From Bradyrhizobium erythrophlei (lineage in GTDB: Bacteria > Pseudomonadota > Alphaproteobacteria > Rhizobiales > Xanthobacteraceae): 64,000 bases of DNA. The position numbers and the translations under genes were made by a program. A model generated the notes under the pieces. The model ran no database searches, had not been told where the DNA came from, and worked only from the letters and a program-made list of their open reading frames with translations. Of the stretch, positions 1-64,000 are shown piece after piece. Each line of letters opens with the position of its first letter. Position 1 is the first letter of the stretch. Where the stretch lies: NCBI RefSeq assembly GCF_900129505.1, contig NZ_LT670818.1, positions 5,551,001 to 5,615,000 of the forward strand. Reading direction: 5' to 3'.

Positions 1-577
1 ACGGCAATATTTTCGTTCGCACGGATTGCCGCGCTTCTCTCTCTATCACCGGTAGTCCTGTCACCGGCGGTCGCGCTCTTCGCCCGAGCGAAACTTCGGC
101 AAGATCCGTATCCGTCTGGGCTCGGCTTTGTTTCCTTCATTGTTTCCGCCAGACAATTGAGACAGGGGAAGGCTGCGTGATCTCCCTAAGGGCAATTGCT
201 CATCGGTCGTCCTGACGAGATGAGTAGAAAACCCCCTCGCCGTCGAGTCAAGCGAAAGGATTGTGGCAACTACTGCGAGTAAGCTTCGGATTTAGCTAAA
301 ACAACGCGGCATTTCCGTGGGGTCCGGCATGCTGTTGGCCGCAGCATATCGATGCGGCGGAAGCCGCTCGGGAAGCCCCTAAGCAGTATTATCACTATAG
401 CTGCGGTCAGTACATTTGCTGATAACGGAGGCGCTTTTCCAGGTCCAGACTGATCGCGGTGAATTGATGTATTTCGCCAGGCGACCGGACCACCTCGTAA
501 GCAGGCCGATGATTTGGTGTTGGTCAATCTGGCGATGCCGCAGACCGAAACATTCGCGGCTCACCAAGGGTGGAACC
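1..577. other. Leader region without a supported gene
   Basis: No reading frame here looks like a protein. The open frames on either strand lack a plausible ribosome site or recognisable composition. The last part (about 560-577) carries the AAGGG ribosome site of the efflux adaptor gene that follows. I see no regulator gene beside the pump. Confidence 0.5.
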
Positions 578-1708
578 ATGCCTACAGGCGTCTGCCGGTC
601 GGTTTTGAATGAAAATCGTGCAAACAGGCAAAATCGTGCAAACAGGTTCGCGTGCATAGCGGCCGCCGCGTTGTCGCTTGCGGCGTGTCAGCGAGAGCCC
701 GAGCCCGCGGTTGCGGGAGCCCGCCCCGTCCGAACCACGACGATCGAGCGCAGCAAGGCTGGCGTGCCGCTCTCGTTTACCGGCCACGTCGAAGCGGAAG
801 ACGAAGTAGCATTGGCATTTCGTATTTCGGGCCGGCTCCTCAAGAACGACGGCAATCTCGGAGATCGGGTACAACCGGGGCAAGTGCTGGCGAAGCTCGA
901 ACCACAGAACGAGCTGAACACATTGCGGCAGGCGCAGGCGGGTCTGGCGGCCGCGCAGGGGCAGTTGACCCAGGCGCGCAATCATTTCGACCGTCAGGAG
1001 ACGCTGCTTGGCCAGGGGTGGACGACCCGTGCCAATTTCGACGTTGCAACGCAGGCGCTACAAACCGCTCAATCACAAGTCGATGCAGCCGAGGCGCAGT
1101 TGAAGAGCGCACACGATCTGGTGAGCTTCACCGAACTCAAAGCGGACGCGCCCGGTGTCATCACGGGAATCGGTCCGAGCGCCGGGGAAGTTGTCCAGGC
1201 CGGGCAGATGATCGCCAGGCTCGCGCGCCAGGACGGCCGCGACGCGGTCTTCGATGTGCCGGCTCAATTGATTCGGTCGGCACCGACTGATCCGCAAATC
1301 ACGGTGAGCTTGACGGATGACCCCACCGTAACGGCACGTGGGCGTGTCCGCGAGGTTGCAGCGCAAGCCAACGCAGTTACACGGACTTTTGAAGTCAAGG
1401 TCGGCCTGACTGATCCGCCGCCTGCGATGCGGCTTGGCGCCACGGTTACCGGACGCATGGAAACGGATGCCGTACCAATCATCGAAATTCCCGCGACGGC
1501 GCTGACGAAATCCAATCAGCAGCCCGCCGTCTGGATCGTCGATCCGTCAAGCCGTACGGTTTCAATACGAAATGTCGAGGTATTACGCTTCGAAGAGGCG
1601 CAGGTGGTCGTGTCGCAGGGGGTCGACACCGGAGAAATCGTCGTTACAGCAGGCGTGCAGGCTCTGCACCCCGGGCAAAAAGTCCGACTACTTGGGTCAG
1701 AGCAATGA
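578..1708 (+). CDS. RND efflux periplasmic adaptor (membrane fusion protein), lipoprotein
   Basis: This is the periplasmic adaptor of a tripartite RND pump, linking the inner-membrane transporter to an outer-membrane channel. I place the start at ATG 578, which has AAGGG just upstream, rather than at the longer open frame beginning at 416. The N-terminus then gives a signal peptide ending in the lipobox LSLAAC (about residues 30-37), so the mature protein should be a lipoprotein. A barrel-sandwich/lipoyl segment (about 60-90), an alpha-hairpin rich in Ala and Gln (about 100-180) and a beta-barrel region follow in the usual order. Length (376 aa) is normal. The stop overlaps the start of the pump gene. 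No outer-membrane channel gene is adjacent, so a TolC-like partner must be encoded elsewhere. Confidence 0.88.
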   Translation: MPTGVCRSVLNENRANRQNRANRFACIAAAALSLAACQREPEPAVAGARPVRTTTIERSKAGVPLSFTGHVEAEDEVALAFRISGRLLKNDGNLGDRVQPGQVLAKLEPQNELNTLRQAQAGLAAAQGQLTQARNHFDRQETLLGQGWTTRANFDVATQALQTAQSQVDAAEAQLKSAHDLVSFTELKADAPGVITGIGPSAGEVVQAGQMIARLARQDGRDAVFDVPAQLIRSAPTDPQITVSLTDDPTVTARGRVREVAAQANAVTRTFEVKVGLTDPPPAMRLGATVTGRMETDAVPIIEIPATALTKSNQQPAVWIVDPSSRTVSIRNVEVLRFEEAQVVVSQGVDTGEIVVTAGVQALHPGQKVRLLGSEQ

Positions 1709-4700
1709 CCGGCTTCAATCTTTCTGAATGGGCGCTCAACCACCGTTCGCTCGTCGCTTACACGATGATTGTTGCCGTCATTTCCGGTGCTTTGTCTTAT
1801 TCGCGGCTCGGCCGTAGCGAAGATCCATCCTTCATCATCAAGACGATGGTGGTCCAAGCCAGCTGGCCCGGGGCAACCGTGGAGGAGACCCTGAAGCAGG
1901 TCACGGAACGGCTCGAACGCACGCTGGAGGAGACGCCGCATCTGGATTTCCTGCGTAGTTTCACGCGCGCAGGCGTCACGACGATCTTCGTCAATCTGCA
2001 AGGCAGCGCGAGCGCGAAGGAAGTCGCCGACACCTGGTATCAGGTCCGCAAAAACATCGGCGATATGCGCCACACGCTGCCGGCGGGCGTCGTCGGTCCG
2101 GGCTTCAATGACGATTTCGGCGATACATTCGGAATCATCTACGGTTTCACCAGCGACGGATTTACCCTACGTGAGCTTCGGGATTACGTCGAAAATGTTC
2201 GCTCGAGGCTTCTTCTCGTTCCCGACGTATCGAAGATAGAACTGTTAGGAGCCCAGGACGAAAGGATTTTCGTCGAATTTTCGATGAAAGAGCTGGCGAG
2301 CCTTGGCATCGACCGTTCGGCGCTGATTTCAGCGCTACAAGCGCAGAACGTAATACGGCCGTCGGGCACGATCCAAACGGGGAGCGAAGATCTTTCGCTT
2401 CGGGTATCGGGCGCTTTTCAGTCCGAGCAGGATGTCGCCAATGTCAACTTCGTCGTTGGCGGACGGATACTCCGCCTCAGCGATATCGCGCAGGTACGGC
2501 GCGCTTACTCCGATCCTCCTCAACCCCAGTTTCGCGTCAATGGGGAACCCGCCATCGGCTTGGCCATCGCCATGCGCGACGGCGGCGATATTCTCGCGCT
2601 CGGCAGGAGCCTCAAGCGCGCTATGGCAAAGATCACCGCAGATCTGCCGATCGGCATCGAGCCGAAGCTCGTCGCGGACCAGGCCGTCACCGTTGAAGCC
2701 GCGATCTCCGAATTCATGACGTCGCTGTTGCAAGCGATCGGTATTATCCTGGTTGTGAGTTTCATCAGTCTTGGCATCCGACCGGGATTGATTATCGCGC
2801 TTTCCATTCCACTGACACTCGCAATTGTCTTCCCGATCATGAAAATGGCGGGAATCGATATGCAGCGCATATCGCTTGGAGCGCTTATCATAGCTCTGGC
2901 GTTGCTGGTTGATGATGCAATGACCACCACAGATGCCACGCTCAGCCGCCTGGCACTGGGTGACGGCAAGGTCGAGGCCGCGACATTTGCTTTCCGAACC
3001 TACGCGTTCGCCATGCTGGCGGGCACCCTGGTGACCATTGCCGGCTTCGTGCCGGTTGGCTTTGCGGCAAGCTCCGCGGGGGAATACACGTTTTCGCTCT
3101 TCGCGGTGGTCAGTATCGCACTGGTCGTGTCCTGGTTCGTTGCAGTCGTCTTTGCGCCGCTGTTGGGTATCCTGATTCTGAAACCGCCAGAGGCGGCGAA
3201 TACCGCAACCCCCGGCAAAGTGTTTCTCTTTTATCGCGGTTTCCTGACTTTCGCCATGCGAGCGAAGTGGCTGACGATCGTACTCTCGCTGGCGCTGTTC
3301 GCAGGATCCATTCTGGCGCTCCCGCTCATTCCCCGGCAATTCTTCCCGTCGTCGGATCGCCCGGAGCTACTGGCCGACATAAGCCTCCCGCAGAACGCAT
3401 CGATCTATGCCAGCGAAACGGCCGCGCAGAAGTTTGATGCGTTTCTCAAGGGGGATCCGGACGTAGCGCGGTGGAGCACTTATGTCGGACGCGGCGCAAT
3501 TCGTTTCTACCTGCCGCTCGATGTTCAATTGCCAAACGACTTTTTCACCCAGTCGGTGATCGTTGCAAAGGACGTAGCGGCACGGGAACGGCTGCGCAAA
3601 AAACTGATAGAGTTTCTGGCCGACGAATTTCCGAGTGCGATCGCCCGGGTGTCGCCGCTTGAACTTGGGCCGCCGGTCGGTTGGCCGGTGCAGTATCGCG
3701 TCAGCGGTCCCGATGTCAGTGCGGTCCGGGAGATTGCGTTCAATCTGGCCCGGATCGTCGCGTCCAATCCCAAAATTGGAGATGTCGCTTACGATTGGAT
3801 CGAGCCGGCACGCCAGGTGCGCATTCGCGTCGACCAGGATGAGGCGCGTTTGCTTGGCCTGAGTTCCCAGGCGGTGGGCGCCGTACTGAATGCGGTCCTC
3901 TCGGGTATCTCGGTGACCCAGGTGCGCGATGATATTTATCTGGTCGATGTCGTCGTACGAGCGACCGACGAACAGCGTGTCTCGCTTTCAAACCTACGCA
4001 GTCTGCAAGTCCCGGTGCCGGGAGGGCGGACAGTGCCGCTCAGTCAGTTTGCGACCTTCGAATACGAGCAGGTACAGCCATTGATATGGCGGCGCGACCT
4101 CGTGCCCACGCTGACCGTGCTGGCCGACATCGTTCCGGGGACTCTGCCGGAGACCGTGGTCACAGTACTTTCCCCGTCGGTAGAAACCCTGACAAAGACC
4201 CTTCCGGAATCGTACAGCATCGTTGTTGGCGGAACGGTGGAAGAGAGCAAAAAATCGCAGGCGTCTGTCATTGCCGTCGTGCCGATGATGCTCCTCATCA
4301 TGTTCACCATCCTGATGGTCCAGCTTCAAAGCTTTCACAGGCTGTTTCTGGTCCTCAGCGTGGCACCTCTCGGGCTTATTGGCGTCGTCGCAGCGCTGCT
4401 GATATCTGGCAGACCGCTCGGGTTCGTTGCGATCCTCGGCATTCTGGCTCTGGTGGGCATGATCACAAAGAATGCCGTGATTCTGATAGGCCAGATCGAT
4501 GCCGAGCGGGAGCAAGGCAAAACCGTCTGGGAATCAGCGATTGATGCGAGCAGTTCGCGCTTCCGCCCCATCATGCTGACGGCGGTTTCGACGGTGCTCG
4601 GAATGATTCCAATTGCACCAACCGTGTTCTGGGGACCGATGGCGTTTGCGATCATGGGCGGCCTGCTGGTCGCAACCATTCTGACGCTGATCTTTCTGCC

Positions 4701-4830
4701 CACGTTGTATGTTGTCTGGTTCAAAGGAACTGAGGGCTCGTCAGGGCCCTCCGTCGAGACCGGCATCGATGCCAAACGCGCGTTGCACCAGGCCGCATCC
4801 AGGCTCGATTCGGATCTTCAGAAAACATAA
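1705..4830 (+). CDS. RND family efflux pump, inner-membrane permease
   Basis: This 1041-aa protein is the proton-driven transporter of the pump, of the AcrB/MexB superfamily. Length and architecture fit: one N-terminal membrane helix (about residues 15-32), a large periplasmic loop, a bundle of helices (about 335-490), a second periplasmic loop and a second helix bundle (about 855-1015). The fourth-helix motif LLVDDAM carries the paired Asp residues of the proton relay. The gene overlaps the adaptor by an ATGA junction, so the two are translationally coupled. The substrate cannot be inferred from sequence; the sequence resembles the acriflavine/multidrug branch more than the heavy-metal branch, but this is a judgement by eye. 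Confidence 0.92.
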   Translation: MTGFNLSEWALNHRSLVAYTMIVAVISGALSYSRLGRSEDPSFIIKTMVVQASWPGATVEETLKQVTERLERTLEETPHLDFLRSFTRAGVTTIFVNLQGSASAKEVADTWYQVRKNIGDMRHTLPAGVVGPGFNDDFGDTFGIIYGFTSDGFTLRELRDYVENVRSRLLLVPDVSKIELLGAQDERIFVEFSMKELASLGIDRSALISALQAQNVIRPSGTIQTGSEDLSLRVSGAFQSEQDVANVNFVVGGRILRLSDIAQVRRAYSDPPQPQFRVNGEPAIGLAIAMRDGGDILALGRSLKRAMAKITADLPIGIEPKLVADQAVTVEAAISEFMTSLLQAIGIILVVSFISLGIRPGLIIALSIPLTLAIVFPIMKMAGIDMQRISLGALIIALALLVDDAMTTTDATLSRLALGDGKVEAATFAFRTYAFAMLAGTLVTIAGFVPVGFAASSAGEYTFSLFAVVSIALVVSWFVAVVFAPLLGILILKPPEAANTATPGKVFLFYRGFLTFAMRAKWLTIVLSLALFAGSILALPLIPRQFFPSSDRPELLADISLPQNASIYASETAAQKFDAFLKGDPDVARWSTYVGRGAIRFYLPLDVQLPNDFFTQSVIVAKDVAARERLRKKLIEFLADEFPSAIARVSPLELGPPVGWPVQYRVSGPDVSAVREIAFNLARIVASNPKIGDVAYDWIEPARQVRIRVDQDEARLLGLSSQAVGAVLNAVLSGISVTQVRDDIYLVDVVVRATDEQRVSLSNLRSLQVPVPGGRTVPLSQFATFEYEQVQPLIWRRDLVPTLTVLADIVPGTLPETVVTVLSPSVETLTKTLPESYSIVVGGTVEESKKSQASVIAVVPMMLLIMFTILMVQLQSFHRLFLVLSVAPLGLIGVVAALLISGRPLGFVAILGILALVGMITKNAVILIGQIDAEREQGKTVWESAIDASSSRFRPIMLTAVSTVLGMIPIAPTVFWGPMAFAIMGGLLVATILTLIFLPTLYVVWFKGTEGSSGPSVETGIDAKRALHQAASRLDSDLQKT

Positions 4831-5155
4831 CCAAGGACGGCTTTGCTTATTTGCCATCGGCTCGGCCAGCCCAATCTGATCCGCTATGAAGGTGCGGTTA
4901 AGGTGATTTCCCACCTTTGACCGGGTGATTACCCGATATTCGCGTTCACCCTGAACGTGCAGTCTGCGGATGCCATTTCCAATGCGGTTTCGTTGGAATT
5001 GCAGCCGGCCGGCTTTCGTCGGGGTCATCGCCGACCGACAGAGACACCCTCCGAGAGGAGGAACGTCGCTCCTGACCGGCACGGTTCTTCTGCAGACCAT
5101 CGCGAGCGCGCAGGTTGGCTCCGGGCCGCGCATGGGAGGATTGGAAGGCGCGGCC
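4831..5155 (+). other. Intergenic region upstream of the arginine antiporter
   Basis: No gene is supported. An open frame runs through from 4970 into the antiporter gene, but the amino acids before residue 63 are basic and unlike the family. I looked for an FNR/FixK box of the TTGAT-N4-ATCAA type, as expected for anaerobic arginine deiminase operons, and saw no convincing match. Confidence 0.4.
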
Positions 5156-6589
5156 ATGAGCAAGGATGCAGACGAACAAAAGCTGCCGTTGACGACGCTG
5201 ACCGCCATGGTGGTTGGTGGCATGGTCGGGGCCGGGGTGTTCTCGATACCGCGCAACTTCGCGCAGGCGACCGGCATTTACGGCGCGCTCATTGCCTGGG
5301 CTATCGCCGGAGCGGGCATGTTGATGCTGGCGTTCGTGTTTCAGACCCTGGCCAATCGAAAGCCGGATCTCGATGCGGGCGTCTATGCGTATGCGCGGGC
5401 CGGCTTCGGGCCTTACGTCGGCTTCTTCTCCGCTTTCGGTTACTGGGCGAGCGCCTGTGTCGGCAACGTATCGTACTGGATCCTCATCAAGTCCACGCTC
5501 GGCGCATTTCTTCCCGTTCTGGGACAAGGCAACACGGTCGTCGCAGTTGCGATTTCTTCCGCGGGTGTCTGGGCCTTTCATTTTCTCGTGCTACGCGGAG
5601 TCAGGGAAGCCGCAGCAATCAACAAGATCGTGACGATTGCCAAGGTCGTCCCGCTGCTGTTGTTCCTGGTGCTGACGATTTTCTTCCTCAAGCCGGATGT
5701 GTTCGTGGCCAATCTTTGGGGAGGCTCGGCTGGAGATTACGGGAACCTCTTCGAACAGGTGAAGTCGACGATGCTTGTGACCGTTTTCGTGTTCCTGGGC
5801 ATTGAGGGTGCGAGCAATTATTCACGGCTCGCGCAAAGGCGCGAAGACGTAGGTATCGCCACGGTGAGCGGGTTCCTGGGTGTACTTGCCCTGTTCGCAT
5901 CCGTGTCGATCCTGTCCTACGGTATCCTGCCGCGAACGGAACTCGCGCAACTCCGCCAGCCGTCAGTCGGTGGCGTTCTTGAGGCTGCGGTCGGTCATTG
6001 GGGTGCTGTGTTCATCGGCGCCGGGGTTATCGTTTCGGTACTAGGCGCCTACCTGGCCTGGACCCTGATGGCCGCCGAGGTGCTGTCCGTTGCAGCGAAG
6101 CGGCAGGACATGCCGGCTTTCCTGGCGCATGAGAACGCCAATCAGGTGCCGTCGTCCGCGCTGCTGATGACCACCCTGCTGATTCAAGTGGTGCTCGTCG
6201 CCACATTGTTCTCCGACGATGCCTTCACTTTCGCCTTGTCGTTATGCAGCCACCTGTCGCTGATTCCCTACTTCCTCTCGGCTGCATTTGCATTGATGCT
6301 TGTGTTTCGGAAAGAGACTTACGAGAAGGATCCCGGCGACCTCGGCAAAGACGCCATCATCGCGATCCTGGCGACGGTCTACACGATCTTCCTGCTGTTT
6401 GCTGGCGGGACGAAGTTCCTGTTGCTCGGATTCATTATCTACGCGCCGGGGACAATCCTCTACTACATCACCCGGAAGGAACTGGGCAAACAACTCTTTA
6501 CCCCCGCGGAATGGATATTGTTTGGCGTTGCAGTCGTGGGATGCCTTGTCGGCATCCACGGGCTCGTCACCGGTTACATCACGATTTAG
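5156..6589 (+). CDS. arcD: Arginine:ornithine antiporter (APA superfamily)
   Basis: A 477-aa polytopic membrane protein of the basic amino acid/polyamine antiporter family. The first helix carries the family's Gly-rich substrate motif (GGMVGAGVFSIP, about residues 18-29), and around twelve hydrophobic segments follow. I chose ATG 5156 because GGAAGG lies seven bases upstream and the protein then begins directly with a typical MSKDADEQKLPL start. Family knowledge: ArcD exchanges external arginine for ornithine. The arginine deiminase gene follows after 21 bp, so the two form one unit. Lysine or another cationic substrate is possible, but the neighbour favours arginine. Confidence 0.88.
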   Translation: MSKDADEQKLPLTTLTAMVVGGMVGAGVFSIPRNFAQATGIYGALIAWAIAGAGMLMLAFVFQTLANRKPDLDAGVYAYARAGFGPYVGFFSAFGYWASACVGNVSYWILIKSTLGAFLPVLGQGNTVVAVAISSAGVWAFHFLVLRGVREAAAINKIVTIAKVVPLLLFLVLTIFFLKPDVFVANLWGGSAGDYGNLFEQVKSTMLVTVFVFLGIEGASNYSRLAQRREDVGIATVSGFLGVLALFASVSILSYGILPRTELAQLRQPSVGGVLEAAVGHWGAVFIGAGVIVSVLGAYLAWTLMAAEVLSVAAKRQDMPAFLAHENANQVPSSALLMTTLLIQVVLVATLFSDDAFTFALSLCSHLSLIPYFLSAAFALMLVFRKETYEKDPGDLGKDAIIAILATVYTIFLLFAGGTKFLLLGFIIYAPGTILYYITRKELGKQLFTPAEWILFGVAVVGCLVGIHGLVTGYITI

Positions 6590-6610
6590 TCCAATGCCTG
6601 GGAGTCCATC

Positions 6611-7864
6611 ATGGCGAGTACAAAAGACGTCCAACTGGGTGTGCACTCCGAGGTTGGTCAGCTACGAAAGGTAATGGTCTGTGCGCCGGGCCTCGCTCAC
6701 ACCCGCCTGACGCCGTCCAATTGCGATCAGTTGCTGTTCGATGATGTCCTGTGGGTGGATAACGCCAAGCGCGACCACTTCGACTTCGTCACCAAGATGC
6801 GCGACAGGGGAATTGAAGTGCTGGATATGCACAACCTGCTCGCCGAAACAGTGGCGGTGCCTGAAGGCAAGAAGTGGATTCTCGACAACCAGGTCGTGCC
6901 AAATCAAGTAGGGTTAGGCTTCATCGACGAATTGAAAAGCTATCTTTCCGGCCTCGTCGACCGGAAACTAGCGGAAACGCTGATCGGCGGTCTTTCGACA
7001 CATGACTTTCCGGAAACGCATGGCGGCGCAGCACTCAAGATGGTCAAGGAGGCGGCAGGTGCGACCGAGTATCTGCTGCCACCGCTGCCCAATACCTTGT
7101 ATACACGCGACACGACGTGTTGGATCTATGGCGGCGTGACACTCAACGCGCTCTATTGGCCGGCGCGACACGAGGAAACGATCCTCACCACGGCGATCTA
7201 CAAGTTCCATCCTGATTTCGCAGGTAAGGTCAACGTTTGGTGGGGCGATCCCACGCAGGATCATGGACTAGCCACGCTGGAAGGTGGCGACGTGATGCCC
7301 ATTGGCAAGGGTGTCGTTCTCATTGGTATGAGCGAACGCACCTCTCGCCAGGCTATCAGCCAGCTCGCGGCGACGCTATTCAAGAAAAAGGCGGCAGAAC
7401 GCGTGATCGTCGCGGCCATGCCCAAGATACGCGCCGCCATGCACCTCGACACCGTGTTTACTTTCGCTGACCGCGATTGCGTGCTCCTCGCGCCCGACTT
7501 TATGAAGCAGACACGCACATTTTCGTATCGCCCAAGCAATGAACCGAGCGGCGTCGAGTTGCATCGCGAGGAAAAGCCTTTTGTCAGCGTTGTTGAGGAA
7601 GCGCTTGGGCTGAAGAAACTTCGCGTTGTTGAGGCCGGTGGCACCGACTACCAACGCGAGCGGACGCAATGGGACAGTGGTGCCAACCTTGTTTGCGCGT
7701 CGCCAGGTGTCGTGTACGCCTATGATCGCAACACCTATACCAACACGCTCCTGCGCAAGGAAGGCATCGAAGTCATAACTATCGTCGGCGCAGAACTGGG
7801 TCGCGGGCGCGGAGGTGGACACTGCATGACCTGCCCGATTAGCCGCGATGCGGCGGACTACTGA
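6611..7864 (+). CDS. arcA: Arginine deiminase
   Basis: This 417-aa cytoplasmic enzyme hydrolyses L-arginine to citrulline and ammonia. The N-terminus ([18 protein letters not shown]), the substrate loop ([10 protein letters not shown], about residues 166-175) and the C-terminal [13 protein letters not shown] with the nucleophilic Cys (about 405) are all typical of ArcA. Length is normal. Ornithine carbamoyltransferase and carbamate kinase, which complete the ATP-yielding pathway, are not adjacent. Antiporter plus deiminase alone would import arginine and release ammonia, which would mainly raise pH; that role is inferred. Confidence 0.95.
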
Positions 7865-8222
7865 GGTTGGGTTGATAATTGACCGGCTGGACAGCGATGA
7901 CATGGCGGTCACTTCGTCTGCTGCGGGACACGGAGATTCCTGACTATGACGAAGTTCCCGTTTAAGCTGACTTTCGTTCCCTCATTCGCACCTCGACCAG
8001 ATCTACCAATCGGTGGCATCTCCGGTGACCCGCGCAGGCGCGCGAAGCATGACGAAGTTTGCGAACAGCCGGTTGAAAAAGGGTTCCGCCCGGGACGACC
8101 GCTGGGGATGTGATTTGTTTGCAACGCAACCTGGCGAATTTGGTCATGAGTCGCCCTTATTGTTTGACAGGCGACTCGCTGGGCGTAACGTAAACAAACC
8201 TCGGCAACCACTGGTGGTTCCA
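7865..8222. other. Intergenic region with a short direct repeat
   Basis: No gene is supported. The phrase ATGACGAAGTT occurs twice, near 7946 and 8049, which suggests a small ancient duplication. A TTGACA at 8164-8169 could be a -35 element for the following outer-membrane protein gene, but no good -10 follows. Confidence 0.35.
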
Positions 8223-9035
8223 ATGCGGGGATCTAGAGGTCTGCTACCGATTTTGGGGTTGTTCTGCGCGAGCGGGGCGTTTGCCGCTGACTTGGATCTG
8301 ACCGAGGCCAAGGGCATCCCTTACACGGCGATGACCCCGACCTGGAGCGTCGTTGGATCGTTGTCGCCAACCTATACCGACAACGCTCTCTTCAGCCGTG
8401 ATGACCGGCGCCGAGATGTCTTTTATGAGCCCGACGTAAGTGCGAGGCTGGACGGAAATTTGTCTCCCGACCTGTCCTACCGTCTCTACGCCAGAGCGCA
8501 ATTCGAATCATTTGCAACAGAGCATGACGGCAATGCCGCGATCGCTCGTCTGGGAGCGCGACTAACAGAAAATCTCAACGGCTGGAGAATAACCGGTATC
8601 TACGAAAACCGGTATGACTACGACGGTATCTTTCGCGATCTAGCATTCATCTCTAACGACGTGAGCGGTTCGGTATCGCGCGACTTCACCTTTGGCAGGG
8701 TGACGTTATCGCCGCTGGTCCTGCTGACTTACCGGTTCTCTGATCTCGCCGAGGCCCGGCGCTGGAGGCTCGATGGGTTGGTCGGCATCGAGGTGCACCT
8801 TGATTCGAAGTGGTCCGTCGTCAGCACGCCGTTCATCGAAGCGTTTTGGTTCACCGACGGCCTGAACAGGGGCCGGCAAGATCAAATCTATTCCACATCT
8901 CTTGGGTTGAAATACAATATCAGCAGCAACGTTTCCCTTACTACCAGCACCATCTATGAAGTGCGATCATCGAACGTGGCCGTTCGTCGCTACACCGATT
9001 TCCAGATCGGTCCCAGGCTCGACTTCGCCTTTTGA
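8223..9035 (+). CDS. Outer-membrane beta-barrel protein, function unknown
   Basis: From ATG 8223 the product has a clear signal peptide (GLLPILGLFCASGAFAAD, cleavage near residue 24) and a 270-aa body of alternating hydrophobic and polar strands, such as the SLSPTYTDNALFS and DISGSVSRDFTF-like stretches. It ends in Phe (DFAF), the usual C-terminal signature read by the BAM complex. I read it as a small surface barrel, perhaps 10-12 strands. The longer frame from 8013 includes about 70 residues without barrel character and is rejected. A small secreted protein gene follows, and the antiporter operon lies further down. Specific function is not recognised. Confidence 0.75.
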   Translation: MRGSRGLLPILGLFCASGAFAADLDLTEAKGIPYTAMTPTWSVVGSLSPTYTDNALFSRDDRRRDVFYEPDVSARLDGNLSPDLSYRLYARAQFESFATEHDGNAAIARLGARLTENLNGWRITGIYENRYDYDGIFRDLAFISNDVSGSVSRDFTFGRVTLSPLVLLTYRFSDLAEARRWRLDGLVGIEVHLDSKWSVVSTPFIEAFWFTDGLNRGRQDQIYSTSLGLKYNISSNVSLTTSTIYEVRSSNVAVRRYTDFQIGPRLDFAF

Positions 9036-9058
9036 ATTGCCAGCAACAGGAAATGCAA

Positions 9059-9313
9059 ATGAAAACGTTGAGTGTTGTGATTGGCGCCCTAGCGTTGTTG
9101 TGCTTGGCGTCCCCCGTTACGGCGGATCCCCGTGATTCCGTCGACCGTGGTGACAGACTGGACAGAGATGCCATCCGGGACGATGTCCGTATCAACCGCC
9201 TCAAGGTGCCCCAGCATCCCTTGTCCGCCGAACAGCCGCAGGTGCAGCAGGAACCCACCGCGACTTCCAGGGCGAAGCAAAAAAAATCAAGGAAAGACGG
9301 AGAAGTTCATTAG
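9059..9313 (+). CDS. Small secreted protein, unknown function
   Basis: An 84-aa protein starting at ATG 9059 with a textbook signal peptide (MKTLSVVIGALALLCLASPVTA) and a very charged mature part rich in Asp, Arg, Lys and Gln, without Cys. AGGAAA lies upstream at a usable distance. It starts 23 bp after the outer-membrane barrel gene and is probably co-transcribed with it. I do not recognise the family; the mature part is probably disordered. Confidence 0.65.
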   Translation: MKTLSVVIGALALLCLASPVTADPRDSVDRGDRLDRDAIRDDVRINRLKVPQHPLSAEQPQVQQEPTATSRAKQKKSRKDGEVH

Positions 9314-9431
9314 CTCGGCGGCCGTTGTGCTCGTCTGATGCCGTCAGCATGTGACAAGCGCCGTCGCGAAGCAACCGCAGGCCGGTAGCGATAATCGCGC
9401 AATGGGGCCAGGCAAGCGTTCGGAGTCGATC

Positions 9432-9959
9432 GTGAGCGCTCCAGGAGCCGAAGTTCGAAATGTTGGCGCGCCAAGCATGCTTGCGAGTGCGCTGTCCCGG
9501 GCTGTCGCATTTTTTAGTCTCTGGCTGCTGTTAACCTCTGCCGCCCCCGCCGATCTTGTGGCCGGATTACTGGCTGCTGTTGCGGCAAGCTGGGTAAGTC
9601 TACGATTGATGCCCGCGGAGCAGGGGGGTCTGCGTCCCGTTTCCTTCGTCAAATTTCTGTTGCACTTTCTGCGCCAGTCGATCGGTGCCGGGACGGAGGT
9701 CGCGTTGCTGGCGCTTCATCCTCGGCTGTCGTTGCGCGCCGGCTTTGTGATCTATCAGCCTCACCTTCCGCCCGGCACGAGGAGAAATGTGTTCTGCGCC
9801 ATTACGAGCTTGATGCCGGGCACACTTCCTTGCGGTTCGGCCGATGACAACGGGCTTACCATCCATTGCCTTGACGTGACGCAGCCGGTGCTCGAGCAAT
9901 TGTCTGCGGAGGAAAGGTTATGCATCCAAACACTCGGGGAGGGACCAAGGGATGGATAG
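9432..9959 (+). CDS. mnhE: Monovalent cation/H+ antiporter subunit E (MnhE/MrpE; MbhA-like)
   Basis: First gene of a seven-gene antiporter operon. Two or three hydrophobic helices at the N-terminus (FFSLWLLLTS, LVAGLLAAVAASWVSL) are followed by the MrpE-like soluble part with the TSLMPGTLPCGS motif (canonical TLTPGT). I set the start at GTG 9432 because GGAG lies six bases upstream; the frame is open from GTG 9351, and ATG 9477 would also give a normal 160-aa MrpE. The 3' end overlaps the start of subunit F. Confidence 0.82.
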   Translation: MSAPGAEVRNVGAPSMLASALSRAVAFFSLWLLLTSAAPADLVAGLLAAVAASWVSLRLMPAEQGGLRPVSFVKFLLHFLRQSIGAGTEVALLALHPRLSLRAGFVIYQPHLPPGTRRNVFCAITSLMPGTLPCGSADDNGLTIHCLDVTQPVLEQLSAEERLCIQTLGEGPRDG

Positions 9960-10227
9960 TTTCCTGTTGCTCGTCGCCAGCTTCGTTTTCGTGATGGTCG
10001 CAAGCGGTTTGATCATAATTCTTCAGCGGCCAGGCGAGGTTGACCGCCTCATGGCAGCGCAGTTGCTGGGCACCGGCGGCGTGGCCATACTTCTAATACT
10101 GGCCATTGCGACGAAGGTCGCAGCAATCGTGGATGTTGCATTGATGCTAGCCCTGTTTGCCGCATTCGCGGCGGTCGCGTTCGTCCGGGACCTATCCGAT
10201 CCACAGAATACCGCGCAAAGGCAATGA
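9952..10227 (+). CDS. mnhF: Monovalent cation/H+ antiporter subunit F (MnhF/MrpF; MbhB-like)
   Basis: A 91-aa protein with three hydrophobic helices and the family core GPGxxDRLMA in the variant form RPGEVDRLMAAQLLGTG (about residues 25-41). It overlaps the end of subunit E by eight bases, so translation is coupled. Small MrpF proteins are structural membrane subunits of the antiporter complex. Confidence 0.85.
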   Translation: MDSFLLLVASFVFVMVASGLIIILQRPGEVDRLMAAQLLGTGGVAILLILAIATKVAAIVDVALMLALFAAFAAVAFVRDLSDPQNTAQRQ

Positions 10228-10234
10228 GCGACAC

Positions 10235-10528
10235 ATGGACCTCGTGCTTGACTTATTCACCATTTTCACCCTCTCGGCGGGAGCGCTGTTCTTCCTGGCC
10301 GGGACGTGCGGCTTGATCCGCTTCCCGAACCCGCTGACACGTCTGCACGCATTGACCAAGGTGGACAATCTCGGTCTCGGTCTTGTGGTTCTGGGATTGT
10401 TGCCACAGGCGGATGGGCCGGTCGGCGCTTTGAAGCTGGTGAGTATCTGGCTACTCGTCCAATTGTCGGGCGCTATTGTGACACAGCTCATCGCAGGTGC
10501 CGTTCGAGAACGGGGACCACGTGAATGA
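10235..10528 (+). CDS. mnhG: Monovalent cation/H+ antiporter subunit G (MnhG/MrpG; MbhC-like)
   Basis: A 97-aa protein with three membrane helices and the characteristic GLIRFPNPLTRLHALTK segment (about residues 25-41), matching the canonical G(L/V)xRLPDxYTRxHAxTK of MrpG. I chose ATG 10235, seven bases after the stop of subunit F, over an upstream ATG that adds 26 basic residues. It overlaps the next gene by four bases. Confidence 0.88.
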   Translation: MDLVLDLFTIFTLSAGALFFLAGTCGLIRFPNPLTRLHALTKVDNLGLGLVVLGLLPQADGPVGALKLVSIWLLVQLSGAIVTQLIAGAVRERGPRE

Positions 10529-11463
10529 CAATCCTGTTTTTCACCGATGTTGGTCTTGTCGTGCTGGTCTTGGCGATCGGCGCTTCGACGATCTTTGCCC
10601 GAAAAGCGTTTGACGCCACTATCGCGTTCGTCGTCTATGGATTGCTGCTGGCCATTGTCTGGGTCAGGCTCGCCGCAATCGACGTAGCGCTGACGGAGGC
10701 GGCAATCGGTGGCGGAATGACCGGAATGTTGCTGCTGGGTGCGGTCGCGCGCTCGCGCTCTGCCGAACCCGACAACAGCCGGATCGGTCTGCCAGTTCGA
10801 CTGGCAGCAGCTTTTTTCTGTGCACTGGTCGGGGCCGGCCTCGCAGGGGCGCTGCTGCTGCCGCCCAAGGTCATCCCCACGCTCGCACCGGCGGTGATGG
10901 AAAACCTGGTCCATACCGGGCTCGGGAATCCAGTCGCCGGCGTTCTGTTCGCTTACCGTGCGCTCGACACGATGCTCGAGAAGGTGGTTCTGCTGCTCGC
11001 CTTGCTTGGTGTGTGGTCGCTGACGCCGAATCATGCGTGGAACGGGATACCCGGTCTGCGTGTCTATGAATGGCCAAACAGCACGCTGAGGTTTCTTGCT
11101 CAACTCTTGCCGCCGGTGGGAATGGTGGTGGGAATTTATATGTGCTGGGTCGGAGCGAACGACCCCGGAGGCGCCTTTCAAGGTGGCACCATACTCGCCG
11201 CGATGTGGCTCCTCGTTATCATCGCGCGCCTGAAGGAAGCGCCTTCAATCGGGCAACCCTGGTTGCGCTTTGGGCTCGTCCTTGGACCGATCGTCTTCCT
11301 CGCGGTCGGGCTTGCCGGGGTCGTGCTGGCCAATGCCTTTCTCGCTTATCCGCCGGGCTATGCCAAACCATTGATTGTCGCGATTGAAGTCGCACTGACG
11401 GTCTCGATCGCCGGCGCACTCGCCATGTTGGCCGCAGGCCCGCCGAAACAGGTGCAACAATGA
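10525..11463 (+). CDS. Fused MbhD/E-like (MrpA C-terminal) and MnhB-like antiporter subunit
   Basis: This 312-aa membrane protein joins pieces that are separate in other systems. Residues 1-85 match the MbhD/DUF4040 domain that forms the C-terminal part of canonical MrpA (VDVALTEAAIGGG-like segment at about 52-64). Residues 90-165 resemble MbhE, and about 185-305 are MnhB-like (VGMVVGIYMCWVGANDPGGAFQGGTILA, with the conserved PGGGFQGG in variant form). The fusion fits its operon position between subunits G and C. It lacks any large NuoL-like module, so it is not MrpA itself. Confidence 0.8.
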   Translation: MTILFFTDVGLVVLVLAIGASTIFARKAFDATIAFVVYGLLLAIVWVRLAAIDVALTEAAIGGGMTGMLLLGAVARSRSAEPDNSRIGLPVRLAAAFFCALVGAGLAGALLLPPKVIPTLAPAVMENLVHTGLGNPVAGVLFAYRALDTMLEKVVLLLALLGVWSLTPNHAWNGIPGLRVYEWPNSTLRFLAQLLPPVGMVVGIYMCWVGANDPGGAFQGGTILAAMWLLVIIARLKEAPSIGQPWLRFGLVLGPIVFLAVGLAGVVLANAFLAYPPGYAKPLIVAIEVALTVSIAGALAMLAAGPPKQVQQ

Positions 11464-11801
11464 GTGACGCAACGTTGTTCGGGTTATGCGGTTCAGCGCT
11501 GGCAAGCCTCGGGCTGTACGGGCTCGTCACAAATCCCGAGCCGTTGCGAAAGATACTTGCGTTCAATCTGCTGGGCAGCGGGGTTTTTCTGATATTTGGC
11601 TACATATCCGGAAGGGCCGCAGCGGCTGGATTTCCGGGCGATCCGGTCCCTCAGGCGATGGTCATTACCGCAATCGTTGTCGCGTTCGCGGCAACGGCGT
11701 TGGCTGTCGCTTTGGTACTGCGCCTTCTGGAGGAAGCAGGCCGCGCGACGCTCGGCTCGGACATTCCCGTAAGCGCAAGTACGGACAGAGACAACTCCTG
11801 A
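11460..11801 (+). CDS. mnhC: Monovalent cation/H+ antiporter subunit C (MnhC/NuoK-like; MbhG-like)
   Basis: A 113-aa protein with three membrane helices. It carries the NuoK/MrpC pattern: a first short helix, then LRKILAFNLLGSGVFLIF (about residues 27-44), then DPVPQAMVITAIVVAFAATALAVAL, where the DPxPQALxLTAIVI motif is characteristic of MrpC. It overlaps the previous gene by an ATGA junction. Role: small membrane subunit in the antiporter complex, related to complex I subunit K. Confidence 0.88.
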   Translation: MSDATLFGLCGSALASLGLYGLVTNPEPLRKILAFNLLGSGVFLIFGYISGRAAAAGFPGDPVPQAMVITAIVVAFAATALAVALVLRLLEEAGRATLGSDIPVSASTDRDNS

Positions 11802-11817
11802 CCGCGGACGAAATAGC

Positions 11818-13329
11818 TTGCCCGACGCGACAACGAGCGGTGGATACCTCCTTATTCTGGCGATCGTATTGCCGGTTGCGGCAGTCCTATCGTCGCTGGT
11901 CGTCGGCGGTCGGCAGGTTGAACGGGTTGCGTTGATCGTTCTCCCCTGCAACCTCATCGTGGCTTCCGTCATCTTTGCTGATTTGTGGCAGAGCGGCCGT
12001 CCGCTGGTTTACGTCGTGGGAGACTGGCAAGCCCCGCTCGGCATTACGTTGCGCGCGGACGGACTTTCGGCGGCGATGATGGTAACGATGGCCGTCGTCA
12101 TCTGCGCAATCGGCATATTTGCGCACGCCGACTTCGATAGCCGCGCCCAGCCCTTCGAGACACGTGCGCCATTCGTGTTCTGGATACTGCTGATGGCGAT
12201 CGGGTGCGCGATGAATTTGATTTTCCTGGGCGGAGATCTGTTCACGTTGTACGTCGCGCTGGAGCTGTTGACCTTTGCCGCGGTACCGCTCGTCTGCCTC
12301 GATGGCCGCGTGGAGACATTGCAGGCCGCGCTGCGATATCTGCTCTTTGCCCTGCTCGGCTCCATTCTGTATCTGGTTGGAACGGCATTGCTGTACGGCA
12401 GTTATGCGACCCTGGACATCGTTCTGCTGTCTCAACGCGTTCATATGGAGACCGCGACGCTCATCGCTGCAGTGCTGATGACTGTTGGGCTCTTCGCCAA
12501 AACCGCACTGTTCCCGCTTCACCTTTGGCTTCCGCCGGCCCATGCCGGTGCTCCGGCGTCCGCAAGCGCCGTTCTTTCCGCGGTCGTAGTGAAGGGGTCA
12601 TTTTTGCTCGTCGTCCGGCTTTGGTTCGGCGTGATGCCAGGCATGCTCGGTTTCGCCGGCGCGCAACTCGTCGGTGCCATGGGCGCAGGTGCGATTGTAT
12701 TCGGCAGTGTCGTCGCGCTGCAGCAGAAGCGACTTAAACTCCTGGTCGCCTATTCCACGGTCGCGCAGATCGGCTACCTTTTCCTGATGTTTCCTCTCGC
12801 TTTCGACCCGGTCTCAACGCAACTTCAAAGTAACGAGGCTCTAACCGGCGGCATGCTTCTGGCGATATCGCATGCGACGGCGAAAGCCGCCATGTTCATG
12901 GCGGCCGGACTTATCTACGCTGCGCTCGGACATGATCGCGTCGCTGAGCTCGCAGGAGCCGCGCGCGCGCTTCCGATGACGATATTTGCGTTCGCGCTTG
13001 GTGGGGTGTGCCTGATCGGCTTGCCGCCGAGTGGCGGCTTTTTGGCGAAGTGGCTGTTGTTGGACGCGGCAGTCGCAAGCGGCGGATGGCCATGGGCGCT
13101 GGTGGTGCTTGTGGGGGGCTTATTCACAAGCGGGTACATGTTCATCGTTCTTTCTCGTGCCTACCGATCCCCATGCGAACCGCTGAAGCTGCGCGTAGCC
13201 GTGCCGAAGTATCGAGAGGCGGCAGTGCTGACATTGGCCGTGTTCTCATTGTTGCTGGGCCTCGTCGTGCTCGGCCCGGTTGATGTGTTGCAGGTTCGCT
13301 CTGGGGCAATGATGGCAGCACTGCGATGA
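11818..13329 (+). CDS. Proton/cation antiporter subunit D (NuoN/MrpD-like; MbhH-like)
   Basis: A 503-aa protein with about fourteen helices, of the complex I antiporter-like family. The conserved segment FGLFAKTALFPLHLWLPPAHAGAPASASAVLSAVVVKG-type region (about residues 220-262) contains the Lys and His residues of the proton path, and LLVAYSTVAQIGYL (about 305-318) is the usual broken helix. No ATG fits; the frame begins at TTG 11818, 16 bp after subunit C, and I accept this start because the N-terminal helix needs it. It ends in an ATGA overlap with a second subunit of the same family. Confidence 0.87.
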   Translation: MPDATTSGGYLLILAIVLPVAAVLSSLVVGGRQVERVALIVLPCNLIVASVIFADLWQSGRPLVYVVGDWQAPLGITLRADGLSAAMMVTMAVVICAIGIFAHADFDSRAQPFETRAPFVFWILLMAIGCAMNLIFLGGDLFTLYVALELLTFAAVPLVCLDGRVETLQAALRYLLFALLGSILYLVGTALLYGSYATLDIVLLSQRVHMETATLIAAVLMTVGLFAKTALFPLHLWLPPAHAGAPASASAVLSAVVVKGSFLLVVRLWFGVMPGMLGFAGAQLVGAMGAGAIVFGSVVALQQKRLKLLVAYSTVAQIGYLFLMFPLAFDPVSTQLQSNEALTGGMLLAISHATAKAAMFMAAGLIYAALGHDRVAELAGAARALPMTIFAFALGGVCLIGLPPSGGFLAKWLLLDAAVASGGWPWALVVLVGGLFTSGYMFIVLSRAYRSPCEPLKLRVAVPKYREAAVLTLAVFSLLLGLVVLGPVDVLQVRSGAMMAALR

Positions 13330-14957
13330 TGGATTCACGGATCTTTCTGGCGGGGGCGTTCGTGGTTCCGCTCGGAATGCTGCTGGCATGCGTCTGGCCA
13401 AGGGCGCTGGACAGAATGCTCTTTTGCCTGCCGTTCGCCCCGATGCCCGCGCTTGCCGCCGTATTTATTGTAGCGGACGATTCTCAGCTACTGATGGGTT
13501 CAACGCGCCTGCACCTGAGTTTCGCCCTCGACCTTCCTGGGGCTCTGCTGCTTGGGGCTGCGGCGCTGTTGTGGATCGCATCAGGTGCTTACGCCCAGCC
13601 CTATCTTAGATCCCGGCCCAACCAGGGACGATTCGTTGTGTGCTGGCTGATGACGCTGACAGGCTGTATCGGCGTATTTCTGGCAGCCGACATGGTGGGC
13701 TTTTATTTCCTTCTTGCGCTGATGACGCTCGGAGCCTGTGGTCTCGTCATCTACCGCGAAACGCCTCGCGCGTGGCGCGCCGGCGCGATCTATATCGGGC
13801 TCGGGCTGCTGGCGGAATCATTGCTGCTCACGGCATTTGTGATGCTGGCCGCACAAATCCCGGGTGATAGTCTGTTGATCCGCGACGCCGCTGCAGCGTT
13901 GCCGATCTCGCCTCATCGTGACCTGATACTTGCGTTGTTGATAGCCGGCTTCGGCATGAAGGCGGGTCTCGTACCATTTCATTTTTGGATGCCACTGGCG
14001 TACCGAGCGGCGCCGACGCCGGCCTCCGCGGTGTTGAGTGGTGCGGTTGTCAAAGCAAGCGTTCTTGGAATGATCCGCTTTCTGCCGTTCGAATCTGCGA
14101 TAGCCGGCTGGGGTACGGTGCTTGCTGCCGCTGGGCTCTTCTCCGCCATCTACGGCGTTGTCATCGGGATCACGCAGCGCAATCCCAAAGTCGTGCTGGC
14201 GTATTCGAGCGTGAGCCAGATGGGCTTCATGGTGGCGGTCCTTGGCATGGGAATGATCGCAGGTGATGGCCGCGCGGCGCTGGCAACCGCCTTCTATGCT
14301 ACGAACCACATTCTGGTCAAAGGTGCGCTGTTCCTCTCCGTGGGTGTGATCGCCGCAACGGGAAGAAAATATTTGTGGCCGACGCTCTTGCCGACGGCGC
14401 TAATTGCCTTTGGCCTTGGCGGGTTGCCGCTTACTGGCGGCGGCTTGGCGAAACTCGTGGTCGACGGTCCGCTGGGCGACGGCACTGCAAACAAGATTGC
14501 AACTGTTTCCGCAGTCGGCACGACGGTGCTGATGCTGCAATTCTTGCGCAGCTTACGGAACAGCATGTCACATGATCCGGAGGCGAAAGCGGCCGCAGCG
14601 CTCGTCGTGCCCTGGCTGGCGATCGCCGCGGGATCGATCATCATGCCCTGGACCCTTCTTATGGCGATCCCGCGCGGGACGCTGCCCGACCCGCTTGCGC
14701 CGGCGATGGTCTGGAAAGCGCTTTGGCCGGTTTTGGTCGGCGCTGCACTGGCGATCGCGCTATGGCAGCGGGCGCGTTGGCTAGAGCGCATGCCTCAAGG
14801 AGAGATCATGGTGGCGGAAAGCCGCACGGCGAAGGGAGCGGCTGCGTGCGGCAGCGCAGTGGAGCGAATGGACAGAGCTCTTCGGTCCTGGCCGGTGGCC
14901 GGCGTATCGCTGCTTATTCTGGTGATAGCTTTAGGGGCGGCCGTCTTGGTGCGGTAG
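13326..14957 (+). CDS. Second proton/cation antiporter subunit (MrpD/HyfB-like)
   Basis: A 543-aa polytopic protein of the complex I antiporter family, paralogous to its upstream neighbour. The core MKAGLVPFHFWMPLAYRAAPTPASAVLSGAVVKA-type region (about residues 217-250) and VVLAYSSVSQMGFM (about 289-302) are clear. It is last in the operon and overlaps the preceding gene by ATGA. Canonical Mrp operons have one MrpA and one MrpD; here two MrpD-sized subunits replace them, and the MrpA C-terminal domain sits in another gene. The Arg-rich, poorly conserved C-terminal stretch (about 480-520) is unusual. Confidence 0.86.
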   Translation: MMDSRIFLAGAFVVPLGMLLACVWPRALDRMLFCLPFAPMPALAAVFIVADDSQLLMGSTRLHLSFALDLPGALLLGAAALLWIASGAYAQPYLRSRPNQGRFVVCWLMTLTGCIGVFLAADMVGFYFLLALMTLGACGLVIYRETPRAWRAGAIYIGLGLLAESLLLTAFVMLAAQIPGDSLLIRDAAAALPISPHRDLILALLIAGFGMKAGLVPFHFWMPLAYRAAPTPASAVLSGAVVKASVLGMIRFLPFESAIAGWGTVLAAAGLFSAIYGVVIGITQRNPKVVLAYSSVSQMGFMVAVLGMGMIAGDGRAALATAFYATNHILVKGALFLSVGVIAATGRKYLWPTLLPTALIAFGLGGLPLTGGGLAKLVVDGPLGDGTANKIATVSAVGTTVLMLQFLRSLRNSMSHDPEAKAAAALVVPWLAIAAGSIIMPWTLLMAIPRGTLPDPLAPAMVWKALWPVLVGAALAIALWQRARWLERMPQGEIMVAESRTAKGAAACGSAVERMDRALRSWPVAGVSLLILVIALGAAVLVR

Positions 14958-15680
14958 AGAGTCGTTCGCAGATCGGGAAATTTGAGCGCAATACCGCGGA
15001 AGTGCGAAGCGGCCGCGCCAGTGTAAGCACGTCATCATGCGCTTCTGACGACGAGAAGGCTCTTGGCCGGGTTCCGAATGCTTGTTGCTCTGAAAGAGCT
15101 CCCGCCCCCGGCCGAAGTCGGAGGCGGGAGCAAGTCTGGGAGGAGCCGCGGAAGGGCATCGGGCTAGGCGCGACCACGAATCTATCGAGCACCCTCTGTG
15201 ATGAGACTCGCGACTGCGCCGTATATCGTCCTTGGACGTCGGTGTCGTCCGTCGTTATCAAGGTATCGCTTTCGGTGCAGTCCCAGGGCAGCTCGACGCT
15301 TCAGCGCCGGCCGCAAGCCTGACGTCACCTGTCGCGGCTCTCCGAATTAACGTCCGGCCGTCTCGTCGAACAATCGGGTTATTCATCCCGGCATTTCAGG
15401 GTAATTCCGGATCAACTTTCGCGTGCCTGGCGCTAGGTTATGTGTGCAGCATTGCAGGTGCGCAGCGGTAACATCCCGCCGCCTTGGCGTTAGGTGCCAA
15501 GCATTTCGATCGGCGTATCACGTCGGACAACCTTGGAGCCGTTATCGGTCGAAGCCCAAATCGGATGAATTGGGCGTCAGGGGCAACGAGCGCTGCTCCG
15601 AGATCGATCGAAGCGGTGCTGCACGAATTTCGCTTTTGACTCGTAGCGGACGGATACAACTCGGAAAAAGGAAAACGATC
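14958..15680. other. Long intergenic region after the antiporter operon
   Basis: I see no gene in this stretch. It contains one strong inverted repeat (listed separately at 15098). Open frames on both strands have no recognisable composition. The final bases hold the AAGGA ribosome site of the SHOCT protein gene. Confidence 0.45.
15098..15131. terminator. GC-rich hairpin, possible transcription terminator
   Basis: GCTCCCGCC at 15098-15106 pairs perfectly with GGCGGGAGC at 15123-15131, with further pairing possible inside the loop. No T run follows on either strand, so this may be a Rho-assisted or bidirectional stop, or an unrelated repeat. Confidence 0.4.
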
Positions 15681-16061
15681 GTGCTGTTTCAAGGCGGATT
15701 CACATTCACCAATTTCGTGGCCGACGCATTCGCGGTGTTTATGTTGGTCTTGTGGTTTTGGTTGTTCATAACCGTCGCCGGCGATCTCTTTCGCCGCGAT
15801 GACGTCTCGGGAATTGGCAAGGTGTGTTGGGTAATCCTGCTTATCATCCTGCCTTACGTCGGCATTTTCGCATATCTGCTGACGCAAGGGCGGGGCATGG
15901 CGGGGAGGGATCAGGCGCGAGCCAGGCAGATCCAGGAAGATTTACGCAAGACCTTCGGCTTCAGCGTGGCCGACGAGATCGAGAAATTGAATCGATTGAA
16001 ATCGGCTGGATCGATTTCGGCGGAGGAATACGGGCGCCTCAGAGCACGCCTGGTACAGTAA
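15681..16061 (+). CDS. Membrane protein with PLDc_N-like helices and SHOCT domain
   Basis: A 126-aa protein from GTG 15681, preceded by AAAAAGGAAAA as ribosome site; an upstream extension to 15423 is possible but lacks protein character. Two helices (about residues 12-33 and 46-68) match the PLD nuclease N-terminal module, with the typical DVSGIGKVCWVILLIILPYVG run. Residues 97-125 (EIEKLNRLKSAGSISAEEY) form a SHOCT domain, a short oligomerisation module. Family knowledge: such proteins are common, mostly uncharacterised envelope-stress proteins. Confidence 0.82.
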   Translation: MLFQGGFTFTNFVADAFAVFMLVLWFWLFITVAGDLFRRDDVSGIGKVCWVILLIILPYVGIFAYLLTQGRGMAGRDQARARQIQEDLRKTFGFSVADEIEKLNRLKSAGSISAEEYGRLRARLVQ

Positions 16062-16364
16062 CAACATCTGACTCTTGACGTGCCGGATATCGCTCTGGTC
16101 GACAGCAGCGTTTGGGCTGCAAGCCCGCGAACGCCCGCTAAGGCCTGCGTTTCCACCGTACCGGGAGGGCGGAGGCTGTGGCGATCGGCTCCTGTTTGTC
16201 AGGATTGCCATGCTCATTTCGGAGTCGGGCGTCAGGATGGACCGGCAAGTTGCCGAGGGTTTTCCCCGATGGCGCAGGTTGCAAAAAAAGCGTTTCATCA
16301 AAGCTGCTGCCGATGATCGTTATCGGCCGCCCAATTCCATTCTCAGCGCGCGAGGAGTAATCGT

Positions 16365-16883
16365 ATGTCCGATCTTATTGCGATCGTTTATCCGTCGGAA
16401 GCCAAAGCCGAGGATGTCCGTCAACGACTGTTGAAAATGCAGAAGGAGTATCTGATCAAGGTTAGCGACGCTGTGATCGCCGTAAAAACGGAAGCGGGGC
16501 CGGTCAAGTTGAATCAGCTTGTCAATACGGCGGCCATGGGCGCTGCCTCGGGCAGCTTTTGGGGGCTCCTGATAGGTGTCCTCTTCCTAAATCCCATAAT
16601 TGGCGTGGCGCTGGGTGCAGCGTCCGGCGCCCTTGGCGGGGCGCTGACAGACTACGGCATCAATGATGCCTTCATGAAGGAACTTTCGGAAAACCTTCAG
16701 CCCGGTAATGCAGCGCTTTTCGTGCTGATCCATGAAATGACCGCGGACAAGGTGCTCAAGGGAATTCAGGACGCCGGCGGCACTGTCCTGAAAACATCGC
16801 TCAACGACTCCAAGGAACAGGCTCTTCGCGACGCGCTTGCAAAAGCGACGTCGGCAGCGCCCGAAGCTGCAAGTCCGGCCTAA
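16365..16883 (+). CDS. DUF1269 family membrane protein
   Basis: A 172-aa protein starting MSDLIAIVYPSEAKAEDV, the usual opening of DUF1269 proteins, with a central Gly-rich hydrophobic hairpin (about residues 60-98, rich in GAASG and GVALG) and a C-terminal soluble part with NAALFVLI. The Ala/Pro tail is variable in the family. GGAG in the GAGGAGTAATCGT stretch serves as ribosome site. Function is unknown; members are often stress-induced. Confidence 0.85.
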   Translation: MSDLIAIVYPSEAKAEDVRQRLLKMQKEYLIKVSDAVIAVKTEAGPVKLNQLVNTAAMGAASGSFWGLLIGVLFLNPIIGVALGAASGALGGALTDYGINDAFMKELSENLQPGNAALFVLIHEMTADKVLKGIQDAGGTVLKTSLNDSKEQALRDALAKATSAAPEAASPA

Positions 16884-17036
16884 CGCGCGCGAGCGCGCTT
16901 CCGGACCAAGTTGGGCAACGAGGCCAATGGACGATGACCAGGTTTCATCGCTGCTTGCCTTCTTCCCGTCTGGATTACAAGGCCAGCGCCGCCTTGCCCC
17001 TCAGCCGTTTACTTCGGAGCGAAACTGAACACTTTC

Positions 17037-17423
17037 ATGGCTTGGTACACGCCGATGACGCATTTGTCAGAAACTGCCTCGCCGATCCGAAGGCAATTAG
17101 AAGATGCGCTCCGACACGCGCGCCAACTGCCGGTCGGCCCAAATCGAAACGATCTGAGGCAATTGGCGAAAGGCCTTCGCTGGCTTGAGAAGCATGGCCG
17201 TGATGAACGAGTAAGAAGGTTGGTACGCTCGCAGACGAGAAATCGACGCCCGGACCATTGCAACCAGGCAGAGGTGTTCACTGCTGATCAAGAAACTCTT
17301 CGCCATCAGGGTCCGGACTTGGAAGAACGCGGTAACGGCGATCGAAAAGGCCCGTGCCATGCCGCACGGTCCGGACTGGAGCAAGACCGTGCGCCGGGCG
17401 CTCACTCTTCGGAACGCGGCTGA
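17037..17423 (+). CDS. Possible small hypothetical protein, probably decayed
   Basis: The first 60 residues contain RQLEDALRHARQLPVGPNRN followed by DLRQLAKGLRWLEKHG, a pattern I associate with short helical proteins of Bradyrhizobium. The rest of the frame is basic and compositionally poor. In another frame at about 17270-17420 a similar style of sequence (ARAMPHGPDWSKTVRRA, LRNAADLL) appears, as if two small related genes had been joined or frameshifted. I treat this as a degraded remnant rather than a functional gene. Confidence 0.3.
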   Translation: MAWYTPMTHLSETASPIRRQLEDALRHARQLPVGPNRNDLRQLAKGLRWLEKHGRDERVRRLVRSQTRNRRPDHCNQAEVFTADQETLRHQGPDLEERGNGDRKGPCHAARSGLEQDRAPGAHSSERG

Positions 17424-17909
17424 CTTGCTCACCATTGTTTTCCCGAGGCTAAAAAGGGCTGCCAAGGCTCTGAATGGAGCGAAGTCACCGGGGCTCGGCC
17501 CGAAGGCCTCGATGCACGTTTCTTTCTCACGGTAGCCACACATCCCCGAAGCCGTGTGCGTTCCGCACAATCGCGCATCTCGCCGCGCGCAACTTTCCAT
17601 GGGACATGGTCGCCGAATCCACGATCGGCGCGTTGGGGGGCCTAGTCGTGCGTCAAGCGCAGCGCGACGTTGCTTCTGTCCTTGATGGCCTTTCTAATCG
17701 CTTGTTCGACGCCGGTGGAATCAAAGCGATTGAGGTCTTAATGAGTGATCGCAGATGCTGTCACGGCGCATTTGACGACGGCAGTTTCAATGGAGAATGG
17801 GTCCCAGATGCGCAGTTCAAAATGCAGGATGCTTACCTGCAGTCCGGCCCGCGTTAGATTTAGATGATGTGTCCATGGCGCGCCTCCTCCTGTCAATCGG
17901 CGTTCAAAG

Positions 17910-18131
17910 TTGACCACGGGTCGTATCGTTGCCGAGGATAGTGCAGCAGGGCTAGTGAAGAACCCGGATTTGCTGCGTGCCTATCTCGCCGTCTGCTGGC
18001 TGATATCGAAGACCGACGGTTCGACCCAGATCTTTGCGCGCGAAGAATTCCAACGGCTCAATCGAGGCGTGGGCGCTGCGAAGCCAAAAGTTCCGATTGC
18101 CGGGCAGGTTGCCGCTTTCTGTGGCCACTAA
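17910..18131 (+). pseudogene. Fragment resembling the 3' end of a branched-chain amino acid ABC ATPase (LivF)
   Basis: The first 27 codons read MTTGRIVAEDSAAGLVKNPD followed by LLRAYLA, which matches the closing segment of LivF-type ATPases (ETGRIV...LLxNPDVxRAYLG). Nothing upstream in any frame gives the Walker motifs, so only the tail is present. The remaining residues to the stop are unrelated. I read this as a remnant left by a rearrangement. Confidence 0.4.
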
Positions 18132-18500
18132 GGCGCATGATCCTCCGAAGGGGCTGATACTCGGGAGGTCGTGCTCCAAATCGGACAGAGGTGAACTCGT
18201 CCTTTAGGAGGCGAACGTCAGACTCGCTCGGCTGACCATGGAGAGGCTGACTATGTTCGCCAAATCGGCACAGCCGTATCCGACCCATTGTGAAAGTGAT
18301 TGGCTTTAAGGGCGAGCGCCATAAACCTTCGTATCGTTTCCGTGACGCCTTTGGATGCCGGACGATTACCTACGTGCAATTGAGCCGCTGACCGCGATCG
18401 TCTTAGGCTGTACGGGTTGGAAGAGCGCACAGGCTCATGAAGTGCGATGGTAAAAAGGATGATCGACGAACAGCGACGATAATACCAAGAGGAGATTGCA
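18132..18500. other. Gene-poor stretch
   Basis: No convincing coding frame, RNA or repeat was found. The last bases contain AGAGGAG, the ribosome site of the small Cys-pair protein gene that follows. Confidence 0.4.
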
Positions 18501-18722
18501 ATGCCAAACTGCTCCGAAAGTCTAAGATCTGGCAGAGCCGCGCGGTGCGCGGTTTGCGATGGTAAGTTTGGTCTCGTCCGGCACTACTCGTGGCGAACCC
18601 CGCTTTGTTCCAGGAAGTGCGTCGATCGCTTCAGAGCTCGCAGGGAAAGTGACCGCAATTGGGTGGGTTGGCTCCAAATCGCCTTCGACCAGTTGCCAGA
18701 GAACCGCGCGAGGGCTCTATGA
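18501..18722 (+). CDS. Small putative zinc-binding protein (two Cys pairs)
   Basis: A 73-aa protein with CAVCDGKFGLVRHYSWRTPL followed by CSRKCVDRFRARRE: two CxxC/CxxxC pairs about 20 residues apart, as in a zinc ribbon. A strong AGAGGAG lies eight bases before the ATG. I recognise the style from Bradyrhizobium small proteins but know no function. The stop overlaps the start of the next gene in an ATGA junction. Confidence 0.72.
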   Translation: MPNCSESLRSGRAARCAVCDGKFGLVRHYSWRTPLCSRKCVDRFRARRESDRNWVGWLQIAFDQLPENRARAL

Positions 18723-18931
18723 CGGTCCAGATCTCACAAAGGGGCAAGGAATATCTGGAGACAGCACGGACTTTGCTCCGCGCTGCCCAAACCATGACCG
18801 ACTCAGCGATTGCGGGTCAGCTTAGGGCCCTTGCCGACGACTACCAGCAGCGCGCTGAGAGAGCGTCGCACGTTGATGCGGCCAAAGCATCCGCGCGATC
18901 GGCTGCTAGCGCTGAACGCGAATGGACCTGA
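18719..18931 (+). CDS. Small helical hypothetical protein
   Basis: A 70-aa protein starting MTVQISQRGKEYLETARTLL and continuing with RAAQTMTDSAIAGQLRALAD, predicted to be two amphipathic helices. I start at ATG 18719, inside the stop of the preceding gene, rather than at the longer frame from 18659, because the ATGA overlap implies translational coupling. No Cys and no membrane segment. Function unknown. Confidence 0.68.
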   Translation: MTVQISQRGKEYLETARTLLRAAQTMTDSAIAGQLRALADDYQQRAERASHVDAAKASARSAASAEREWT

Positions 18932-19146
18932 TGGGGGGCTTCACAGCCTCCCTGCGGAAGGAATGCCTGGTGACGTTGGGATACCGGGCGCGGCCCAGTC
19001 ACGAGCTTTTTATCCATTCGTTACCGCCTGCGGAGCTTCAAAGTTGGAGGTGAGATACTAAGTCAGGATGGGATGATTGTCGTCATCTAATGGCGGCCTT
19101 GTTCTCCGACCGTGGACTCGTTCTCTAACTAGAGCTTGGAGCGAAT

Positions 19147-19314
19147 ATGGGCGAAGTTATCCGTTTTGTGCCAAAGTCCGAGCGCGAGCGAGCTCGCCTA
19201 ATTCGAGAGGCCCGCGCGGTATACGACAGCATCTTCCCGCAGGCTGATCCAGTCAGCGAGCAGCGGGGCGAGGCACCGATAAGTCATAGGGTCATCGGGG
19301 TTCTCCTGTCGTGA
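19147..19314 (+). CDS. Short hypothetical protein (MGEVIRFVPKSERER type)
   Basis: A 55-aa protein, MGEVIRFVPKSERERARLIR then EARAVYDSIFPQADPVSEQ. I recognise this opening from many Bradyrhizobium genomes, where it is a conserved short protein of unknown role. GGAGCG precedes the ATG. Its TGA overlaps the GTG start of the following gene. Confidence 0.72.
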   Translation: MGEVIRFVPKSERERARLIREARAVYDSIFPQADPVSEQRGEAPISHRVIGVLLS

Positions 19315-19520
19315 TCAAGATCATCGCTGTGCTCTGCAGTCTCTCCTCGCCGGCAAATTGTCACGAGCAGACCGTCACCACCTCGGACTTCGCTGACGTT
19401 TCGATGCAGTCCTGCCTGATGGGCGCGCCGCAGCTCGCCGAGTGGATGAAGCAGCATCCGGCCGAGCGCCTGGCAGCATGGCGCTGCGTGATTGGCAAAC
19501 GGGATGGCAGGGGAGCCTAG
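19311..19520 (+). CDS. Small protein with two or three Cys, possibly exported
   Basis: A 69-aa protein from GTG 19311, overlapping the stop of the preceding gene. It begins MIKIIAVLCSLSSPANCHEQ, a short hydrophobic start, and contains SMQSCLMGAPQLAEWMKQHP and ERLAAWRCVIG. The pattern (Cys spacing, WMxxHPxERLxxWRC) recurs in small Bradyrhizobium proteins. A cleaved signal peptide is possible but short. Function unknown. Confidence 0.7.
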   Translation: MIKIIAVLCSLSSPANCHEQTVTTSDFADVSMQSCLMGAPQLAEWMKQHPAERLAAWRCVIGKRDGRGA

Positions 19521-19714
19521 GGTGAAAGCAGCTTTCCTCGCGGGAGTTCGCGGCCAGTCGGGTCGGCGTGTTCTTCGATCCAGATAGTGCATGCGACGCT
19601 TAGAAAGCGGCAGCGAACGAAAGTCTTCGCGTGTCGCTGGGGAAACGCGGCTTTTTTGTCGTGCATGGCACCATGCATGAAAGTATCATCCTGCGATCCG
19701 CTAAATCGCACGTT

Positions 19715-20060
19715 TTCTGGCTCTATCGCTGCCAAAACTACGATCGGGCCCGTCCAACCCTGGCCGCCGGAAGTGCCGCACGCTACTTTGTGTCTGACCT
19801 TGAAAAGGTGACACGTGTTTCTGCGGTAGGTGCACAAGCTCGTCTGGTCCTGCGACGCTGCGCCAAGGAAGGAGCGACGCAATCGAGGACGAGCAAGCCA
19901 TTTCATCTAAGCGCTTGAAACGAAAGGAAAACGCTTTAGCTCTAAGTCTCTGATCAATTATCGGTCCAACGATTAACTGTTCCAGGCGTGACGATAAAGC
20001 GGAATACCATTAATATGTTAGCGCCTCGATTTTCCATTGCCCCGATGATGGATTGGACCG
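19715..20060 (+). repeat. Repeat copy A: dusA upstream region plus first dusA codons
   Basis: This stretch is repeated at 29541-29905. The 3' end, from ATG 20015, reads MLAPRFSIAPMMDWTGRSQK, where FSIAPMMDWT is the N-terminal signature of tRNA-dihydrouridine synthase A; the dusA frame is lost right after it. By eye about 61 of the last 70 bases match copy B. The start of dusA is a known integration site of phages and islands, so I read this as an attachment-site relic. Similarity upstream includes TCTATCGC(T/C)GCCAAAACTACGA. Confidence 0.6.
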
Positions 20061-20602
20061 GGAGATCTCAAAAAGCAAAAGTACAATCAGTACTTAAGAG
20101 CGGTCGTCGCTCGCCGTGCAGTACCGAACGCAGTACCGCTCCATTGAGATGAGTGCCATGTAGCGAACAAAATTCGGCTTCCTGCTGCGCTCGGCGGCTG
20201 CAGAGCGCGCGATTGCATCTCCGGCCCTCATACGCTTGTCGCAACTTCATCCTGAAGATTGGCAGAGACGTTGCAGGCTCAGCCGGCGTGGGTTGGTAGC
20301 GGATCCCGCTACGCCATCCCACTAACCTCTATCCCAAACTACGATTTTTCGCGATTTTGCGCGCCTGATGGCAGCGTCTAACAGCGCGTTAGATTTTGTG
20401 CAATGAGCGGTTATGGAATGCTTGCGGCCCCCCGCTCGGCCACATCGCCACGCGCGGCATCAATGGTCGTTCAGATGGCGAGAAAGTCTGCTCGTTAGGC
20501 AACATCGTAATCTACCAGGGACGATTGGCACGTGATCCAGAGATCGCTTTACTGCCGAGCGGCCGTCGGCGGTTCGACGGACCGCGTGAAGCCGCTTCTT
20601 TC

Positions 20603-20626
20603 AATTTCAAGACAAGAACCGGAGTT
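20603..20626 (+). promoter_or_regulatory. Putative Ada-box-like operator 1
   Basis: AATTTCAAGACAAG, then AAC, then CGGAGTT: a variant of the 24-bp motif repeated in this island, 79 bp before the SnoaL-like gene. The AAT half-site is present, the second half reads ACAA instead of GCAA. Confidence 0.5.
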
Positions 20627-20705
20627 CTGCTCGGGGGGACGATGCCTAGTGATTGCAGCGATCGCCAGTCGATCTGTAGTTCCTGCAAAACAAAGGTGTC
20701 TTTCA

Positions 20706-21158
20706 ATGAGCAAACAAGATGATAACAAGGCCGTCGTTGGTCGTTGGTTCACGGAATTCTGGGGCAAGACCGTCAATCTTGGTGTCATCGACGAGATCGC
20801 CGCCCCCGAAATGCTGCTGAAATATTCGCTGCATGAGCCCCGGCGCGGCCGCGCCGACATCAAGGCGTTCATGACCGGCTTCCGCGCGGCGTTTCCCGAT
20901 CTGAACTTCTGGGGCACCGCGGATCTGATCGCCGAAGGCGACTATGTCGTGGGTCAATGGGAAGGCGGCGGCACCCACACCGGCCCGGCATTCAACGATT
21001 TCCTGATCGGCGGCCTTCCGGCTGCGACCGGCCGCAAGATGCACTTCACGGGCACCACGGTGCTCAAGGTCGTCGACGGCAAGATCGTCGAGGAGATCGG
21101 TCTCGATGACGGCGTCACCGCGCTGACCCAGCTCGGGTTGCTTAAGGCGGCGGCCTGA
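20706..21158 (+). CDS. SnoaL-like / ester cyclase family protein
   Basis: A 150-aa protein of the NTF2-like fold. Typical elements are the N-terminal helix (NKAVVGRWFTEFWGKTVNLG), the RGRADIKAFMTGFRAAFPDL segment of the SnoaL family and the closing strands TGRKMHFTGTTVLKVVDGKI. The ATG at 20706 is preferred over the open frame from 20532, which adds a basic segment. Members include polyketide cyclases and many uncharacterised proteins, so the reaction cannot be named. It lies downstream of a copy of the island's repeated motif and is followed by a strong terminator, so it should be its own transcription unit. Confidence 0.82.
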   Translation: MSKQDDNKAVVGRWFTEFWGKTVNLGVIDEIAAPEMLLKYSLHEPRRGRADIKAFMTGFRAAFPDLNFWGTADLIAEGDYVVGQWEGGGTHTGPAFNDFLIGGLPAATGRKMHFTGTTVLKVVDGKIVEEIGLDDGVTALTQLGLLKAAA

Positions 21159-21200
21159 TCGGAACGCATCCGTACCATCAGTATGTCCGATGTCTTTGAG

Positions 21201-21236
21201 CGAGGCTCGCACGTCGTGCGAGCCTCGTCTGCTTTT
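21201..21236 (+). terminator. Rho-independent terminator after the SnoaL-like gene
   Basis: CGAGGCTCGCAC at 21201-21212 pairs over 12 bases with GTGCGAGCCTCG at 21216-21227 around a three-base loop, followed by TCTGCTTTT. It lies 42 bp after the stop codon at 21158. Confidence 0.75.
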
Positions 21237-21273
21237 GCAGCGGCAAGAACCAGCATCTCGGCGAGCGATGTTG

Positions 21274-21297
21274 GATTGCATCGCAGGAAGCGGAGCG
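21274..21297 (+). promoter_or_regulatory. Putative Ada-box-like operator 2 (weak copy)
   Basis: GATTGCATCGCAGG, then AAG, then CGGAGCG: 16 of 24 positions match the island motif by eye, 65 bp before the cytidylyltransferase gene. Weak on its own, but the position fits the other copies. Confidence 0.35.
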
Positions 21298-21362
21298 TGC
21301 CGCTGCCATCGTCACGGTAGCGTCTGCCACGCTGAAGTCCCGATGAGAACAGGACCACTCAC

Positions 21363-21827
21363 ATGATCCGCATTGGTTACGCGCCGGGCGCATACGATCT
21401 CTTTCACATCGGCCATCTCAATTTGCTCCGTCGCGCCAGGGAGCACTGCGAATATCTGATCGCTGGCGTCGTGGCAGACGAAGTGCTGATCCGGCACAAG
21501 GGGGTGGCGCCGGTGATTCCCCTCGCCGAACGGCTCGAGATCGTCCGCAACGTTCGTTTCGTCGACGCCGCGGTCCCAGCACTGACGAACGACAAGGTCG
21601 ACATCTGGAAGGATCTTCGCTTCAATGTTCTGTTCAAGGGAAACGACTGGCAGGGCACCGAAAAGGGCAACAAGCTCGAGCGCGACTTCGCGGCGCTCGG
21701 CGTCGAGGTCGTCTACTTTCCCTACACGCTTTCCACGTCGAGCAGTGCGCTTCGTCGCACCCTGCAGAACATCGACGCTCTGGCCGGCCATACGTCCAGT
21801 GGCTCCGATCTTGAGCGCGCGGCCTGA
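21363..21827 (+). CDS. Cytidylyltransferase-like protein (TagD/GCT family)
   Basis: A 154-aa nucleotidyltransferase. The N-terminal GYAPGAYDLFHIGHLNLLRR holds the catalytic HxGH (HIGH), as in glycerol-3-phosphate and ethanolamine-phosphate cytidylyltransferases. RHKGVAPVIPLAERLEIVRN is the usual middle segment, and KGNDWQGT corresponds to the substrate loop. The C-terminal RTEGISTT of the family is replaced by PYTLSTSSSALRR, so the substrate may differ. The expected product is a CDP-alcohol, and a CDP-alcohol phosphotransferase gene lies 1.5 kb downstream in the same island. Confidence 0.85.
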   Translation: MIRIGYAPGAYDLFHIGHLNLLRRAREHCEYLIAGVVADEVLIRHKGVAPVIPLAERLEIVRNVRFVDAAVPALTNDKVDIWKDLRFNVLFKGNDWQGTEKGNKLERDFAALGVEVVYFPYTLSTSSSALRRTLQNIDALAGHTSSGSDLERAA

Positions 21828-21863
21828 GCGGCTCGCCGACCCCAGCAAAGGAGGACACTCGCC

Positions 21864-22106
21864 ATGTCAGCGTTGGGAGTGGACGCGCCTGTCCGAAGCC
21901 GCCGTTCATGGGCTTTTCTGAGCAATATCCGCGCGATTGGCGCCACCAAGCGCGCCGATGTCGTTCGTATCCGCCAGCGAGGAGGGGAACGCGTGTCGGG
22001 GGGCCGCGCACACGCATCGCCTCGCCGAGACGCGCCGCTTGGGACGACTCGGCGACGCGTCGTTCTCGGCCCGCGACTTGAATCGTCGCCGGCGCCTTCG
22101 ATTTGA
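21864..22106 (+). CDS. Short ORF with strong ribosome site, possibly a truncated gene
   Basis: AAAGGAGG lies nine bases before ATG 21864, one of the best ribosome sites in the window, and the frame follows the cytidylyltransferase by 36 bp. The first about 40 residues ([20 protein letters not shown]) look protein-like; the remainder is Arg/Pro-rich and runs into the regulatory motif of ada. I suspect the 5' end of a former co-transcribed gene whose body was lost. No family recognised. Confidence 0.42.
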
Positions 22107-22123
22107 AGGCAAGGACCGGAGTG
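22100..22123 (+). promoter_or_regulatory. Putative Ada-box-like operator 3, upstream of ada
   Basis: GATTTGAAGGCAAG, then GAC, then CGGAGTG, ending 53 bp before the ada start codon. GAT-N6-GCAA matches the AAT-N6-GCAA layout of the E. coli Ada operator, so autoregulation is plausible. Confidence 0.6.
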
Positions 22124-22176
22124 CGCCCTCGGAAATCGGGTGGCAACGTCTCTGGTATCGTGGAGACTGGAAACCG

Positions 22177-23268
22177 ATGACCGCAGCGCTCGTTCAATTC
22201 CGGAAACAGATGCCCCTACCGGTCGCGGATGATCCTCGATGGGCCCGCGTCCTCGCGCGCGACAAGACGGCCGATGGTCACTTCTGGTATACGGTTTCGA
22301 CGACGGGGGTCTATTGTCGTCCGTCGTGCCCCTCGCGGACGGCAAACCCGACAAACGTACAGCTTCACGACAGCCTGGCAAGCGCCAAGGCGACGGGCTT
22401 TCGCCCCTGCAGGCGTTGCAATCCGGACGGGCCCTCTGTCGAAGCCGAGAATGCCACCTCGGTCGCCAAGGCGTGCCGCATCATCGAGACGAGCGAGGAG
22501 GAGCCTTCGCTGGAGGATCTGGCTGAGGCAGTTGGCATGAGCTCTGGCTACTTTCATCGCATGTTCAAGGCCGCAACTGGACTCACGCCGAAGAGCTATG
22601 CCGCCGCGCACCGTGCCAAGAAGGTCCGCGAAGGTCTGGTTTCCGGCAATTCCGTCACCGAGGCGATTTACGACGCCGGCTTCAATTCGAGCGGGCGGTT
22701 CTATGAGAAATCGACCGACATGCTCGGCATGACGCCATCGCAGTATCGCGCCGGAGGGGCGAACGAGGAGATCAGGTTCGCGGTCGGTCAAACTTCTCTC
22801 GGCGCCATTCTGGTCGCATCGAGCAAGAAGGGCGTCGCCGCTATCCTTCTCGGGGACGACGCGGAGGAGCTCGTCCACGACCTTCAGGATCGCTTCCCCA
22901 AGGCGCGTCTGATCGGCGCCGACCGTGACTATGAGGCGATGGTCGCGCGGGTGGTCGGCTTCGTGGAAGCGCCGGAGATCGGTCTCGATCTGCCGCTCGA
23001 CATTCGCGGCACTGCGTTCCAGCAGCGGGTCTGGCAGGCGCTTCAGGAAATTCCCGTCGGCGCGACGGTCTCCTATGCCGATCTCGCGCGGCGGATCGGG
23101 GCTCCCAAAGCGGTGCGCGCGGTCGCCGGCGCTTGTGCGGCGAACAAGCTCGCGGTCGCCATTCCGTGCCACCGCGTGATCCGCAACGACGGGTCGGCAT
23201 CCGGATATGCCTGGGGAGTGGAACGCAAGCGCGCCCTGTTGGACAGGGAAGCCTCGCAAGCCAGCTGA
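22177..23268 (+). CDS. ada: Ada: methyl-sensing transcription activator and O6-methylguanine-DNA methyltransferase
   Basis: A 363-aa bifunctional protein of full Ada length. Residues 20-85 form the phosphotriester-repair and DNA-binding domain, with zinc-ligand Cys 47, 51, 78 and 81 (YCRPSC and CRRC). Residues 95-192 are an AraC-type helix-turn-helix domain. Residues 200-355 are the methyltransferase, with active-site PCHR at Cys 331 and the usual [14 protein letters not shown]. Start at ATG 22177 is chosen because upstream codons lose Ada similarity. Family knowledge: methyl transfer to the N-terminal Cys turns Ada into an activator of its regulon. Nine motif copies around it suggest the genes it controls. 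The CDP-alcohol phosphotransferase gene follows after 42 bp. Confidence 0.96.
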
Positions 23269-23310
23269 ACCGCGCCGCAATCGACCCCGAGTCCCGATGA
23301 CGAGTTCGCC

Positions 23311-23979
23311 ATGCGCGTCCCGAGAGGTTTCACGCGCCGGACCGCGCTACGCGTTCCTCGCGGCAACCTCGCTAACCTGCTGAAGCCTCTGCTTCGAAGG
23401 GCGTTGCGGCCCATCGCCGGCCGTCTGTACGAAGCGGGCGTCACCGCCAATCAAGTAACGTCGACGTCCCTCATCGGCTCCGTCCTGGTTGGCGCGATCC
23501 TTTGCCGCTTTGCGGACTATTTCTCGTCGTTCGCGATGCTTCCGGCCTGGCTCGTGGCGCGTACTGCATTCGCGGCCGTCGATGGAACGCTCGCCATCGA
23601 ATTCGGGCAAAAGAGCCGCGTCGGCGGCGTCTTGAACGAGGTAGGCGATGTCGTTTCGGATATCGCTCTCTTCTCGCCGCTTGCGTTTGTTCCTCCGTTT
23701 TCGGGCGCCTCGATTGCGTTGGTCGTCTGCTTTGCGGCCATGTCCGAGTTCGTCGGTGTGGCCGGGACGATGCTGAGCGGCACCCGCCGGCTCGAAGGCC
23801 CGCTTGGAAAAGTAGATCGATCGATCGTGCTCGCGCTTGTCGCGATAGCGATCGCCGCGTGTGGCCGGCTTCCCGAAGGCGCGTGGCTCGTCGTGCCGGC
23901 GCTCTGCCTTGGGCTGGTCATCACCATTTGGAATCGCTTGCGCTTCGCGCTGGTCGAGCGGGGGACGCAAACCTGGTAA
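23311..23979 (+). CDS. CDP-alcohol phosphotransferase family membrane protein, atypical active site
   Basis: A 222-aa membrane protein with about six helices and the family region at about residues 91-118, which begins DGTLAIEFGQKSR and ends GGVLNEVGD. The canonical signature is D-x2-D-G-x2-A-R-x8-G-x3-D-x3-D. Here the first Asp is Ala, the Arg is Ile and the third Asp is Asn (the Asn also occurs in the YnjF-like branch, LNELGD). Activity is therefore uncertain. Normal members join a CDP-activated alcohol to a lipid or polyol at the inner membrane. It follows ada by 42 bp and is probably co-transcribed with it. Confidence 0.8.
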   Translation: MRVPRGFTRRTALRVPRGNLANLLKPLLRRALRPIAGRLYEAGVTANQVTSTSLIGSVLVGAILCRFADYFSSFAMLPAWLVARTAFAAVDGTLAIEFGQKSRVGGVLNEVGDVVSDIALFSPLAFVPPFSGASIALVVCFAAMSEFVGVAGTMLSGTRRLEGPLGKVDRSIVLALVAIAIAACGRLPEGAWLVVPALCLGLVITIWNRLRFALVERGTQTW

Positions 23980-23987
23980 TTCCATGG

Positions 23988-24011
23988 ATTTTGACGACAA
24001 TAATCGGAGTG
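23988..24011 (+). promoter_or_regulatory. Putative Ada-box-like operator 4 (variant copy)
   Basis: ATTTTGACGACAAT, then AAT, then CGGAGTG. The downstream half is perfect, the upstream half is divergent (ACAA for GCAA). It lies 118 bp before the ATG of the next hypothetical gene. Confidence 0.42.
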
Positions 24012-24129
24012 TCGGGTCGCTCTCTCGCGGCTACTAGGATATGGTCGCGGTGATCCGGGCGGGCGTCGGTACCGAAGTCGCTGTTGATCGCCCCCGCGAA
24101 TCGACGGGCGCAAGGAACCTGCTCCGATC

Positions 24130-24381
24130 ATGACGGCATGGTGCGCATTGAAGGCGAAGAAAAGACACGGGAAACGTGTTCGCGCCCAGGCGAGGTCCGC
24201 CGCGCTCGTAGATGGCGTCGAGGCAAATTCCGACAAGGCTCGCGTCATGGCTCATTTCCGGGGGCTAGTCGCCGACGGACTGGCCGAGTGGCAGACGCTC
24301 GATGACGGAACCATCCGGCTCTGTCTCAGCTCCGGCGAAACCTACCTTCTCAGGAAGACGACCGTCACGCGCTTCGCGTGA
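24130..24381 (+). CDS. Hypothetical protein
   Basis: An 83-aa protein. The N-terminal 30 residues are very basic (KAKKRHGKRVRAQAR), while residues 33-83 (SDKARVMAHFRGLVADGLAE, then TIRLCLSSGETYLL) look like a compact alpha/beta fold ending in strands. A later start at ATG 24247 is possible. It lies between one copy of the repeated motif and a strong hairpin, so it forms a separate unit. Family not recognised. Confidence 0.55.
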   Translation: MTAWCALKAKKRHGKRVRAQARSAALVDGVEANSDKARVMAHFRGLVADGLAEWQTLDDGTIRLCLSSGETYLLRKTTVTRFA

Positions 24382-24402
24382 CTTTACCGGACCTTTAGGC
24401 CG

Positions 24403-24442
24403 TCAAACGCGGCCGGATGCCATCGCGTCCGGCCGCGTTTGA
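24403..24442 (+). terminator. Long hairpin, probable terminator
   Basis: TCAAACGCGGCCGGA at 24403-24417 pairs over 15 bases with TCCGGCCGCGTTTGA at 24428-24442, loop of ten. It starts 22 bp after the hypothetical gene. No T run follows, so it may work with Rho or insulate the downstream promoter. Confidence 0.6.
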
Positions 24443-24472
24443 TTCGCGCGGAAGGTCTTCGGAGATTTTCTC

Positions 24473-24496
24473 GGTTTGAAAGCAAACATCGGAGTT
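24473..24496 (+). promoter_or_regulatory. Putative Ada-box-like operator 5
   Basis: GGTTTGAAAGCAAA, then CAT, then CGGAGTT, ending 56 bp before the second methyltransferase gene. GCAA half-site intact. Confidence 0.58.
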
Positions 24497-24552
24497 TGGG
24501 TAAGAGCGCGTGCGCGTAGCTTCGATCACGGGGACAACGAAGGAGTGACACC

Positions 24553-25128
24553 ATGAACCTCATGACATCCGAAGCCGCCTTGCGGCTGCTACCCGCGGCC
24601 GAGCCCGCCAACACGGCGACCGACGTCCTCCTCTTCGGGGTCGGTGACAGCGCGTTGGGCAAGGTTCTGCTCGCCCGCAGCGCCAAGGGCGTCTGCGCGA
24701 TCCTGCTCGGCGACGACGCCGGCGAGCTAGAAGCGGACCTCGCGGGTCGTTTTCCCGAAGCCACTCTCGTCGCGAACGAGGTCATGGTCCGCGACGACCT
24801 GGCGAAGGTGGTCCGCTACGCGGAAAAGCCCTCCGAGGGACTCGACCTCGCGCTCGACATGCGCGGGACGCCGCTTCAGCGCCGGATCTGGCAGCAGATC
24901 TGTGCGATCCCCGTGGGCAATACGATGAGCTACATGCACCTGGCTCGGTTGATCAACAACGTCTATCCGAAGGTCGCCGCTCGCGTGGTGGCAAACGCTT
25001 GCGCCGCCAATATGATCGCGCTCGCCGTTCCTTGCCACCGCGTCATCCGCACGGATGGCGAGCTCGCAGGCTACCGTTGGGGTATCGAGCGCAAGCGCGA
25101 CTTGATCGAGAAGGAGGCGCTGGCATGA
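24553..25128 (+). CDS. Methylated-DNA-[protein]-cysteine S-methyltransferase (Ada C-terminal type), copy 2
   Basis: A 191-aa single-domain protein corresponding to the last third of Ada. It has the N-terminal subdomain (LFGVGDSALGKVLLARSAKG), RGTPLQRRIWQQICAIPVGN and the active-site PCHR at Cys 161, then GYRWGIERKRDLIEKEAL. It removes O6-methyl groups from guanine in a one-use reaction. AAGGAG precedes ATG 24553. Its stop overlaps the start of the 2OG-Fe(II) oxygenase by ATGA, so the two are translationally coupled. It resembles the Ada C-terminus more closely than copy 3 does, by eye. Confidence 0.93.
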   Translation: MNLMTSEAALRLLPAAEPANTATDVLLFGVGDSALGKVLLARSAKGVCAILLGDDAGELEADLAGRFPEATLVANEVMVRDDLAKVVRYAEKPSEGLDLALDMRGTPLQRRIWQQICAIPVGNTMSYMHLARLINNVYPKVAARVVANACAANMIALAVPCHRVIRTDGELAGYRWGIERKRDLIEKEALA

Positions 25129-25874
25129 GGCCGAACACTTCCATCGTCACGACGGCTTTCGCGGGCGTGCCCGCGGAAGCCCGGGTCGCGGCCTACGACT
25201 GGCAGGCGCTCGCGCAGGATCTCGACGGCTTCGGCTGTGCCGTCCTGCCGAAGCTCCTGTCGCCCGTCGAGTGTCGCGCCATCTCGAGCCTTTATTCCGA
25301 GGAGGTGCATTTTCGCAGCCACGTCCACATGGCGCGGCATGGCTTCGGCAAAGGCGAGTACCGCTACTTCAAGTATCCGCTGCCCGACCTACTCGGCGGC
25401 TTGCGCACGGCGCTCTATCCGCGCCTCGTGGACGTCGCCAACGAGTGGAACGATCGTATGGCAATCGACGAGCGGTATCCCGTCGAGCACGCTTCGTTTC
25501 TGAAGCAATGCCATGAGGCCGGCCAGGCGCGGCCGACGCCGCTTTTGCTGCAGTACGTGCCCGGCGACTTCAACTGTCTGCATCAGGACCTCTATGGCGA
25601 TCTTTTCTTTCCGGTTCAGGTCGCGATCCTTCTCTCGGAGCCCGGCGCTGATTTCACCGGCGGGGAGTTTGTCCTGACAGAACAACGGCCGCGGATGCAA
25701 AGTCGCGCCGAGGTCGTCCCGCTTCGACAGGGTGATGCGGTGGCCTTCGCGGTTCATAACCGACCGGTGCGAGGGACGAAGCGCAATTACCGCGTGAACC
25801 TCCGGCACGGCGTCAGCCGCTTGCGCTCCGGCATGCGTCATACCGTCGGCATCATCTTTCACGACGCGAAATAG
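25125..25874 (+). CDS. 2OG-Fe(II) oxygenase, probable alkylation-repair or related dioxygenase
   Basis: A 249-aa protein. H153 and D155 in LLQYVPGDFNCLHQDLYGDL form the iron-binding HxD, and H211 in the AVHNRPV segment is the likely second His; Arg residues near 219-227 (GTKRNYRVNLRHG) would bind 2-oxoglutarate. DFTGGEFVLTEQRPR is typical of 2OG-Fe(II) oxygenases. The start codon lies inside the stop of the methyltransferase gene, so it is made together with a DNA repair enzyme. That context suggests an AlkB-like role, but the overall sequence is not classical AlkB and a protein or small-molecule substrate is possible. Confidence 0.8.
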   Translation: MRPNTSIVTTAFAGVPAEARVAAYDWQALAQDLDGFGCAVLPKLLSPVECRAISSLYSEEVHFRSHVHMARHGFGKGEYRYFKYPLPDLLGGLRTALYPRLVDVANEWNDRMAIDERYPVEHASFLKQCHEAGQARPTPLLLQYVPGDFNCLHQDLYGDLFFPVQVAILLSEPGADFTGGEFVLTEQRPRMQSRAEVVPLRQGDAVAFAVHNRPVRGTKRNYRVNLRHGVSRLRSGMRHTVGIIFHDAK

Positions 25875-25993
25875 CAAAGCTTGGGCGGCGCGCCGTCGCC
25901 CCGCTCCAGATTCAACGACCTGTCAACCCGACCGCAGGAGCTCCTCATGACTCATGCGCGGAGAGGCAATTCTCTTTTCGAACGGTGAACGTC

Positions 25994-26476
25994 ATGAAAC
26001 TCGTCAGAATGGCCGATGGAAAGATTGGGCTCTTCGTGCTGTTGCCCAAGGGAGCCTACGCGATCGATATCGCGAGCAGCTTGGGCGTCTTCTCCCACGA
26101 CCCGCTGTCAAACGGTCTCCTCAACGGCGTACTGAAAGACGGCCATCACTGGTCGCTCCTGGTAAACCACTGGGCCCACTTGCGCTCGCCCCTCAAGAGG
26201 CTGCAAAATATCGCGCTGCGAAGTCCGGATCATCCGAGCCTGGTCTTGCAGCCCCTCACGAGCGGCCCGCCCGCCGCCTGTGTCGGCGATCCGATCATCG
26301 CCATCGAAATTACGGACATCGAGACCTTCGAGGAGCAAGATCCGACGGGTCGGCGCGCAATGGAGCGGCAGTTCATGCCGCCTCCGGAGAGCAATTCGCC
26401 ACGCGGCTCGATGGCGACAGAAACTGCGCAGGTGATCGACTTCTCTTCTATTAGAGGCGATTCCTCTCGGAGGTAG
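25994..26476 (+). CDS. Hypothetical protein, N-terminus like fumarylacetoacetate hydrolase family
   Basis: A 160-aa protein starting MKLVRMADGKIGLFVLLPKG, then YAIDIASSLGVFSHDPLSNG. The opening (MKLVR, DIASS) recalls the small N-terminal domain of fumarylacetoacetate hydrolase proteins, but the catalytic C-terminal domain is absent. Residues 110-130 (EITDIETFEEQDPTGRRAME) look conserved-type; the tail is low complexity. It lies 119 bp after the oxygenase without its own motif copy, so it may be the third gene of that operon. GTG 25985 is an alternative start. Confidence 0.62.
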   Translation: MKLVRMADGKIGLFVLLPKGAYAIDIASSLGVFSHDPLSNGLLNGVLKDGHHWSLLVNHWAHLRSPLKRLQNIALRSPDHPSLVLQPLTSGPPAACVGDPIIAIEITDIETFEEQDPTGRRAMERQFMPPPESNSPRGSMATETAQVIDFSSIRGDSSRR

Positions 26477-26604
26477 CTAAGCCCGCATCGGCAGTGGTCT
26501 CGCTAGATCGATACAAAGACGCGTTGGCGACGACGCTCGACTCGAGCGGCGCCGCCATTTGCGTTCGCTTCGAAGTTTACTGTCGGTCGGCTTCGCTTCT
26601 TTCC

Positions 26605-26628
26605 GATTTGAAAGCAAGGATCGGATCG
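26605..26628 (+). promoter_or_regulatory. Putative Ada-box-like operator 6
   Basis: GATTTGAAAGCAAG, then GAT, then CGGATCG, ending 54 bp before the third methyltransferase gene. Upstream half is identical to the consensus. Confidence 0.58.
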
Positions 26629-26682
26629 GCTCCGCCGATGTCACTTCGTATCTTCGGTACAGACGATGCGAAGGAGCGAAAG

Positions 26683-27213
26683 ATGCGCGAGGTAATCCGT
26701 TTCGCCTGGGGGAATAGTTCTCTCGGCGAGTTCATGGTGGCGATGTCGGATAAGGGCCTCGTGGCCTTAGAGCTCGGCTCGAGTCGTGACTCGGCGGAAG
26801 AGGCGCTGCGAATCCGTTTCCCGGGCGCTGAAGTCGTCAGCAGACAGCTTGAACTGATCGATATTCTCGACAAGATCACGCGCGTTATCGAAGAGCCGAG
26901 GTTCGATCCCGAACTCCCGCTCGATATGCGTGGAACGGCTTACGAGATCGAGGTCTGGTCGATGCTGCGCGTGCTAACCGTCGGCGAGACGATCAGCTAC
27001 GGCGCGTTCGCGGCCAAACTCGGCACGCGCGACGCCCGAGACGTGACCAAGGCAATAGCGTCCAACCCGATCGCCGTGCTTGTGCCATGCCATCGTGTCA
27101 TCAAGAAGGACGGATCGATCTCGGGCTATCGCTGGGGCGTCAAGCGCAAGCGCGAACTGCTGGCGCGCGAGCGACGGGCCAAACCTCTCCCGACTTCGGA
27201 GGGAGATGGATGA
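26683..27213 (+). CDS. Methylated-DNA-[protein]-cysteine S-methyltransferase, copy 3 (divergent)
   Basis: A 176-aa Ada C-terminal-type methyltransferase with RGTAYEIEVWSMLRVLTVGE and active-site PCHR at Cys 136, followed by GYRWGVKRKRELL. I use ATG 26683 with AAGGAG six bases upstream; the frame extends back to 26494, but that would include the regulatory motif as coding sequence. Normally conserved QxxVW is EIEVW and the residues before PCHR (ASNPIAVLV) differ from the other two copies, so lesion preference may differ. A separate motif copy drives it. Confidence 0.9.
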   Translation: MREVIRFAWGNSSLGEFMVAMSDKGLVALELGSSRDSAEEALRIRFPGAEVVSRQLELIDILDKITRVIEEPRFDPELPLDMRGTAYEIEVWSMLRVLTVGETISYGAFAAKLGTRDARDVTKAIASNPIAVLVPCHRVIKKDGSISGYRWGVKRKRELLARERRAKPLPTSEGDG

Positions 27214-27306
27214 AAAGTCATTCGAGTCTATCTTTGCAGGCCGGCAATCGGCAGTGATCCGACTCTGCCACCGGCGTAGCCGGTCTTCCATTGCCGTTAT
27301 TTCCCG

Positions 27307-27669
27307 TCAGCGACCCCACGGACGAAGCGGTGGCGGATCGCCCAGCGGATCCGCAAGATCATCGACGTCGGGAAACAGATCGCGTGTCTCCAATAGCTTT
27401 GTAAGTTCCGTGGGCAGGAGGAAGCGTTCCATGTCCAACAGGGTTTCTCTCGCCCACTTTATCAGGCGTCGAATTTCCGGTGAGGCTGCCTCTCCGTTCA
27501 TCTCCCATTGCGCAACCCACCCGCGCAACTCAAGCGCTTTCCGCTCGGTTTCGATGAGCTTTTGCAGCAGAGCTTCCCGCTCGGTATTCCTCGATTGACG
27601 GGCAGCCGCGAGCCCGCGCCGGTGAGTAAGTTCCTCGACATCACTTCTGGCAGCACGAATGTCGCTCAT
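27307..27669 (-). CDS. Hypothetical coiled-coil protein
   Basis: A 120-aa protein, highly helical and charged. Residues 8-55 (REALLQKLIETERKALELRG) are probably coiled coil, then WVAQWEMNGEAASPEI and a Pro-rich tail (PLGDPPPLRP). No Cys, no membrane segment. A good copy of the island motif lies 58 bp upstream on the same strand, with a GGAAAC ribosome site before the ATG. Family not recognised. Confidence 0.65.
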   Translation of the reverse strand: MSDIRAARSDVEELTHRRGLAAARQSRNTEREALLQKLIETERKALELRGWVAQWEMNGEAASPEIRRLIKWARETLLDMERFLLPTELTKLLETRDLFPDVDDLADPLGDPPPLRPWGR

Positions 27670-28007
27670 GGGAGTTTCCTGATCGTTAGGTGATCAGGCG
27701 AACACTGGGCGTGGGCCAAGGTTTCGACACTCCGTTTCTTGCTTTCGAATTCTAATCGATCTCGAGGTCTGCCCCGGCTGCCAGGGTCGCTGACGAAGTG
27801 GTTCACGACCGCGGCTCGCGGTAGCGGAAATCGAGTACAGCGCGCATCACCGGCCAGATCCGGGACTCCTTGATCTCGTTCAGTTTGATGCACAAGCGAG
27901 CTATAAGCGATCGCCGCACTGCAAGCGCTTTACCGCGTAATGTCGCGCCGGCTTGGCGACTTCTGGCGACACTCGCGATTGCATCCCTCTTGGCGGGTAA
28001 ACGAACG
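27670..28007. other. Intergenic region between two minus-strand genes
   Basis: Contains the minus-strand regulatory motif at 27728-27751. No other gene is supported; plus-strand frames here run antisense through the next gene and are shadows. Confidence 0.4.
27728..27751 (-). promoter_or_regulatory. Putative Ada-box-like operator 7 (minus strand)
   Basis: On the minus strand: AATTCGAAAGCAAG, then AAA, then CGGAGTG, ending 58 bp before the start at 27669. This copy matches the E. coli Ada operator layout AAT-N6-GCAA exactly. Confidence 0.6.
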
Positions 28008-28268
28008 TCAAGCGATGCTACGACGCCGGCGAACGATCGTCAGGGCGGGGCGTTCGGTCTGGGCCGGGCGCGATGGCTCGCCAAAGAGCAGGGCATCCAG
28101 TTGCTTCCGGAGAGCTGCGGCCTCTCGGCGCAAAACGGGGGCATGTGGATTGGCGAAATCGAAATAAAGGCCGACCGACGCGCTCTTGAGAAGGGCCTGG
28201 ACACCCGGCCGCAAGAATTGCCCGCGCGCGGCCGCAAACGTGTAGAGATTGAGGGGAGGAAAGCTCAT
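28008..28268 (-). CDS. Hypothetical protein
   Basis: An 86-aa protein starting MSFPPLNLYTFAAARGQFLR; the ATG has TAGGAGA upstream, whereas the longer frame from GTG 28415 would overlap the preceding gene. Residues 20-55 (VQALLKSASVGLYFDFANPH) look folded, the C-terminus is a basic tail (RRRRS). Second gene of a minus-strand pair under the motif at 28815. Function unknown. Confidence 0.6.
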   Translation of the reverse strand: MSFPPLNLYTFAAARGQFLRPGVQALLKSASVGLYFDFANPHAPVLRREAAALRKQLDALLFGEPSRPAQTERPALTIVRRRRSIA

Positions 28269-28389
28269 TTCGCGGTCTCCTACTGCCAAGGAGCTTCCAG
28301 TTTGCATGGCGTCAGGGTCGCGGCACTCCGATCCTTCTCTGATATTCGCGTTTTGCTGAGGGCGTACTCGCGGGGGCGGAGCCTCACGG

Positions 28390-28767
28390 CTAGTGCGTTT
28401 TGGCGCGATGTCCACCGCCTTCGAGATGTGCCTTGCCCAGTTCTTGCGAGAGTTCCTCGGTGAGGCTGAAGGAGACCGTGAATCCGTCCGGTGTCCCGAT
28501 CGTCAGAATACGAAGATTGTCGGGACCAAGCTCGATCTCAAATTCCCGGAGAGGATATGTGATCCTCATGCTGGGATCGTTGTGCGCACGCTTGACGGCG
28601 CTCGATGCGATCGCCGGCAGTGTCATCAGCAGCGCCGACAGCGTCTCGATCGTCAGGATGATGCCGATCTTGCGGTTCGCGACGTCGCAGACGACAAGCT
28701 TGACCGCGGTGCCATCGGTCGCAGTCTCGAAGTTGATCAATCTCTGAACCTCGATTTCGTTTGTCAT
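28390..28767 (-). CDS. Hypothetical protein
   Basis: A 125-aa protein from ATG 28767 with AAAGGAAAGGG upstream. The body alternates strands and helices (VVCDVANRKIGIILTIETLS, then RITYPLREFEIELGPDNL, then GFTVSFSLTEEL), suggesting a compact alpha/beta fold. No catalytic motif is evident and I do not recognise the family. A motif copy lies 47 bp upstream. It is divergent from the small gene at 28946, which has its own motif copy. Confidence 0.68.
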   Translation of the reverse strand: MTNEIEVQRLINFETATDGTAVKLVVCDVANRKIGIILTIETLSALLMTLPAIASSAVKRAHNDPSMRITYPLREFEIELGPDNLRILTIGTPDGFTVSFSLTEELSQELGKAHLEGGGHRAKTH

Positions 28768-28814
28768 CGTGCGCCCTTTCCTTTCGGGCACGTAGCGCAT
28801 CGGCGTGGTACCGA

Positions 28815-28838
28815 CACTCCGCTTCTTCGCTCCAAACT
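28815..28838 (-). promoter_or_regulatory. Putative Ada-box-like operator 8 (minus strand, variant)
   Basis: On the minus strand: AGTTTGGAGCGAAG, then AAG, then CGGAGTG, ending 47 bp before the start at 28767. The CGGAGTG half is perfect, the Ada-box half is weak. Confidence 0.45.
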
Positions 28839-28862
28839 CCAGCCGCTCCGAATGACGACTTA

Positions 28863-28886
28863 GATTTGAAAGCAAGATCCGGAGTG
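28863..28886 (+). promoter_or_regulatory. Putative Ada-box-like operator 9
   Basis: GATTTGAAAGCAAG, then ATC, then CGGAGTG, ending 59 bp before ATG 28946. The first 14 bases are identical to the copy at 26605. Confidence 0.58.
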
Positions 28887-28945
28887 GCGACCGACCTTCG
28901 CCGATGCAAGCTACCCGACATGTAAGAGGACTCGGGAGTGCAGGA

Positions 28946-29197
28946 ATGATGTCTCTAGGCAATTTCAATGCGATTGCGGCCTCGCGTGGTGAGGGTCTCC
29001 ATCCGAAGCTCCGCGAATTGCTCGATCGCTCAGCCGCCTCTCCATATTCCGAAGTAGCCGTGCGCTACGATGGAATGCTCCAGGCCGGACCGAGCCCGCA
29101 GTCTGAGAAGGGTAGGGTCTCCTCCAGTCAAACTGGGCCGCGACTGATCTACGAGGCTCGCGTATCCCAAATGGGAAAGGCGTCAGAGCGCGCTTAG
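28946..29197 (+). CDS. Small hypothetical protein
   Basis: An 83-aa protein (MMSLGNFNAIAASRGEGLHP, then KLRELLDRSAASPYSEVAVR). GGGAGTGCAGGA precedes the ATG. The N-terminal half is helical, the C-terminal half is polar. It has its own copy of the island motif 59 bp upstream and is the last gene before repeat copy B. No family recognised. Confidence 0.58.
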   Translation: MMSLGNFNAIAASRGEGLHPKLRELLDRSAASPYSEVAVRYDGMLQAGPSPQSEKGRVSSSQTGPRLIYEARVSQMGKASERA

Positions 29198-29540
29198 AAA
29201 CTCGGCGGCTTTCGCCCGATACTAAGGTTCGTAGCCCTTCAACGTATGTCTTTTAGAGCGTAAGAGCCGAGCTCGCTGCGGCCCTCACGAACTGCCTCAT
29301 GCGAGGGATTGGATGAGATGTCGTAGGTTTGGTTGGTGAAAGGCGGTGGCGCTCCAGTGACTCGAACCCCCGACCAGAGAGTTCGATAGAAAGGAATTGC
29401 TCCATCTGCGCACGGGCGCGCCCGACACGATTCGACGTGTGACCTTCGGGCAACGCTCATTCTTCGAGCCCAATATTGGCCGAAGCTTTCGCCAGCCCGC
29501 GGTTCTCGTAACGAAAGCGCCCACTTGCGGACCGCAGCCC

Positions 29541-29905
29541 CCAAGTTTTCTTGCTCTATCGCCGCCAAAACTACGACTGCACTTGTTCTACGCTAGGCGT
29601 GGCCAGAGCGGCGCATTACTTTGCGGCCGAAGCGAACGGGATCTGTAAGGAGCGCCCAAACCAGCACGGTACTGCGGGAGCTCATCCGGTACTGCGGCGT
29701 CGTACCGAGAAGGGGAGCCGTGTTCTAGGGGCGAGAAGCCTTCCGAATAAGCACTTGAACTGAAAGGAAAATGCCTCAACTGTCAGCCTGCGATTTCTGT
29801 CGGCCCAAAAATCAGCTATACCGGACGGGATGATAAAGCGAAATAACATCAACATGTTAGCGCATCGATTTTGCATTGCCCCCATGATGGACTGGACCGA
29901 CTGAA
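29541..29905 (+). repeat. Repeat copy B: dusA upstream region plus first dusA codons
   Basis: Second copy of the sequence at 19715-20060. From ATG 29854 it reads MLAHRFCIAPMMDWTD and then stops, so the DusA N-terminal signature is intact but the gene body is missing. Upstream similarity begins near TCTATCGCCGCCAAAACTACGA. With copy A it brackets about 9.8 kb. No integrase gene or intact dusA is in the window. Confidence 0.6.
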
Positions 29906-30221
29906 CGAGAAAAGCGAAGCACGGTCAGCATTTAAGTGAGGTCGTACTCAATGATGCTGGACCAAATGCTGTACCGCTGCTGTCCGGAGCTTCGATGAGC
30001 AGGCAATTTCGCGCTCGTGCGTTTGCATAGCGGCAGGAGCGTAACGCAGCGTAGGATTTCGGCCGCCCTAAATTGCATCCTCGTCGCCGATTGTGAGTGT
30101 TGGTGACTCGCTCACTATCGTGATGCCGTCGACGATGTTGAACGGTCTACGATAGGGAACTGATTCCGCCCACATTTTTTTCACCGCTCCTTCGCGACTA
30201 CGGTGCGTCACTCGCCGGACC

Positions 30222-30269
30222 AAGAAAAAGCCGGACCGATCAGCACATATTCGCATCGCGGTCCGGCTT
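30222..30269 (-). terminator. Rho-independent terminator (minus strand)
   Basis: Read on the minus strand, AAGCCGGACCG and CGGTCCGGCTT form an 11-bp stem (30259-30269 with 30228-30238), followed by TTTTTCTTGG. It lies about 110 bp after the Lys-rich small ORF, for which it is the likely stop. Confidence 0.72.
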
Positions 30270-30376
30270 GATATTTGGTGTCACTGAATCACATCAAACC
30301 GCGGCAATATCGGCTCGCGATCGGCCGCGCACGCGCCTTGGTGTGTCTCAGCAAAGATACCGTGTGTCGGCGAAGG

Positions 30377-30439
30377 CTACTTCTTTTTCTTGCCATTCTT
30401 CTTTTTCGCCTTCTTTGCCTTCTTCGCTTTCTTAGCCAT
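30377..30439 (-). CDS. Very small Lys-rich protein (20 aa)
   Basis: From the minus-strand ATG at 30439 the frame encodes 20 residues, MAKKAKKAKK then AKKKNGKKKK, with 14 Lys and 3 Ala. GGAGGGCAAC is an excellent ribosome site directly upstream, and an intrinsic terminator follows at 30269-30222, so this looks like a complete small transcription unit. Similar (A)KKAKK peptides occur in related genomes. It could bind nucleic acid or membranes; this is a guess from charge only. Confidence 0.6.
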   Translation of the reverse strand: MAKKAKKAKKAKKKNGKKKK

Positions 30440-31040
30440 GTTGCCCTCCGCTACCCCAAAGTTGGTTCAATGCAAGTCGACCTCGACATGCATAGACGTA
30501 GAGTACAGCACAATTGCAAATTTAACAGTGCGCGCTTCGAAGAAGGTAAACGACGGTCACATCAAACGCCTTTCGGCTAGACGAAGTAGTCTCACGCTGT
30601 GGCGACGCGATGAACACGGCTTGTGCTCAGCTGGAAGCCGAGCATCAAATAAGCTCTCACCCTGTCTCGTTCCCGTTGATCAGTTGCCGGTAAGTTTCGG
30701 CCACCCGTGCGAAAAGAGACGATTGGCCACCAGATAGACCGGAGGCTAGAAGTGGCCAGCTGCTTCCCGCTGCCGTGGGTTCTTCAATGAGCGTATACAT
30801 CGGGTTGTTCGGGCGGCGTAACTTAGCCCACGGACTAATCAGTCAGATTTCATGCGCATTCAAGAGCCAAAGTGGAACCGGTTGCACCTTCGATACACAG
30901 GATCGCTGCGGCTCAAGGCTACCTTCACAACGTACTCAGGTCCTCGGGCACATCGCCGAAATTTCGAATCAACTTGGCTTCGCCGAACTCGCCGGTCGCC
31001 GGATCTCCGGTTCGACTGAACGCGATCGAGGAGACGATGT
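30440..31040. other. Gene-poor accessory stretch
   Basis: No frame with recognisable protein character, no RNA and no clear repeat was found. Composition is lower in GC than the core regions, fitting the decayed accessory segment around it. Confidence 0.4.
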
Positions 31041-31301
31041 TCAAGTTGTTAGAGCGGTCATTTCGCGCCTTGCGGCCTCGACCCGCGCGTCAAGATAAGA
31101 AGCCAAGTCGGTAAGATGGACTCCTTTCGCGCATTTTTGGCTGGCTTCAATCCGCACCAGGGGAATGGCGATCTCGCCCGCTGAAATCTTCTGCACCAAT
31201 TTGGGTGGGGTGAGATGCGAGAAATAGTCTCGGCAAACAAGTTCGATTGGGATGATGGCCCTTCCATCGTACTGCGCCATCAAGAGAAACGCGGTGTTCA
31301 T
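31041..31301 (-). CDS. PrtN family (pyocin activator-like) protein
   Basis: An 86-aa protein starting MNTAFLLMAQYDGRAIIPIE, then CRDYFSHLTPPKLVQKISAG, then IPLVRIEASQKCAKGVHL and TDLASYLDARVEAAR. The pattern (FLLMAQYxGxAIIPLExVCRDYFxHLT...KxxxGEIxxPxxRxExSQKxxKGVHLxDLAxYID) is that of PrtN, which activates phage-tail-like bacteriocin genes in Pseudomonas and is often found on prophages. No tail genes are nearby, so it is probably an orphan left from a phage or island. Confidence 0.82.
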   Translation of the reverse strand: MNTAFLLMAQYDGRAIIPIELVCRDYFSHLTPPKLVQKISAGEIAIPLVRIEASQKCAKGVHLTDLASYLDARVEAARREMTALTT

Positions 31302-31691
31302 TGTACGGGACGTCCATATTTTGCAGAACTAGCAAACCGACTCCAGTAGTCCTTGCCGCGCACCGACCGCTGCAAAGGAACGCGGCTGGATTCAGCTCAT
31401 ATTGCCCGGGATACACGCACCCCGTTCTGAACTAGCACCGGCCAATTAAGACCGTTGGACCTGGCTCATGGAAGAGAGATTGTGCATCTATACTGCACAA
31501 GAAGGCCATGGCGTAGAAATCGGACGGTCGGGCGCTTGCCGTCCGCGAACTCCAACACCAGACATGCAGAAGCACGCCAATATTTGTCGGTGTCGATCAG
31601 CGTCTTCTGCCGAGCGAACGCGCTAATGAGCGCGGACACCTAGGTAGATCGCGAAGAAGCAGACGTTAAGTCACTTTCATCCCGCAGGAAC
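31302..31691. other. Gene-poor accessory stretch
   Basis: No supported gene. Frames of up to about 60 codons exist on the plus strand near 31455 but lack a ribosome site and protein-like composition. Confidence 0.38.
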
Positions 31692-32993
31692 CTATTGGTC
31701 GGGCACCTCTACGCGAGGATCGTCAGCCCGCACGGAAGTTTGCAGCCGAGCGGGATCGACTTTCTTGCGGCCTGCCCATTCGACGAGATTGTCCGGGCGA
31801 TACGTCGGATCAGCACGCCACCGCTTGAACACGCTGGCGTCGATCGTCTCGTTGATGTTGATGTGACTTCCGTCGTCCCGAACATCCGGTTCTCGTCCAA
31901 TGGTGCGATAGAGAGGCGGAAAGACCTTGGCGTACCATCCTGAGAGAAAGGACCCGTAGGAGTCGGTTGTCGGCGCTGTCACGGCATCTCCGTCCAGGTC
32001 GACCTCCGAGCGGAATGAAAGGCCGTGTGATTCCGCTTTCTTCATCATCCAGCGCAGCGGGGCCTGATTCAGAAGATCGGTTTCATAGCCGCCGCCGACA
32101 TTGGCATGGGCGCCCACAAACCAGCGTTGCTCTACGCCGGACAAAGGTCGCGGTTGGGCGATGACTACGTTCGGATCTTTCGGGTGATGGACGTCCCAGA
32201 GAGTGGGAGCGAAGTCTGGCCGATGCTCGTCGACGGCAAGGGCGTGATATCCGTTCAGAATGTGGATGCGTAACCCTGTCTGCAGATAGTCAAACTGAGA
32301 ACGGCTGATGCCCGGAATGTTTCCGGCCGCCACGCCGACGGATCCGACGGTATCCCAGACGCCGATCACCTTCACGTTCGCCGGTTGGGAGTATTTAAGC
32401 AGCCACCTTTCCTGTTCCGTCAGCTTGCTGGTGTCTCCGGACGCTTCCATTTCCTTCAACTTCCAGATCGTCTCCTCGTTTCCCTTCCGGTAGCGCTCGA
32501 ACAGCTCGGAGACGCCTATGGGCGAGCCTGCTTTCAGGATGCCGTCGATGGCGACCAAACCAGCCAGAGCTCTGGCCGTAAACGCGCCTCGGCTGAACCC
32601 GAAAATGAAGATCTCGTCGCCGTCGCGGTAATTTTCCACGAGCCATTCGTAGGCGAGGCGAATGTTGTCATCGAGCCCTTGGCCGAAAACGCCGCCCAGA
32701 AAACCGTTGACCCCGATTTCGTAGTAGACGAGCTGAGGCTCGCCATCCTGGCTTTTCGCCGCGCAAAGGGCTCGCATGCGCCAGACGTTCGTATTGCTGT
32801 TGACGCTATTCCACGTGCCGTCGAGAAAAATCGCAAGGCGTTTCTTCTGCTGCTCCGCGCCGGAAAAGGTGGGCTGATTTCCGCTCTTTTCCGGGGGGCG
32901 ACCGATAAACACACCGATCCAGACTATGGCAACGACGGCAAGCAAAAAGCCGATCGTATGCGCAATCCGCTCGATCCATCTCAGAACCTTCAT
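31692..32993 (-). CDS. Membrane-anchored DUF2235 alpha/beta hydrolase (Tle1-like fold)
   Basis: A 433-aa protein. A single N-terminal membrane helix (about residues 12-31) is followed by the DUF2235 domain: KRLAIFLDGTWNS (52-64), the nucleophile elbow GFSRGAFTARAL with Ser 134, GVWDTVGSVG with a likely catalytic Asp, and WFVGAHANVGGGYE with a probable His. Relatives include type VI secretion phospholipase effectors, but no secretion genes or immunity gene are adjacent here and the N-terminal anchor argues for a housekeeping lipase or esterase in the envelope. It could also be accessory cargo. Confidence 0.86.
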   Translation of the reverse strand: MKVLRWIERIAHTIGFLLAVVAIVWIGVFIGRPPEKSGNQPTFSGAEQQKKRLAIFLDGTWNSVNSNTNVWRMRALCAAKSQDGEPQLVYYEIGVNGFLGGVFGQGLDDNIRLAYEWLVENYRDGDEIFIFGFSRGAFTARALAGLVAIDGILKAGSPIGVSELFERYRKGNEETIWKLKEMEASGDTSKLTEQERWLLKYSQPANVKVIGVWDTVGSVGVAAGNIPGISRSQFDYLQTGLRIHILNGYHALAVDEHRPDFAPTLWDVHHPKDPNVVIAQPRPLSGVEQRWFVGAHANVGGGYETDLLNQAPLRWMMKKAESHGLSFRSEVDLDGDAVTAPTTDSYGSFLSGWYAKVFPPLYRTIGREPDVRDDGSHININETIDASVFKRWRADPTYRPDNLVEWAGRKKVDPARLQTSVRADDPRVEVPDQ

Positions 32994-33440
32994 GACTTGG
33001 CTCCCAACTCCATGGCACTGACCGAGTGAAGATGCGATCTGCGAACTTGCCTAACAGTAAATCATCGACCGATTCGGCGCACGTCGTGCGGTTAAATAAA
33101 TCGTCCTCTACCTGCGCGCGTTTCCTTCCTATCTAGCGGGTATTCGCATTAGAGAGATCAAATAAAGGGCGTATCGTTGATTTCACGCCAGACTTCGCTG
33201 CAAGTGCGCCTGGGCAATCGCATCTGTTTTGCTATGTCGGCGGCGCGTCCGGTTAGCGGGTCAATCTTGGAAGAGGCTACCGATCCATCTCGCCTCACGC
33301 TCAAATGGGCCTCACCGCGATGCCCTCACACACAATATTACTCGCGCATCGTGCAGATGACGCGGATTGGATCAGGCAGGTCGCCCGGCCGCATCGAGCA
33401 TGGGCAAACATACCGCCGACGCCTAATCGTAAAGAGCCGA
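32994..33440. other. Gene-poor stretch upstream of the DUF2235 gene
   Basis: No gene supported. Only the promoter region of the minus-strand DUF2235 gene is expected at its left side. Confidence 0.38.
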
Positions 33441-33680
33441 TCAACCTCGCTTGGCTACGCAATGAGACCGCGTCCTAAGCCGCTTGTTTCGCTGAAACGG
33501 TTGAACGACATTCTGTCTAATGGCTTCGGCCGAAACCCTCTGGGCTTGATTCTCGCATTCGACAGCGTATGCCTCTGCGACCTTGGCGTCCCGCGGAGAC
33601 AGCATCGTTGCGATCCGACGAGCCTGGCCCGCCCGAGCCCACCAGGCTAAACCGTCAGACAGGTCTTGATTGCTCACCAT
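33441..33680 (-). CDS. Small hypothetical protein, possibly decayed
   Basis: A 79-aa protein from ATG 33680: MVSNQDLSDGLAWWARAGQA, then RRIATMLSPRDAKVAEAYAV. This resembles short helical proteins seen in Bradyrhizobium (DLxxALxWRxxAxxARRxAxMLSxxDAxVxEAYAxECE). The C-terminal 30 residues are basic and unlike the family, so the gene may have lost its natural end. Confidence 0.5.
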   Translation of the reverse strand: MVSNQDLSDGLAWWARAGQARRIATMLSPRDAKVAEAYAVECENQAQRVSAEAIRQNVVQPFQRNKRLRTRSHCVAKRG

Positions 33681-33793
33681 GAGAATCACCCAGCCATTGA
33701 CGCGCAGATGCTGGTAGGCGAGGGACAAATACTCAATTCTTGAAAATATTCGCGAATCGAGTCCGTGTGATTTGATTCTCTGCAAACGTCTGT

Positions 33794-34524
33794 TCAGCCT
33801 AATTTTGACGACCGTCTGCCGCTGGCAGCGACCTCGGAGGGGAATATGCTTACGATTGGGCCGACGCCAGATATGGTCATTAGCCGGCTACAAACCTCAT
33901 CTTTACGTGCCATCTGCGAGAGCTTCCGGTCTAGGGTGGTCTTTTGCTTGCGCATCATGTTGCGCGCTTCTAGCAAGGGTTCGATTGCTATCCGCAGATC
34001 CGGGGCATCGGCAAGTATCGCCTCAACCTTAGCTGCGAACTGGCATCGATGTAACGCGCCTTTTTCAGACCGTGGACCTTCAATAGCCCACGAATCGTGA
34101 TTTCGATCGCCAGCAACTGATCCACAAACTTTTGACGGGCGACCAGAGTCGTCCGCATGAGTTGGGAGGCCTTGCTCTTCACATGAACCGGCCGGTAGTG
34201 GCCCAAGCGCATCATGTCGGCAATGCCGCGTGCGTCGCTGCGGTCGGTCTTTTTTGGTCGCGATGACAGGAACCGCTGCGCGTGCCGAGTCTCAATGCAC
34301 ACGGTCTGGAATTGGCTCTCAACCAAAGCTCCGTACAACCATTCTGATAGCGGACAGGCTTCAATGCCAACAAGTGCGATACTCTGGCGCCAGCCGATCA
34401 AAGCCTTGATGAGGGCGATCGGTTCACTCTCTGCTTTTCCTTCCCAAACGATCGAGCCTTCTGCGCTAACGATGCAGATGGAAGTGGTCTTCAGTGATAC
34501 ATCCAGTCCGACGTATAGGGCCAT
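33794..34524 (-). pseudogene. IS110 family transposase, frameshifted and truncated
   Basis: From ATG 34524 the N-terminal DEDD domain is intact (MALYVGLDVSLKTTSICIVS, GIEACPLSEWLYGAL, PKKTDRSDARGIADMMRLGH). The frame breaks near 33990. A second piece in another frame (33976-33794) gives ARKDEVCSRLMTISGVGPIV, the start of the C-terminal transposase_20 domain, and then also degenerates. The Ser-containing C-terminus is missing. No element ends were identified. The copy cannot be active. Confidence 0.8.
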
Positions 34525-34587
34525 GGCGCGTCTCCTTTGCTGGGCCGAATCAACCCAGCGCAAGACTAGCGGGAGGCGGGGATCGGA

Positions 34588-35157
34588 TTACCCCAGCTGA
34601 CGCGGACCGCCGCCTTCATGGATGACGCCAAGCGCAAAGCCGCCGAAGCCGAAGCGGTCGATGAAGAGTGCGGCCGCGCCATCGGCGCCGGTCAGCTCAC
34701 CTTCCAGCACATCCACGTCGAAGGTCAGCTTGTCGCCCTCGAGCTTCGCCGTCTTCAGTGTGACGACGGCATCGCGGATTTTCGACCCGTCCGTGTTGCA
34801 CACCGAGACGGTGCCGTTCGGCGGATCCTTGGTAAAGCTCTCATCGCTTTCATTGCTCGGCGCCCATTCCTCCAACAGGTGCGCCGTAAGTGTGTGCCCT
34901 GCCGCCCGCACCGGGCGGTCTGCGAAAACGATCGAGTTGGGCGACACGCCGGTGAGGGTCAGTTTCCCGCCCTGCAGGCTGGCGCCGCGGGCGTTCATGA
35001 CGATCAATGACGGCACGATATCCGGGCCGGCTTGGCCGATCGTCTTCTCCAGCGGCACGTGCGGCGGCGCAGAAGTCGTATTCTGGGCCAGCGCTGGCGC
35101 CGCTCCGCAGAGCAGGAAGGCGATGATGATGCAGCCATTTCGATTCTTCATGGTCAT
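34588..35157 (-). CDS. Secreted protein of unknown function
   Basis: A 189-aa protein with a signal peptide (KNRNGCIIIAFLLCGAAPAL, then AQ) starting at ATG 35157, which has AAGGAG six bases upstream. The mature part contains GKLTLTGVSPNSIVFADRPV, then RAAGHTLTAHLLEEW, then KDPPNGTVSV and KLTFDVDVLEGEL, a pattern I associate with a widespread family of periplasmic proteins without known function. The C-terminus is Gly/Phe-rich. It follows the IS110 remnant directly. Confidence 0.7.
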   Translation of the reverse strand: MTMKNRNGCIIIAFLLCGAAPALAQNTTSAPPHVPLEKTIGQAGPDIVPSLIVMNARGASLQGGKLTLTGVSPNSIVFADRPVRAAGHTLTAHLLEEWAPSNESDESFTKDPPNGTVSVCNTDGSKIRDAVVTLKTAKLEGDKLTFDVDVLEGELTGADGAAALFIDRFGFGGFALGVIHEGGGPRQLG

Positions 35158-35336
35158 GAGCAACTCCTTGCTTTCACTGCCATAGCGCATGGGTCAGGTT
35201 GACGGTCTCTCGAAGGGGATTGCACGGGAAACGCATTCATCGTTTCACCTGTCGTGTGCGGACGCCCCGGACGCTTTGCGAACAGGAACTTGGTCGAAGC
35301 GCCCTGGACGCGCTATGCGCTTCCGGCGACCTGCGC

Positions 35337-35785
35337 CTATGTTTGCGGATCGCGTTGCAGCGTGGCTGAAGGTGATTCACCGAAGGTTGTGCGGTACGTC
35401 ACCGCAAAGCGCCCAAGCTCAAGGAATTGATGACTTCGGGCGACCTCCGCGACGCTCGCTGTCGAAGGATCGGCCCGTCGCAGCGCCCGGCGGGCCTCGT
35501 TCAATCGTTGCAACAAGAGATATCGCATGGGGCTGACGCCGAGGAATTCGGCGCAGCACGTCCGCAGCGTTCGGGCTGGCACACCGAGTTCGGCACAAAG
35601 CGCGGGCATGTTGAGTGTTTGGTCAATGCGTTTGCGTAGCGCTTCTTCGAAACGAACCACGACAGCTGCGTGATGGTGTCGCGTTTTGGGATTGTCGTCC
35701 GTCTCGTTGGCGGCCAGGCAATCGATGATCGCGTGAAGCAGTTCCTGCTCCAGCGCTCTTGCGACCTCAGGGCGGCCGATCAATT
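35337..35785 (-). pseudogene. AraC-type regulator, 5'-truncated
   Basis: The C-terminal helix-turn-helix domain is complete (LNMPALCAELGVPARTLRTC, SPMRYLLLQRLNEARRALRR, VAEVARSHQFLELGRFAVTY, FGESPSATL), and before it comes the linker (RPEVARALEQELLHAIIDCL) usual in such regulators. The N-terminal effector domain is missing: at about 35785 the sequence changes abruptly into another truncated gene on the opposite strand. Without a start region the gene is probably dead, although an open frame continues to 35798. Confidence 0.78.
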
Positions 35786-35789
35786 TTTG

Positions 35790-35975
35790 AACGAACAAAA
35801 GAAGGAAGTGTTTGCGGAGGCTAAAGGGGAAGGGTTTGACGTGAAGATCCTCAAAGAGATCATCAAACTTCGAAAGCAGGACCAGGAAGAGCGCGACGAG
35901 CGCGAGGGTCTGCTCGATCTCTATATGCGCGCCATCGAGCAGGCCGGGCCAGAGAAGGTCGCCAAGGCTGCATGA
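35790..35975 (+). pseudogene. DUF2312 protein, 5'-truncated
   Basis: The segment KEVFAEAKGEGFDVKILKEI, then IKLRKQDQEERDEREGLLDL and YMRAIEQAG is the C-terminal two thirds of DUF2312, a small coiled-coil protein common in alphaproteobacteria. The usual N-terminal helix (LKxxIERIExLEEEK) is absent; in its place the frame continues backward into the antisense of the AraC fragment. A terminator follows at 36099. Confidence 0.8.
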
Positions 35976-36323
35976 TGAGGTAGGGCGGGTTCCTTCGCCG
36001 CAACTGTGGGTAATTCCATCACACCCTAGACAGGCGCCTCCACCCGCACACTATGCCCCGAGACGGAATCTCTGGAGGGCCTAGGGAACAGTCTCGAAGG
36101 CCACGCGGGTATTACACCGCGTGGCCCTTTGTCTTTTGTTGTCTGACCGCAAAAATAGGGACCGTGGATGAACGGCCGCATCTGGCGCGAAGCGGACATT
36201 CGACGAAACACCGACGTCAGCTAAGTGCCCCATTAGCAGAAATGCGGCGCGATTCCGTCACCAGATCAATACGGGCGAGGTTTTCGGCACACCTAGGCGT
36301 CGGCGGCGAAGGCGGCCGGTCGT
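35976..36323. other. Intergenic region with terminator and repeat fragment
   Basis: No gene. Contains the terminator at 36099 and, at about 36176-36210, a CTGGCGCGAAGCGGACATTCG phrase related to the dispersed repeats at 40 kb and 49.8 kb (listed there). Confidence 0.4.
36099..36137 (+). terminator. Rho-independent terminator
   Basis: GGCCACGCGG at 36099-36108 pairs with CCGCGTGGCC at 36117-36126 around an eight-base loop, followed by CTTTGTCTTTT. Downstream of the DUF2312 remnant. Confidence 0.72.
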
Positions 36324-37070
36324 TCAAGGTCGCGCAATCAGCAACGGCTGCACGTTTGCGCCGCCGGCCATTCGGGGACTCGACGGCTCGAAGTGCTCTC
36401 GCAGCTCTCGCTTCTGGACGAGCGCGCGCGCAACAACAAAGGCGTCCTTCAGGCCTTTAGCTTGCCGGAGTGCGACGTTGAAAAAGGCATCGCCGAAATA
36501 GGTCCACTTGGCCTTGTCCCGGCAGCCGAACGATGGATGGTCGGCATCGGCCGCAGTGATGACCAGCATATCGGGGTTCGCGAGACGAGGGATGAAGACT
36601 CCTGAATAGCAGGCCGAGATGACCACCACCTTGTGTCGCACGCCCGTCCGCGCCAGCATGTCCGCGAGATTAGACGGCGTGAGCGTTTGCGTGCGCCGCC
36701 CTGCTTTGACTGCAAGGCCGGCGGTGGAGCCGTGCGAGGTGAGTATCAAAAACAGAACATCGTTCTCGGCGTCCATCCCCTTGGCCGCCACTTGCAATGA
36801 CATGGCCAGTGCTTCGATCGTTGCACCTCCGCCCCTCTTCGAATTGTACTGCACGTTGATCGGGCCGTTGCCGAAGCGGCTCGCTACGACCTGAGCTGCG
36901 CCGGTCGCCTCACTTTTAAACACGCTTTGATCGCCGAAGAGGCCGAAGGACACTACGCTCACCTTGCGAGCATCCTCAACGGCGTGCGCCGGCGGAACCG
37001 ACGGCACGACGGTCAAAACAAAAGCCGTCAGCGGCGCGCCGAGCCGGCTGATCCAAGACTTGGACATCAT
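36324..37070 (-). CDS. Secreted C13-type (legumain/caspase-like) cysteine peptidase
   Basis: A 248-aa protein with a signal peptide (about residues 8-30, ending PAHAVED). The catalytic pair of clan CD is evident: His 113 in LFLILTSHGSTAGLAV and Cys 154 in KVVVISACYSGVFIP. The segment VFKSEATGAAQVVASRFGNG fits bacterial peptidase C13 family members, and DADHPSFGCRDKAKWTYFGD matches their post-Cys region. Location should be periplasm. The C-terminal 20 residues (PRMAGGANVQPLLIARP) are typical. No inhibitor or partner gene is adjacent. Confidence 0.85.
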   Translation of the reverse strand: MMSKSWISRLGAPLTAFVLTVVPSVPPAHAVEDARKVSVVSFGLFGDQSVFKSEATGAAQVVASRFGNGPINVQYNSKRGGGATIEALAMSLQVAAKGMDAENDVLFLILTSHGSTAGLAVKAGRRTQTLTPSNLADMLARTGVRHKVVVISACYSGVFIPRLANPDMLVITAADADHPSFGCRDKAKWTYFGDAFFNVALRQAKGLKDAFVVARALVQKRELREHFEPSSPRMAGGANVQPLLIARP

Positions 37071-37463
37071 GGCGAGCCTCGTTTCGTGATCGCCACCATA
37101 GCAGAGCAGCGTAAACGGAATTGCGGAATTCGGTCAGTCTCCATTCCTCGGGACGGCACTTCTCACGCGCCAAGCAGACCTTCTTGTATCTTTTCACGGC
37201 GAGTCACTCCAGGGCCGGCAGGGAGGCCTCTGGTTGTTTCGGTGTGGGTCGACGTGGTCCTCCACGCCGCTTCGAATCGGATCCAGCAGCGGCGCTTCTG
37301 AATGGCGCGCCAATTTAAATCAGGTATTTCTGACATTTTTGGCTGCGCGACGCGTGTCTCTATTTGTGGGGGGCACGTCGGGACGCAAAGTGTTCCTGTG
37401 CTGCCGATGCAAACTGGGGGCGATAGAAAACCCCTTTGGGGTCACTATCAAAAGCAGCCGGCG
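37071..37463. other. Gene-poor stretch between peptidase and topoisomerase genes
   Basis: No supported gene. A minus-strand frame starting at 37197 (KRYKKVCLAREKCRPEEWRL) overlaps the peptidase start and is uncertain. Confidence 0.35.
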
Positions 37464-39887
37464 CTACAGCCACCCGCGCTCGCCAAATGCAGAGAGATCA
37501 ACTCCAGGCGGAGCGTACCATCCCGTCGAGCCATAACGGGCGCCCAGCTTCATAGCGACCTCTTTGTTGCCATAAGGAATTCGCAGTGGTGTACCTGTTC
37601 CGAGATTTGGCAGAGCAGGAGTCGCTTCGACGGCATCAGCCTTGCATTTCAGAGATCTCTTCGTCGGCGACGTCGATTGAGGTGAAATTGATCTCGCCGG
37701 CTTGTAGGCGGTCTTGCGACCGCTCTTGCGGCGCTTCGTGCCCTTGTTCGAGTCAATCCACGCGGCCATTGCAGCCGAGTTGGCCTTGGCCTCGTCGGGA
37801 ATGACGACGCCTTTCCCGAGCGCGATCTTCGTAGCGTACAACAACTGTGCCGGGCTTGCCGGTTTAGGGTCGAGCCTCCCAGCCGCTTGACCGTCGGCTT
37901 TCTTGGGCGCGTGATCGCTGAGAAATTTTCGGCAGATCGAAATCGACGTCTTGTAGCCAGGCGGCGGTTTGATGCCCTTCCGGCTAAGGCTGTCGGCAAA
38001 GCGCTTCATCGCAGCCGTCGGCGGATACGCCGCCGCGCCGTTGCCGACTACGTCGCCACGCAACGGAGTTCCTCCGGCAGTGGCACTCTCCTTCAGTCTG
38101 CCGATGATGCGTTCGGCGACATCGCACACGGCGTCAATAGCACCGACCATCTCCTGTTTGCCGACGACGACATCGTCGAGCAGGCATTCGAGTTGCGCCG
38201 TCACACCCGGATCGACCAGTGCCGGATCAGCTTGTTTGAGAATACCGAACAGCGACAGGCCGGTTTCGGTTGGCACAATATTCTTTCCCTGGGCAATAAG
38301 AAAACCCTGCTTCTTCAGCCCGCAGATGATTTCGGCTCGGGTTGCCGGGGTGCCAATACCCTTGGCTTCCTTCAGGCGGTCTCGCAGAATCTCATCTTCA
38401 ACAAAGCGCCAGGCATTTTGCATCGCCTCGATCAAAGTGCCTTCGTTATAGCGCGGGGGCGGTCGGGTCTCCTTGTCCTCAATTTTGGGATCCTGCAGTT
38501 GCGCGGTCTCGCCGTTGTGCAACAGCGGCAGTAATTGCGCCTCGTCGCCCTTCTCGTCGGCGGGTTGCCACTCCGGGAATGCTGCTCGCCAGCCGAGATC
38601 GATAGGCTGGCGTCCGGCGGAGCGGAATTCGAAGCCGCGCACGTCAAGCGTTGCGGTCGTCTGCCGGTAGCGGAAGTCAGGCATCAGCGCGGCCAGATAG
38701 GCCCGCGCGATGACGTCGAACAGTTTCTTCTCGTCGGACGACAGACGCGGCCAAATCTCCGGCAATTTGTCGATCGTGTTGACGTTGGGAATGACGGCGT
38801 GATGGCTCGCGCCCTCCAGCCCCTTGTCGTAGAACGTGCCGCTCGCGCCCCTGCGGATGACCGGCGGGTCGGGCAGGGGTATTGCGCTGAATGATTGGCG
38901 GGCCCGCAGTCCGGCCAACATCCGTGGTACGTCCGAGATAAGGCTCTGCGGCAGGTAGCGCACCTCGGCGCGAGGGTAGGTGATTATCTTCTTACCCGGG
39001 CCATCATAGAGCTCCTGCGCAACATCGAGCGTTTTGCTGGCCGGCCAGCCGAACCGTGAGCTGCATAGTTTCTGAAGCGACGGCAAATCGTGCAGCTTGG
39101 GCGGTCCTTGACGCTTATCTTCGACGCGCACGGCGAGCGCGCCCTCGAAGCCTTCGGCTGCTTTGAGGACCTCCTCGGCAATCTCGCGCCGAACGATCCG
39201 GTCCTGCGGCGCGTGCCGCATCTGGAATCGCCCTCCGTCAACTTTCGCGGTGGCGACAATTTCAAAATAGGCGAGTGGAACGAAATCGCGGATTTCCAAC
39301 TCACGCTTGCAAACGATTGCCAACGTCGGCGTCTTCACGCGACCAACACCTATGACCCTCCGCGCACCTTTTCCCAAGAGGACGGTCGCGGTGCGGGTAA
39401 GTGATAGATTGTAGATCTGGTCGCCCTGCCGCCGCGCGACGGCGGCTGCGTAAAGACGAGCGTACTCAACATTTGGCTTTGCTCGGCCGAATGCATCGCG
39501 AATGGTCTGCGAGTCCTGCGCAGTAAACAGCACCCGCATGACCACGCCGCGGTACTTGTAATGCTCGAGAATTTCCTGACCGATGAGCTGACCTTCGCGA
39601 TCGCAATCGGTGGCGAGCCAAACTCGTTTGGCGCTGCGGAGTGCCTCGCGAATGGCTTTGAGCTTGGCGGCTTTGTTCCCTCCCGTTGCCGGGCAAGTGT
39701 CGTAGAGACCTTCGGGACGCAAAAGTATCGGCGACCACCGCTTCCAGGCCGGCACAACATCCTCTGGCTCAAGCAGGTCGAATAAATGGCCCTCAGCCGG
39801 GAGAATCTCTCCGTAGCGAGGACCAACAGCGGCGCGGACGTCTTTTGCCTGACTGGTCTTCTCAGTGATGACGATCTGTTCAGGCAC
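37464..39887 (-). CDS. Type IA DNA topoisomerase (TopB-like, mobile-element type) with C-terminal DUF5710 domain
   Basis: About 807 aa from GTG 39887; no ATG close to the conserved start exists and the frame reaches 39992. The TOPRIM domain opens QIVITEKTSQAKDVRAAVG and contains ATDCDREGQLIG (about residues 92-103; DREGE is commoner). RVIGVGRVKTPTLAIV and the active-site KIITYPRAEVRYLPQ with Tyr 304 follow, then GTPATRAEIICGLKKQGFL. The C-terminal 45 residues (YGNKEVAMKLGARYGSTGWY, then APPGVDLSAF) are a DUF5710 domain, common on plasmid and conjugative-element proteins. The host's own topoisomerase I should lie elsewhere. No transfer genes are in the window. Confidence 0.87.
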   Translation of the reverse strand: MPEQIVITEKTSQAKDVRAAVGPRYGEILPAEGHLFDLLEPEDVVPAWKRWSPILLRPEGLYDTCPATGGNKAAKLKAIREALRSAKRVWLATDCDREGQLIGQEILEHYKYRGVVMRVLFTAQDSQTIRDAFGRAKPNVEYARLYAAAVARRQGDQIYNLSLTRTATVLLGKGARRVIGVGRVKTPTLAIVCKRELEIRDFVPLAYFEIVATAKVDGGRFQMRHAPQDRIVRREIAEEVLKAAEGFEGALAVRVEDKRQGPPKLHDLPSLQKLCSSRFGWPASKTLDVAQELYDGPGKKIITYPRAEVRYLPQSLISDVPRMLAGLRARQSFSAIPLPDPPVIRRGASGTFYDKGLEGASHHAVIPNVNTIDKLPEIWPRLSSDEKKLFDVIARAYLAALMPDFRYRQTTATLDVRGFEFRSAGRQPIDLGWRAAFPEWQPADEKGDEAQLLPLLHNGETAQLQDPKIEDKETRPPPRYNEGTLIEAMQNAWRFVEDEILRDRLKEAKGIGTPATRAEIICGLKKQGFLIAQGKNIVPTETGLSLFGILKQADPALVDPGVTAQLECLLDDVVVGKQEMVGAIDAVCDVAERIIGRLKESATAGGTPLRGDVVGNGAAAYPPTAAMKRFADSLSRKGIKPPPGYKTSISICRKFLSDHAPKKADGQAAGRLDPKPASPAQLLYATKIALGKGVVIPDEAKANSAAMAAWIDSNKGTKRRKSGRKTAYKPARSISPQSTSPTKRSLKCKADAVEATPALPNLGTGTPLRIPYGNKEVAMKLGARYGSTGWYAPPGVDLSAFGERGWL

Positions 39888-40000
39888 GTCGGGCTCGTTT
39901 GGGAGAATAAATTCGACAGTATGAGAACATATAGCGAACATCGAAAGTGCGCAAGCTGCGTTTGATTTGAAGTGTGTACCTGCCTCGGTCACCGACGCAC

Positions 40001-40085
40001 CGCGTTTGAGCGAGCATTCGTGATCGACCGCTCATGGCGCAAAGCGGACCCACACGTCCGCTGTCAAAGGCCGTTGTCGGTTCTT
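40001..40085. repeat. Fragment of a dispersed repeat (GCGCAAAGCGGAC type)
   Basis: CTCATGGCGCAAAGCGGACC near 40031 shares its core with phrases at about 36187 and 49853. I recognise this family as a common intergenic repeat in Bradyrhizobium, often misannotated as small proteins. Element boundaries are not clear from three partial copies. Confidence 0.45.
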
Positions 40086-40113
40086 GCACTCGCTCTCACG
40101 GCAAGGACTGCAG

Positions 40114-41397
40114 CTATGCCTCGTTCAAAGCCTGCGCGATGTCCGCGATCAGATCAGACGGGTGTTCGATGCCGATCGACAGCCGGATCGTGGAGTCGAG
40201 AACGCCTATTTTACGGCGGATGTCAGCCGGAACGCCGGAGTGGGTCATGCTTGCGGGCAGGCTGGCAAGCGATTCGGTTCCGCCCAGGCTCACCGCCAGC
40301 TTGAAGATTTGCAGCGCGTTCAAGAATTTGAATGCGGCGGCTTGGCCGCCGACAATGTCGAAGGAGAACGTGGAGCCAGCGCCGGTGCATTGCCTCGCGA
40401 ACAGACGGCCGGCGGGGGAGGCCTCTTCGTGGTGAGCAAGGTAATGGACCTTCGCGACCTTGCCGTGGTCGCGCAGGTAATCCGCCACGAGCCGCGCGTT
40501 TCTGTCAGCTTTTTCCATGCGGATGCTCAGTGTTTCGAGCGACCGGCTGATCATCCAGCAGGAATGGGGGTCCAGTTGGGTGCCGATGGCGCCTCGCAAC
40601 GCCTTGATGTCTTTCATGAGGGCTCTTGAGCCGAGCGCAGCGCCCGCGATCAGGTCGGAATGACCGCCGATATATTTGGTTAGCGAGTACAACGAAAGAT
40701 CCGCGCCGTGTTCGATCGGCCGCTGAAACACCGGCCCCAGTAGCGTATTGTCGCAGGCGACGATCGGCGCGTGCCCCTGAGCCTGGCCGATGATCTCAGC
40801 AACGCGGCGGACCATCGCGATATCAACAAGGCCGTTGGTGGGATTTGCCGGGGTTTCGATGAAAATCATCGCTACCCGGCCTTTTCGCAGGGCGTCCCCC
40901 GCCGCCAGCCTGACTGCGGCTTCGTCGATGCCGTCGGCAAAGCCCACCGCTCCGATGGAGAGGCCCGCAAGCGTCTTTGCAAACAGAGTTTCCGTCCCGC
41001 CATAGAGCGGTTGAGAGTGCAGAATGACGTCGCCAGGGCGGGCGAACGCGAGGATCGTGGTCGCAATCGCCGCCATGCCGGACGAGAACAGTGCGCATTT
41101 CTCGGTGCGCTCGTAGACAGAGAGCCTGTCCTCGACGATCTCGCTGTTGGGATGATTGAACCGCGAATAAACCAGGCCCGCACCCATCCCCTCGGGAGGC
41201 TCGCGCCGACCGGAGACGAAATCGAAGAAGTCCTGTCCGTCTTCGGCGGTCCTGAAGACGAAGGTCGAGGTCAGAAAGACCGGTGGTTTGACGGCTCCTT
41301 CCGACAGTTGTGGATCGTAGCCGTAGTTCAGCATGAGCGTTTCGGGATGCAGCATGTGGTTGCCGATGTGCGTCTTCGACGGAAACGGTTTCACCAT
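40114..41397 (-). CDS. Cystathionine gamma-synthase family PLP enzyme (trans-sulfuration family)
   Basis: A 427-aa PLP-dependent enzyme. The cofactor Lys is K241 in [54 protein letters not shown] and [13 protein letters not shown] are the usual motifs, and [18 protein letters not shown] near the C-terminus is typical of the methionine gamma-lyase/cystathionine gamma-synthase group. I start at ATG 41397; the frame goes back to 41547 but the extra residues are not conserved-like. It acts in sulfur amino-acid metabolism; beta- or gamma-elimination cannot be decided from sequence. I saw no SAM riboswitch upstream. Confidence 0.9.
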
Positions 41398-41759
41398 GGC
41401 TTGCCTCGCTGTCTGGATTCGGAACGTCGCCGTGCGTTGGGGGCTTTCCGCAATGACGGTGCGATCAGGAGCGTGGATGCGACGGCATCCAACGGCTCCA
41501 GTCAACGTTGCAAGGATCAGCGTAGCAACATCCGGAACTGATTTCACCGCGCCCGCATCGCACCTTGCGGGTCACAAACTCTCAACGCGGCTTTCGAAGT
41601 CTCTCACCGCGCCAGCGCTCCTCTCCGCTGCTCCGGGAAGAATCGCGCAAAGCTGTCCACTTAAGATTGTAGTCCGGTTCCCGAATTGGAACCTAAACGC
41701 GACTCGTAACTGAGACAAATGTGAGGCAGCATAAGTGCTTGTACACAGGGGAGGGGAGC
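41398..41759. other. Divergent intergenic region
   Basis: Between the minus-strand PLP enzyme and a small plus-strand gene. No RNA motif or operator could be recognised. GGGGAGGGGAGC at the right end is the ribosome site of the small gene. Confidence 0.4.
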
Positions 41760-41951
41760 ATGGAGGACATCGTTCGTTATCGTGCGTTGGAAGCTTTCTG
41801 CAGACAGCGTGCACAAATGGAAGGTGAAGGCTCCGCATTCTGGTTGGAGGAAGCCGATATTCTGGCACAGCTGATCATCATGGAGAGCCGGTTGAAAATC
41901 CTGGCGACATCACACGAGGAAGAAAAAAGGCGCCCAAACCTGGGAGCCTGA
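41760..41951 (+). CDS. Small helical hypothetical protein
   Basis: A 63-aa protein, MEDIVRYRALEAFCRQRAQM, then EGSAFWLEEADILAQLIIME, predicted fully helical. A strong GGAGGGGAG ribosome site precedes the ATG. I recognise the pattern (IxRYRAxAAFCRQxAxMxGExxxFWLxEAExL) from many short Bradyrhizobium proteins. Function unknown. Confidence 0.72.
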   Translation: MEDIVRYRALEAFCRQRAQMEGEGSAFWLEEADILAQLIIMESRLKILATSHEEEKRRPNLGA

Positions 41952-42209
41952 GTTTCACCAGTCCTGCGCTAAGCCGATGGTCATGATGCGCTTGGTCACC
42001 GGCGGGTCGGTCGGATCCGGTGATGCCTGCTCTAATGTTAAGTCGAAGTAATCGATTTTGAATCACACCTTGCGGTCGCAGTGGTCAAACGAGCCGTAGT
42101 CGTGCTCCAAGCGGCGGTGCCGCCATAACGCGGTAGCAGCCGTTTTCGCGCGGCGTCTTTGCTTAAACTACGGTCTGCTGCGGTGCGGCAATCCGGTCTA
42201 GTATGGGGG

Positions 42210-42422
42210 ATGACCAGTAGCCCCAACGACCATTTCGTCGTTACCTACCAGCAAGGTGAGCGCCCCGATCGCTGGACCTGGGAGATACGCCGCAAGAGCA
42301 AACCGTTGGGTATTAAGATGACCGGAGACGGATACCAATCCGACTCGGCCGCGAGATTTGCGGGCAAGCAAGCGCTGGCGGATTTTCTGTCCGATTTATT
42401 GAAAGAAGAAAAACGGAAGTAA
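42210..42422 (+). CDS. Small hypothetical protein
   Basis: A 70-aa protein starting MTSSPNDHFVVTYQQGERPD, then RWTWEIRRKSKPLGIKMTGD and GYQSDSAARFAGKQALADFL. The order strand-strand-helix and the phrase RWxWEIRRKSKPxGxK are conserved among Bradyrhizobium small proteins. ATG 42210 lies after TATGGGGG; the frame extends back to 42159. Function unknown. Confidence 0.72.
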   Translation: MTSSPNDHFVVTYQQGERPDRWTWEIRRKSKPLGIKMTGDGYQSDSAARFAGKQALADFLSDLLKEEKRK

Positions 42423-42937
42423 GGCCGCCTCAGTTGGCGCGTGGCAATAAGTACCGGATCGTCATCCCTGCACCATTGGTCCGGTCAAGAAGCAGCGTAT
42501 CTCCGATCTTGAACTCTTCTTGCATTGCATCACAGCAAGAACCGGGGCCGGAACCGTCCCTAGTGGTGGAGCGACAGAGTTCTCCCGAATTGATGAGAAT
42601 ATCTATGCGCCCCCCGTGTTGCTGCGCGGCCCAACTGGGCGAGCAGCTCTTGTCGGAAGTGATCGGTCGAAACCATCTGCGGCCTCCAATCCGTCTCCAG
42701 CCTCCAATCCGACTACGCGCCTAATCCGCTCCGATAGCGAGAAGTTAAATCGCTATGTCAAAACCGGGCACTTAATTCCGGCTCGACCCGGGCAACCCTC
42801 TCCGGGTCCCGCTCTTTGGTTTTGCTGTGCGGAATTGACTCGCTCTTTGGAGCGATAAGGGCTCACAGTCAAATCATCACCGCCCCGTAACGTGACTGAG
42901 AGTGTTGCGCTCCCGCCTAGTATAGGGGGCGATCATT
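42423..42937. other. Gene-poor stretch
   Basis: No supported gene. A tandem-like phrase, CCTCCAATCCG, occurs twice near 42680-42710 (CCTCCAATCCGTCTCCAGCC then CTCCAATCCGAC), which may be a slippage product. Confidence 0.4.
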
Positions 42938-43115
42938 ATGGGCCGGCTCGCGAAAACGACCTATTTGTCCCGGATGCCAGCGTGCAATGACGTTGGAACT
43001 GCAACCCGGCGGAAAGTCACCCCGCACCTATCAGTGTCTCGACTGTGATCGGCCTGACCCGCTTAAATCAGATGCGCTACGTTGGCTTTCTGGTGAACTA
43101 GGCCGGGACGAGTAA
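42938..43115 (+). pseudogene. Small zinc-ribbon protein gene, frameshifted
   Basis: The frame from ATG 42938 gives MGRLAKTTYLSRMPACN and then goes wrong; a second frame from 42987 gives MTLELQPGGKSPRTYQCLDC and DRPDPLKSDALRWLSGELGR. Together they make one recognisable Bradyrhizobium-type protein (CPxCN...CLDCDxxDPLKS) if one or two bases were lost at about 42985. The first zinc-ligand Cys is also replaced by Met. The second frame alone still has a start codon but only one Cys pair. Confidence 0.5.
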
Positions 43116-43277
43116 GCAGCAGGCGAATTCAACGGTGGATCTTAGCGATCCAGGATGACGATCGCCTCACGGGCGGCTTTCGCGCAGGTGAGCCCAGCGT
43201 AATTTGAGGTTGTAGCGCTCCGGCGGGACCAGCATCATCGTCGGGCAATGCGACCCGATACGCCCCTTGTGAAAGCC

Positions 43278-43406
43278 ATGAAAGCCAAGCTGTTCGCCCT
43301 CGGTTACCCTTGGCCTGAGTACCTGAACGACAAGACACTTGAATGGCTGGAGAGTGAGATCAGGGCCATGACGCCGAAACGAGATCATCCCAAGGCTGAG
43401 GGCTGA
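43278..43406 (+). CDS. Small ORF, hypothetical
   Basis: A 42-aa frame: MKAKLFALGYPWPEYLNDKT, then LEWLESEIRAMTPKRDHPKA. The helical, amphipathic composition looks protein-like, and a GTG at 43269 is an alternative start. There is no strong ribosome site, so this may be the tail of a lost gene. Confidence 0.38.
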   Translation: MKAKLFALGYPWPEYLNDKTLEWLESEIRAMTPKRDHPKAEG

Positions 43407-43525
43407 TGCGCCGGAGCGACGCTCGTCATTGCCCAAGCCCGTCGGGGCGGCTTTCGCGCCCGCGAGCTATTTCGCTCCACAAATCCCGAGCGGTTGCTTT
43501 CCAGCTACTTGCCCTCCGTACGGTC

Positions 43526-43750
43526 TCAGAACGAATAAGTTGTGATCTTAGGCAGTTTGCCCGGTTCTGCTTGCCTCTTGGCATTTGTCAGCGCTTGGAA
43601 TCGTTGGCTTGGTCTTAGATTTTCCCAGCCCTCCGAAGCGCGTACTGACCCAGCTATTCCGTAATCCCCACAGGTTACGCAGTGAAATCCATCGCCATCG
43701 AAAGTTCTCGGCAGGGGATCAGCGTGGTTTCCGCAGATGGCACAGTTCAT
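43526..43750 (-). CDS. Small zinc-ribbon hypothetical protein
   Basis: A 74-aa protein from ATG 43750: MNCAICGNHADPLPRTFDGD, then GFHCVTCGDYGIAGSV, with two CxxC pairs, and the ending AKRQAEPGKLPKITTYSF. The CAICG...CVxCGDYxIxGSV and PxITTYSF elements match small proteins common in Bradyrhizobium. Starts further upstream (43774, 44020) would add residues unlike the family. Confidence 0.7.
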   Translation of the reverse strand: MNCAICGNHADPLPRTFDGDGFHCVTCGDYGIAGSVRASEGWENLRPSQRFQALTNAKRQAEPGKLPKITTYSF

Positions 43751-44025
43751 TCGGAGCTCATTTAGCTTGGGCATAAAGGGCGTGCAGCGCACCAACGAGG
43801 GCAGCCCGGCAAGGTGGCGGCTGCATACCAACTGAGGCTGGTTTTCTAAACCATAATATAGGTGGGAATCGGAGCCTCGCAGCCCATATCGAGATTGTGT
43901 CGGATTCCTCCCGTCCCGGCACTTCCGTACTGCGGCTCCAGCTTCCCCCGGGCTGGAGCCGTTTCTCTTTGCGATTGCGAAGCCCCTTCGGAGCGGCTTT
44001 GCGATACCCGACTGGAGCAAATGCG

Positions 44026-44151
44026 ATGCGATATGTTTTAGCGTTATGCCTTTTGGTCACTTTATGTGCTTCCGCCGACGCCCGGCATCGGGGCTATGGA
44101 AACAACGGCGACGCATCCGCGCACGGCGGCGAAAGCGCCACACATCCGTAG
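44026..44151 (+). pseudogene. Signal peptide of a lost secreted protein
   Basis: From ATG 44026, with GGAG nine bases upstream, the frame encodes a good signal peptide (MRYVLALCLLVTLCASADAR) and then about 20 polar residues before a stop at the border of a transposase fragment. I infer that a small secreted protein gene was cut after its leader by the insertion. Confidence 0.42.
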
Positions 44152-44189
44152 GCTGCCGTCGCCCTTTCGCCTCAGATATGGCGTGATCT

Positions 44190-44442
44190 GGCGGGTTTCG
44201 GTCATGCGCCCCGGGCCGCGCAGACGCGGCTCGATCAGAACCCGCAAGCCATGCGTGTGCGCCGCGAAACCGTCGAGCATCCGTTCGCCACACTGAAGAT
44301 GCGGATGGGTGCGACGCACTTTCTGATGAAGCGATTGCCCAATGTAGCGACCGAAATGGCGCTGAACGTACTCAGCTACAATCTTACGCGTGTGCTGAAC
44401 ATCGTCGGCGTCAAGCCATTGCTGGCAGCCATGCGGGCGTGA
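44190..44442 (+). pseudogene. C-terminal fragment of an IS1182-type transposase
   Basis: RRETVEHPFATLKMRMGATH, then FLMKRLPNVATEMALNVLSY and NLTRVLNIVG is the C-terminus of DDE transposases of the IS1182/IS5 superfamily, including the Glu of the catalytic triad. In the same frame the preceding codons read AQTRLDQNPQAM, also typical. Nothing upstream gives the catalytic Asp residues. Only the last 80 or so residues remain, so it is inactive. Confidence 0.78.
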
Positions 44443-44699
44443 AGCGCGCACCGACGACCGCCCCACGTTGCACGGAGGTGCAAGGAGGTTGACGCGAGAC
44501 GCAGAACAGCAAAAATACTCTGAAATCGCCGCGTTGGTGTCAGTCACGGTTAGTCGAGAGCGGCATTCGGAATGCGGAGCCGCGTTTTTACACAGCCTGG
44601 ACCCATTCCGGACCTGCGGCAGTCGTCGTAGTCTCGGACTGTCGGGGTTACCGTGAAGCGGTTCTGTTCTCGTTGACCCCAAGCGAAGCGAGAACGGGT
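44443..44699. other. Intergenic region after the transposase remnant
   Basis: No gene supported. No clear inverted-repeat end of the insertion sequence was found. Confidence 0.35.
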
Positions 44700-45491
44700 C
44701 TAGGCCGGATCCATGCCCTTGGAGTTGAGCACGGCAGCGCCCGTCGGACTGGTCAGGAGCTCGATCAGCGATTTGGCCGCTGCCGGATCCTTGCTCATGG
44801 ATCCGATGCCGACCGCGAAGACTATCGCACTGTTCAAATCACCGGGCAGAGGGCCGACCACCTGAGCCCCCGGAACCGCGGCAATTTCCGAGGCCTGTGC
44901 GATCCCCATTTCGACCTCGCCCTTCGCGACGAGTTCGCCCGCTTGGGCACCCGGCACCAGGACGGTCTTGGATTTCACCTGATCGGCGATGCCGAGACGA
45001 TCGATGACCTTGGCGAAATAGACGCCACTAGCACCGCCCTTCGCTGGATCGGCGTAGGAGATCGATTTGGCCTCGAGAAGCGCACTCTTCAGTTTCTCCG
45101 CCGTGCTGATATCCGGCTTGGGCGCACCCGTACGTACCCCGATGGCGACATAAGAGCTCCCCACGTTGACGATGCTGCCCTGGGCAACCTTGCCCTGAGT
45201 CTGCAGACCGTCGAGGACAGGGCGCGACAGGATCATCACATCTGCGGTTTCGCCCGCCTCGATCCGCTTCTTCAGATCCGCGATCGTGCTGTAGACGACC
45301 ATTAGCTTGTTGCCGCTGCTGCTCTCGTACCTCGGTGTGAGCTCGTCGAGTGTAGGGGTGAGCGCGACCGTGCTCATGACCTTGACTTCGGCGGCATGGG
45401 CGGCGGGTGCTGCAGCTCCAAGAGCTAACAGGAACGAACACTCTATCACCGCCGCAAGCGTGGCCCGTCGCGAGAAAAACCGTCCCATCAT
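44700..45491 (-). CDS. Extracellular solute-binding protein, ModA-like
   Basis: A 263-aa periplasmic protein with a signal peptide (about residues 7-34, AAPAAHAAEV). The mature start VKVMSTVALTPTLDELTPRY, the VYSTIADLKKRIEAGETADV segment and the YADPAKGGASGVYFAKVIDR region follow ModA-type binding proteins. Permease and ATPase genes are not adjacent, so it is an orphan; the ligand may be an oxyanion or organic acid. ATG 45491 or 45488 could be used. Confidence 0.82.
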   Translation of the reverse strand: MMGRFFSRRATLAAVIECSFLLALGAAAPAAHAAEVKVMSTVALTPTLDELTPRYESSSGNKLMVVYSTIADLKKRIEAGETADVMILSRPVLDGLQTQGKVAQGSIVNVGSSYVAIGVRTGAPKPDISTAEKLKSALLEAKSISYADPAKGGASGVYFAKVIDRLGIADQVKSKTVLVPGAQAGELVAKGEVEMGIAQASEIAAVPGAQVVGPLPGDLNSAIVFAVGIGSMSKDPAAAKSLIELLTSPTGAAVLNSKGMDPA

Positions 45492-45943
45492 GGCTTTCTT
45501 ACCTCCCGGTTGGCTTGATCCCGAGCATAACCGAAACGCGGTCGGACTAGTAGGCGTCGGTAGAAAGTGGCGTCCGGACGACTGATCTTGGCCCTGAAGC
45601 GACGAAGCGCCAAGTGCGCTGTTACGTCTGGTGTTCGGGTCGGAGCGGACTAGTTGTACTCACTATGAGTTCTTCGGCGTTTGACCCTTATAAGACATGG
45701 GCGAAAGAACCAACACGCCGACGTTCTGTCGTCATTTCGGAAAATATGTATTTCCTGGGGCTCACGGCCAACCGTCGAGTGGAACGAGACGGACTACGAC
45801 GTGGTGGGCGAGGGCCCGCCGCTTGGCCGGATATCGACTATGTCGGGAGCGAATTTTAGTTTAGATTGATGGCCGCGGGCGCGATTATTCGGCAGCCTGA
45901 AACGACTCTGTCTGCGCTCCGTGATTGATCCAGGAGAACAGTC
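45492..45943. other. Divergent intergenic region
   Basis: Lies between the minus-strand binding protein gene and the plus-strand peroxidase gene. Short frames on the plus strand (near 45665) lack similarity. CAGGAGAACAGTC at the right end is the ribosome site of the peroxidase. Confidence 0.4.
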
Positions 45944-46939
45944 ATGCGATTGTTTCAAGGAGTTGCGGCGAGCATCGCATTCTCGGCGCTGATGGCGGCA
46001 GGCGCGACCTGCGCCGGCGCCGAAGACGAGCCGCTTGGCGTTCGGCTGGTCAATCAAATGAATGCGCTTTACGGCCAGCATGCGGGCGTTCGCGCAAACC
46101 ACGCCAAGGGCGCCGTGTTTGAAGGCATGTTCACGCCGGCACGAGGCGCCGACACCCTCAGCTCAGCTGTCTTTCTCAAAGGTGCTCCCACGCCGCTGGT
46201 CATTCGTTTTTCCAATGCGGGCGGCGTGCCGGACGCGCCCGACACCCACCCTTCGACCGACCGTGTCCGCGGCATGGCAATCAAGTTCCGTCTCCCGGAT
46301 GGGAGCGAGCAAGACATAGTCTGCATATCGGCAAACGGGTTTCCGGTGGCGACCGGAGAGGATTTTCTGGCTTTGCTCCAGGCGGTCGGCGCAAGCGGTC
46401 CCGACGTGCCCAAGCCGACGCTGGTCGAGAAATTCTTATCGACCCACCCGGCCGCATCCGCGTTTGTCACCACGCCGCGGCCTGTGGCGGTCAGTTACGG
46501 CACGCAGCCGTTCTTCGGCGTCAACGCGTTCAAGTTCACTAATGCCCAAGGAACAAGCAAGTTCGGCCGCTACCGCATCGTGCCCGAGAGCGGGCCCGCC
46601 TACGTGAGCGACGAGGAGGCGGCGAAGCGTCCTCCGAATGCACTAGCCGACAATCTGCGGGTGTCGCTCGAAAAAGGACCGGTCAAGTTCCGCCTCCTGG
46701 TGCAGCTTGCCGCCGCCGATGATCCGATCACGGACGCCACGAAAGTTTGGCCGGACAGCCGGCCGACGGTGGAGCTCGGCGAAATCGCGGTCATCAAAGC
46801 GTTGGACACGAAGAAAGTCGAGAACGAGTTGCTGTTCTTGCCAACCAACGTGACGAGCGGCATTGACCCCTCGGATGACCCGATCATCAACACGCGCACC
46901 GAGGCCTACGCGGAATCGTTCGGCCGCCGTACCAAATAG
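45944..46939 (+). CDS. Exported catalase family peroxidase (SrpA-like)
   Basis: A 331-aa protein with a signal peptide (about residues 1-26, SALMAAGATCAGA). The catalase core is present in its short form: HAKGAVFEGMFTP with the distal His, PLVIRFSNAGGVPDAPDTHP, VRGMAIKFRLPDG, and PFFGVNAFKFTNAQG with the usual Asn. Length near 330 aa fits the periplasmic, monofunctional catalase-related peroxidases rather than the 480-aa catalases. It should consume peroxide or organic peroxides in the periplasm with haem. GGAG lies nine bases before the ATG. Confidence 0.9.
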   Translation: MRLFQGVAASIAFSALMAAGATCAGAEDEPLGVRLVNQMNALYGQHAGVRANHAKGAVFEGMFTPARGADTLSSAVFLKGAPTPLVIRFSNAGGVPDAPDTHPSTDRVRGMAIKFRLPDGSEQDIVCISANGFPVATGEDFLALLQAVGASGPDVPKPTLVEKFLSTHPAASAFVTTPRPVAVSYGTQPFFGVNAFKFTNAQGTSKFGRYRIVPESGPAYVSDEEAAKRPPNALADNLRVSLEKGPVKFRLLVQLAAADDPITDATKVWPDSRPTVELGEIAVIKALDTKKVENELLFLPTNVTSGIDPSDDPIINTRTEAYAESFGRRTK

Positions 46940-47110
46940 ATCGTCCGCCTGAGACACACGTCCCTTCGTCTCATTCTGGATGGTCAATGGCTGCAGATCG
47001 GTGAGCCGAAGCCAGTTGCAAAGCGGATGCTACTCTACCGGGTCGGAAGCGGCAGGTGCGACTCACCAAAGATCAGTAGTCGGTCGACAATACCGCACGC
47101 GGAGACGGCA

Positions 47111-47515
47111 ATGCTGAGGGACGACAACGGTAATGGAGGCGGTCGGCCGAGCACACCTAACGTGCTCGGTGAGCGGCTCGAAGTCTGCTCGATAAGCCCA
47201 ATGACGGGGTTCTTTCGAGACGGCTGCTGCGACACTGGGCGAGAGGACATCGGTAGCCACACGGTCTGCGCCGTCATGACCGCCGCGTTTCTCGAGTTTT
47301 CCAAATCCCGCGGCAACGATCTTTCGACACCGATGCCGGAATTCGGCTTTCGCGGCCTGAAACCCGGCGACCGTTGGTGCCTCTGTGCTCCGCGTTGGCA
47401 AGAAGCACTCGAGGCGGGCCAGGCGCCCCGCGTGGTCTTGCGCGCCACTCACGAAGGCGCTCTGGGCCACTGCTCGCTCGCCGATCTCAAGCGCCTCGCA
47501 GTGGACCTAGCCTGA
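47111..47515 (+). CDS. DUF2237 family protein
   Basis: A 134-aa protein starting at ATG 47111 (GGAGACGG upstream; the frame extends to 47027). NVLGERLEVCSISPMTGFFR, then DGCCDTGREDIGSHTVCAVM, then TAAFLEFSKSRGNDLSTPMP and FRGLKPGDRWCLCAPRW contain the conserved DUF2237 blocks, with Cys residues at CC, VC and LC. Function unknown; the fold may bind metal through these Cys. Confidence 0.9.
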   Translation: MLRDDNGNGGGRPSTPNVLGERLEVCSISPMTGFFRDGCCDTGREDIGSHTVCAVMTAAFLEFSKSRGNDLSTPMPEFGFRGLKPGDRWCLCAPRWQEALEAGQAPRVVLRATHEGALGHCSLADLKRLAVDLA

Positions 47516-47657
47516 CTCCTGCACTTGCCGACGAGGTGATCGGATAGGCGAGCCGATGTCGGGCACGAAACAGACATACGGCAGCAACGGGACGATGTCC
47601 GCTTCTGAGGGTAGAACGGACCTGCCGTTTAAATGGGGCCACGTCTGAGTTTGACCC

Positions 47658-47978
47658 CTATCGGAAGTCGGTTTCTGGGCATGGGTGCGTCTGGAAGTTC
47701 ACAATTTGGCCGTCCACCGTTGGCAGATATCGGGCCCATTCGGCGGATCGGATGCCTCGCGGGTCGATACCTCGGTTCGAGGCGACGTAGTCGATCTCGC
47801 CGCGCGTAGTACCGATGTCCATTAGCTCCCTGTCACTAAGGTCGCACAAGGTGGCTCGTAACCTTTGGCGTTTGCGCCACTCCAGAAACGCATCCCAATA
47901 TTTCTCAAGAGGGCTGTAGTAGACCTGCCGCTTGGCGGCCGCCTGTCCCAACCGTGTTGCACCATAGGTCGTGCTCAT
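47658..47978 (-). CDS. DUF1127 domain protein
   Basis: A 106-aa protein with the DUF1127 signature at about residues 29-70: FLEWRKRQRLRATLCDLSDR, ELMDIGTTRGEIDYVAS. Small Arg-rich DUF1127 proteins occur in multiple copies in alphaproteobacteria and some bind RNA or regulate phosphate and carbon metabolism. This one has an N-terminal extension (about 25 residues) and a longer C-terminus than the shortest members. It is divergent from the regulator gene at 48140. Confidence 0.85.
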   Translation of the reverse strand: MSTTYGATRLGQAAAKRQVYYSPLEKYWDAFLEWRKRQRLRATLCDLSDRELMDIGTTRGEIDYVASNRGIDPRGIRSAEWARYLPTVDGQIVNFQTHPCPETDFR

Positions 47979-48139
47979 CGCGGCATCTCCTGGGTGTTGT
48001 TCTACCCAGACGAGGATGCCAAGGCATGAGGGAGCGCGCTTGACATCCGGCTTACATTTTCCTCACCGGCGGCTTATTCTTTGCGTTGCAACCGGTACTG
48101 GAGCCCCGATGATCGGAGGCCGCCTGAGGAATTGGCAGC

Positions 48140-49690
48140 TTGCGCTATCTCTTCGAGGAGTACGCATTCGACACCAACCGGCGCGAGCTGCATCGCGGGG
48201 CGGAGGTCGTCCCCATCGCACCGCAGGTGTTCGATCTGCTCGATTACCTGATCCGGAACAGGGAGCGCGTCGTCAGTAAAGACGACCTCATCAATGCCGT
48301 TTGGAATGGGCGCAGCGTTTCGGATGCAGCACTGACGACCCGGCTGAATGTCGCCCGAAGCGCAACCGGCGATTCCGGGGAGGAACAGCGACTGATCAAG
48401 ACGTTACCGCGTAAGGGTTTCCGTTTCCTCGGACAGGTGCGGGAGGCGCAAGAAGTTGCGGGCCCAAATCCGGGCGATGCGCTCGAGAGCGCTCCTGCAG
48501 TTCCCGACAAGCCCTCCATCGCCGTGCTGCCGTTCGCGAACATGTCTGGCGATCCCGAGCAGGAATACTTCGCGGACGGAATGGTTGAGGAGATCACGAC
48601 GGCGCTTTCGCGGTTCAAATCGCTGTTCGTGATCGCCCGCAATTCGAGCTTCACCTTCAAAGGCAAAGCCGTCGATATCAAGGAAGTCGGGCGCAGGCTT
48701 GGCGTGCGCTATGTCCTTGAGGGGGCGGTGCGCAAGGCGTCGGGGAAAGTTCGCATCACGTGCCAGTTGATTGAAGCGGCTACGGGCGCACACATTTGGG
48801 CGGACAGGTTCGAGCGTGACATGACAGACATTTTCGCGTTGCAGGACGACGTCACGCTCGCCGTTGTCTCAGCTATTCAGCCAAAGTTGTTTCAAGCAGA
48901 AATTGCAATATCGACGCGGCGGCGACCGGAGAACCTCACCGCATATGATTATTATCTCCGCGCCCTGCCGCAGTTTTACGTAGCGACCCGCGAAGGGTTG
49001 GCCGAGGCGATCAGGCTGGCTCACTGCGCCTTGGAGCTGGACCCCCGGTTCGGCTTCGTCGCGGCTCTGGCGGGCATCGGTCACATGCGCAACGTCGTTT
49101 GGGGCTATGCTATCGATCCCCAATTCGAACGCAGGGAAGCAGTTCGGCTTCTTCGCCTGGCGCTGAGCACCAACGACAATGATCCGCACACGTTAGCAAC
49201 GGCTGCTGTAATCTCGGCGTTCATGGTTGGCGATTGTGAAAGCGAGATCGAAATGGCTGACCGGGCGGTCGCGCTCAACCCAAATTCATATCTCGCATGG
49301 AACTGCAGAGGCCATGTCTATAGAATTGCGGGCCTGCCGGAGGAAGCGGTCCGGAGCTTTGAACGTGCCATTCGCATGAGCCCGGTAGACGCGCAGCTAT
49401 ACACAACATTTGCTCAGATCGGGTCGGCTCTTATTGAGCTTCGTCGCTTTGACGAGGCCATCGTCGCGGGAAAGAAAGCCCAACGTCAGAACCGCTCCTT
49501 TGCGACAGCTTACCGGTGTCTCGCGTCCGCGTTCGCCCATCTCGGACGTGACGCTGAGGCGCGTGAGGCGGCGGCGCGTGTGCTTGAGACGGATCCCACC
49601 TTTACAATATCTGCGTTCATCGCCCGGGGCGGGTATTCAAACTCGAAGCTGCTGATTGAGGGCCTTCGGAAAGCGGGGTTGCCGGAATGA
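48140..49690 (+). CDS. Winged-helix transcriptional regulator with TolB-like N-terminal and TPR domains
   Basis: A 516-aa protein. Residues 1-95 are an OmpR/ToxR-type winged helix (RELHRGAEVVPIAPQVFDLL, then RNRERVVSKDDLINAVWNGR, ending TLPRKGFRFLG). Residues 118-235 are the FlgO/TolB-like domain found after such helices (KPSIAVLPFANMSGDPEQEY, FADGMVEEITTALSR, LEGAVRKASGKVRIT). The rest holds tetratricopeptide repeats (about 270-500). The start is TTG 48140, with TGAGGA upstream; no ATG fits the start of the wing. Targets unknown. Such regulators lack a receiver domain and respond by unknown means. Confidence 0.9.
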   Translation: MRYLFEEYAFDTNRRELHRGAEVVPIAPQVFDLLDYLIRNRERVVSKDDLINAVWNGRSVSDAALTTRLNVARSATGDSGEEQRLIKTLPRKGFRFLGQVREAQEVAGPNPGDALESAPAVPDKPSIAVLPFANMSGDPEQEYFADGMVEEITTALSRFKSLFVIARNSSFTFKGKAVDIKEVGRRLGVRYVLEGAVRKASGKVRITCQLIEAATGAHIWADRFERDMTDIFALQDDVTLAVVSAIQPKLFQAEIAISTRRRPENLTAYDYYLRALPQFYVATREGLAEAIRLAHCALELDPRFGFVAALAGIGHMRNVVWGYAIDPQFERREAVRLLRLALSTNDNDPHTLATAAVISAFMVGDCESEIEMADRAVALNPNSYLAWNCRGHVYRIAGLPEEAVRSFERAIRMSPVDAQLYTTFAQIGSALIELRRFDEAIVAGKKAQRQNRSFATAYRCLASAFAHLGRDAEAREAAARVLETDPTFTISAFIARGGYSNSKLLIEGLRKAGLPE

Positions 49691-49734
49691 GCACGCGCAC
49701 CCCGCGAGGTGATTGAATAAATGCCCTCTTTGCT

Positions 49735-49885
49735 GCGGTGCATGAGTCTGCTGTTGGCACTTTTCGGACATGCCACGATTTCCGAGTTGAGTCTGCTTTC
49801 GGGGGTAAAGCGGAAGTTGGATTTCGAGCCTGCCAAGGGCAGCTTTTGGCGCAAAGCGGCCGTTCGTACGCAAACGGCATCCCGT
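49735..49885. repeat. Dispersed intergenic repeat
   Basis: TTTCGGACATGCCACGATTT, GTCTGCTTTCGGGGG and TTTTGGCGCAAAGCGGCCG are phrases of an intergenic repeat family I know from Bradyrhizobium and relatives, where it appears many times per genome. Related pieces are at 36.18 kb and 40.03 kb. The open frames across it are not genes. Confidence 0.5.
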
Positions 49886-50053
49886 GACTGATAAGAAATA
49901 AGTCAGAGAGTCTATCAGTTTGGAATCAGGCTCGGGGAGGGCGCGCTTAGGCGGCTGTCGCGGCGGCGGAGACGCCCCCGTGTCAACAACGCCAACGAAG
50001 CCGCACCGGCCGATGGAGAGAAACGATGACCGACCGCAAGACCGAAACGAGTG

Positions 50054-50983
50054 TTACGCTTCCCTGGAAGGCCGACCCTCGCCGATTTTGATGTGCCGGG
50101 CCAGAAACTCCAGGAAGACGCGGATCCGAATCGGCAAGAGCCCGCCCTGCCCAAGATAGACAGCATGCAGTTCGTCGATGTCGCCGGGGTTGAACTTTTC
50201 AAGTATGGGGACAAGCCGTTTGGCGACGATATCATCCCTGACTATGAAAGAGGCCAACCGAACAAGCCCGACGCCGCTGATGGCAAGCGCCCGCAACGCG
50301 TCGCCGTCACTCACCTGAATATTGCCGGAGGGCGGTATCGTTTTCAGCACGCCTTTGTCCATCAATGGCCAGCCCTTTGCCGCTCGCGCGTAGCTAAAGC
50401 CAAGACGATTATGCTGCGTCAGCTCGTCCGGCGTTTTCGGAATGCCGTATCGAGCGAAATAGCCTGGTGAGCCGACGATTATCATCCGCGCAGCGCCAAG
50501 CTTGCGGGCGATGAGCTGGGAGCTTTTGAGCGGACCGCTGCGCAGCGCAACATCGGTCCGCTGTTCCAGCAGGTCGATCACCTGATCCGTCAGGGATATC
50601 TCCAAAGAGAGTTTCGGGTAGGCCTCCAGGAAAGCAGGCACGATCGGCAACAGTAGCTGTCGCCCGACCGGGATGTTGGCGCTCACTCTGATCTTTCCCT
50701 TCGGGATCTCGGCTTCCGCCACGGACCGCTCGACCTCGTCCATGTCGGCAAGCAGTCTTATGCTCCGCTCGTAGAACAATCGCCCTTCTGCTGTGAACTG
50801 AAGAGTCCTCGTTGAGCGATTGACCAGCCGCGCGCCGAGTCTGGTCTCGAGCCGGCCGACAAGCTTGCTGATCGCCGAAGGCGTCATGCGAAGCGCGCGC
50901 GCCGCGGCGGAAAACCCCCCGAGTTCGAAGACCCGCGCGAAGACTTCCATCTCGCCGGAGCGATTTACATCCAGTCGGGCCAC
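50054..50983 (-). CDS. LysR family regulator 1
   Basis: A 309-aa LysR-type regulator. The helix-turn-helix is at about residues 14-60 (FARVFELGGFSAAARALRMT, PSAISKLVGRLETRLGARLV), the effector domain covers 90-295. GTG at 50983 is the longest start and has no good ribosome site; ATG 50950 (residue 12) is an alternative and would leave the palindrome TGTGA-N7-TCACA upstream of the gene. It is divergent from SDR gene 1, the usual arrangement for a regulator and its target. Confidence 0.92.
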   Translation of the reverse strand: MARLDVNRSGEMEVFARVFELGGFSAAARALRMTPSAISKLVGRLETRLGARLVNRSTRTLQFTAEGRLFYERSIRLLADMDEVERSVAEAEIPKGKIRVSANIPVGRQLLLPIVPAFLEAYPKLSLEISLTDQVIDLLEQRTDVALRSGPLKSSQLIARKLGAARMIIVGSPGYFARYGIPKTPDELTQHNRLGFSYARAAKGWPLMDKGVLKTIPPSGNIQVSDGDALRALAISGVGLVRLASFIVRDDIVAKRLVPILEKFNPGDIDELHAVYLGQGGLLPIRIRVFLEFLARHIKIGEGRPSREA

Positions 50984-51000
50984 TGTGATTTTATTTCACA
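50984..51000. promoter_or_regulatory. Inverted repeat, candidate LysR (or CRP-like) operator
   Basis: TGTGATTTTATTTCACA is a perfect dyad (TGTGA-N7-TCACA) in the divergent LysR/SDR region and contains a T-N11-A core. CRP sites have TGTGA-N6-TCACA, so spacing favours LysR. Confidence 0.5.
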
Positions 51001-51160
51001 AATGATGTTCCAGACCAAAGTCTACTGCATGCTCCCGGGCGCGTCCAATTCTCTGAAACCAACGCTTCTACAGACAGACCCGCAAGAGACCGCCTTAACC
51101 AAGAGACCGCCTTAACAATGGGTCCCAAGTTGAAAATCAAAATTAATCATGGAGATGATC

Positions 51161-51907
51161 ATGGATAAGTCCGTTGTTTTGATCACCGGTGGCCTCACCG
51201 GTATCGGACGCGCCGCGGCCGTCGCATTCGCCAGGAAGGGCGCAAAGGTGGTCGTTGCGGGTCGGCGTGATGAGGCCGGCAAGGCGCTCGTCAAGGAGCT
51301 GCGCTCGCTGGGTTCGGAGGCCGAATTCATCAACGCCGATGTCCGCAAGGAGGACGATGTACGCGCCATGGTCGATAAAACCGTCGCACGGTTTGGCCGG
51401 CTCGATGTCGCGGTCAACAATGCCGCCACCGAAGGCCAGGTTGGTCCGATCACGGACCAGACCGCCGAAAGCTTCGCCGCGACGTTCGAGACCAATGTTC
51501 TCGGCGTGGTTCTGAGCATGAAGCATGAAGTGCGCGCCATGCAGGCCCAGGGGAGCGGCAGCATCATCAACATCTCCTCGACCTACGGCCACAAGGGCGC
51601 GGCTTTCGCCTCGATCTACGTCGGCGCCAAGCACGCCGTCGAAGGCATCACCAAGTCGGTAGCGCTCGAAGTCGCCCAATCCGGAATTCGTGTCAACGCT
51701 GTTGGACCAGGCCCCACGGACACCGGGATGCTGACCCGCTTCACCGGCACCGCCGAGAACAAGGCGGCCCTGGCGGCACAGGTTCCGTTGGGTCGGCTTG
51801 GACTCTCGGAGGAGGTCGCCGGCGGTATCGTCTTCCTGGGATCGGACGAAGCCAGATTCATGACGGGTCACGTCCTCAACGTTGACGGCGGACACAGCGC
51901 CAATTGA
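51161..51907 (+). CDS. SDR family oxidoreductase 1
   Basis: A 248-aa classical short-chain dehydrogenase: VVLITGGLTGIGRAAAVAFA is the nucleotide-binding TGxxxGIG, VNNAA is present, catalytic Tyr/Lys are in SIYVGAKHAVEG, and GHVLNVDGGHSAN closes the protein. I use ATG 51161 with GGAG upstream. It closely resembles SDR 2 at 58004. It would oxidise or reduce an alcohol/ketone with NAD(P)(H). It is first in a forward operon with the monooxygenase 32 bp downstream. Confidence 0.93.
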   Translation: MDKSVVLITGGLTGIGRAAAVAFARKGAKVVVAGRRDEAGKALVKELRSLGSEAEFINADVRKEDDVRAMVDKTVARFGRLDVAVNNAATEGQVGPITDQTAESFAATFETNVLGVVLSMKHEVRAMQAQGSGSIINISSTYGHKGAAFASIYVGAKHAVEGITKSVALEVAQSGIRVNAVGPGPTDTGMLTRFTGTAENKAALAAQVPLGRLGLSEEVAGGIVFLGSDEARFMTGHVLNVDGGHSAN

Positions 51908-51939
51908 TCCGTCGGCGAATCTTCAAGGGGATTGGTCAT

Positions 51940-53574
51940 ATGAGTACAACCGCGACGAAACGAACGGCCGAGGCCGAGACCGAAGAACTCGATGTCATTA
52001 TTGTCGGCGCGGGATTTGCCGGTTTCCATCTTCTGGATCGTCTGCGTGGCATGGGTATGTCCGTCCAGGTGTTTGAGGCTGGGAATGGTCCTAGCGGCGT
52101 CTGGTATTGGAATTGCTATCCGGGAGCGCGAGTCGATTCTCCCGGCCCGATGTATCAATTTTCGCGCGACGATCTGTGGCGAGATTGGAAGTTCAGCGAG
52201 CTATATCCCTCGTGGCAGGAGATTCGCGCGTATTTCCATTACGTCGACAAAAAACTCGACCTTAGTCGGGATATTCGTTTCAACAGACGCGTGAACGAGG
52301 CGGAGTTCGACCCGGCGCACAATCGCTGGTCTGTCCGCTCCAGCGACGGCTCTATCACGAGGGCTCGCTATTTCGTGCTGTGCACCGGCTTGGGTTCGAA
52401 GCCCTACGTGCCGGAGTTGCCAGGCCTCAGCGATTTTGCGGGGGAGCACCATCACACCGCGCTTTGGCCGCAGCAGGGTCTCGACCTGGCCAGCAAGCGG
52501 GTTGGGGTGATCGGTACGGGAGCGAGTGGCGTGCAAGTGGCTCAAGAGGCCGCTGCCGTGGCGGCCCATCTCACCGTCTTCCAGCGCACGCCAAATCTGG
52601 CTCTGCCGATGCGACAGAGGAAACTCGACGACGACACGATCCGCCGCATGAAGGAGGGTTATCCGCTCGCATACCAGAAGCGCAGAACGTCGTTCGGCGG
52701 GTTCGACTACGATCCCCTCGAAAAGTCAGCGTCCGAGGTGTCCGAAGACGAGCGGCGAGCGACGTTCGAACGTGTTTGGGAGATCGGAGGCCTTGCGCCC
52801 TGGGTTGGCTCGTTCAACGACTTGCTTGTAAACGAACAATCGAACCGCGCCGCCTATGACTTCTGGCGCGACAAAACTCGGGCGCGAATTAAAGATCCTA
52901 CTGTTGCCGAGACTCTCGCGCCGACAGAACCGCTTCATCCCTATGGCACCAAGCGACCCTCCCTCGAACAGAACTTCTTTGATATCTTCAATCAGTCCAA
53001 CGTGAGCCTTGTCGATCTCCGCAAAACCCCGATCGAAAGAGTGACGCGTAGCGGGATCAAGACGACGGCTGGCGAGCATGACCTGGATATTCTTGTTTTG
53101 GCCACCGGCTTTGATGCCGTGACTGGCGGGCTGACCAGCATCGATATCCACGGCACGCAGGGCGAGACGCTGAGGGAGAAGTGGGCCAAGGGTGTGCGCG
53201 CCCATCTCGGAATGGCTGCAGCGGGCTTTCCTAATCTTCTTTTCGTCTATGGCCCGCACAGCCCGAATGCTTTTGCCAATGGGCCGACTTGCGCAGAGCT
53301 TCAGGGTGACTGGATCGCTGGACTGCTGAACCACGTTCGACAACGCGATTGGAAGCGGTTCGAGGCAACGGCCCCGGCGGAAGAAGAGTGGCGCGCGGAA
53401 GTGCATGCCCTTGCCGACGCGACACTCTTCCCGCGTGCCGACTCTTGGTATCTCGGCGCGAACATTCCCGGCAAGCCACGCGAGATGCTGTCCTTCGCCG
53501 GTGGGCTCTCGACCTACATGGCGAAATGCAACGAAAGCGCCGAACGAGGGTACGAGGGATTCACAATCGGCTGA
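51940..53574 (+). CDS. FAD-dependent Baeyer-Villiger-type monooxygenase
   Basis: A 544-aa flavoprotein. It has the FAD-binding GAGFAG (about residues 23-28), the Baeyer-Villiger fingerprint FxGxxxHTxxWP as FAGEHHHTALWP (166-177), the NADPH-binding GTGASG (192-197) and the ATG motif LVLATGFDAVTGG. PSGVWYWNCYPGARVD is the usual cyclohexanone monooxygenase-like segment. Such enzymes insert oxygen next to a ketone, giving an ester or lactone. AAGGGGATTGGTC precedes ATG 51940. The hydrolase gene that follows could open the product. Confidence 0.92.
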   Translation: MSTTATKRTAEAETEELDVIIVGAGFAGFHLLDRLRGMGMSVQVFEAGNGPSGVWYWNCYPGARVDSPGPMYQFSRDDLWRDWKFSELYPSWQEIRAYFHYVDKKLDLSRDIRFNRRVNEAEFDPAHNRWSVRSSDGSITRARYFVLCTGLGSKPYVPELPGLSDFAGEHHHTALWPQQGLDLASKRVGVIGTGASGVQVAQEAAAVAAHLTVFQRTPNLALPMRQRKLDDDTIRRMKEGYPLAYQKRRTSFGGFDYDPLEKSASEVSEDERRATFERVWEIGGLAPWVGSFNDLLVNEQSNRAAYDFWRDKTRARIKDPTVAETLAPTEPLHPYGTKRPSLEQNFFDIFNQSNVSLVDLRKTPIERVTRSGIKTTAGEHDLDILVLATGFDAVTGGLTSIDIHGTQGETLREKWAKGVRAHLGMAAAGFPNLLFVYGPHSPNAFANGPTCAELQGDWIAGLLNHVRQRDWKRFEATAPAEEEWRAEVHALADATLFPRADSWYLGANIPGKPREMLSFAGGLSTYMAKCNESAERGYEGFTIG

Positions 53575-53634
53575 GTTTTGCTTTTCGTCGCGACAGTCGC
53601 ATGTCGGCTTGAACCACTGCAACAGAGAATCTCA

Positions 53635-54495
53635 ATGACCCAGCACAATCACCAGACCGTGCCGACGCAGTTCGTCGAAGCCAACGGCGTCCGCTTTGCC
53701 TATCGCCGCTTTGGCAAGGCCGCCGGCGTGCCGCTCGTCTTCAACCAGCACTTCACCGGCACCATGGACCATTGGGATCCGGCCGTGACCGACGGTTTTG
53801 CGAAGGACCGCGAAGTCATCCTGTTTAATAACGCCGGTGTATCCAGCTCCTCCGGAGAGGTGCCTAGCACGATCGAGAAAATGGGCGACAACGCAGTGGC
53901 GTTCATCAAGGCGCTCAGACTGAGCAAAGTCGATGTGCTCGGCTTTTCAATCGGCGGCTTTGTCGCGCAAGAAATCGCCGTTCGGGCGCCCGACCTCGTG
54001 AGGCGGCTGGTCCTGGTCGGCACCGGCCCGCGCAGTGGCGAGGGCATGGCCGCGCTCACGCCGGAGGCGCAGGAAATCTTCGGCGCCATCTATGACAAGC
54101 CCGATCATCTCTGGCTTCGCGTGCATTTCACGAAGTCAGAGCAGAGCCAGGCCGCGGGCCGCGAGTTCCTCACGCGCTTCCGGCGACGCGCCGAGAACCG
54201 CGATCCCGAGGTCAACGAGAAAGTCGCACCCGCCCAGATTGAGGCGATCGGCGAATGGGGCGCGCCGCGGGACAAGCCGTTCGAATATCTGAAGTCGATC
54301 CGTCAGCCGACGCTCGTCGTCAACGGCGGCAAGGACGTGATCATCTATGCCGTGAACTCGTTCATCCTGCAGCAGCACCTGCCCAATGCCCAGCTTGTCC
54401 TCTATCCCGACGCCAATCACGGCTCGCAGTATCAATATCCCAAGTTATTCGTCCGGCACGTTTCCCTGTTCCTGTCCGAGGAGGAAGCGCGATGA
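53635..54495 (+). CDS. Alpha/beta hydrolase
   Basis: A 286-aa hydrolase with nucleophile Ser 105 in VDVLGFSIGGFVAQE, an oxyanion segment (FNQHFTGTMDHWDPAV in place of HGxP) and a C-terminal catalytic His in DANHGSQYQYP. Asp in VNGGKDVIIY completes the triad. It follows the monooxygenase by 60 bp and probably cleaves its ester or lactone product. The stop overlaps the next gene start. Confidence 0.9.
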   Translation: MTQHNHQTVPTQFVEANGVRFAYRRFGKAAGVPLVFNQHFTGTMDHWDPAVTDGFAKDREVILFNNAGVSSSSGEVPSTIEKMGDNAVAFIKALRLSKVDVLGFSIGGFVAQEIAVRAPDLVRRLVLVGTGPRSGEGMAALTPEAQEIFGAIYDKPDHLWLRVHFTKSEQSQAAGREFLTRFRRRAENRDPEVNEKVAPAQIEAIGEWGAPRDKPFEYLKSIRQPTLVVNGGKDVIIYAVNSFILQQHLPNAQLVLYPDANHGSQYQYPKLFVRHVSLFLSEEEAR

Positions 54496-55208
54496 AGCTC
54501 GACCACTCAGTTCCGGTGAAAATCGTCGTCGTCTATCACAGCGGATACGGTCACACCGTAAAGATCGCCGAGGCCATCGCGCGCGGTGCGGCCACCGTTA
54601 ATGGCGCGAGCGTAGAGCTTGTCACCGCGGAACAGGCGCCCGGCCGATGGGAGCTTCTCGATGGTGCAGACGCCATCATCATGGGAGCGCCCACTTACAT
54701 GGGTAGCCTGTCGGCACCATTCAAAGCGTTCATGGATGCGACCTCGCACCTCCAATATGCTGAGAAGCGCTGGGAGGGCAAGATCGCCGCAGGTTTCACC
54801 AATGGCGCGTCCCGCGGCGGCGACAAGCAGAACTCGCTGGTCCAGCTCATGACATTTGCCGCCCAGCACCAGATGCATTGGGTCAATCTCGGGATGAATT
54901 ACGGGAATAATCGCTCCTACACCAACGAGGATATCATCAACCGCGACAGCTACACGCTTGGAATGGCTGGCCAGGCCGACATGGACCAGAGCGGCGCCGT
55001 CGCGCCGCCGTCGTCCGATCTTCGGACTGCGGAGTTTCTCGGTCGCCGGGTGGCCGAGGTCGCGCAGGAGCTATCGGCTGGCCGGGCGATGCTCGGCCGG
55101 CGAGCCAACCGCGGCGTTTCCGGTGGTGCCGACAATCAGGATCCGGAAGGCCGGGGCGTGATGGCATCCAAACGCAATCGAGGCACCACTGGACTGGTCA
55201 CCGCCTAA
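54492..55208 (+). CDS. Flavodoxin-family NAD(P)H:quinone oxidoreductase (WrbA-like)
   Basis: A 238-aa protein. KIVVVYHSGYGHTVKIAEAI is the FMN phosphate loop, IIMGAPTYMGSLSAPFKAFM and GKIAAGFTNGASRGGDKQN are the other flavodoxin/WrbA blocks, and LGMNYGNN is the flavin-edge loop. The C-terminal 35 residues are an unusual Gly/Arg-rich tail (RRANRGVSGG) not needed for the fold. ATGA overlap with the hydrolase gene. It may reduce quinones or supply reduced flavin. Confidence 0.88.
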   Translation: MKLDHSVPVKIVVVYHSGYGHTVKIAEAIARGAATVNGASVELVTAEQAPGRWELLDGADAIIMGAPTYMGSLSAPFKAFMDATSHLQYAEKRWEGKIAAGFTNGASRGGDKQNSLVQLMTFAAQHQMHWVNLGMNYGNNRSYTNEDIINRDSYTLGMAGQADMDQSGAVAPPSSDLRTAEFLGRRVAEVAQELSAGRAMLGRRANRGVSGGADNQDPEGRGVMASKRNRGTTGLVTA

Positions 55209-55250
55209 GGATTGGCGCCGATCCGATTCCAAATCAGAAGGACACAGACG

Positions 55251-55619
55251 ATGGCTGACAAGCTGATAAAGATACCGGGGCCCGACCACCCGATTTCGGT
55301 CGAAGCGAACCCATCTCGCGTCGTGGTCAAAGTCGGCGGAAAGATCATCGCCGACACCCACGATGCGTTGACGCTTCGCGAGGCGTCCTATCCACCCGTT
55401 CAATATATCCCCCGCCGCGACGTCGACATGGCCGCACTCACACGCAGCGAGCATACTACCTACTGCCCCTACAAGGGCGACGCGTCCTACTACAGCATTC
55501 CAGCGGGCGGGGATCGTTCACGCAACGCAGTGTGGACGTATGAGATGCCGTTTGAAGCGATGGCGCTGATCAAGGATTACGTCGCGTTTTACCCGGGCCG
55601 TGTCGACGAGATCAGTTAA
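55251..55619 (+). CDS. DUF427 family protein
   Basis: A 122-aa protein with the DUF427 blocks: PSRVVVKVGGKIIADTHDAL, then EASYPPVQYIPRRDVDMAAL, TTYCPYKGDASYYSI, VWTYEMPFEAMALIKDYVAF and YPGRVD. One domain copy, as in short members. The structure of the family is a beta-sandwich, function unknown. It is co-directional with the catabolic genes, 42 bp after the WrbA-like gene. Confidence 0.92.
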   Translation: MADKLIKIPGPDHPISVEANPSRVVVKVGGKIIADTHDALTLREASYPPVQYIPRRDVDMAALTRSEHTTYCPYKGDASYYSIPAGGDRSRNAVWTYEMPFEAMALIKDYVAFYPGRVDEIS

Positions 55620-55731
55620 GTGGCGCTCCCGACCTTGCTTTGACGGCATGTCGATGCACGTCGTGAGGAGTCGTTCGGAGTGAAATTGCGGCTCCCCTCT
55701 CACGCCGGGTGACCCAAAGGAGAAAGAACAG

Positions 55732-56790
55732 ATGACGATGGCAAAGCGTACCGCACTTGTCACAGGAGCCTCCGGCCTGGCCGGCGGCTACATGCTGGCT
55801 CACCTGCTTAAGCAGGGCGGCTGGGATGTCATCGCGGTGTCGCGCCGCAAGCCGCGGATTGGTGGCGACTACAGGCACATCGCCGTGGATCTTCTCGATC
55901 CGGCCGACTGCCAGGCCAAACTTGGGCCGCTCATGAACATTACGCATTTGTTCTATCTGGCGATCACGGAGCGGGCGGATCCCGGTGAGACGATTTCGGC
56001 GAACGCCAACATGTTCTTCAACCTCGTCAAGACCGTCGAGGCCGCTTCACCCATGCTCGAGCATGTTCATCTCTCTCAGGGCACCAGGTGGTACGGAAAT
56101 CACCTCGGCCCCTACAAGACCCCGACCAGGGAGGATGATCCGCGGCACATGCCGCCGAATTTCTATTACGACCAGCAGGACTTTCTCGAAGAATTCCAGC
56201 AAGGAAAGCGCTGGACCTGGTCGGTCGGGCGTCCGCACGCGGTCTGCGGTTTCTCCACGGGAGGACCGATGAACCTGACTCTGGCGATCGCTGTCTATGC
56301 CAATATCTGCAAGGCGCTGAGGCTGCCTCTCAGTTTTCCGGGCAAGCCAGGCGCGTACACCGCGCTCTATCAGTGCACCGACGCCGCTCTTCTGGCAAAG
56401 GCCGTCGAGTGGATGGCGACCGATCCGAAATGCGCCAACCAGGCTTTCAACATCACCAACAGTGATCTCATCAGGTGGCAGAACCTGTGGCCCAGATTCG
56501 CCAACTTCTTCGGAATGGAGCTGGCGCCGCCACGACACATCAACCTTGCGCGGACCATGGCCGACAAGGGGCCGGTCTGGGAAAAAATCGTCGAAAAGAA
56601 CGGATTGCAGAAATTTCGCTTCGAAGAGATCGCGGCCTGGGGCTACCCGGATGGCGTGTTCGCTTCCGACTACGATATCGTCTCCGATACCAGCAAGGCC
56701 CGCCGTTTCGGATTCCACGACCTCGTGGACACCGAGGAAATGTTTTTCCGGATGTTCTCGGATTTTCGGCGTGAGCGGATCATTCCGTGA
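55732..56790 (+). CDS. PRISE-type SDR (progesterone 5-beta-reductase/iridoid synthase-like)
   Basis: A 352-aa atypical short-chain reductase. TGASGLAGGY (11-20) binds NADPH; GPYKTPTREDDPR with Lys 129 and NFYYDQQDF with Tyr 145/146 match the Lys and Tyr of PRISE enzymes. FFGMELAPP and FRFEEIAAWGYPDGV are also typical. PRISE enzymes reduce activated C=C bonds in enones. A reductase for an unsaturated ketone would fit an upstream step of the monooxygenase pathway. Ribosome site GGAGAAAG; ATG 55732 or 55738. Confidence 0.9.
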   Translation: MTMAKRTALVTGASGLAGGYMLAHLLKQGGWDVIAVSRRKPRIGGDYRHIAVDLLDPADCQAKLGPLMNITHLFYLAITERADPGETISANANMFFNLVKTVEAASPMLEHVHLSQGTRWYGNHLGPYKTPTREDDPRHMPPNFYYDQQDFLEEFQQGKRWTWSVGRPHAVCGFSTGGPMNLTLAIAVYANICKALRLPLSFPGKPGAYTALYQCTDAALLAKAVEWMATDPKCANQAFNITNSDLIRWQNLWPRFANFFGMELAPPRHINLARTMADKGPVWEKIVEKNGLQKFRFEEIAAWGYPDGVFASDYDIVSDTSKARRFGFHDLVDTEEMFFRMFSDFRRERIIP

Positions 56791-56888
56791 CCCGCCAAAC
56801 CCTCTCGCAGAAGAGGCGCAACCGCGGAACAAGTGGCCCGCCTTTTGACGAAAGATCTGGCTTGCCCTCGATGGATGGTATCGTGGTG

Positions 56889-57821
56889 TCACTTGTGCCG
56901 GAGCGGCAGATGTTCCGGGGAGGCCGCGTTCAGCATGCTTCCACGCGCGATCAACTCGTCCAAGAGAAATGCCTTGAGAAGCGAGGACGTGTTTGCCCTG
57001 TTGTAGCCGATCACCAGATCGATCGTCGGCGCTTCGCCTCGTAGCGGGCGGCTGACGACCGACGGCGGAAGAAGATTTCGCGCATACAGCGGCAACAGGG
57101 CGAGGCCGCGCGTGGAGACGATCATTGAGACCGCCATTGAAATATTATCAACCTCATGGTCGGGAGTAAGATCGAGTCTGGCGCGCGCCCCGTAGCCGTC
57201 GATAACGGCCCTGAGAGCAGGTGATGTCGTCTTGGGAACACTGATGAAGGTTTCACGCGGAATGTCTCGCGGGCGAATAGTATCGCGTGTGGCGAGGCGA
57301 TGATCGCTGGGCAGAAAGACGACGAGGGGCTCCTTGGTCAACAGCTTGAATGCCAGGCCAGGCACGTGGTCTTCCCGCCGGAGAAAGGCCACGTCAAGTT
57401 TGCCCTGCAGCAGCCCCCTCGCAAGGTCAGGCGATAGTTGGCTGTGCACGATGACTTCGATGTTTGGTTGATCGTCGCGGAGAATCCTCAGGGCTTCGGG
57501 AAGCCACGTCACCTCGTGCCCGGTCAGAAATCCAAGCACGAATGATTCCTTGGCGACCTGGGACGCTCGCCGGGCCGCTTCGCCAGCAACCTCGACCTGC
57601 GACAGCACCAGACGGGCATGATCGAGAAAAACGCGGCCTGCCGGGGTCAGTTCAATTCCACGCGGACCGCGGATCAGTAGTTGGGCGCCGTCCTCCAGCT
57701 CCAGATCGCGGATCTGCCGGCTGAGTGACGGCTGGGCGGTGTGAAGCCGCCGCTCGGCCGCCAGCGTCAGGCTGCCTTCCTCAGCCACAGCAATGAAATA
57801 GCGCAGATGACGCAGTTCCAT
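56889..57821 (-). CDS. LysR family regulator 2
   Basis: A 310-aa LysR-type regulator: MELRHLRYFIAVAEEGSLTL, then AAERRLHTAQPSLSRQIRDL for the DNA-binding helix, effector domain about 90-295 with VIVHSQLSPDLARGLLQGKL. It belongs to the group with QPSLSRQIR typical of aromatic or quinone-responsive regulators. It is divergent from SDR gene 2, with a T-N11-A dyad between them. Confidence 0.93.
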   Translation of the reverse strand: MELRHLRYFIAVAEEGSLTLAAERRLHTAQPSLSRQIRDLELEDGAQLLIRGPRGIELTPAGRVFLDHARLVLSQVEVAGEAARRASQVAKESFVLGFLTGHEVTWLPEALRILRDDQPNIEVIVHSQLSPDLARGLLQGKLDVAFLRREDHVPGLAFKLLTKEPLVVFLPSDHRLATRDTIRPRDIPRETFISVPKTTSPALRAVIDGYGARARLDLTPDHEVDNISMAVSMIVSTRGLALLPLYARNLLPPSVVSRPLRGEAPTIDLVIGYNRANTSSLLKAFLLDELIARGSMLNAASPEHLPLRHK

Positions 57822-57830
57822 GTTTAACTC

Positions 57831-57845
57831 ATGCTTTCAAAGTAT
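57831..57845. promoter_or_regulatory. T-N11-A dyad, candidate operator of LysR 2
   Basis: ATGCTTTCAAAGTAT is a near-perfect 15-bp dyad with T and A at the positions of the LysR T-N11-A motif, directly upstream of LysR 2 and 159 bp before SDR 2. Confidence 0.5.
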
Positions 57846-58003
57846 GGCATGGACCCTACAAAGTCTTTCTCCATTCCGCCAGAGCCACCTACATCACCCA
57901 AAGCCTAACGAGCGGAAATACGCCGCTGTCTCCCAAACCCTTGGTCGGAATGACCTGCCGAGCAAGGCTTTTCAGCAATCTCTCACTCCAGGAGAAACTG
58001 CAT

Positions 58004-58750
58004 ATGACCGCCCCCGTTGTCCTGATTACCGGCGCCTTGACCGGCATTGGCCGTGCCACGGCGCTGGCCTTCGCCCAGGAGGGCGCCCGGATTGTTGTCT
58101 CCGGCCGCCGCGACCAGGAGGGACAAGCCCTGACCCAGGAGCTCCGCGCCCTCGGCGTTGAGGCTGAATTCATCCGCGCCGACGTTCGCCATGAAAACGA
58201 TGTCCGCAACCTGCTCGACAAGACCGTGGCCGGCTTCGGCCGGCTTGACGTCGCGGTCAACAACGCCGGCACCGAGGGCAAGCCCGGGCCGGTGACGGAG
58301 CAGACCGCCGAAAGCTACGCGGCCACGTTCGACACCAACGTGCTCGGCGTGCTGCTCAGCATGAAGCATGAGATGCGGGTGATGCAGGCGCAAGGCAGCG
58401 GCAGCATCGTGAACCTGTCGTCGACCATGGGACATCGCGGCGCGCCGGGCGCCTCGCTCTATACCGCGAGCAAGCACGCGGTCGAAGGGCTGACGAAATC
58501 CGCGGCGCTCGAAGGAGCGGCATCAGGCGTTCGCGTCAATGCGGTCGCGCCCGGTCCCGTCGAAACCGGAATGCTGGACCGGTTCACCGGCTCTGCCGAG
58601 CGAAAGGCCGGACTTGTCGCAGGCGTGCCGCTCAAGCGTGTGGGCACGCCTACGGAGATCGCCGATGCTATCGTGTTCGTCGCTTCTCCCAAGGCGTCAT
58701 TCATCACCGGCCAGATCATTGCCGTGAACGGCGGCAAGACCGCTTCGTAA
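58004..58750 (+). CDS. SDR family oxidoreductase 2
   Basis: A 248-aa short-chain dehydrogenase paralogous to SDR 1: VVLITGALTGIGRATALAFA, then VNNAG, catalytic SLYTASKHAVEG, and FITGQIIAVNGGKTAS at the end. ATG 58004 has AGGAG ten bases upstream. It lies divergent to LysR 2. The similarity to SDR 1 runs over the full length, with identical phrases such as SMKHE and MQAQGSGSI. Confidence 0.93.
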   Translation: MTAPVVLITGALTGIGRATALAFAQEGARIVVSGRRDQEGQALTQELRALGVEAEFIRADVRHENDVRNLLDKTVAGFGRLDVAVNNAGTEGKPGPVTEQTAESYAATFDTNVLGVLLSMKHEMRVMQAQGSGSIVNLSSTMGHRGAPGASLYTASKHAVEGLTKSAALEGAASGVRVNAVAPGPVETGMLDRFTGSAERKAGLVAGVPLKRVGTPTEIADAIVFVASPKASFITGQIIAVNGGKTAS

Positions 58751-58789
58751 ATTCTGCACCCCGAAAACAGCACCATCACAAAGCTCGCA

Positions 58790-60064
58790 ATGATCAAGGT
58801 ATCATCGGCGTCCGTTCGTCATACCGTGGCGGGCTGGACCGAGCCTCCGGCGGGCGGGCGGTTCGCCCTCGGGCGCCGCGCGAGTCTGTTCGTGTCGGCG
58901 GGCGTGGTCGGTCATACGCTATGGACAAGTGCGGCGCCCGCGCTCACCTACGGGCTTTATGCCGAGGAGTGGCATCTCACCCATACGGCGATAGCGGCGA
59001 TCTTCGCCATCTATCCGATCGCCGTCGTCGTCATGCTGCTCGGCTTCGGCGGCATTTCCGACCAGATTGGCCGCCGCACGACCATGTTGGCGGGGCTCTG
59101 GGCTTCGCTCGCCGGCGCGCTGCTGTTTGCGGTCGCACCCGACGTGTGGTGGGTATTCGCAGGACGTGCGCTGATGGGCATCGGCGTCGGCCTTGCTGCG
59201 AGCCCGTCGACTGCCGCGATCCTGGAGTTCACGAGCCCGGAACGCGCGAAGAGCGCGGCCTCGGTCACGATGGGGGCGCAGGCAATTGGCTTCGCCACGG
59301 CTTTGCTGCTCGGCGGCGCCTTGACGCAATACGGGCCATGGCCGACCCGCCTTTGCTTCTGGGTGCTTGCGGTCTTCCTCATCGTCCTTCTGATCGGGAC
59401 GTGGCTCTTGCCGCGTCATACGCCCGGCGGTAGGGGCGGCGACTGGCGCTCGAGAATGCCATCCGTTCCGAAGCACGTGCGTCGGGCTTTCGCGATGACA
59501 TCGACTGCGATGGTCGCGGCCTATGCGTTCGGCGTCCTGGTGCTCTCGCTCGGCGGCCAGGTCGAGCATGATCTGATCGGTTCGCCCAACGCCCTTCTCA
59601 ACAGCGCCGTCCTTTCATTGTTTCCCATCGTGATGGGCGCGATCGGGATCGTGGCTCGGCCGCTTTCGCCGCGGCGGGCGCTGATCGTCGGCGCGCTGAT
59701 CTCCGGTGCGGGCATGGTGCTGCTCATCCTGGCGGTCAGCTTGCGCGATCTAGTTATCTATTTGCTGGCGACGGCCGCTGCGGGTGGCGCATACAGCCTG
59801 TTGTTTGTCGGCGGTCTGCAAGTGATCAGCGTGACGGCTCCCGAGCGTCACCGCGGCGGCATCCTCGCCGCGCTCTATCTCCTGAGTTACCTGTCGATGG
59901 GCGCGCTCGCGCTCGCTCTCGGCGCGCTCGCGACGGCGAGGGGGCTTAGTCTGGCCGTCGATCTCGGTGCGGCAGCGATCATTCTGATGAATGTTGCCAC
60001 GCTCGTATTCGCAACGACGAAGCCCACCATAACCCCATCCGCGGCCTCGCCTGCATCGACATGA
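58790..60064 (+). CDS. MFS transporter (single 12-helix type)
   Basis: A 424-aa membrane protein with about twelve helices. The motif between helices 2 and 3 reads GGISDQIGRRTTMLAGLWAS, the canonical MFS loop GxLaDrxGrkxxl. RALMGIGVGLAASPSTAAIL is the helix 4 region. It follows SDR 2 by 39 bp and is probably in the same operon. The likely role is import of the substrate or export of a toxic compound; the sequence does not settle this. Confidence 0.88.
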   Translation: MIKVSSASVRHTVAGWTEPPAGGRFALGRRASLFVSAGVVGHTLWTSAAPALTYGLYAEEWHLTHTAIAAIFAIYPIAVVVMLLGFGGISDQIGRRTTMLAGLWASLAGALLFAVAPDVWWVFAGRALMGIGVGLAASPSTAAILEFTSPERAKSAASVTMGAQAIGFATALLLGGALTQYGPWPTRLCFWVLAVFLIVLLIGTWLLPRHTPGGRGGDWRSRMPSVPKHVRRAFAMTSTAMVAAYAFGVLVLSLGGQVEHDLIGSPNALLNSAVLSLFPIVMGAIGIVARPLSPRRALIVGALISGAGMVLLILAVSLRDLVIYLLATAAAGGAYSLLFVGGLQVISVTAPERHRGGILAALYLLSYLSMGALALALGALATARGLSLAVDLGAAAIILMNVATLVFATTKPTITPSAASPAST

Positions 60065-60096
60065 GGACCACGCGAACGTTCGCGCGTCCGTCGGAA

Positions 60097-61557
60097 TCAC
60101 GACGGACCTGAGGTCCTGTCGGGCAGGAGGAGAAGCAGCCCGACGACTGCGAGCAGCATCAGTACGTTCCAAAAGGCGACCGCACCAAACGCCTGGACAT
60201 AGGATGCCGTCTGGCTGAGGCCTCTTGATCCGGCACCAGAAAGGGTCAGAAAAAAAGGAACCTCCAGTGCTGCTACCCCCAATGCATTGCCGCCGCGCTG
60301 CATCGTCGTCAGGACCCCAGCTGCGGATCCGACGTGGCGGTCATGGATGCCGCTCATCACCGCATTCAGTATTGGCGTCATGAAGAGGCCCATACCGATA
60401 CCAACGAGCAACAAGGACGGAAGAAGCCATGGGGCTGGAAGCGGATCGACTGTCCAGCACAGGACTAGCGTAAGAAGCATCCCGACCAGGTCCACGAGGA
60501 CGCCTGCCATCATGATACGGCGCACCCCGAACGACGTTAGCCGACTTGCAATCGGCGAAACGATTCCGAACGCCCCACCGAGGATTGCCAGGCTTCCCGC
60601 CGTGGCCAGCGGCGAGTGCCCATATCCCGTCTGCATCAGCAACACGTAGGAGAAGCTGAAGGGCGTCGTGGATCCCCAGAAGAAAAGGATCAGAAGTGCG
60701 CCGATATTGAACGCACGGTCGCCAAACAGGTCGGTCTCGAGCAGGGGAGAGAGTCCGTGCCGCGATTTCCAGCGCTGGTGGAGATAGAACCCCACGAAAG
60801 CAACCGGGGACGCAGCCAGCATCGCGACCGGCCAGCCGGCCCAGCCGCGCTCCGGTCCCTCGACCAACGGCAGCATCAATAGCAACATGGCGAGTGTGCT
60901 TAGCGCGACACCCGTAAGGTCAAGCCGCTTGCGCTCGCCGGAACGCACGTCTGCCAGCACCAGCGGCGTCAGGAAAATGGCCACGATCCCAATTGGGAGG
61001 TTCACCAGAAAGACCGTGCGCCAAGCAAGGCCGAAGAGGTCAGCTTGGATCAGGACTCCCCCAAGGACAAGCCCTGCGACGTTGGCAAGGCCTATCGCTA
61101 CGCCCATCGCGCCGAACGCCGCCCTACGCTCGCCGCCATCGGCAAAGGACATTCGCACCAACGCAAAGACCTGGGGCGAGAGCATCGCCGCGGAGGCGCC
61201 CTGCAGCAGCCTGCCGACAATAAGAATCTCGATGTTCGGCGCGACCCCGCAGATGAACGACGTCAGCGTGAACGCTCCAAAGGCCGCCATGAACACACGA
61301 CGCTGGCCGTAGATGTCGCCAAGTCGTCCCCCGGTGATCATTCCGGCGGAAAAGGCCAGTGCGTAGGTTGCTACCGTGAGTTCGGCCTCGCCGAAGCTCG
61401 CGTCTAGCGTAGTTCTGATTGACGGAATCGCAATGTTGACGATCGAGTTGTCCATGACCGTCACAAAAATGCCCGAGAGGACGACGGCGAGGGCGACCCA
61501 GCGGCGGGCGCCGATGCCCGGGCTGGCGACCTCTGCGCTCGGTTCGTGGTCGCTCAA
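60097..61557 (-). CDS. MFS drug:H+ antiporter, DHA2 (EmrB/QacA) type
   Basis: A 486-aa transporter with about fourteen helices. VTVMDNSIVNIAIPSIRTTL is the helix 1 motif of the DHA2 group, GGRLGDIYGQRRVFMAAFGA the loop 2-3 motif, and RLLQGASAAMLSPQVFAL the helix 4 segment. It is convergent with the other MFS gene (33 bp apart) and its start overlaps the end of the MDR dehydrogenase gene, so it is the last gene of a reverse operon. Confidence 0.92.
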   Translation of the reverse strand: MSDHEPSAEVASPGIGARRWVALAVVLSGIFVTVMDNSIVNIAIPSIRTTLDASFGEAELTVATYALAFSAGMITGGRLGDIYGQRRVFMAAFGAFTLTSFICGVAPNIEILIVGRLLQGASAAMLSPQVFALVRMSFADGGERRAAFGAMGVAIGLANVAGLVLGGVLIQADLFGLAWRTVFLVNLPIGIVAIFLTPLVLADVRSGERKRLDLTGVALSTLAMLLLMLPLVEGPERGWAGWPVAMLAASPVAFVGFYLHQRWKSRHGLSPLLETDLFGDRAFNIGALLILFFWGSTTPFSFSYVLLMQTGYGHSPLATAGSLAILGGAFGIVSPIASRLTSFGVRRIMMAGVLVDLVGMLLTLVLCWTVDPLPAPWLLPSLLLVGIGMGLFMTPILNAVMSGIHDRHVGSAAGVLTTMQRGGNALGVAALEVPFFLTLSGAGSRGLSQTASYVQAFGAVAFWNVLMLLAVVGLLLLLPDRTSGPS

Positions 61558-62543
61558 AGAGTGACGACGATCTTGCCGAATTGGCCGCTGTTCTCCAGAT
61601 AGCGATGCACTTCCACCATATCGTCGAACTTGAATATGCGATCGATGACCGGCTTGAGCGCGCCGCTCGCAAGACCCCTGGTAACGTAATCCACCGCCGC
61701 TTTCCGGCGAGCCTCGTCGCCAGTGACCAGCCGGATGCTGTACCCTTTGACGATCGTCATCTTGCGGATCATCTCCAGCACCGGGATCGGGGTGTCATCC
61801 TCGCTCAGCGCGCCGTAGATGTAGACGATGCCCTCATTGGTCAGCGCGGCGATCAGCTTGGCCAGGTCCGCGCCGCCCACGGGATCGAAGGCGACCCGTG
61901 CGCCATGGCCGTTGGTGATGCGCATCACCTCGGCGACCATGTCTTGCTCCCTTGTTGCAACGACATGGGCTGCGCCGGCCTCGTGCAGCCGCTTTTTCTT
62001 GTCCGAAGTGCGGGTCAGCGCGATGGGGGTCGCGCCGGCTTGGTTGGCAATTTGAATCGCCGCCAGGCCGACGCTGCTCGAAGCTGCGGGAATGATGACG
62101 AAGTCGCCAGTCTTCACGTGGGCGTCGAAGACGAGCGCGCCGTAGGCCGTGATGAACATCATCCAGACCGACGCCGCTTCGACGAACGAAAGCGACGCTG
62201 GATGCTTCACGATGGCATGATCGGGGGCGAGGATGACCTCTCCGTAGGTGAAGTACCTGTTCAGGGAGAAGGCCGGAATCGTGCTGACGCTGTCGCCCAC
62301 GGCAAAATCGGCGACATCCTTGCCAGCGGCATCGACCACACCTGCGCAATCATATCCGAGACCAGCCGGAAATATCGGGGATTCGACGTATTTATCGTTA
62401 CGCCACATCGACTCGGCGCGGTTGATGCCGATTGCTTTCACCTTGATGCGAACTTCGTGCGGGCCGGGAGCGGGCACTTCCATTTCAATGAATTCGAGAA
62501 CTTCAGGCCCTCCGGCCTTTGCGAATTTGATGGTGCGGGACAT
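61554..62543 (-). CDS. MDR family zinc-type alcohol dehydrogenase/quinone oxidoreductase
   Basis: A 329-aa medium-chain dehydrogenase/reductase. The N-terminal KFAKAGGPEVLEFIEMEVPA is typical of quinone oxidoreductases, IGINRAESMWRND and GYDCAGVVDAAGKDV follow, and the Rossmann segment is VIIPAASSSVGLAAIQIANQ (GxGxxG replaced by ASSSVG, as in this family). Structural zinc Cys residues are absent, so it is probably zinc-independent and NADPH-linked. I use ATG 62543; the frame goes back to 62684. ATGA overlap with the DHA2 transporter gene. Confidence 0.9.
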   Translation of the reverse strand: MSRTIKFAKAGGPEVLEFIEMEVPAPGPHEVRIKVKAIGINRAESMWRNDKYVESPIFPAGLGYDCAGVVDAAGKDVADFAVGDSVSTIPAFSLNRYFTYGEVILAPDHAIVKHPASLSFVEAASVWMMFITAYGALVFDAHVKTGDFVIIPAASSSVGLAAIQIANQAGATPIALTRTSDKKKRLHEAGAAHVVATREQDMVAEVMRITNGHGARVAFDPVGGADLAKLIAALTNEGIVYIYGALSEDDTPIPVLEMIRKMTIVKGYSIRLVTGDEARRKAAVDYVTRGLASGALKPVIDRIFKFDDMVEVHRYLENSGQFGKIVVTL

Positions 62544-62629
62544 GATGCCTCCGGCAAGTCGGGTAGGAGTTAAGCTATTCGGCACGCGCGCGAACGGCAG
62601 TCTGCGTCGAGCCGGTGACGAGGGCGCCT

Positions 62630-62953
62630 TTAGAGAAGGTGTCCGGAAAGGTGGAGGATCTGTTCCGTTCCGGTCAGGAGGCACACGAAGCCCTTGCTCG
62701 CTTTGAGCCGGATCGGCTGCACCGCCTGATAGGCGTCGGAGTGATAGAAGTTCTTCACGGCCTCGGGGCTATCGAACTCGACGATAACCCGGCGGCGCTG
62801 CGGGATGACGCCATCCAGCGGTTGCGCGTCTTCGCCGCGCACGAGAATCCTGCCGCCGTGCGCTGCGATGATGCCCGGAACGCTCGTGCGGTAGGCCTCG
62901 TAGGCCGCCGGATCGGTGATCTCGATTTCGACAAAGAAATACCCTTTGGGCAC
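62630..62953 (-). CDS. DUF1330 family protein
   Basis: A 107-aa protein: KGYFFVEIEITDPAAYEAYR, then GIIAAHGGRILVRGEDAQPL, then RVIVEFDSPEAVKNFYHSDA and YQAVQPIRLKAS. These are the conserved DUF1330 blocks, a dimeric alpha/beta (ferredoxin-like) fold. Such proteins often stand beside oxidoreductases. The C-terminal 15 residues are extra. It precedes the MDR dehydrogenase by 86 bp in the same reverse operon. Confidence 0.92.
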   Translation of the reverse strand: MPKGYFFVEIEITDPAAYEAYRTSVPGIIAAHGGRILVRGEDAQPLDGVIPQRRRVIVEFDSPEAVKNFYHSDAYQAVQPIRLKASKGFVCLLTGTEQILHLSGHLL

Positions 62954-63002
62954 GGTTTAACTCCTGTATTGGCCGGCAATCAGTCGCGAGGCTGCTTTCG
63001 CG

Positions 63003-63644
63003 CTATGCGCTCATACTGGATCGCGACGAAACCACATCCTTCCAGCGCGTTAGCGCCCGGTGCCCCTCCGGAATCGAGACGTCGAGCGCCTTCGCGAAAT
63101 CGATGGTCACCAGTGCAGTGATGTCTGCCGCCGAAAACCGCTCGCCGGCGACGAAGGGCACCTGTTCGAGCCGTGCGTTCAGATCGGCGAGAAAGTTCTG
63201 CACGCGCAGCACGCTGCGGTCGACCAACCCCGGGATTTGCTCATAGCCATGCGGTCCGGCGATGGCGCGGCCCTTGAGCCTCTCCATCTTGTTGCGCACG
63301 CCTTCCATCACCGCCGCAAAGCCTTCGAGCTCGGCGAACCGCTCCCACATCACGACCAGGCCCTTGTCCTTCGACGTGGCGCCCAATAGGGGCGTGTCGG
63401 GAAAGGCTTCATCGAGATACCGCATGATGGCCGGTACCTCTACGATGGTGGTGCCATCTTCGAGCACCAGGGCCGGCACCACGAGGCGGGGATTGATGGC
63501 CCTGTAGGCTTCCGAGTGTTGCTCGCCCGCGCCGAGATCGACAGAAATCAGCGTCGGCTTGAGTCCCTTCTCGGCCAGGAAAATTCGGACACGCCGCGAA
63601 TTGGGCGAGTTGATGGCGTGGTAAAGCTTCAACATGTCTGACAT
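63003..63644 (-). CDS. Glutathione S-transferase family protein
   Basis: A 213-aa GST. The thioredoxin-like domain starts LKLYHAINSPNSRRVRIFLA with the catalytic-type Ser/Asn region, and VVPALVLEDGTTIVEVPAIM has the cis-Pro and Glu for glutathione binding. The all-helical C-terminal domain includes PFVAGERFSAADITALVTID, the N-capping box. It could conjugate glutathione to electrophilic intermediates or act on an epoxide. Ribosome site AAGGAG before the ATG. Confidence 0.92.
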   Translation of the reverse strand: MSDMLKLYHAINSPNSRRVRIFLAEKGLKPTLISVDLGAGEQHSEAYRAINPRLVVPALVLEDGTTIVEVPAIMRYLDEAFPDTPLLGATSKDKGLVVMWERFAELEGFAAVMEGVRNKMERLKGRAIAGPHGYEQIPGLVDRSVLRVQNFLADLNARLEQVPFVAGERFSAADITALVTIDFAKALDVSIPEGHRALTRWKDVVSSRSSMSA

Positions 63645-63711
63645 CTCGTGACTCCTTGTGTTCGATCAGGATGGCCACCGTGAGCAATCGTGATCATCTC
63701 TCGTTCTCGCG

Positions 63712-64000
63712 TTAGACCTGCGCTCTGCCGCCATCGGCGAACAGTTCGATCCCTGTGACGAAGCTGGAGTCGTCCGAGCCCAGAAACAGCGCGACCTTGG
63801 CGATCTCTTCGGGCTCCGCCATGCGGCCCATCGGGACGGTCGTGACGATGCGCGCGATGGCCTCAGGCGGCTGCAGCGCCACCTGCGGGGTGACGACAGG
63901 TCCGGGGCTGAGAACGTTGGCGCGGATGCGCCGGTCCTTCAGCTCCGCGGTCCAGGTGCGCACGAATGAGCGAATGGCCGCCTTGCTCGCGGCGTAGACG
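63712..64000 (-). CDS. SDR family oxidoreductase 3 (cut by window end)
   Basis: Only the C-terminal 95 residues are in the window: VYAASKAAIRSFVRTWTAEL contains the catalytic YxxxK, then RIRANVLSPGPVVTP and the closing SFVTGIELFADGGRAQV. The N-terminal nucleotide-binding part lies beyond position 64000. It heads the reverse group with GST, DUF1330, MDR dehydrogenase and transporter; 67 bp separate it from the GST gene. Confidence 0.92.
   Translation of the reverse strand, partial: VYAASKAAIRSFVRTWTAELKDRRIRANVLSPGPVVTPQVALQPPEAIARIVTTVPMGRMAEPEEIAKVALFLGSDDSSFVTGIELFADGGRAQV

What the first reader, a model, noticed from the sequence alone, without database searches (positions are those of the whole stretch)
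20603..28886. A repeated Ada-box-like operator marks a compact regulon in the island
A 24-bp motif, GATTTGAAAGCAAG then three variable bases then CGGAGTG, occurs about nine times between 20.6 and 28.9 kb (starts 20603, 21274, 22100, 23988, 24473, 26605, 27728 minus, 28815 minus, 28863). Seven copies end 47-65 bp before a start codon; the copy at 20603 is 79 bp and that at 23988 is 118 bp away. Orientation always follows the gene. Five copies (22100, 24473, 26605, 27728, 28863) have the GCAA half-site preceded by xAT or GGT six bases earlier, the layout of the E. coli Ada operator (AAT-N6-GCAA). The CGGAGTG half is not part of that known site and may be a promoter element or a second contact. 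I noticed no copies elsewhere in the window. Ada itself is among the targets. The unknown genes under this motif would be new members of an adaptive response.
Basis: partly seen in the sequence, partly recalled or inferred. Interest (0 to 1): 0.88.

Follow-up and report, generated by a model that had tools for sequence, protein, structure and literature searches.

The report
Three-part operator of Ada repair regulon
Nine promoters in this chromosomal island carry a three-part binding site that fits the DNA-damage sensor Ada encoded beside them; the same site precedes most of the ada genes sampled here, and the well-studied E. coli version appears to be a reduced form that has lost one part.

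Summary
In the 9.18-Mb genome the four consensus matches with 0-1 mismatch all lie in the island.

The motif is a tripartite Ada operator with a fixed promoter: A-box [AG]AT, N6, B-box GCAA(G), N3, X-box CGGAGTG, then 20 nt to a TAnnnT -10 element. GCAA-N4-CGG lies within 200 nt upstream of 87 of 105 dereplicated zinc-type Ada genes not chosen by the motif; other spacings give 1-8. The "extra" CGGAGTG is best read as the half-site of Ada's second AraC helix-turn-helix, in place of a -35 box. Its candidate reader, Arg174, is invariant in 32 aligned Adas and aligns with the X-box arginine of Cada2. E. coli Ada has Ser there and its promoter has no X-box.

This conflicts with the published rule that zinc-type Ada uses A+B boxes and Cada2 B+X. 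Relatives of several unknown island genes also carry the operator, making them probable adaptive-response members. All evidence is comparative; binding and induction are untested.

The parts
20603..20626 (+). Operator 1 (SnoaL-like gene); A-box AAT, B-box ACAAG, X-box CGGAGTT
   Evidence: matrix score 22.9
20647..20652 (+). -10-like hexamer TAGTGA, 20 nt after operator 1
   Evidence: column conservation
20706..21158 (+). SnoaL-like protein, 150 aa
   Evidence: PF07366 2.7e-28; operator upstream of 13 of 21 other copies
21274..21297 (+). Operator 2 (cytidylyltransferase-like gene), -10 TAGCGT at 21318-21323
   Evidence: matrix score 20.6
21363..21827 (+). Cytidylyltransferase-like protein, 154 aa
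   Evidence: PF01467 2.6e-13; operator upstream of 2 of 5 other copies
22100..22123 (+). Operator 3 (ada), -10 CAACGT at 22144-22149
   Evidence: matrix score 38.2
22177..23268 (+). Ada, 363 aa: zinc domain (C47, R54, R80), AraC HTH1 (R128), HTH2 (R174), methyltransferase
   Evidence: PF02805, PF12833, PF01035; NCBIfam NF011964 452 bits over cut-off 345
23311..23979 (+). CDP-alcohol phosphotransferase-like protein, 222 aa, downstream of ada, no operator of its own
   Evidence: no Pfam match; NCBIfam matches below cut-off
23988..24011 (+). Operator 4 (24130 ORF), -10 TACTAG at 24032-24037
   Evidence: matrix score 19.4
24130..24381 (+). 83-aa ORF of unknown function
   Evidence: operator at 1 of 3 other copies; in L039 at almost the same distance, 90 against 92 nt
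24473..24496 (+). Operator 5 (ogt1 and oxygenase), -10 TAGCTT at 24517-24522
   Evidence: matrix score 28.6
24553..25128 (+). O6-methylguanine-DNA methyltransferase-like (Ogt1)
   Evidence: PF01035 3.9e-28
25125..25874 (+). PF09859 oxygenase, overlaps the end of ogt1
   Evidence: 1.4e-84
25994..26476 (+). 160-aa protein of unknown function, no operator of its own
   Evidence: no Pfam match; 44% identical relative in L038
26605..26628 (+). Operator 6 (ogt2), -10 TATCTT at 26649-26654
   Evidence: matrix score 30.7
26683..27213 (+). O6-methylguanine-DNA methyltransferase-like (Ogt2); start taken as ATG 26683, downstream of the operator
   Evidence: PF01035 1.1e-25
27728..27751 (-). Operator 7 (27307 ORF), -10 CAGTGT at 27702-27707
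   Evidence: matrix score 42.7, the best in the window
27307..27669 (-). 120-aa protein of unknown function
   Evidence: no Pfam match over cut-off
28815..28838 (-). Operator 8 (28393 ORF), -10 TACGTG at 28789-28794
   Evidence: matrix score 18.7, the weakest of the nine
28393..28767 (-). 125-aa protein of unknown function
   Evidence: operator upstream of 3 of 4 other copies; homologue in 7 of 297 order genomes, this one included
28863..28886 (+). Operator 9 (28946 ORF), divergent to operator 8, -10 CAAGCT at 28907-28912
   Evidence: matrix score 34.0
28946..29197 (+). 83-aa protein of unknown function
   Evidence: operator upstream of 2 of 3 other copies; divergent 28393/28946 pair with an operator for each also in L038 and L039
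19962..20140 (+). Left flanking repeat, similar to the 5' end of dusA
   Evidence: 74% identical to the right repeat over 180 columns
29801..29978 (+). Right flanking repeat, similar to the 5' end of dusA
   Evidence: dusA-like reading frame with a 34-nt match at C1:5803945

Best explanation
Each of the nine sites is a tripartite operator for the zinc-type Ada encoded in the island, built into a fixed class-II activator promoter. Ada takes a methyl group from damaged DNA on Cys47 (E. coli Cys38), which lets it bind. The zinc domain reads the A-box ([AG]AT), the first AraC helix-turn-helix reads GCAA, and the second reads the X-box CGGAGTG one helical turn further on, probably through Arg174. 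The X-box occupies the place of a -35 element (about -39 to -33 if the TAnnnT hexamer is the -10), so bound Ada would recruit RNA polymerase to a promoter without a recognisable -35. The result is co-induction of ada, two ogt genes, an oxygenase and several uncharacterised genes carried as one island. E. coli Ada is a reduced form that lost the X-box contact; Cada2 is a form that lost the zinc/A-box contact. Shown here: sequence, geometry, conservation, co-occurrence. Inferred: binding, methyl switch, the arginine contact, induction, direction of evolution.
For: Nine of nine sites recovered by a matrix trained elsewhere, no others in 64 kb; 0 hits in 150 kb of other loci. Leaving out the window and stretches chosen by the motif, GCAA-N4-CGG lies within 200 nt upstream of 87 of 105 dereplicated Ada genes, against 1-8 at spacings 0-3 and 5-10 and 8 in a coding control; shuffles gave 2.2 in the set of 116. 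[AG]AT stands at gap 6 in 68 of 88 such sites, at most 6 at other gaps; TAnnnT starts 35 nt after the B-box G in 44 of 88, 3 at 34, at most 1 at other offsets from 25 to 49. Order sample ranked by zinc domain only: 23 of 25 full-length Adas, of 29 loci fetched. R174-F175-Y176 invariant in 32 Adas; an ungapped alignment puts R174 on the R of Cada2 RLHD and on Ser of E. coli Ada. Where A and B boxes are perfect, R-type Adas score 5 or more of 7 X-box positions in 86 of 87, S/N-type in 1 of 8. An orthologue of this Ada (58-82% identical) lies in 12 of 20 motif-bearing stretches of relatives; no separate Cada2 was seen in the 20. Cada2 genes have the same B-X spacing in 12 of 30, X-box CGGGTGG in 8 of those 12, A-box in none of the 12. 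Cada2 R114 is needed for binding and induction (PMC10957082, Results read).
Against: No binding, footprint or expression data; no structural model. All 8 S/N-type Adas come from E. coli K-12 and one unnamed family (f92), so the residue/X-box association may reflect one or two evolutionary events; the Fisher p of 6e-9 overstates it. Ties between sites were broken in favour of the X-box. Within f92, one R-type Ada (L183) has the X-box and one (L182) does not at its best A+B site. 33 R-type representatives lacked a perfect A+B site within 300 nt and were left out of that table. 8 of the 20 motif-bearing stretches hold no Ada (several are short contigs). The host also has a Cada2 (L060), so cross-talk is possible. 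Window HTH1 has Gly-Tyr where E. coli Ada has Phe114-His115. Four of nine window operators have a degenerate B-box (ACAA, GCAG, ACAA, CGAA).
Confidence: 0.85

Rival explanations
1. The operators belong to the chromosomal Cada2-like regulator (RLHD type), with the island Ada only one of its targets.
For: The genome encodes a Cada2-like protein with RLHD; Cada2 operators share GCAA-N4-CGG (12 of 30); B+X is the published Cada2 site (PMC10957082).
Against: Window X-boxes are CGGAGTG-like, Cada2 X-boxes CGGGTGG in 8 of 12, without A-box in 12 of 12. In relatives 12 of 20 motif-bearing stretches hold a zinc-type Ada orthologue, none a separate Cada2. The host's cada2 has no GCAA-N4-CGG within 350 nt upstream.
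Confidence: 0.07
2. CGGAGTG is not read by Ada but is a promoter element for an alternative sigma factor or a second activator that acts with Ada.
For: It lies where a -35 element would be, at a fixed distance from the -10.
Against: B-box to X-box spacing is rigid, the X-box goes with the HTH2 residue of Ada, and the Cada2 X-box response depends on the aligned arginine (PMC10957082). One helical turn from GCAA fits the second HTH of an AraC-type monomer (recalled geometry).
Confidence: 0.07
3. The motif is a dispersed repeat or chance similarity without regulatory meaning.
For: Only the degeneracy of four copies.
Against: Good matches confined to the island, always pointing at a start codon, recovered by an independent matrix, conserved upstream of ada genes in many genera.
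Confidence: 0.01

Closest known systems
E. coli Ada regulon (A-box AAT, N6, B-box GCAA)
   Same: Zinc + AraC + methyltransferase Ada; A-box and B-box at the same spacing; operator upstream of ada itself; repair genes as targets
   Different: E. coli ada promoter has no X-box and Ada has Ser at the R174 position; the island has nine operators and several genes not in the E. coli regulon
Caulobacter Cada2 adaptive response (B-box GCAA + X-box CGG), PMC10957082
   Same: B-X geometry; arginine at the same place in the second HTH
   Different: Cada2 has no zinc domain and no A-box; its X-box is CGGGTGG in 8 of 12 sites here; its sensing cysteine is in the methyltransferase domain
Pseudomonas putida alkA-ada promoter, PMC3788762 (passages read)
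   Same: Zinc-type Ada, A and B boxes; several other Pseudomonas in my sample have R and a CGGAGTG or CGGGATG X-box
   Different: X-box not mentioned in the passages I read; P. putida KT2440 itself was not in my sample. That its alkA promoter is not induced in E. coli would be explained by an X-box requirement (inference)
MarA/Rob-type AraC monomers on two major-groove half-sites
   Same: Two HTHs reading half-sites about one turn apart (recalled, not tested here)
   Different: Ada adds a third, zinc-domain contact and a methyl switch

Membership tests
EcAda-like (zinc-type) Ada | Four-Cys Ada_Zn_binding domain, AraC domain and methyltransferase in one protein | tested here: met
   PF02805, PF12833/PF00165, PF01035; NF011964 452.4 over cut-off 345
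EcAda-like (zinc-type) Ada | Sensor Cys38 and A-box arginines R45, R71 | tested here: met
   Aligned as C47, R54, R80 (E. coli numbering counted on the sequence)
EcAda-like (zinc-type) Ada | B-box residues F114, H115, R118 | tested here: inconclusive
   R128 present; Phe-His replaced by Gly-Tyr in the window, Phe-His kept in some relatives such as L044 and L053
EcAda-like (zinc-type) Ada | Operator AAT-N6-GCAA | tested here: met
   xAT/GGT-N6-GCAA in 5 of 9 window copies; [AG]AT at gap 6 in 68 of 88 ada sites
EcAda-like (zinc-type) Ada | Methylation-dependent binding and induction | not testable with these tools
   needs experiment
Cada2-like | No zinc domain, RLHD in second HTH | tested here: not met
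   Island Ada has the zinc domain and GRFYE; the genome's separate Cada2 (L060) has RLHD
Cada2-like | Operator B-box + X-box | tested here: met
   GCAA(G)-N3-CGG present, but with an A-box and CGGAGTG instead of CGGGTGG
dusA-integrated island | Flanking dusA 5'-end repeats | tested here: met
   19962-20140 and 29801-29978, 74% identical, reading like the start of DusA
dusA-integrated island | dusA-type integrase in the island | tested here: inconclusive
   no integrase among the 13 island ORFs scanned with Pfam; no dedicated integrase search was made

The most novel reading that the evidence does not exclude
The ancestral Ada switch reads three boxes with three DNA-binding modules (zinc, HTH1, HTH2). 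The E. coli paradigm (A+B) and the Cada2 paradigm (B+X) are two independent reductions of it, so the textbook operator describes an exception; and in rhizobial relatives this switch governs a mobile cassette that includes lipid-head-group and unknown small-protein genes, an adaptive response that goes beyond DNA repair.
Probability: 0.5. Interest if true: 0.75.

Novelty: new variant of a known kind. Interest (0 to 1): 0.64.

Why it matters
It gives zinc-type Ada a precise, testable operator in most genomes sampled here, corrects a published either/or (A+B with zinc-type Ada, B+X with Cada2), offers a reason why Ada promoters do not always work across species, and lets new adaptive-response genes be found by matrix scan. 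The solved N-terminal Ada chains (1zgw 139 aa, 1u8b 133 aa, 1wpk 146 aa) match the island Ada only up to residue 148-155, short of R174, so an X-box contact could not have been seen in them.

Tried and rejected
A dispersed repeat was rejected by the genome scans. Cada2 as the owner of the sites was considered and found unlikely. Phage carriage: an exact scan of viral contigs with a degenerate consensus found 0 matches. Structure prediction of the Ada DNA-binding part was tried four times; the machine was busy each time, so no model supports the R174 contact. Literature searches on Ada operators, Cada2, Ada regulon with RegPrecise, and Ada in Bradyrhizobium showed no description of a three-box Ada operator in the rows listed; each listing shows the top 10-20 rows, and only open-licence PMC papers are held, so absence elsewhere is not shown. 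PMC5343134 was searched for the word Ada: 0 occurrences.

Paper use: PMC10957082, Results section read in three parts and passages, figures not seen; PMC3788762 passages; PMC4437013 passages; PMC4482086, search listing only. The MarA comparison is recalled.

Sampling caveats: the 80 genome-contig loci are the best matches to the query alignment (66 of 80 have GCAA-N4-CGG within 300 nt); the 30 loci are ranked by similarity to E. coli Ada. In some searches, 131 loci gave 123 Ada genes, 4 were dropped as short or not of full type, and 116 remained after 90% dereplication (96 of 116 with the site in 200 nt). Because 11 of the 116 were the window or stretches picked by the motif, the counts were redone without them (105), and those numbers are the ones used above.
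Full report
WHAT IS THERE. Between 20.6 and 28.9 kb there are nine copies of one motif. In the whole genome, good matches are confined to the island.

ANATOMY. Aligning the nine copies shows a further element: 20 nt after CGGAGTG, a hexamer of the form TAnnnT whose second base is A in all nine (seen by eye first). The same arrangement appears upstream of ada genes elsewhere. Of 105 dereplicated zinc-type Ada genes not chosen by the motif, 87 have GCAA-N4-CGG within 200 nt upstream (88 within 300); the ten other spacings from 0 to 10 give 1-8 and a coding control 8; shuffles gave 2.2 in the full set of 116. In the 88 sites [AG]AT stands six bases before GCAA in 68, the X-box is exactly CGGAGTG in 58, and TAnnnT starts 35 nt after the B-box G in 44, with 3 at 34 and at most 1 at other offsets from 25 to 49. 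Of the 19 Ada genes without the exact string, 12 have a site with 1 or 2 mismatches in 15 specified positions within 400 nt, and L038 has its operator further from the start codon that the script chose; six, E. coli among them, have no such site. A sample not chosen for similarity to this Ada (order, ranked by zinc domain) gives 23 of 25 full-length genes (29 loci fetched).

MECHANISM. Known contacts of E. coli Ada are R45 and R71 to the A-box and F114, H115, R118 to the B-box (PMC3788762 and PMC4437013, passages). In the island Ada the sensor cysteine (C47), both A-box arginines (R54, R80) and R128 are kept; F114-H115 are Gly-Tyr. CGGAGTG begins eight bases after the G of GCAA, so the two half-site centres are about one helical turn apart, which suits the two HTHs of an AraC-type monomer (recalled geometry). 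The second HTH carries R174-F175-Y176, invariant in 32 aligned Adas. R174 aligns without a gap with the arginine of the RLHD motif of the host's Cada2; its Caulobacter counterpart R114 is required for promoter binding and induction through B-box plus X-box sites (PMC10957082). E. coli Ada has Ser there, and its ada promoter reads AATTAAAGCGCAAGATTGTTGG, without an X-box. With perfect A and B boxes, R-type Adas have the X-box (5 or more of 7 positions) in 86 of 87 cases and S/N-type in 1 of 8; 33 R-type representatives without a perfect A+B site were left out. The S/N-type come from E. coli and one unnamed family (f92), so this is one or two events, not eight. Within f92 one R-type Ada has the X-box (L183) and one does not at its best site (L182). 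The X-box takes the place of a -35 element, which makes these class-II-like promoters; an Ada-sigma interaction in E. coli is named in a reference title.

WHO OWNS THE SITES. The genome also encodes a Cada2-like protein (L060). Cada2 genes in 30 loci show GCAA-N4-CGG in 12 (shuffle 0.8; 0 at spacing 3), CGGGTGG in 8 of the 12, and no [AG]AT at gap 6 in any of the 12. The paper gives a 3-bp spacer; counting GCAAG as the B-box gives 3, which I could not check against its figure. Of 20 stretches of relatives fetched because they bear the motif, 12 hold an Ada orthologue 58-82% identical to this one, 8 hold none, and no separate Cada2 was seen. The island Ada is the most likely owner; cross-binding by Cada2 is not excluded.

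THE REGULON. Operators precede ada, ogt1 with a PF09859 oxygenase, ogt2, a SnoaL-like gene, a cytidylyltransferase-like gene, and the ORFs at 24130, 27307, 28393 and 28946. In 39 further stretches, counting hits over 40% of the query, an operator of 10 bits or more lies upstream of SnoaL in 13 of 21, ogt1-type 4 of 4, ogt2-type 0 of 1, the cytidylyltransferase 2 of 5, 28393 3 of 4, 28946 2 of 3, the 24130 ORF 1 of 3, 25994 0 of 1, the CDP-alcohol gene 0 of 3, the oxygenase 1 of 8 (often directly downstream of an ada or ogt gene), and Ada-type hits 13 of 24, the last including methyltransferase-only hits. Most of these stretches were fetched because of the motif or of SnoaL, so the fractions are not unbiased. 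Of the 8 SnoaL copies without operator, 6 have no Ada hit in the stretch (L241, L243-L246, L248). The six distant homologues of 28393 (29-36%) have no operator in their loci. ORFs behind further strong operators in relatives look, by eye, like transporters and small exported proteins.

MOBILITY. The island is bounded by two imperfect repeats of about 180 nt resembling the 5' end of dusA, a known integration site (PMC4482086, listing only). None of the 13 island ORFs scanned with Pfam is an integrase.

AGAINST KNOWN SYSTEMS. The protein is a member of the Ada family by its domains. Its operator has the features of both published types. PMC10957082 states that, in the set it collated, organisms with EcAda-like proteins carry the E. 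coli-type features and Cada2 organisms the B+X features; the samples here show that zinc-type Adas commonly have A+B+X. I saw no description of this in the searches named in Tried and rejected. All this is comparative evidence; no step of binding or induction was tested.

Noticed in passing
19962-20140 and 29801-29978; L296: Two dusA-5'-like repeats flank the island, and a dusA-like reading frame lies about 0.19 Mb beyond the window (C1:5803945), as if several elements had entered the same site.
   Followed up: partly
21363-21827 and 23311-23979; L038:13761-14887: A cytidylyltransferase-like and a CDP-alcohol phosphotransferase-like gene recur in Ada-controlled units; in L038 they are neighbours behind one operator. 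A lipid-head-group function in an alkylation response is unexplained.
   Followed up: partly
28008-28274 (-), 28946-29197 (+), L052:6093-6365: Small proteins sharing, by eye, a motif like AAxRGxxLxPxL; the L052 one also lies behind a strong operator.
   Followed up: no
L045:778-1998, L047:5249-6466, L053:4402-5628: ORFs that look like MFS-type transporters (by eye, not scanned) directly behind strong Ada operators in relatives.
   Followed up: no
L043:930-1208, L048:1296-1571: Two related small proteins, apparently exported, with KERLGxKASDEQRVDNCKV, each behind an Ada operator.
   Followed up: no
31692-32993 (-): Protein with a T6SS Tle1-like phospholipase catalytic domain (PF09994), right of the island.
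   Followed up: no
L001, C1:1758581: Second PF02805 protein in the genome: Ada zinc and AraC parts fused to what looks like an AlkA-type glycosylase, next to an ogt; no tripartite operator seen by eye in the 300 nt upstream.
   Followed up: partly
L060:800-865: The host's cada2 has a CGGGTGG string upstream but no GCAA at the expected place.
   Followed up: no
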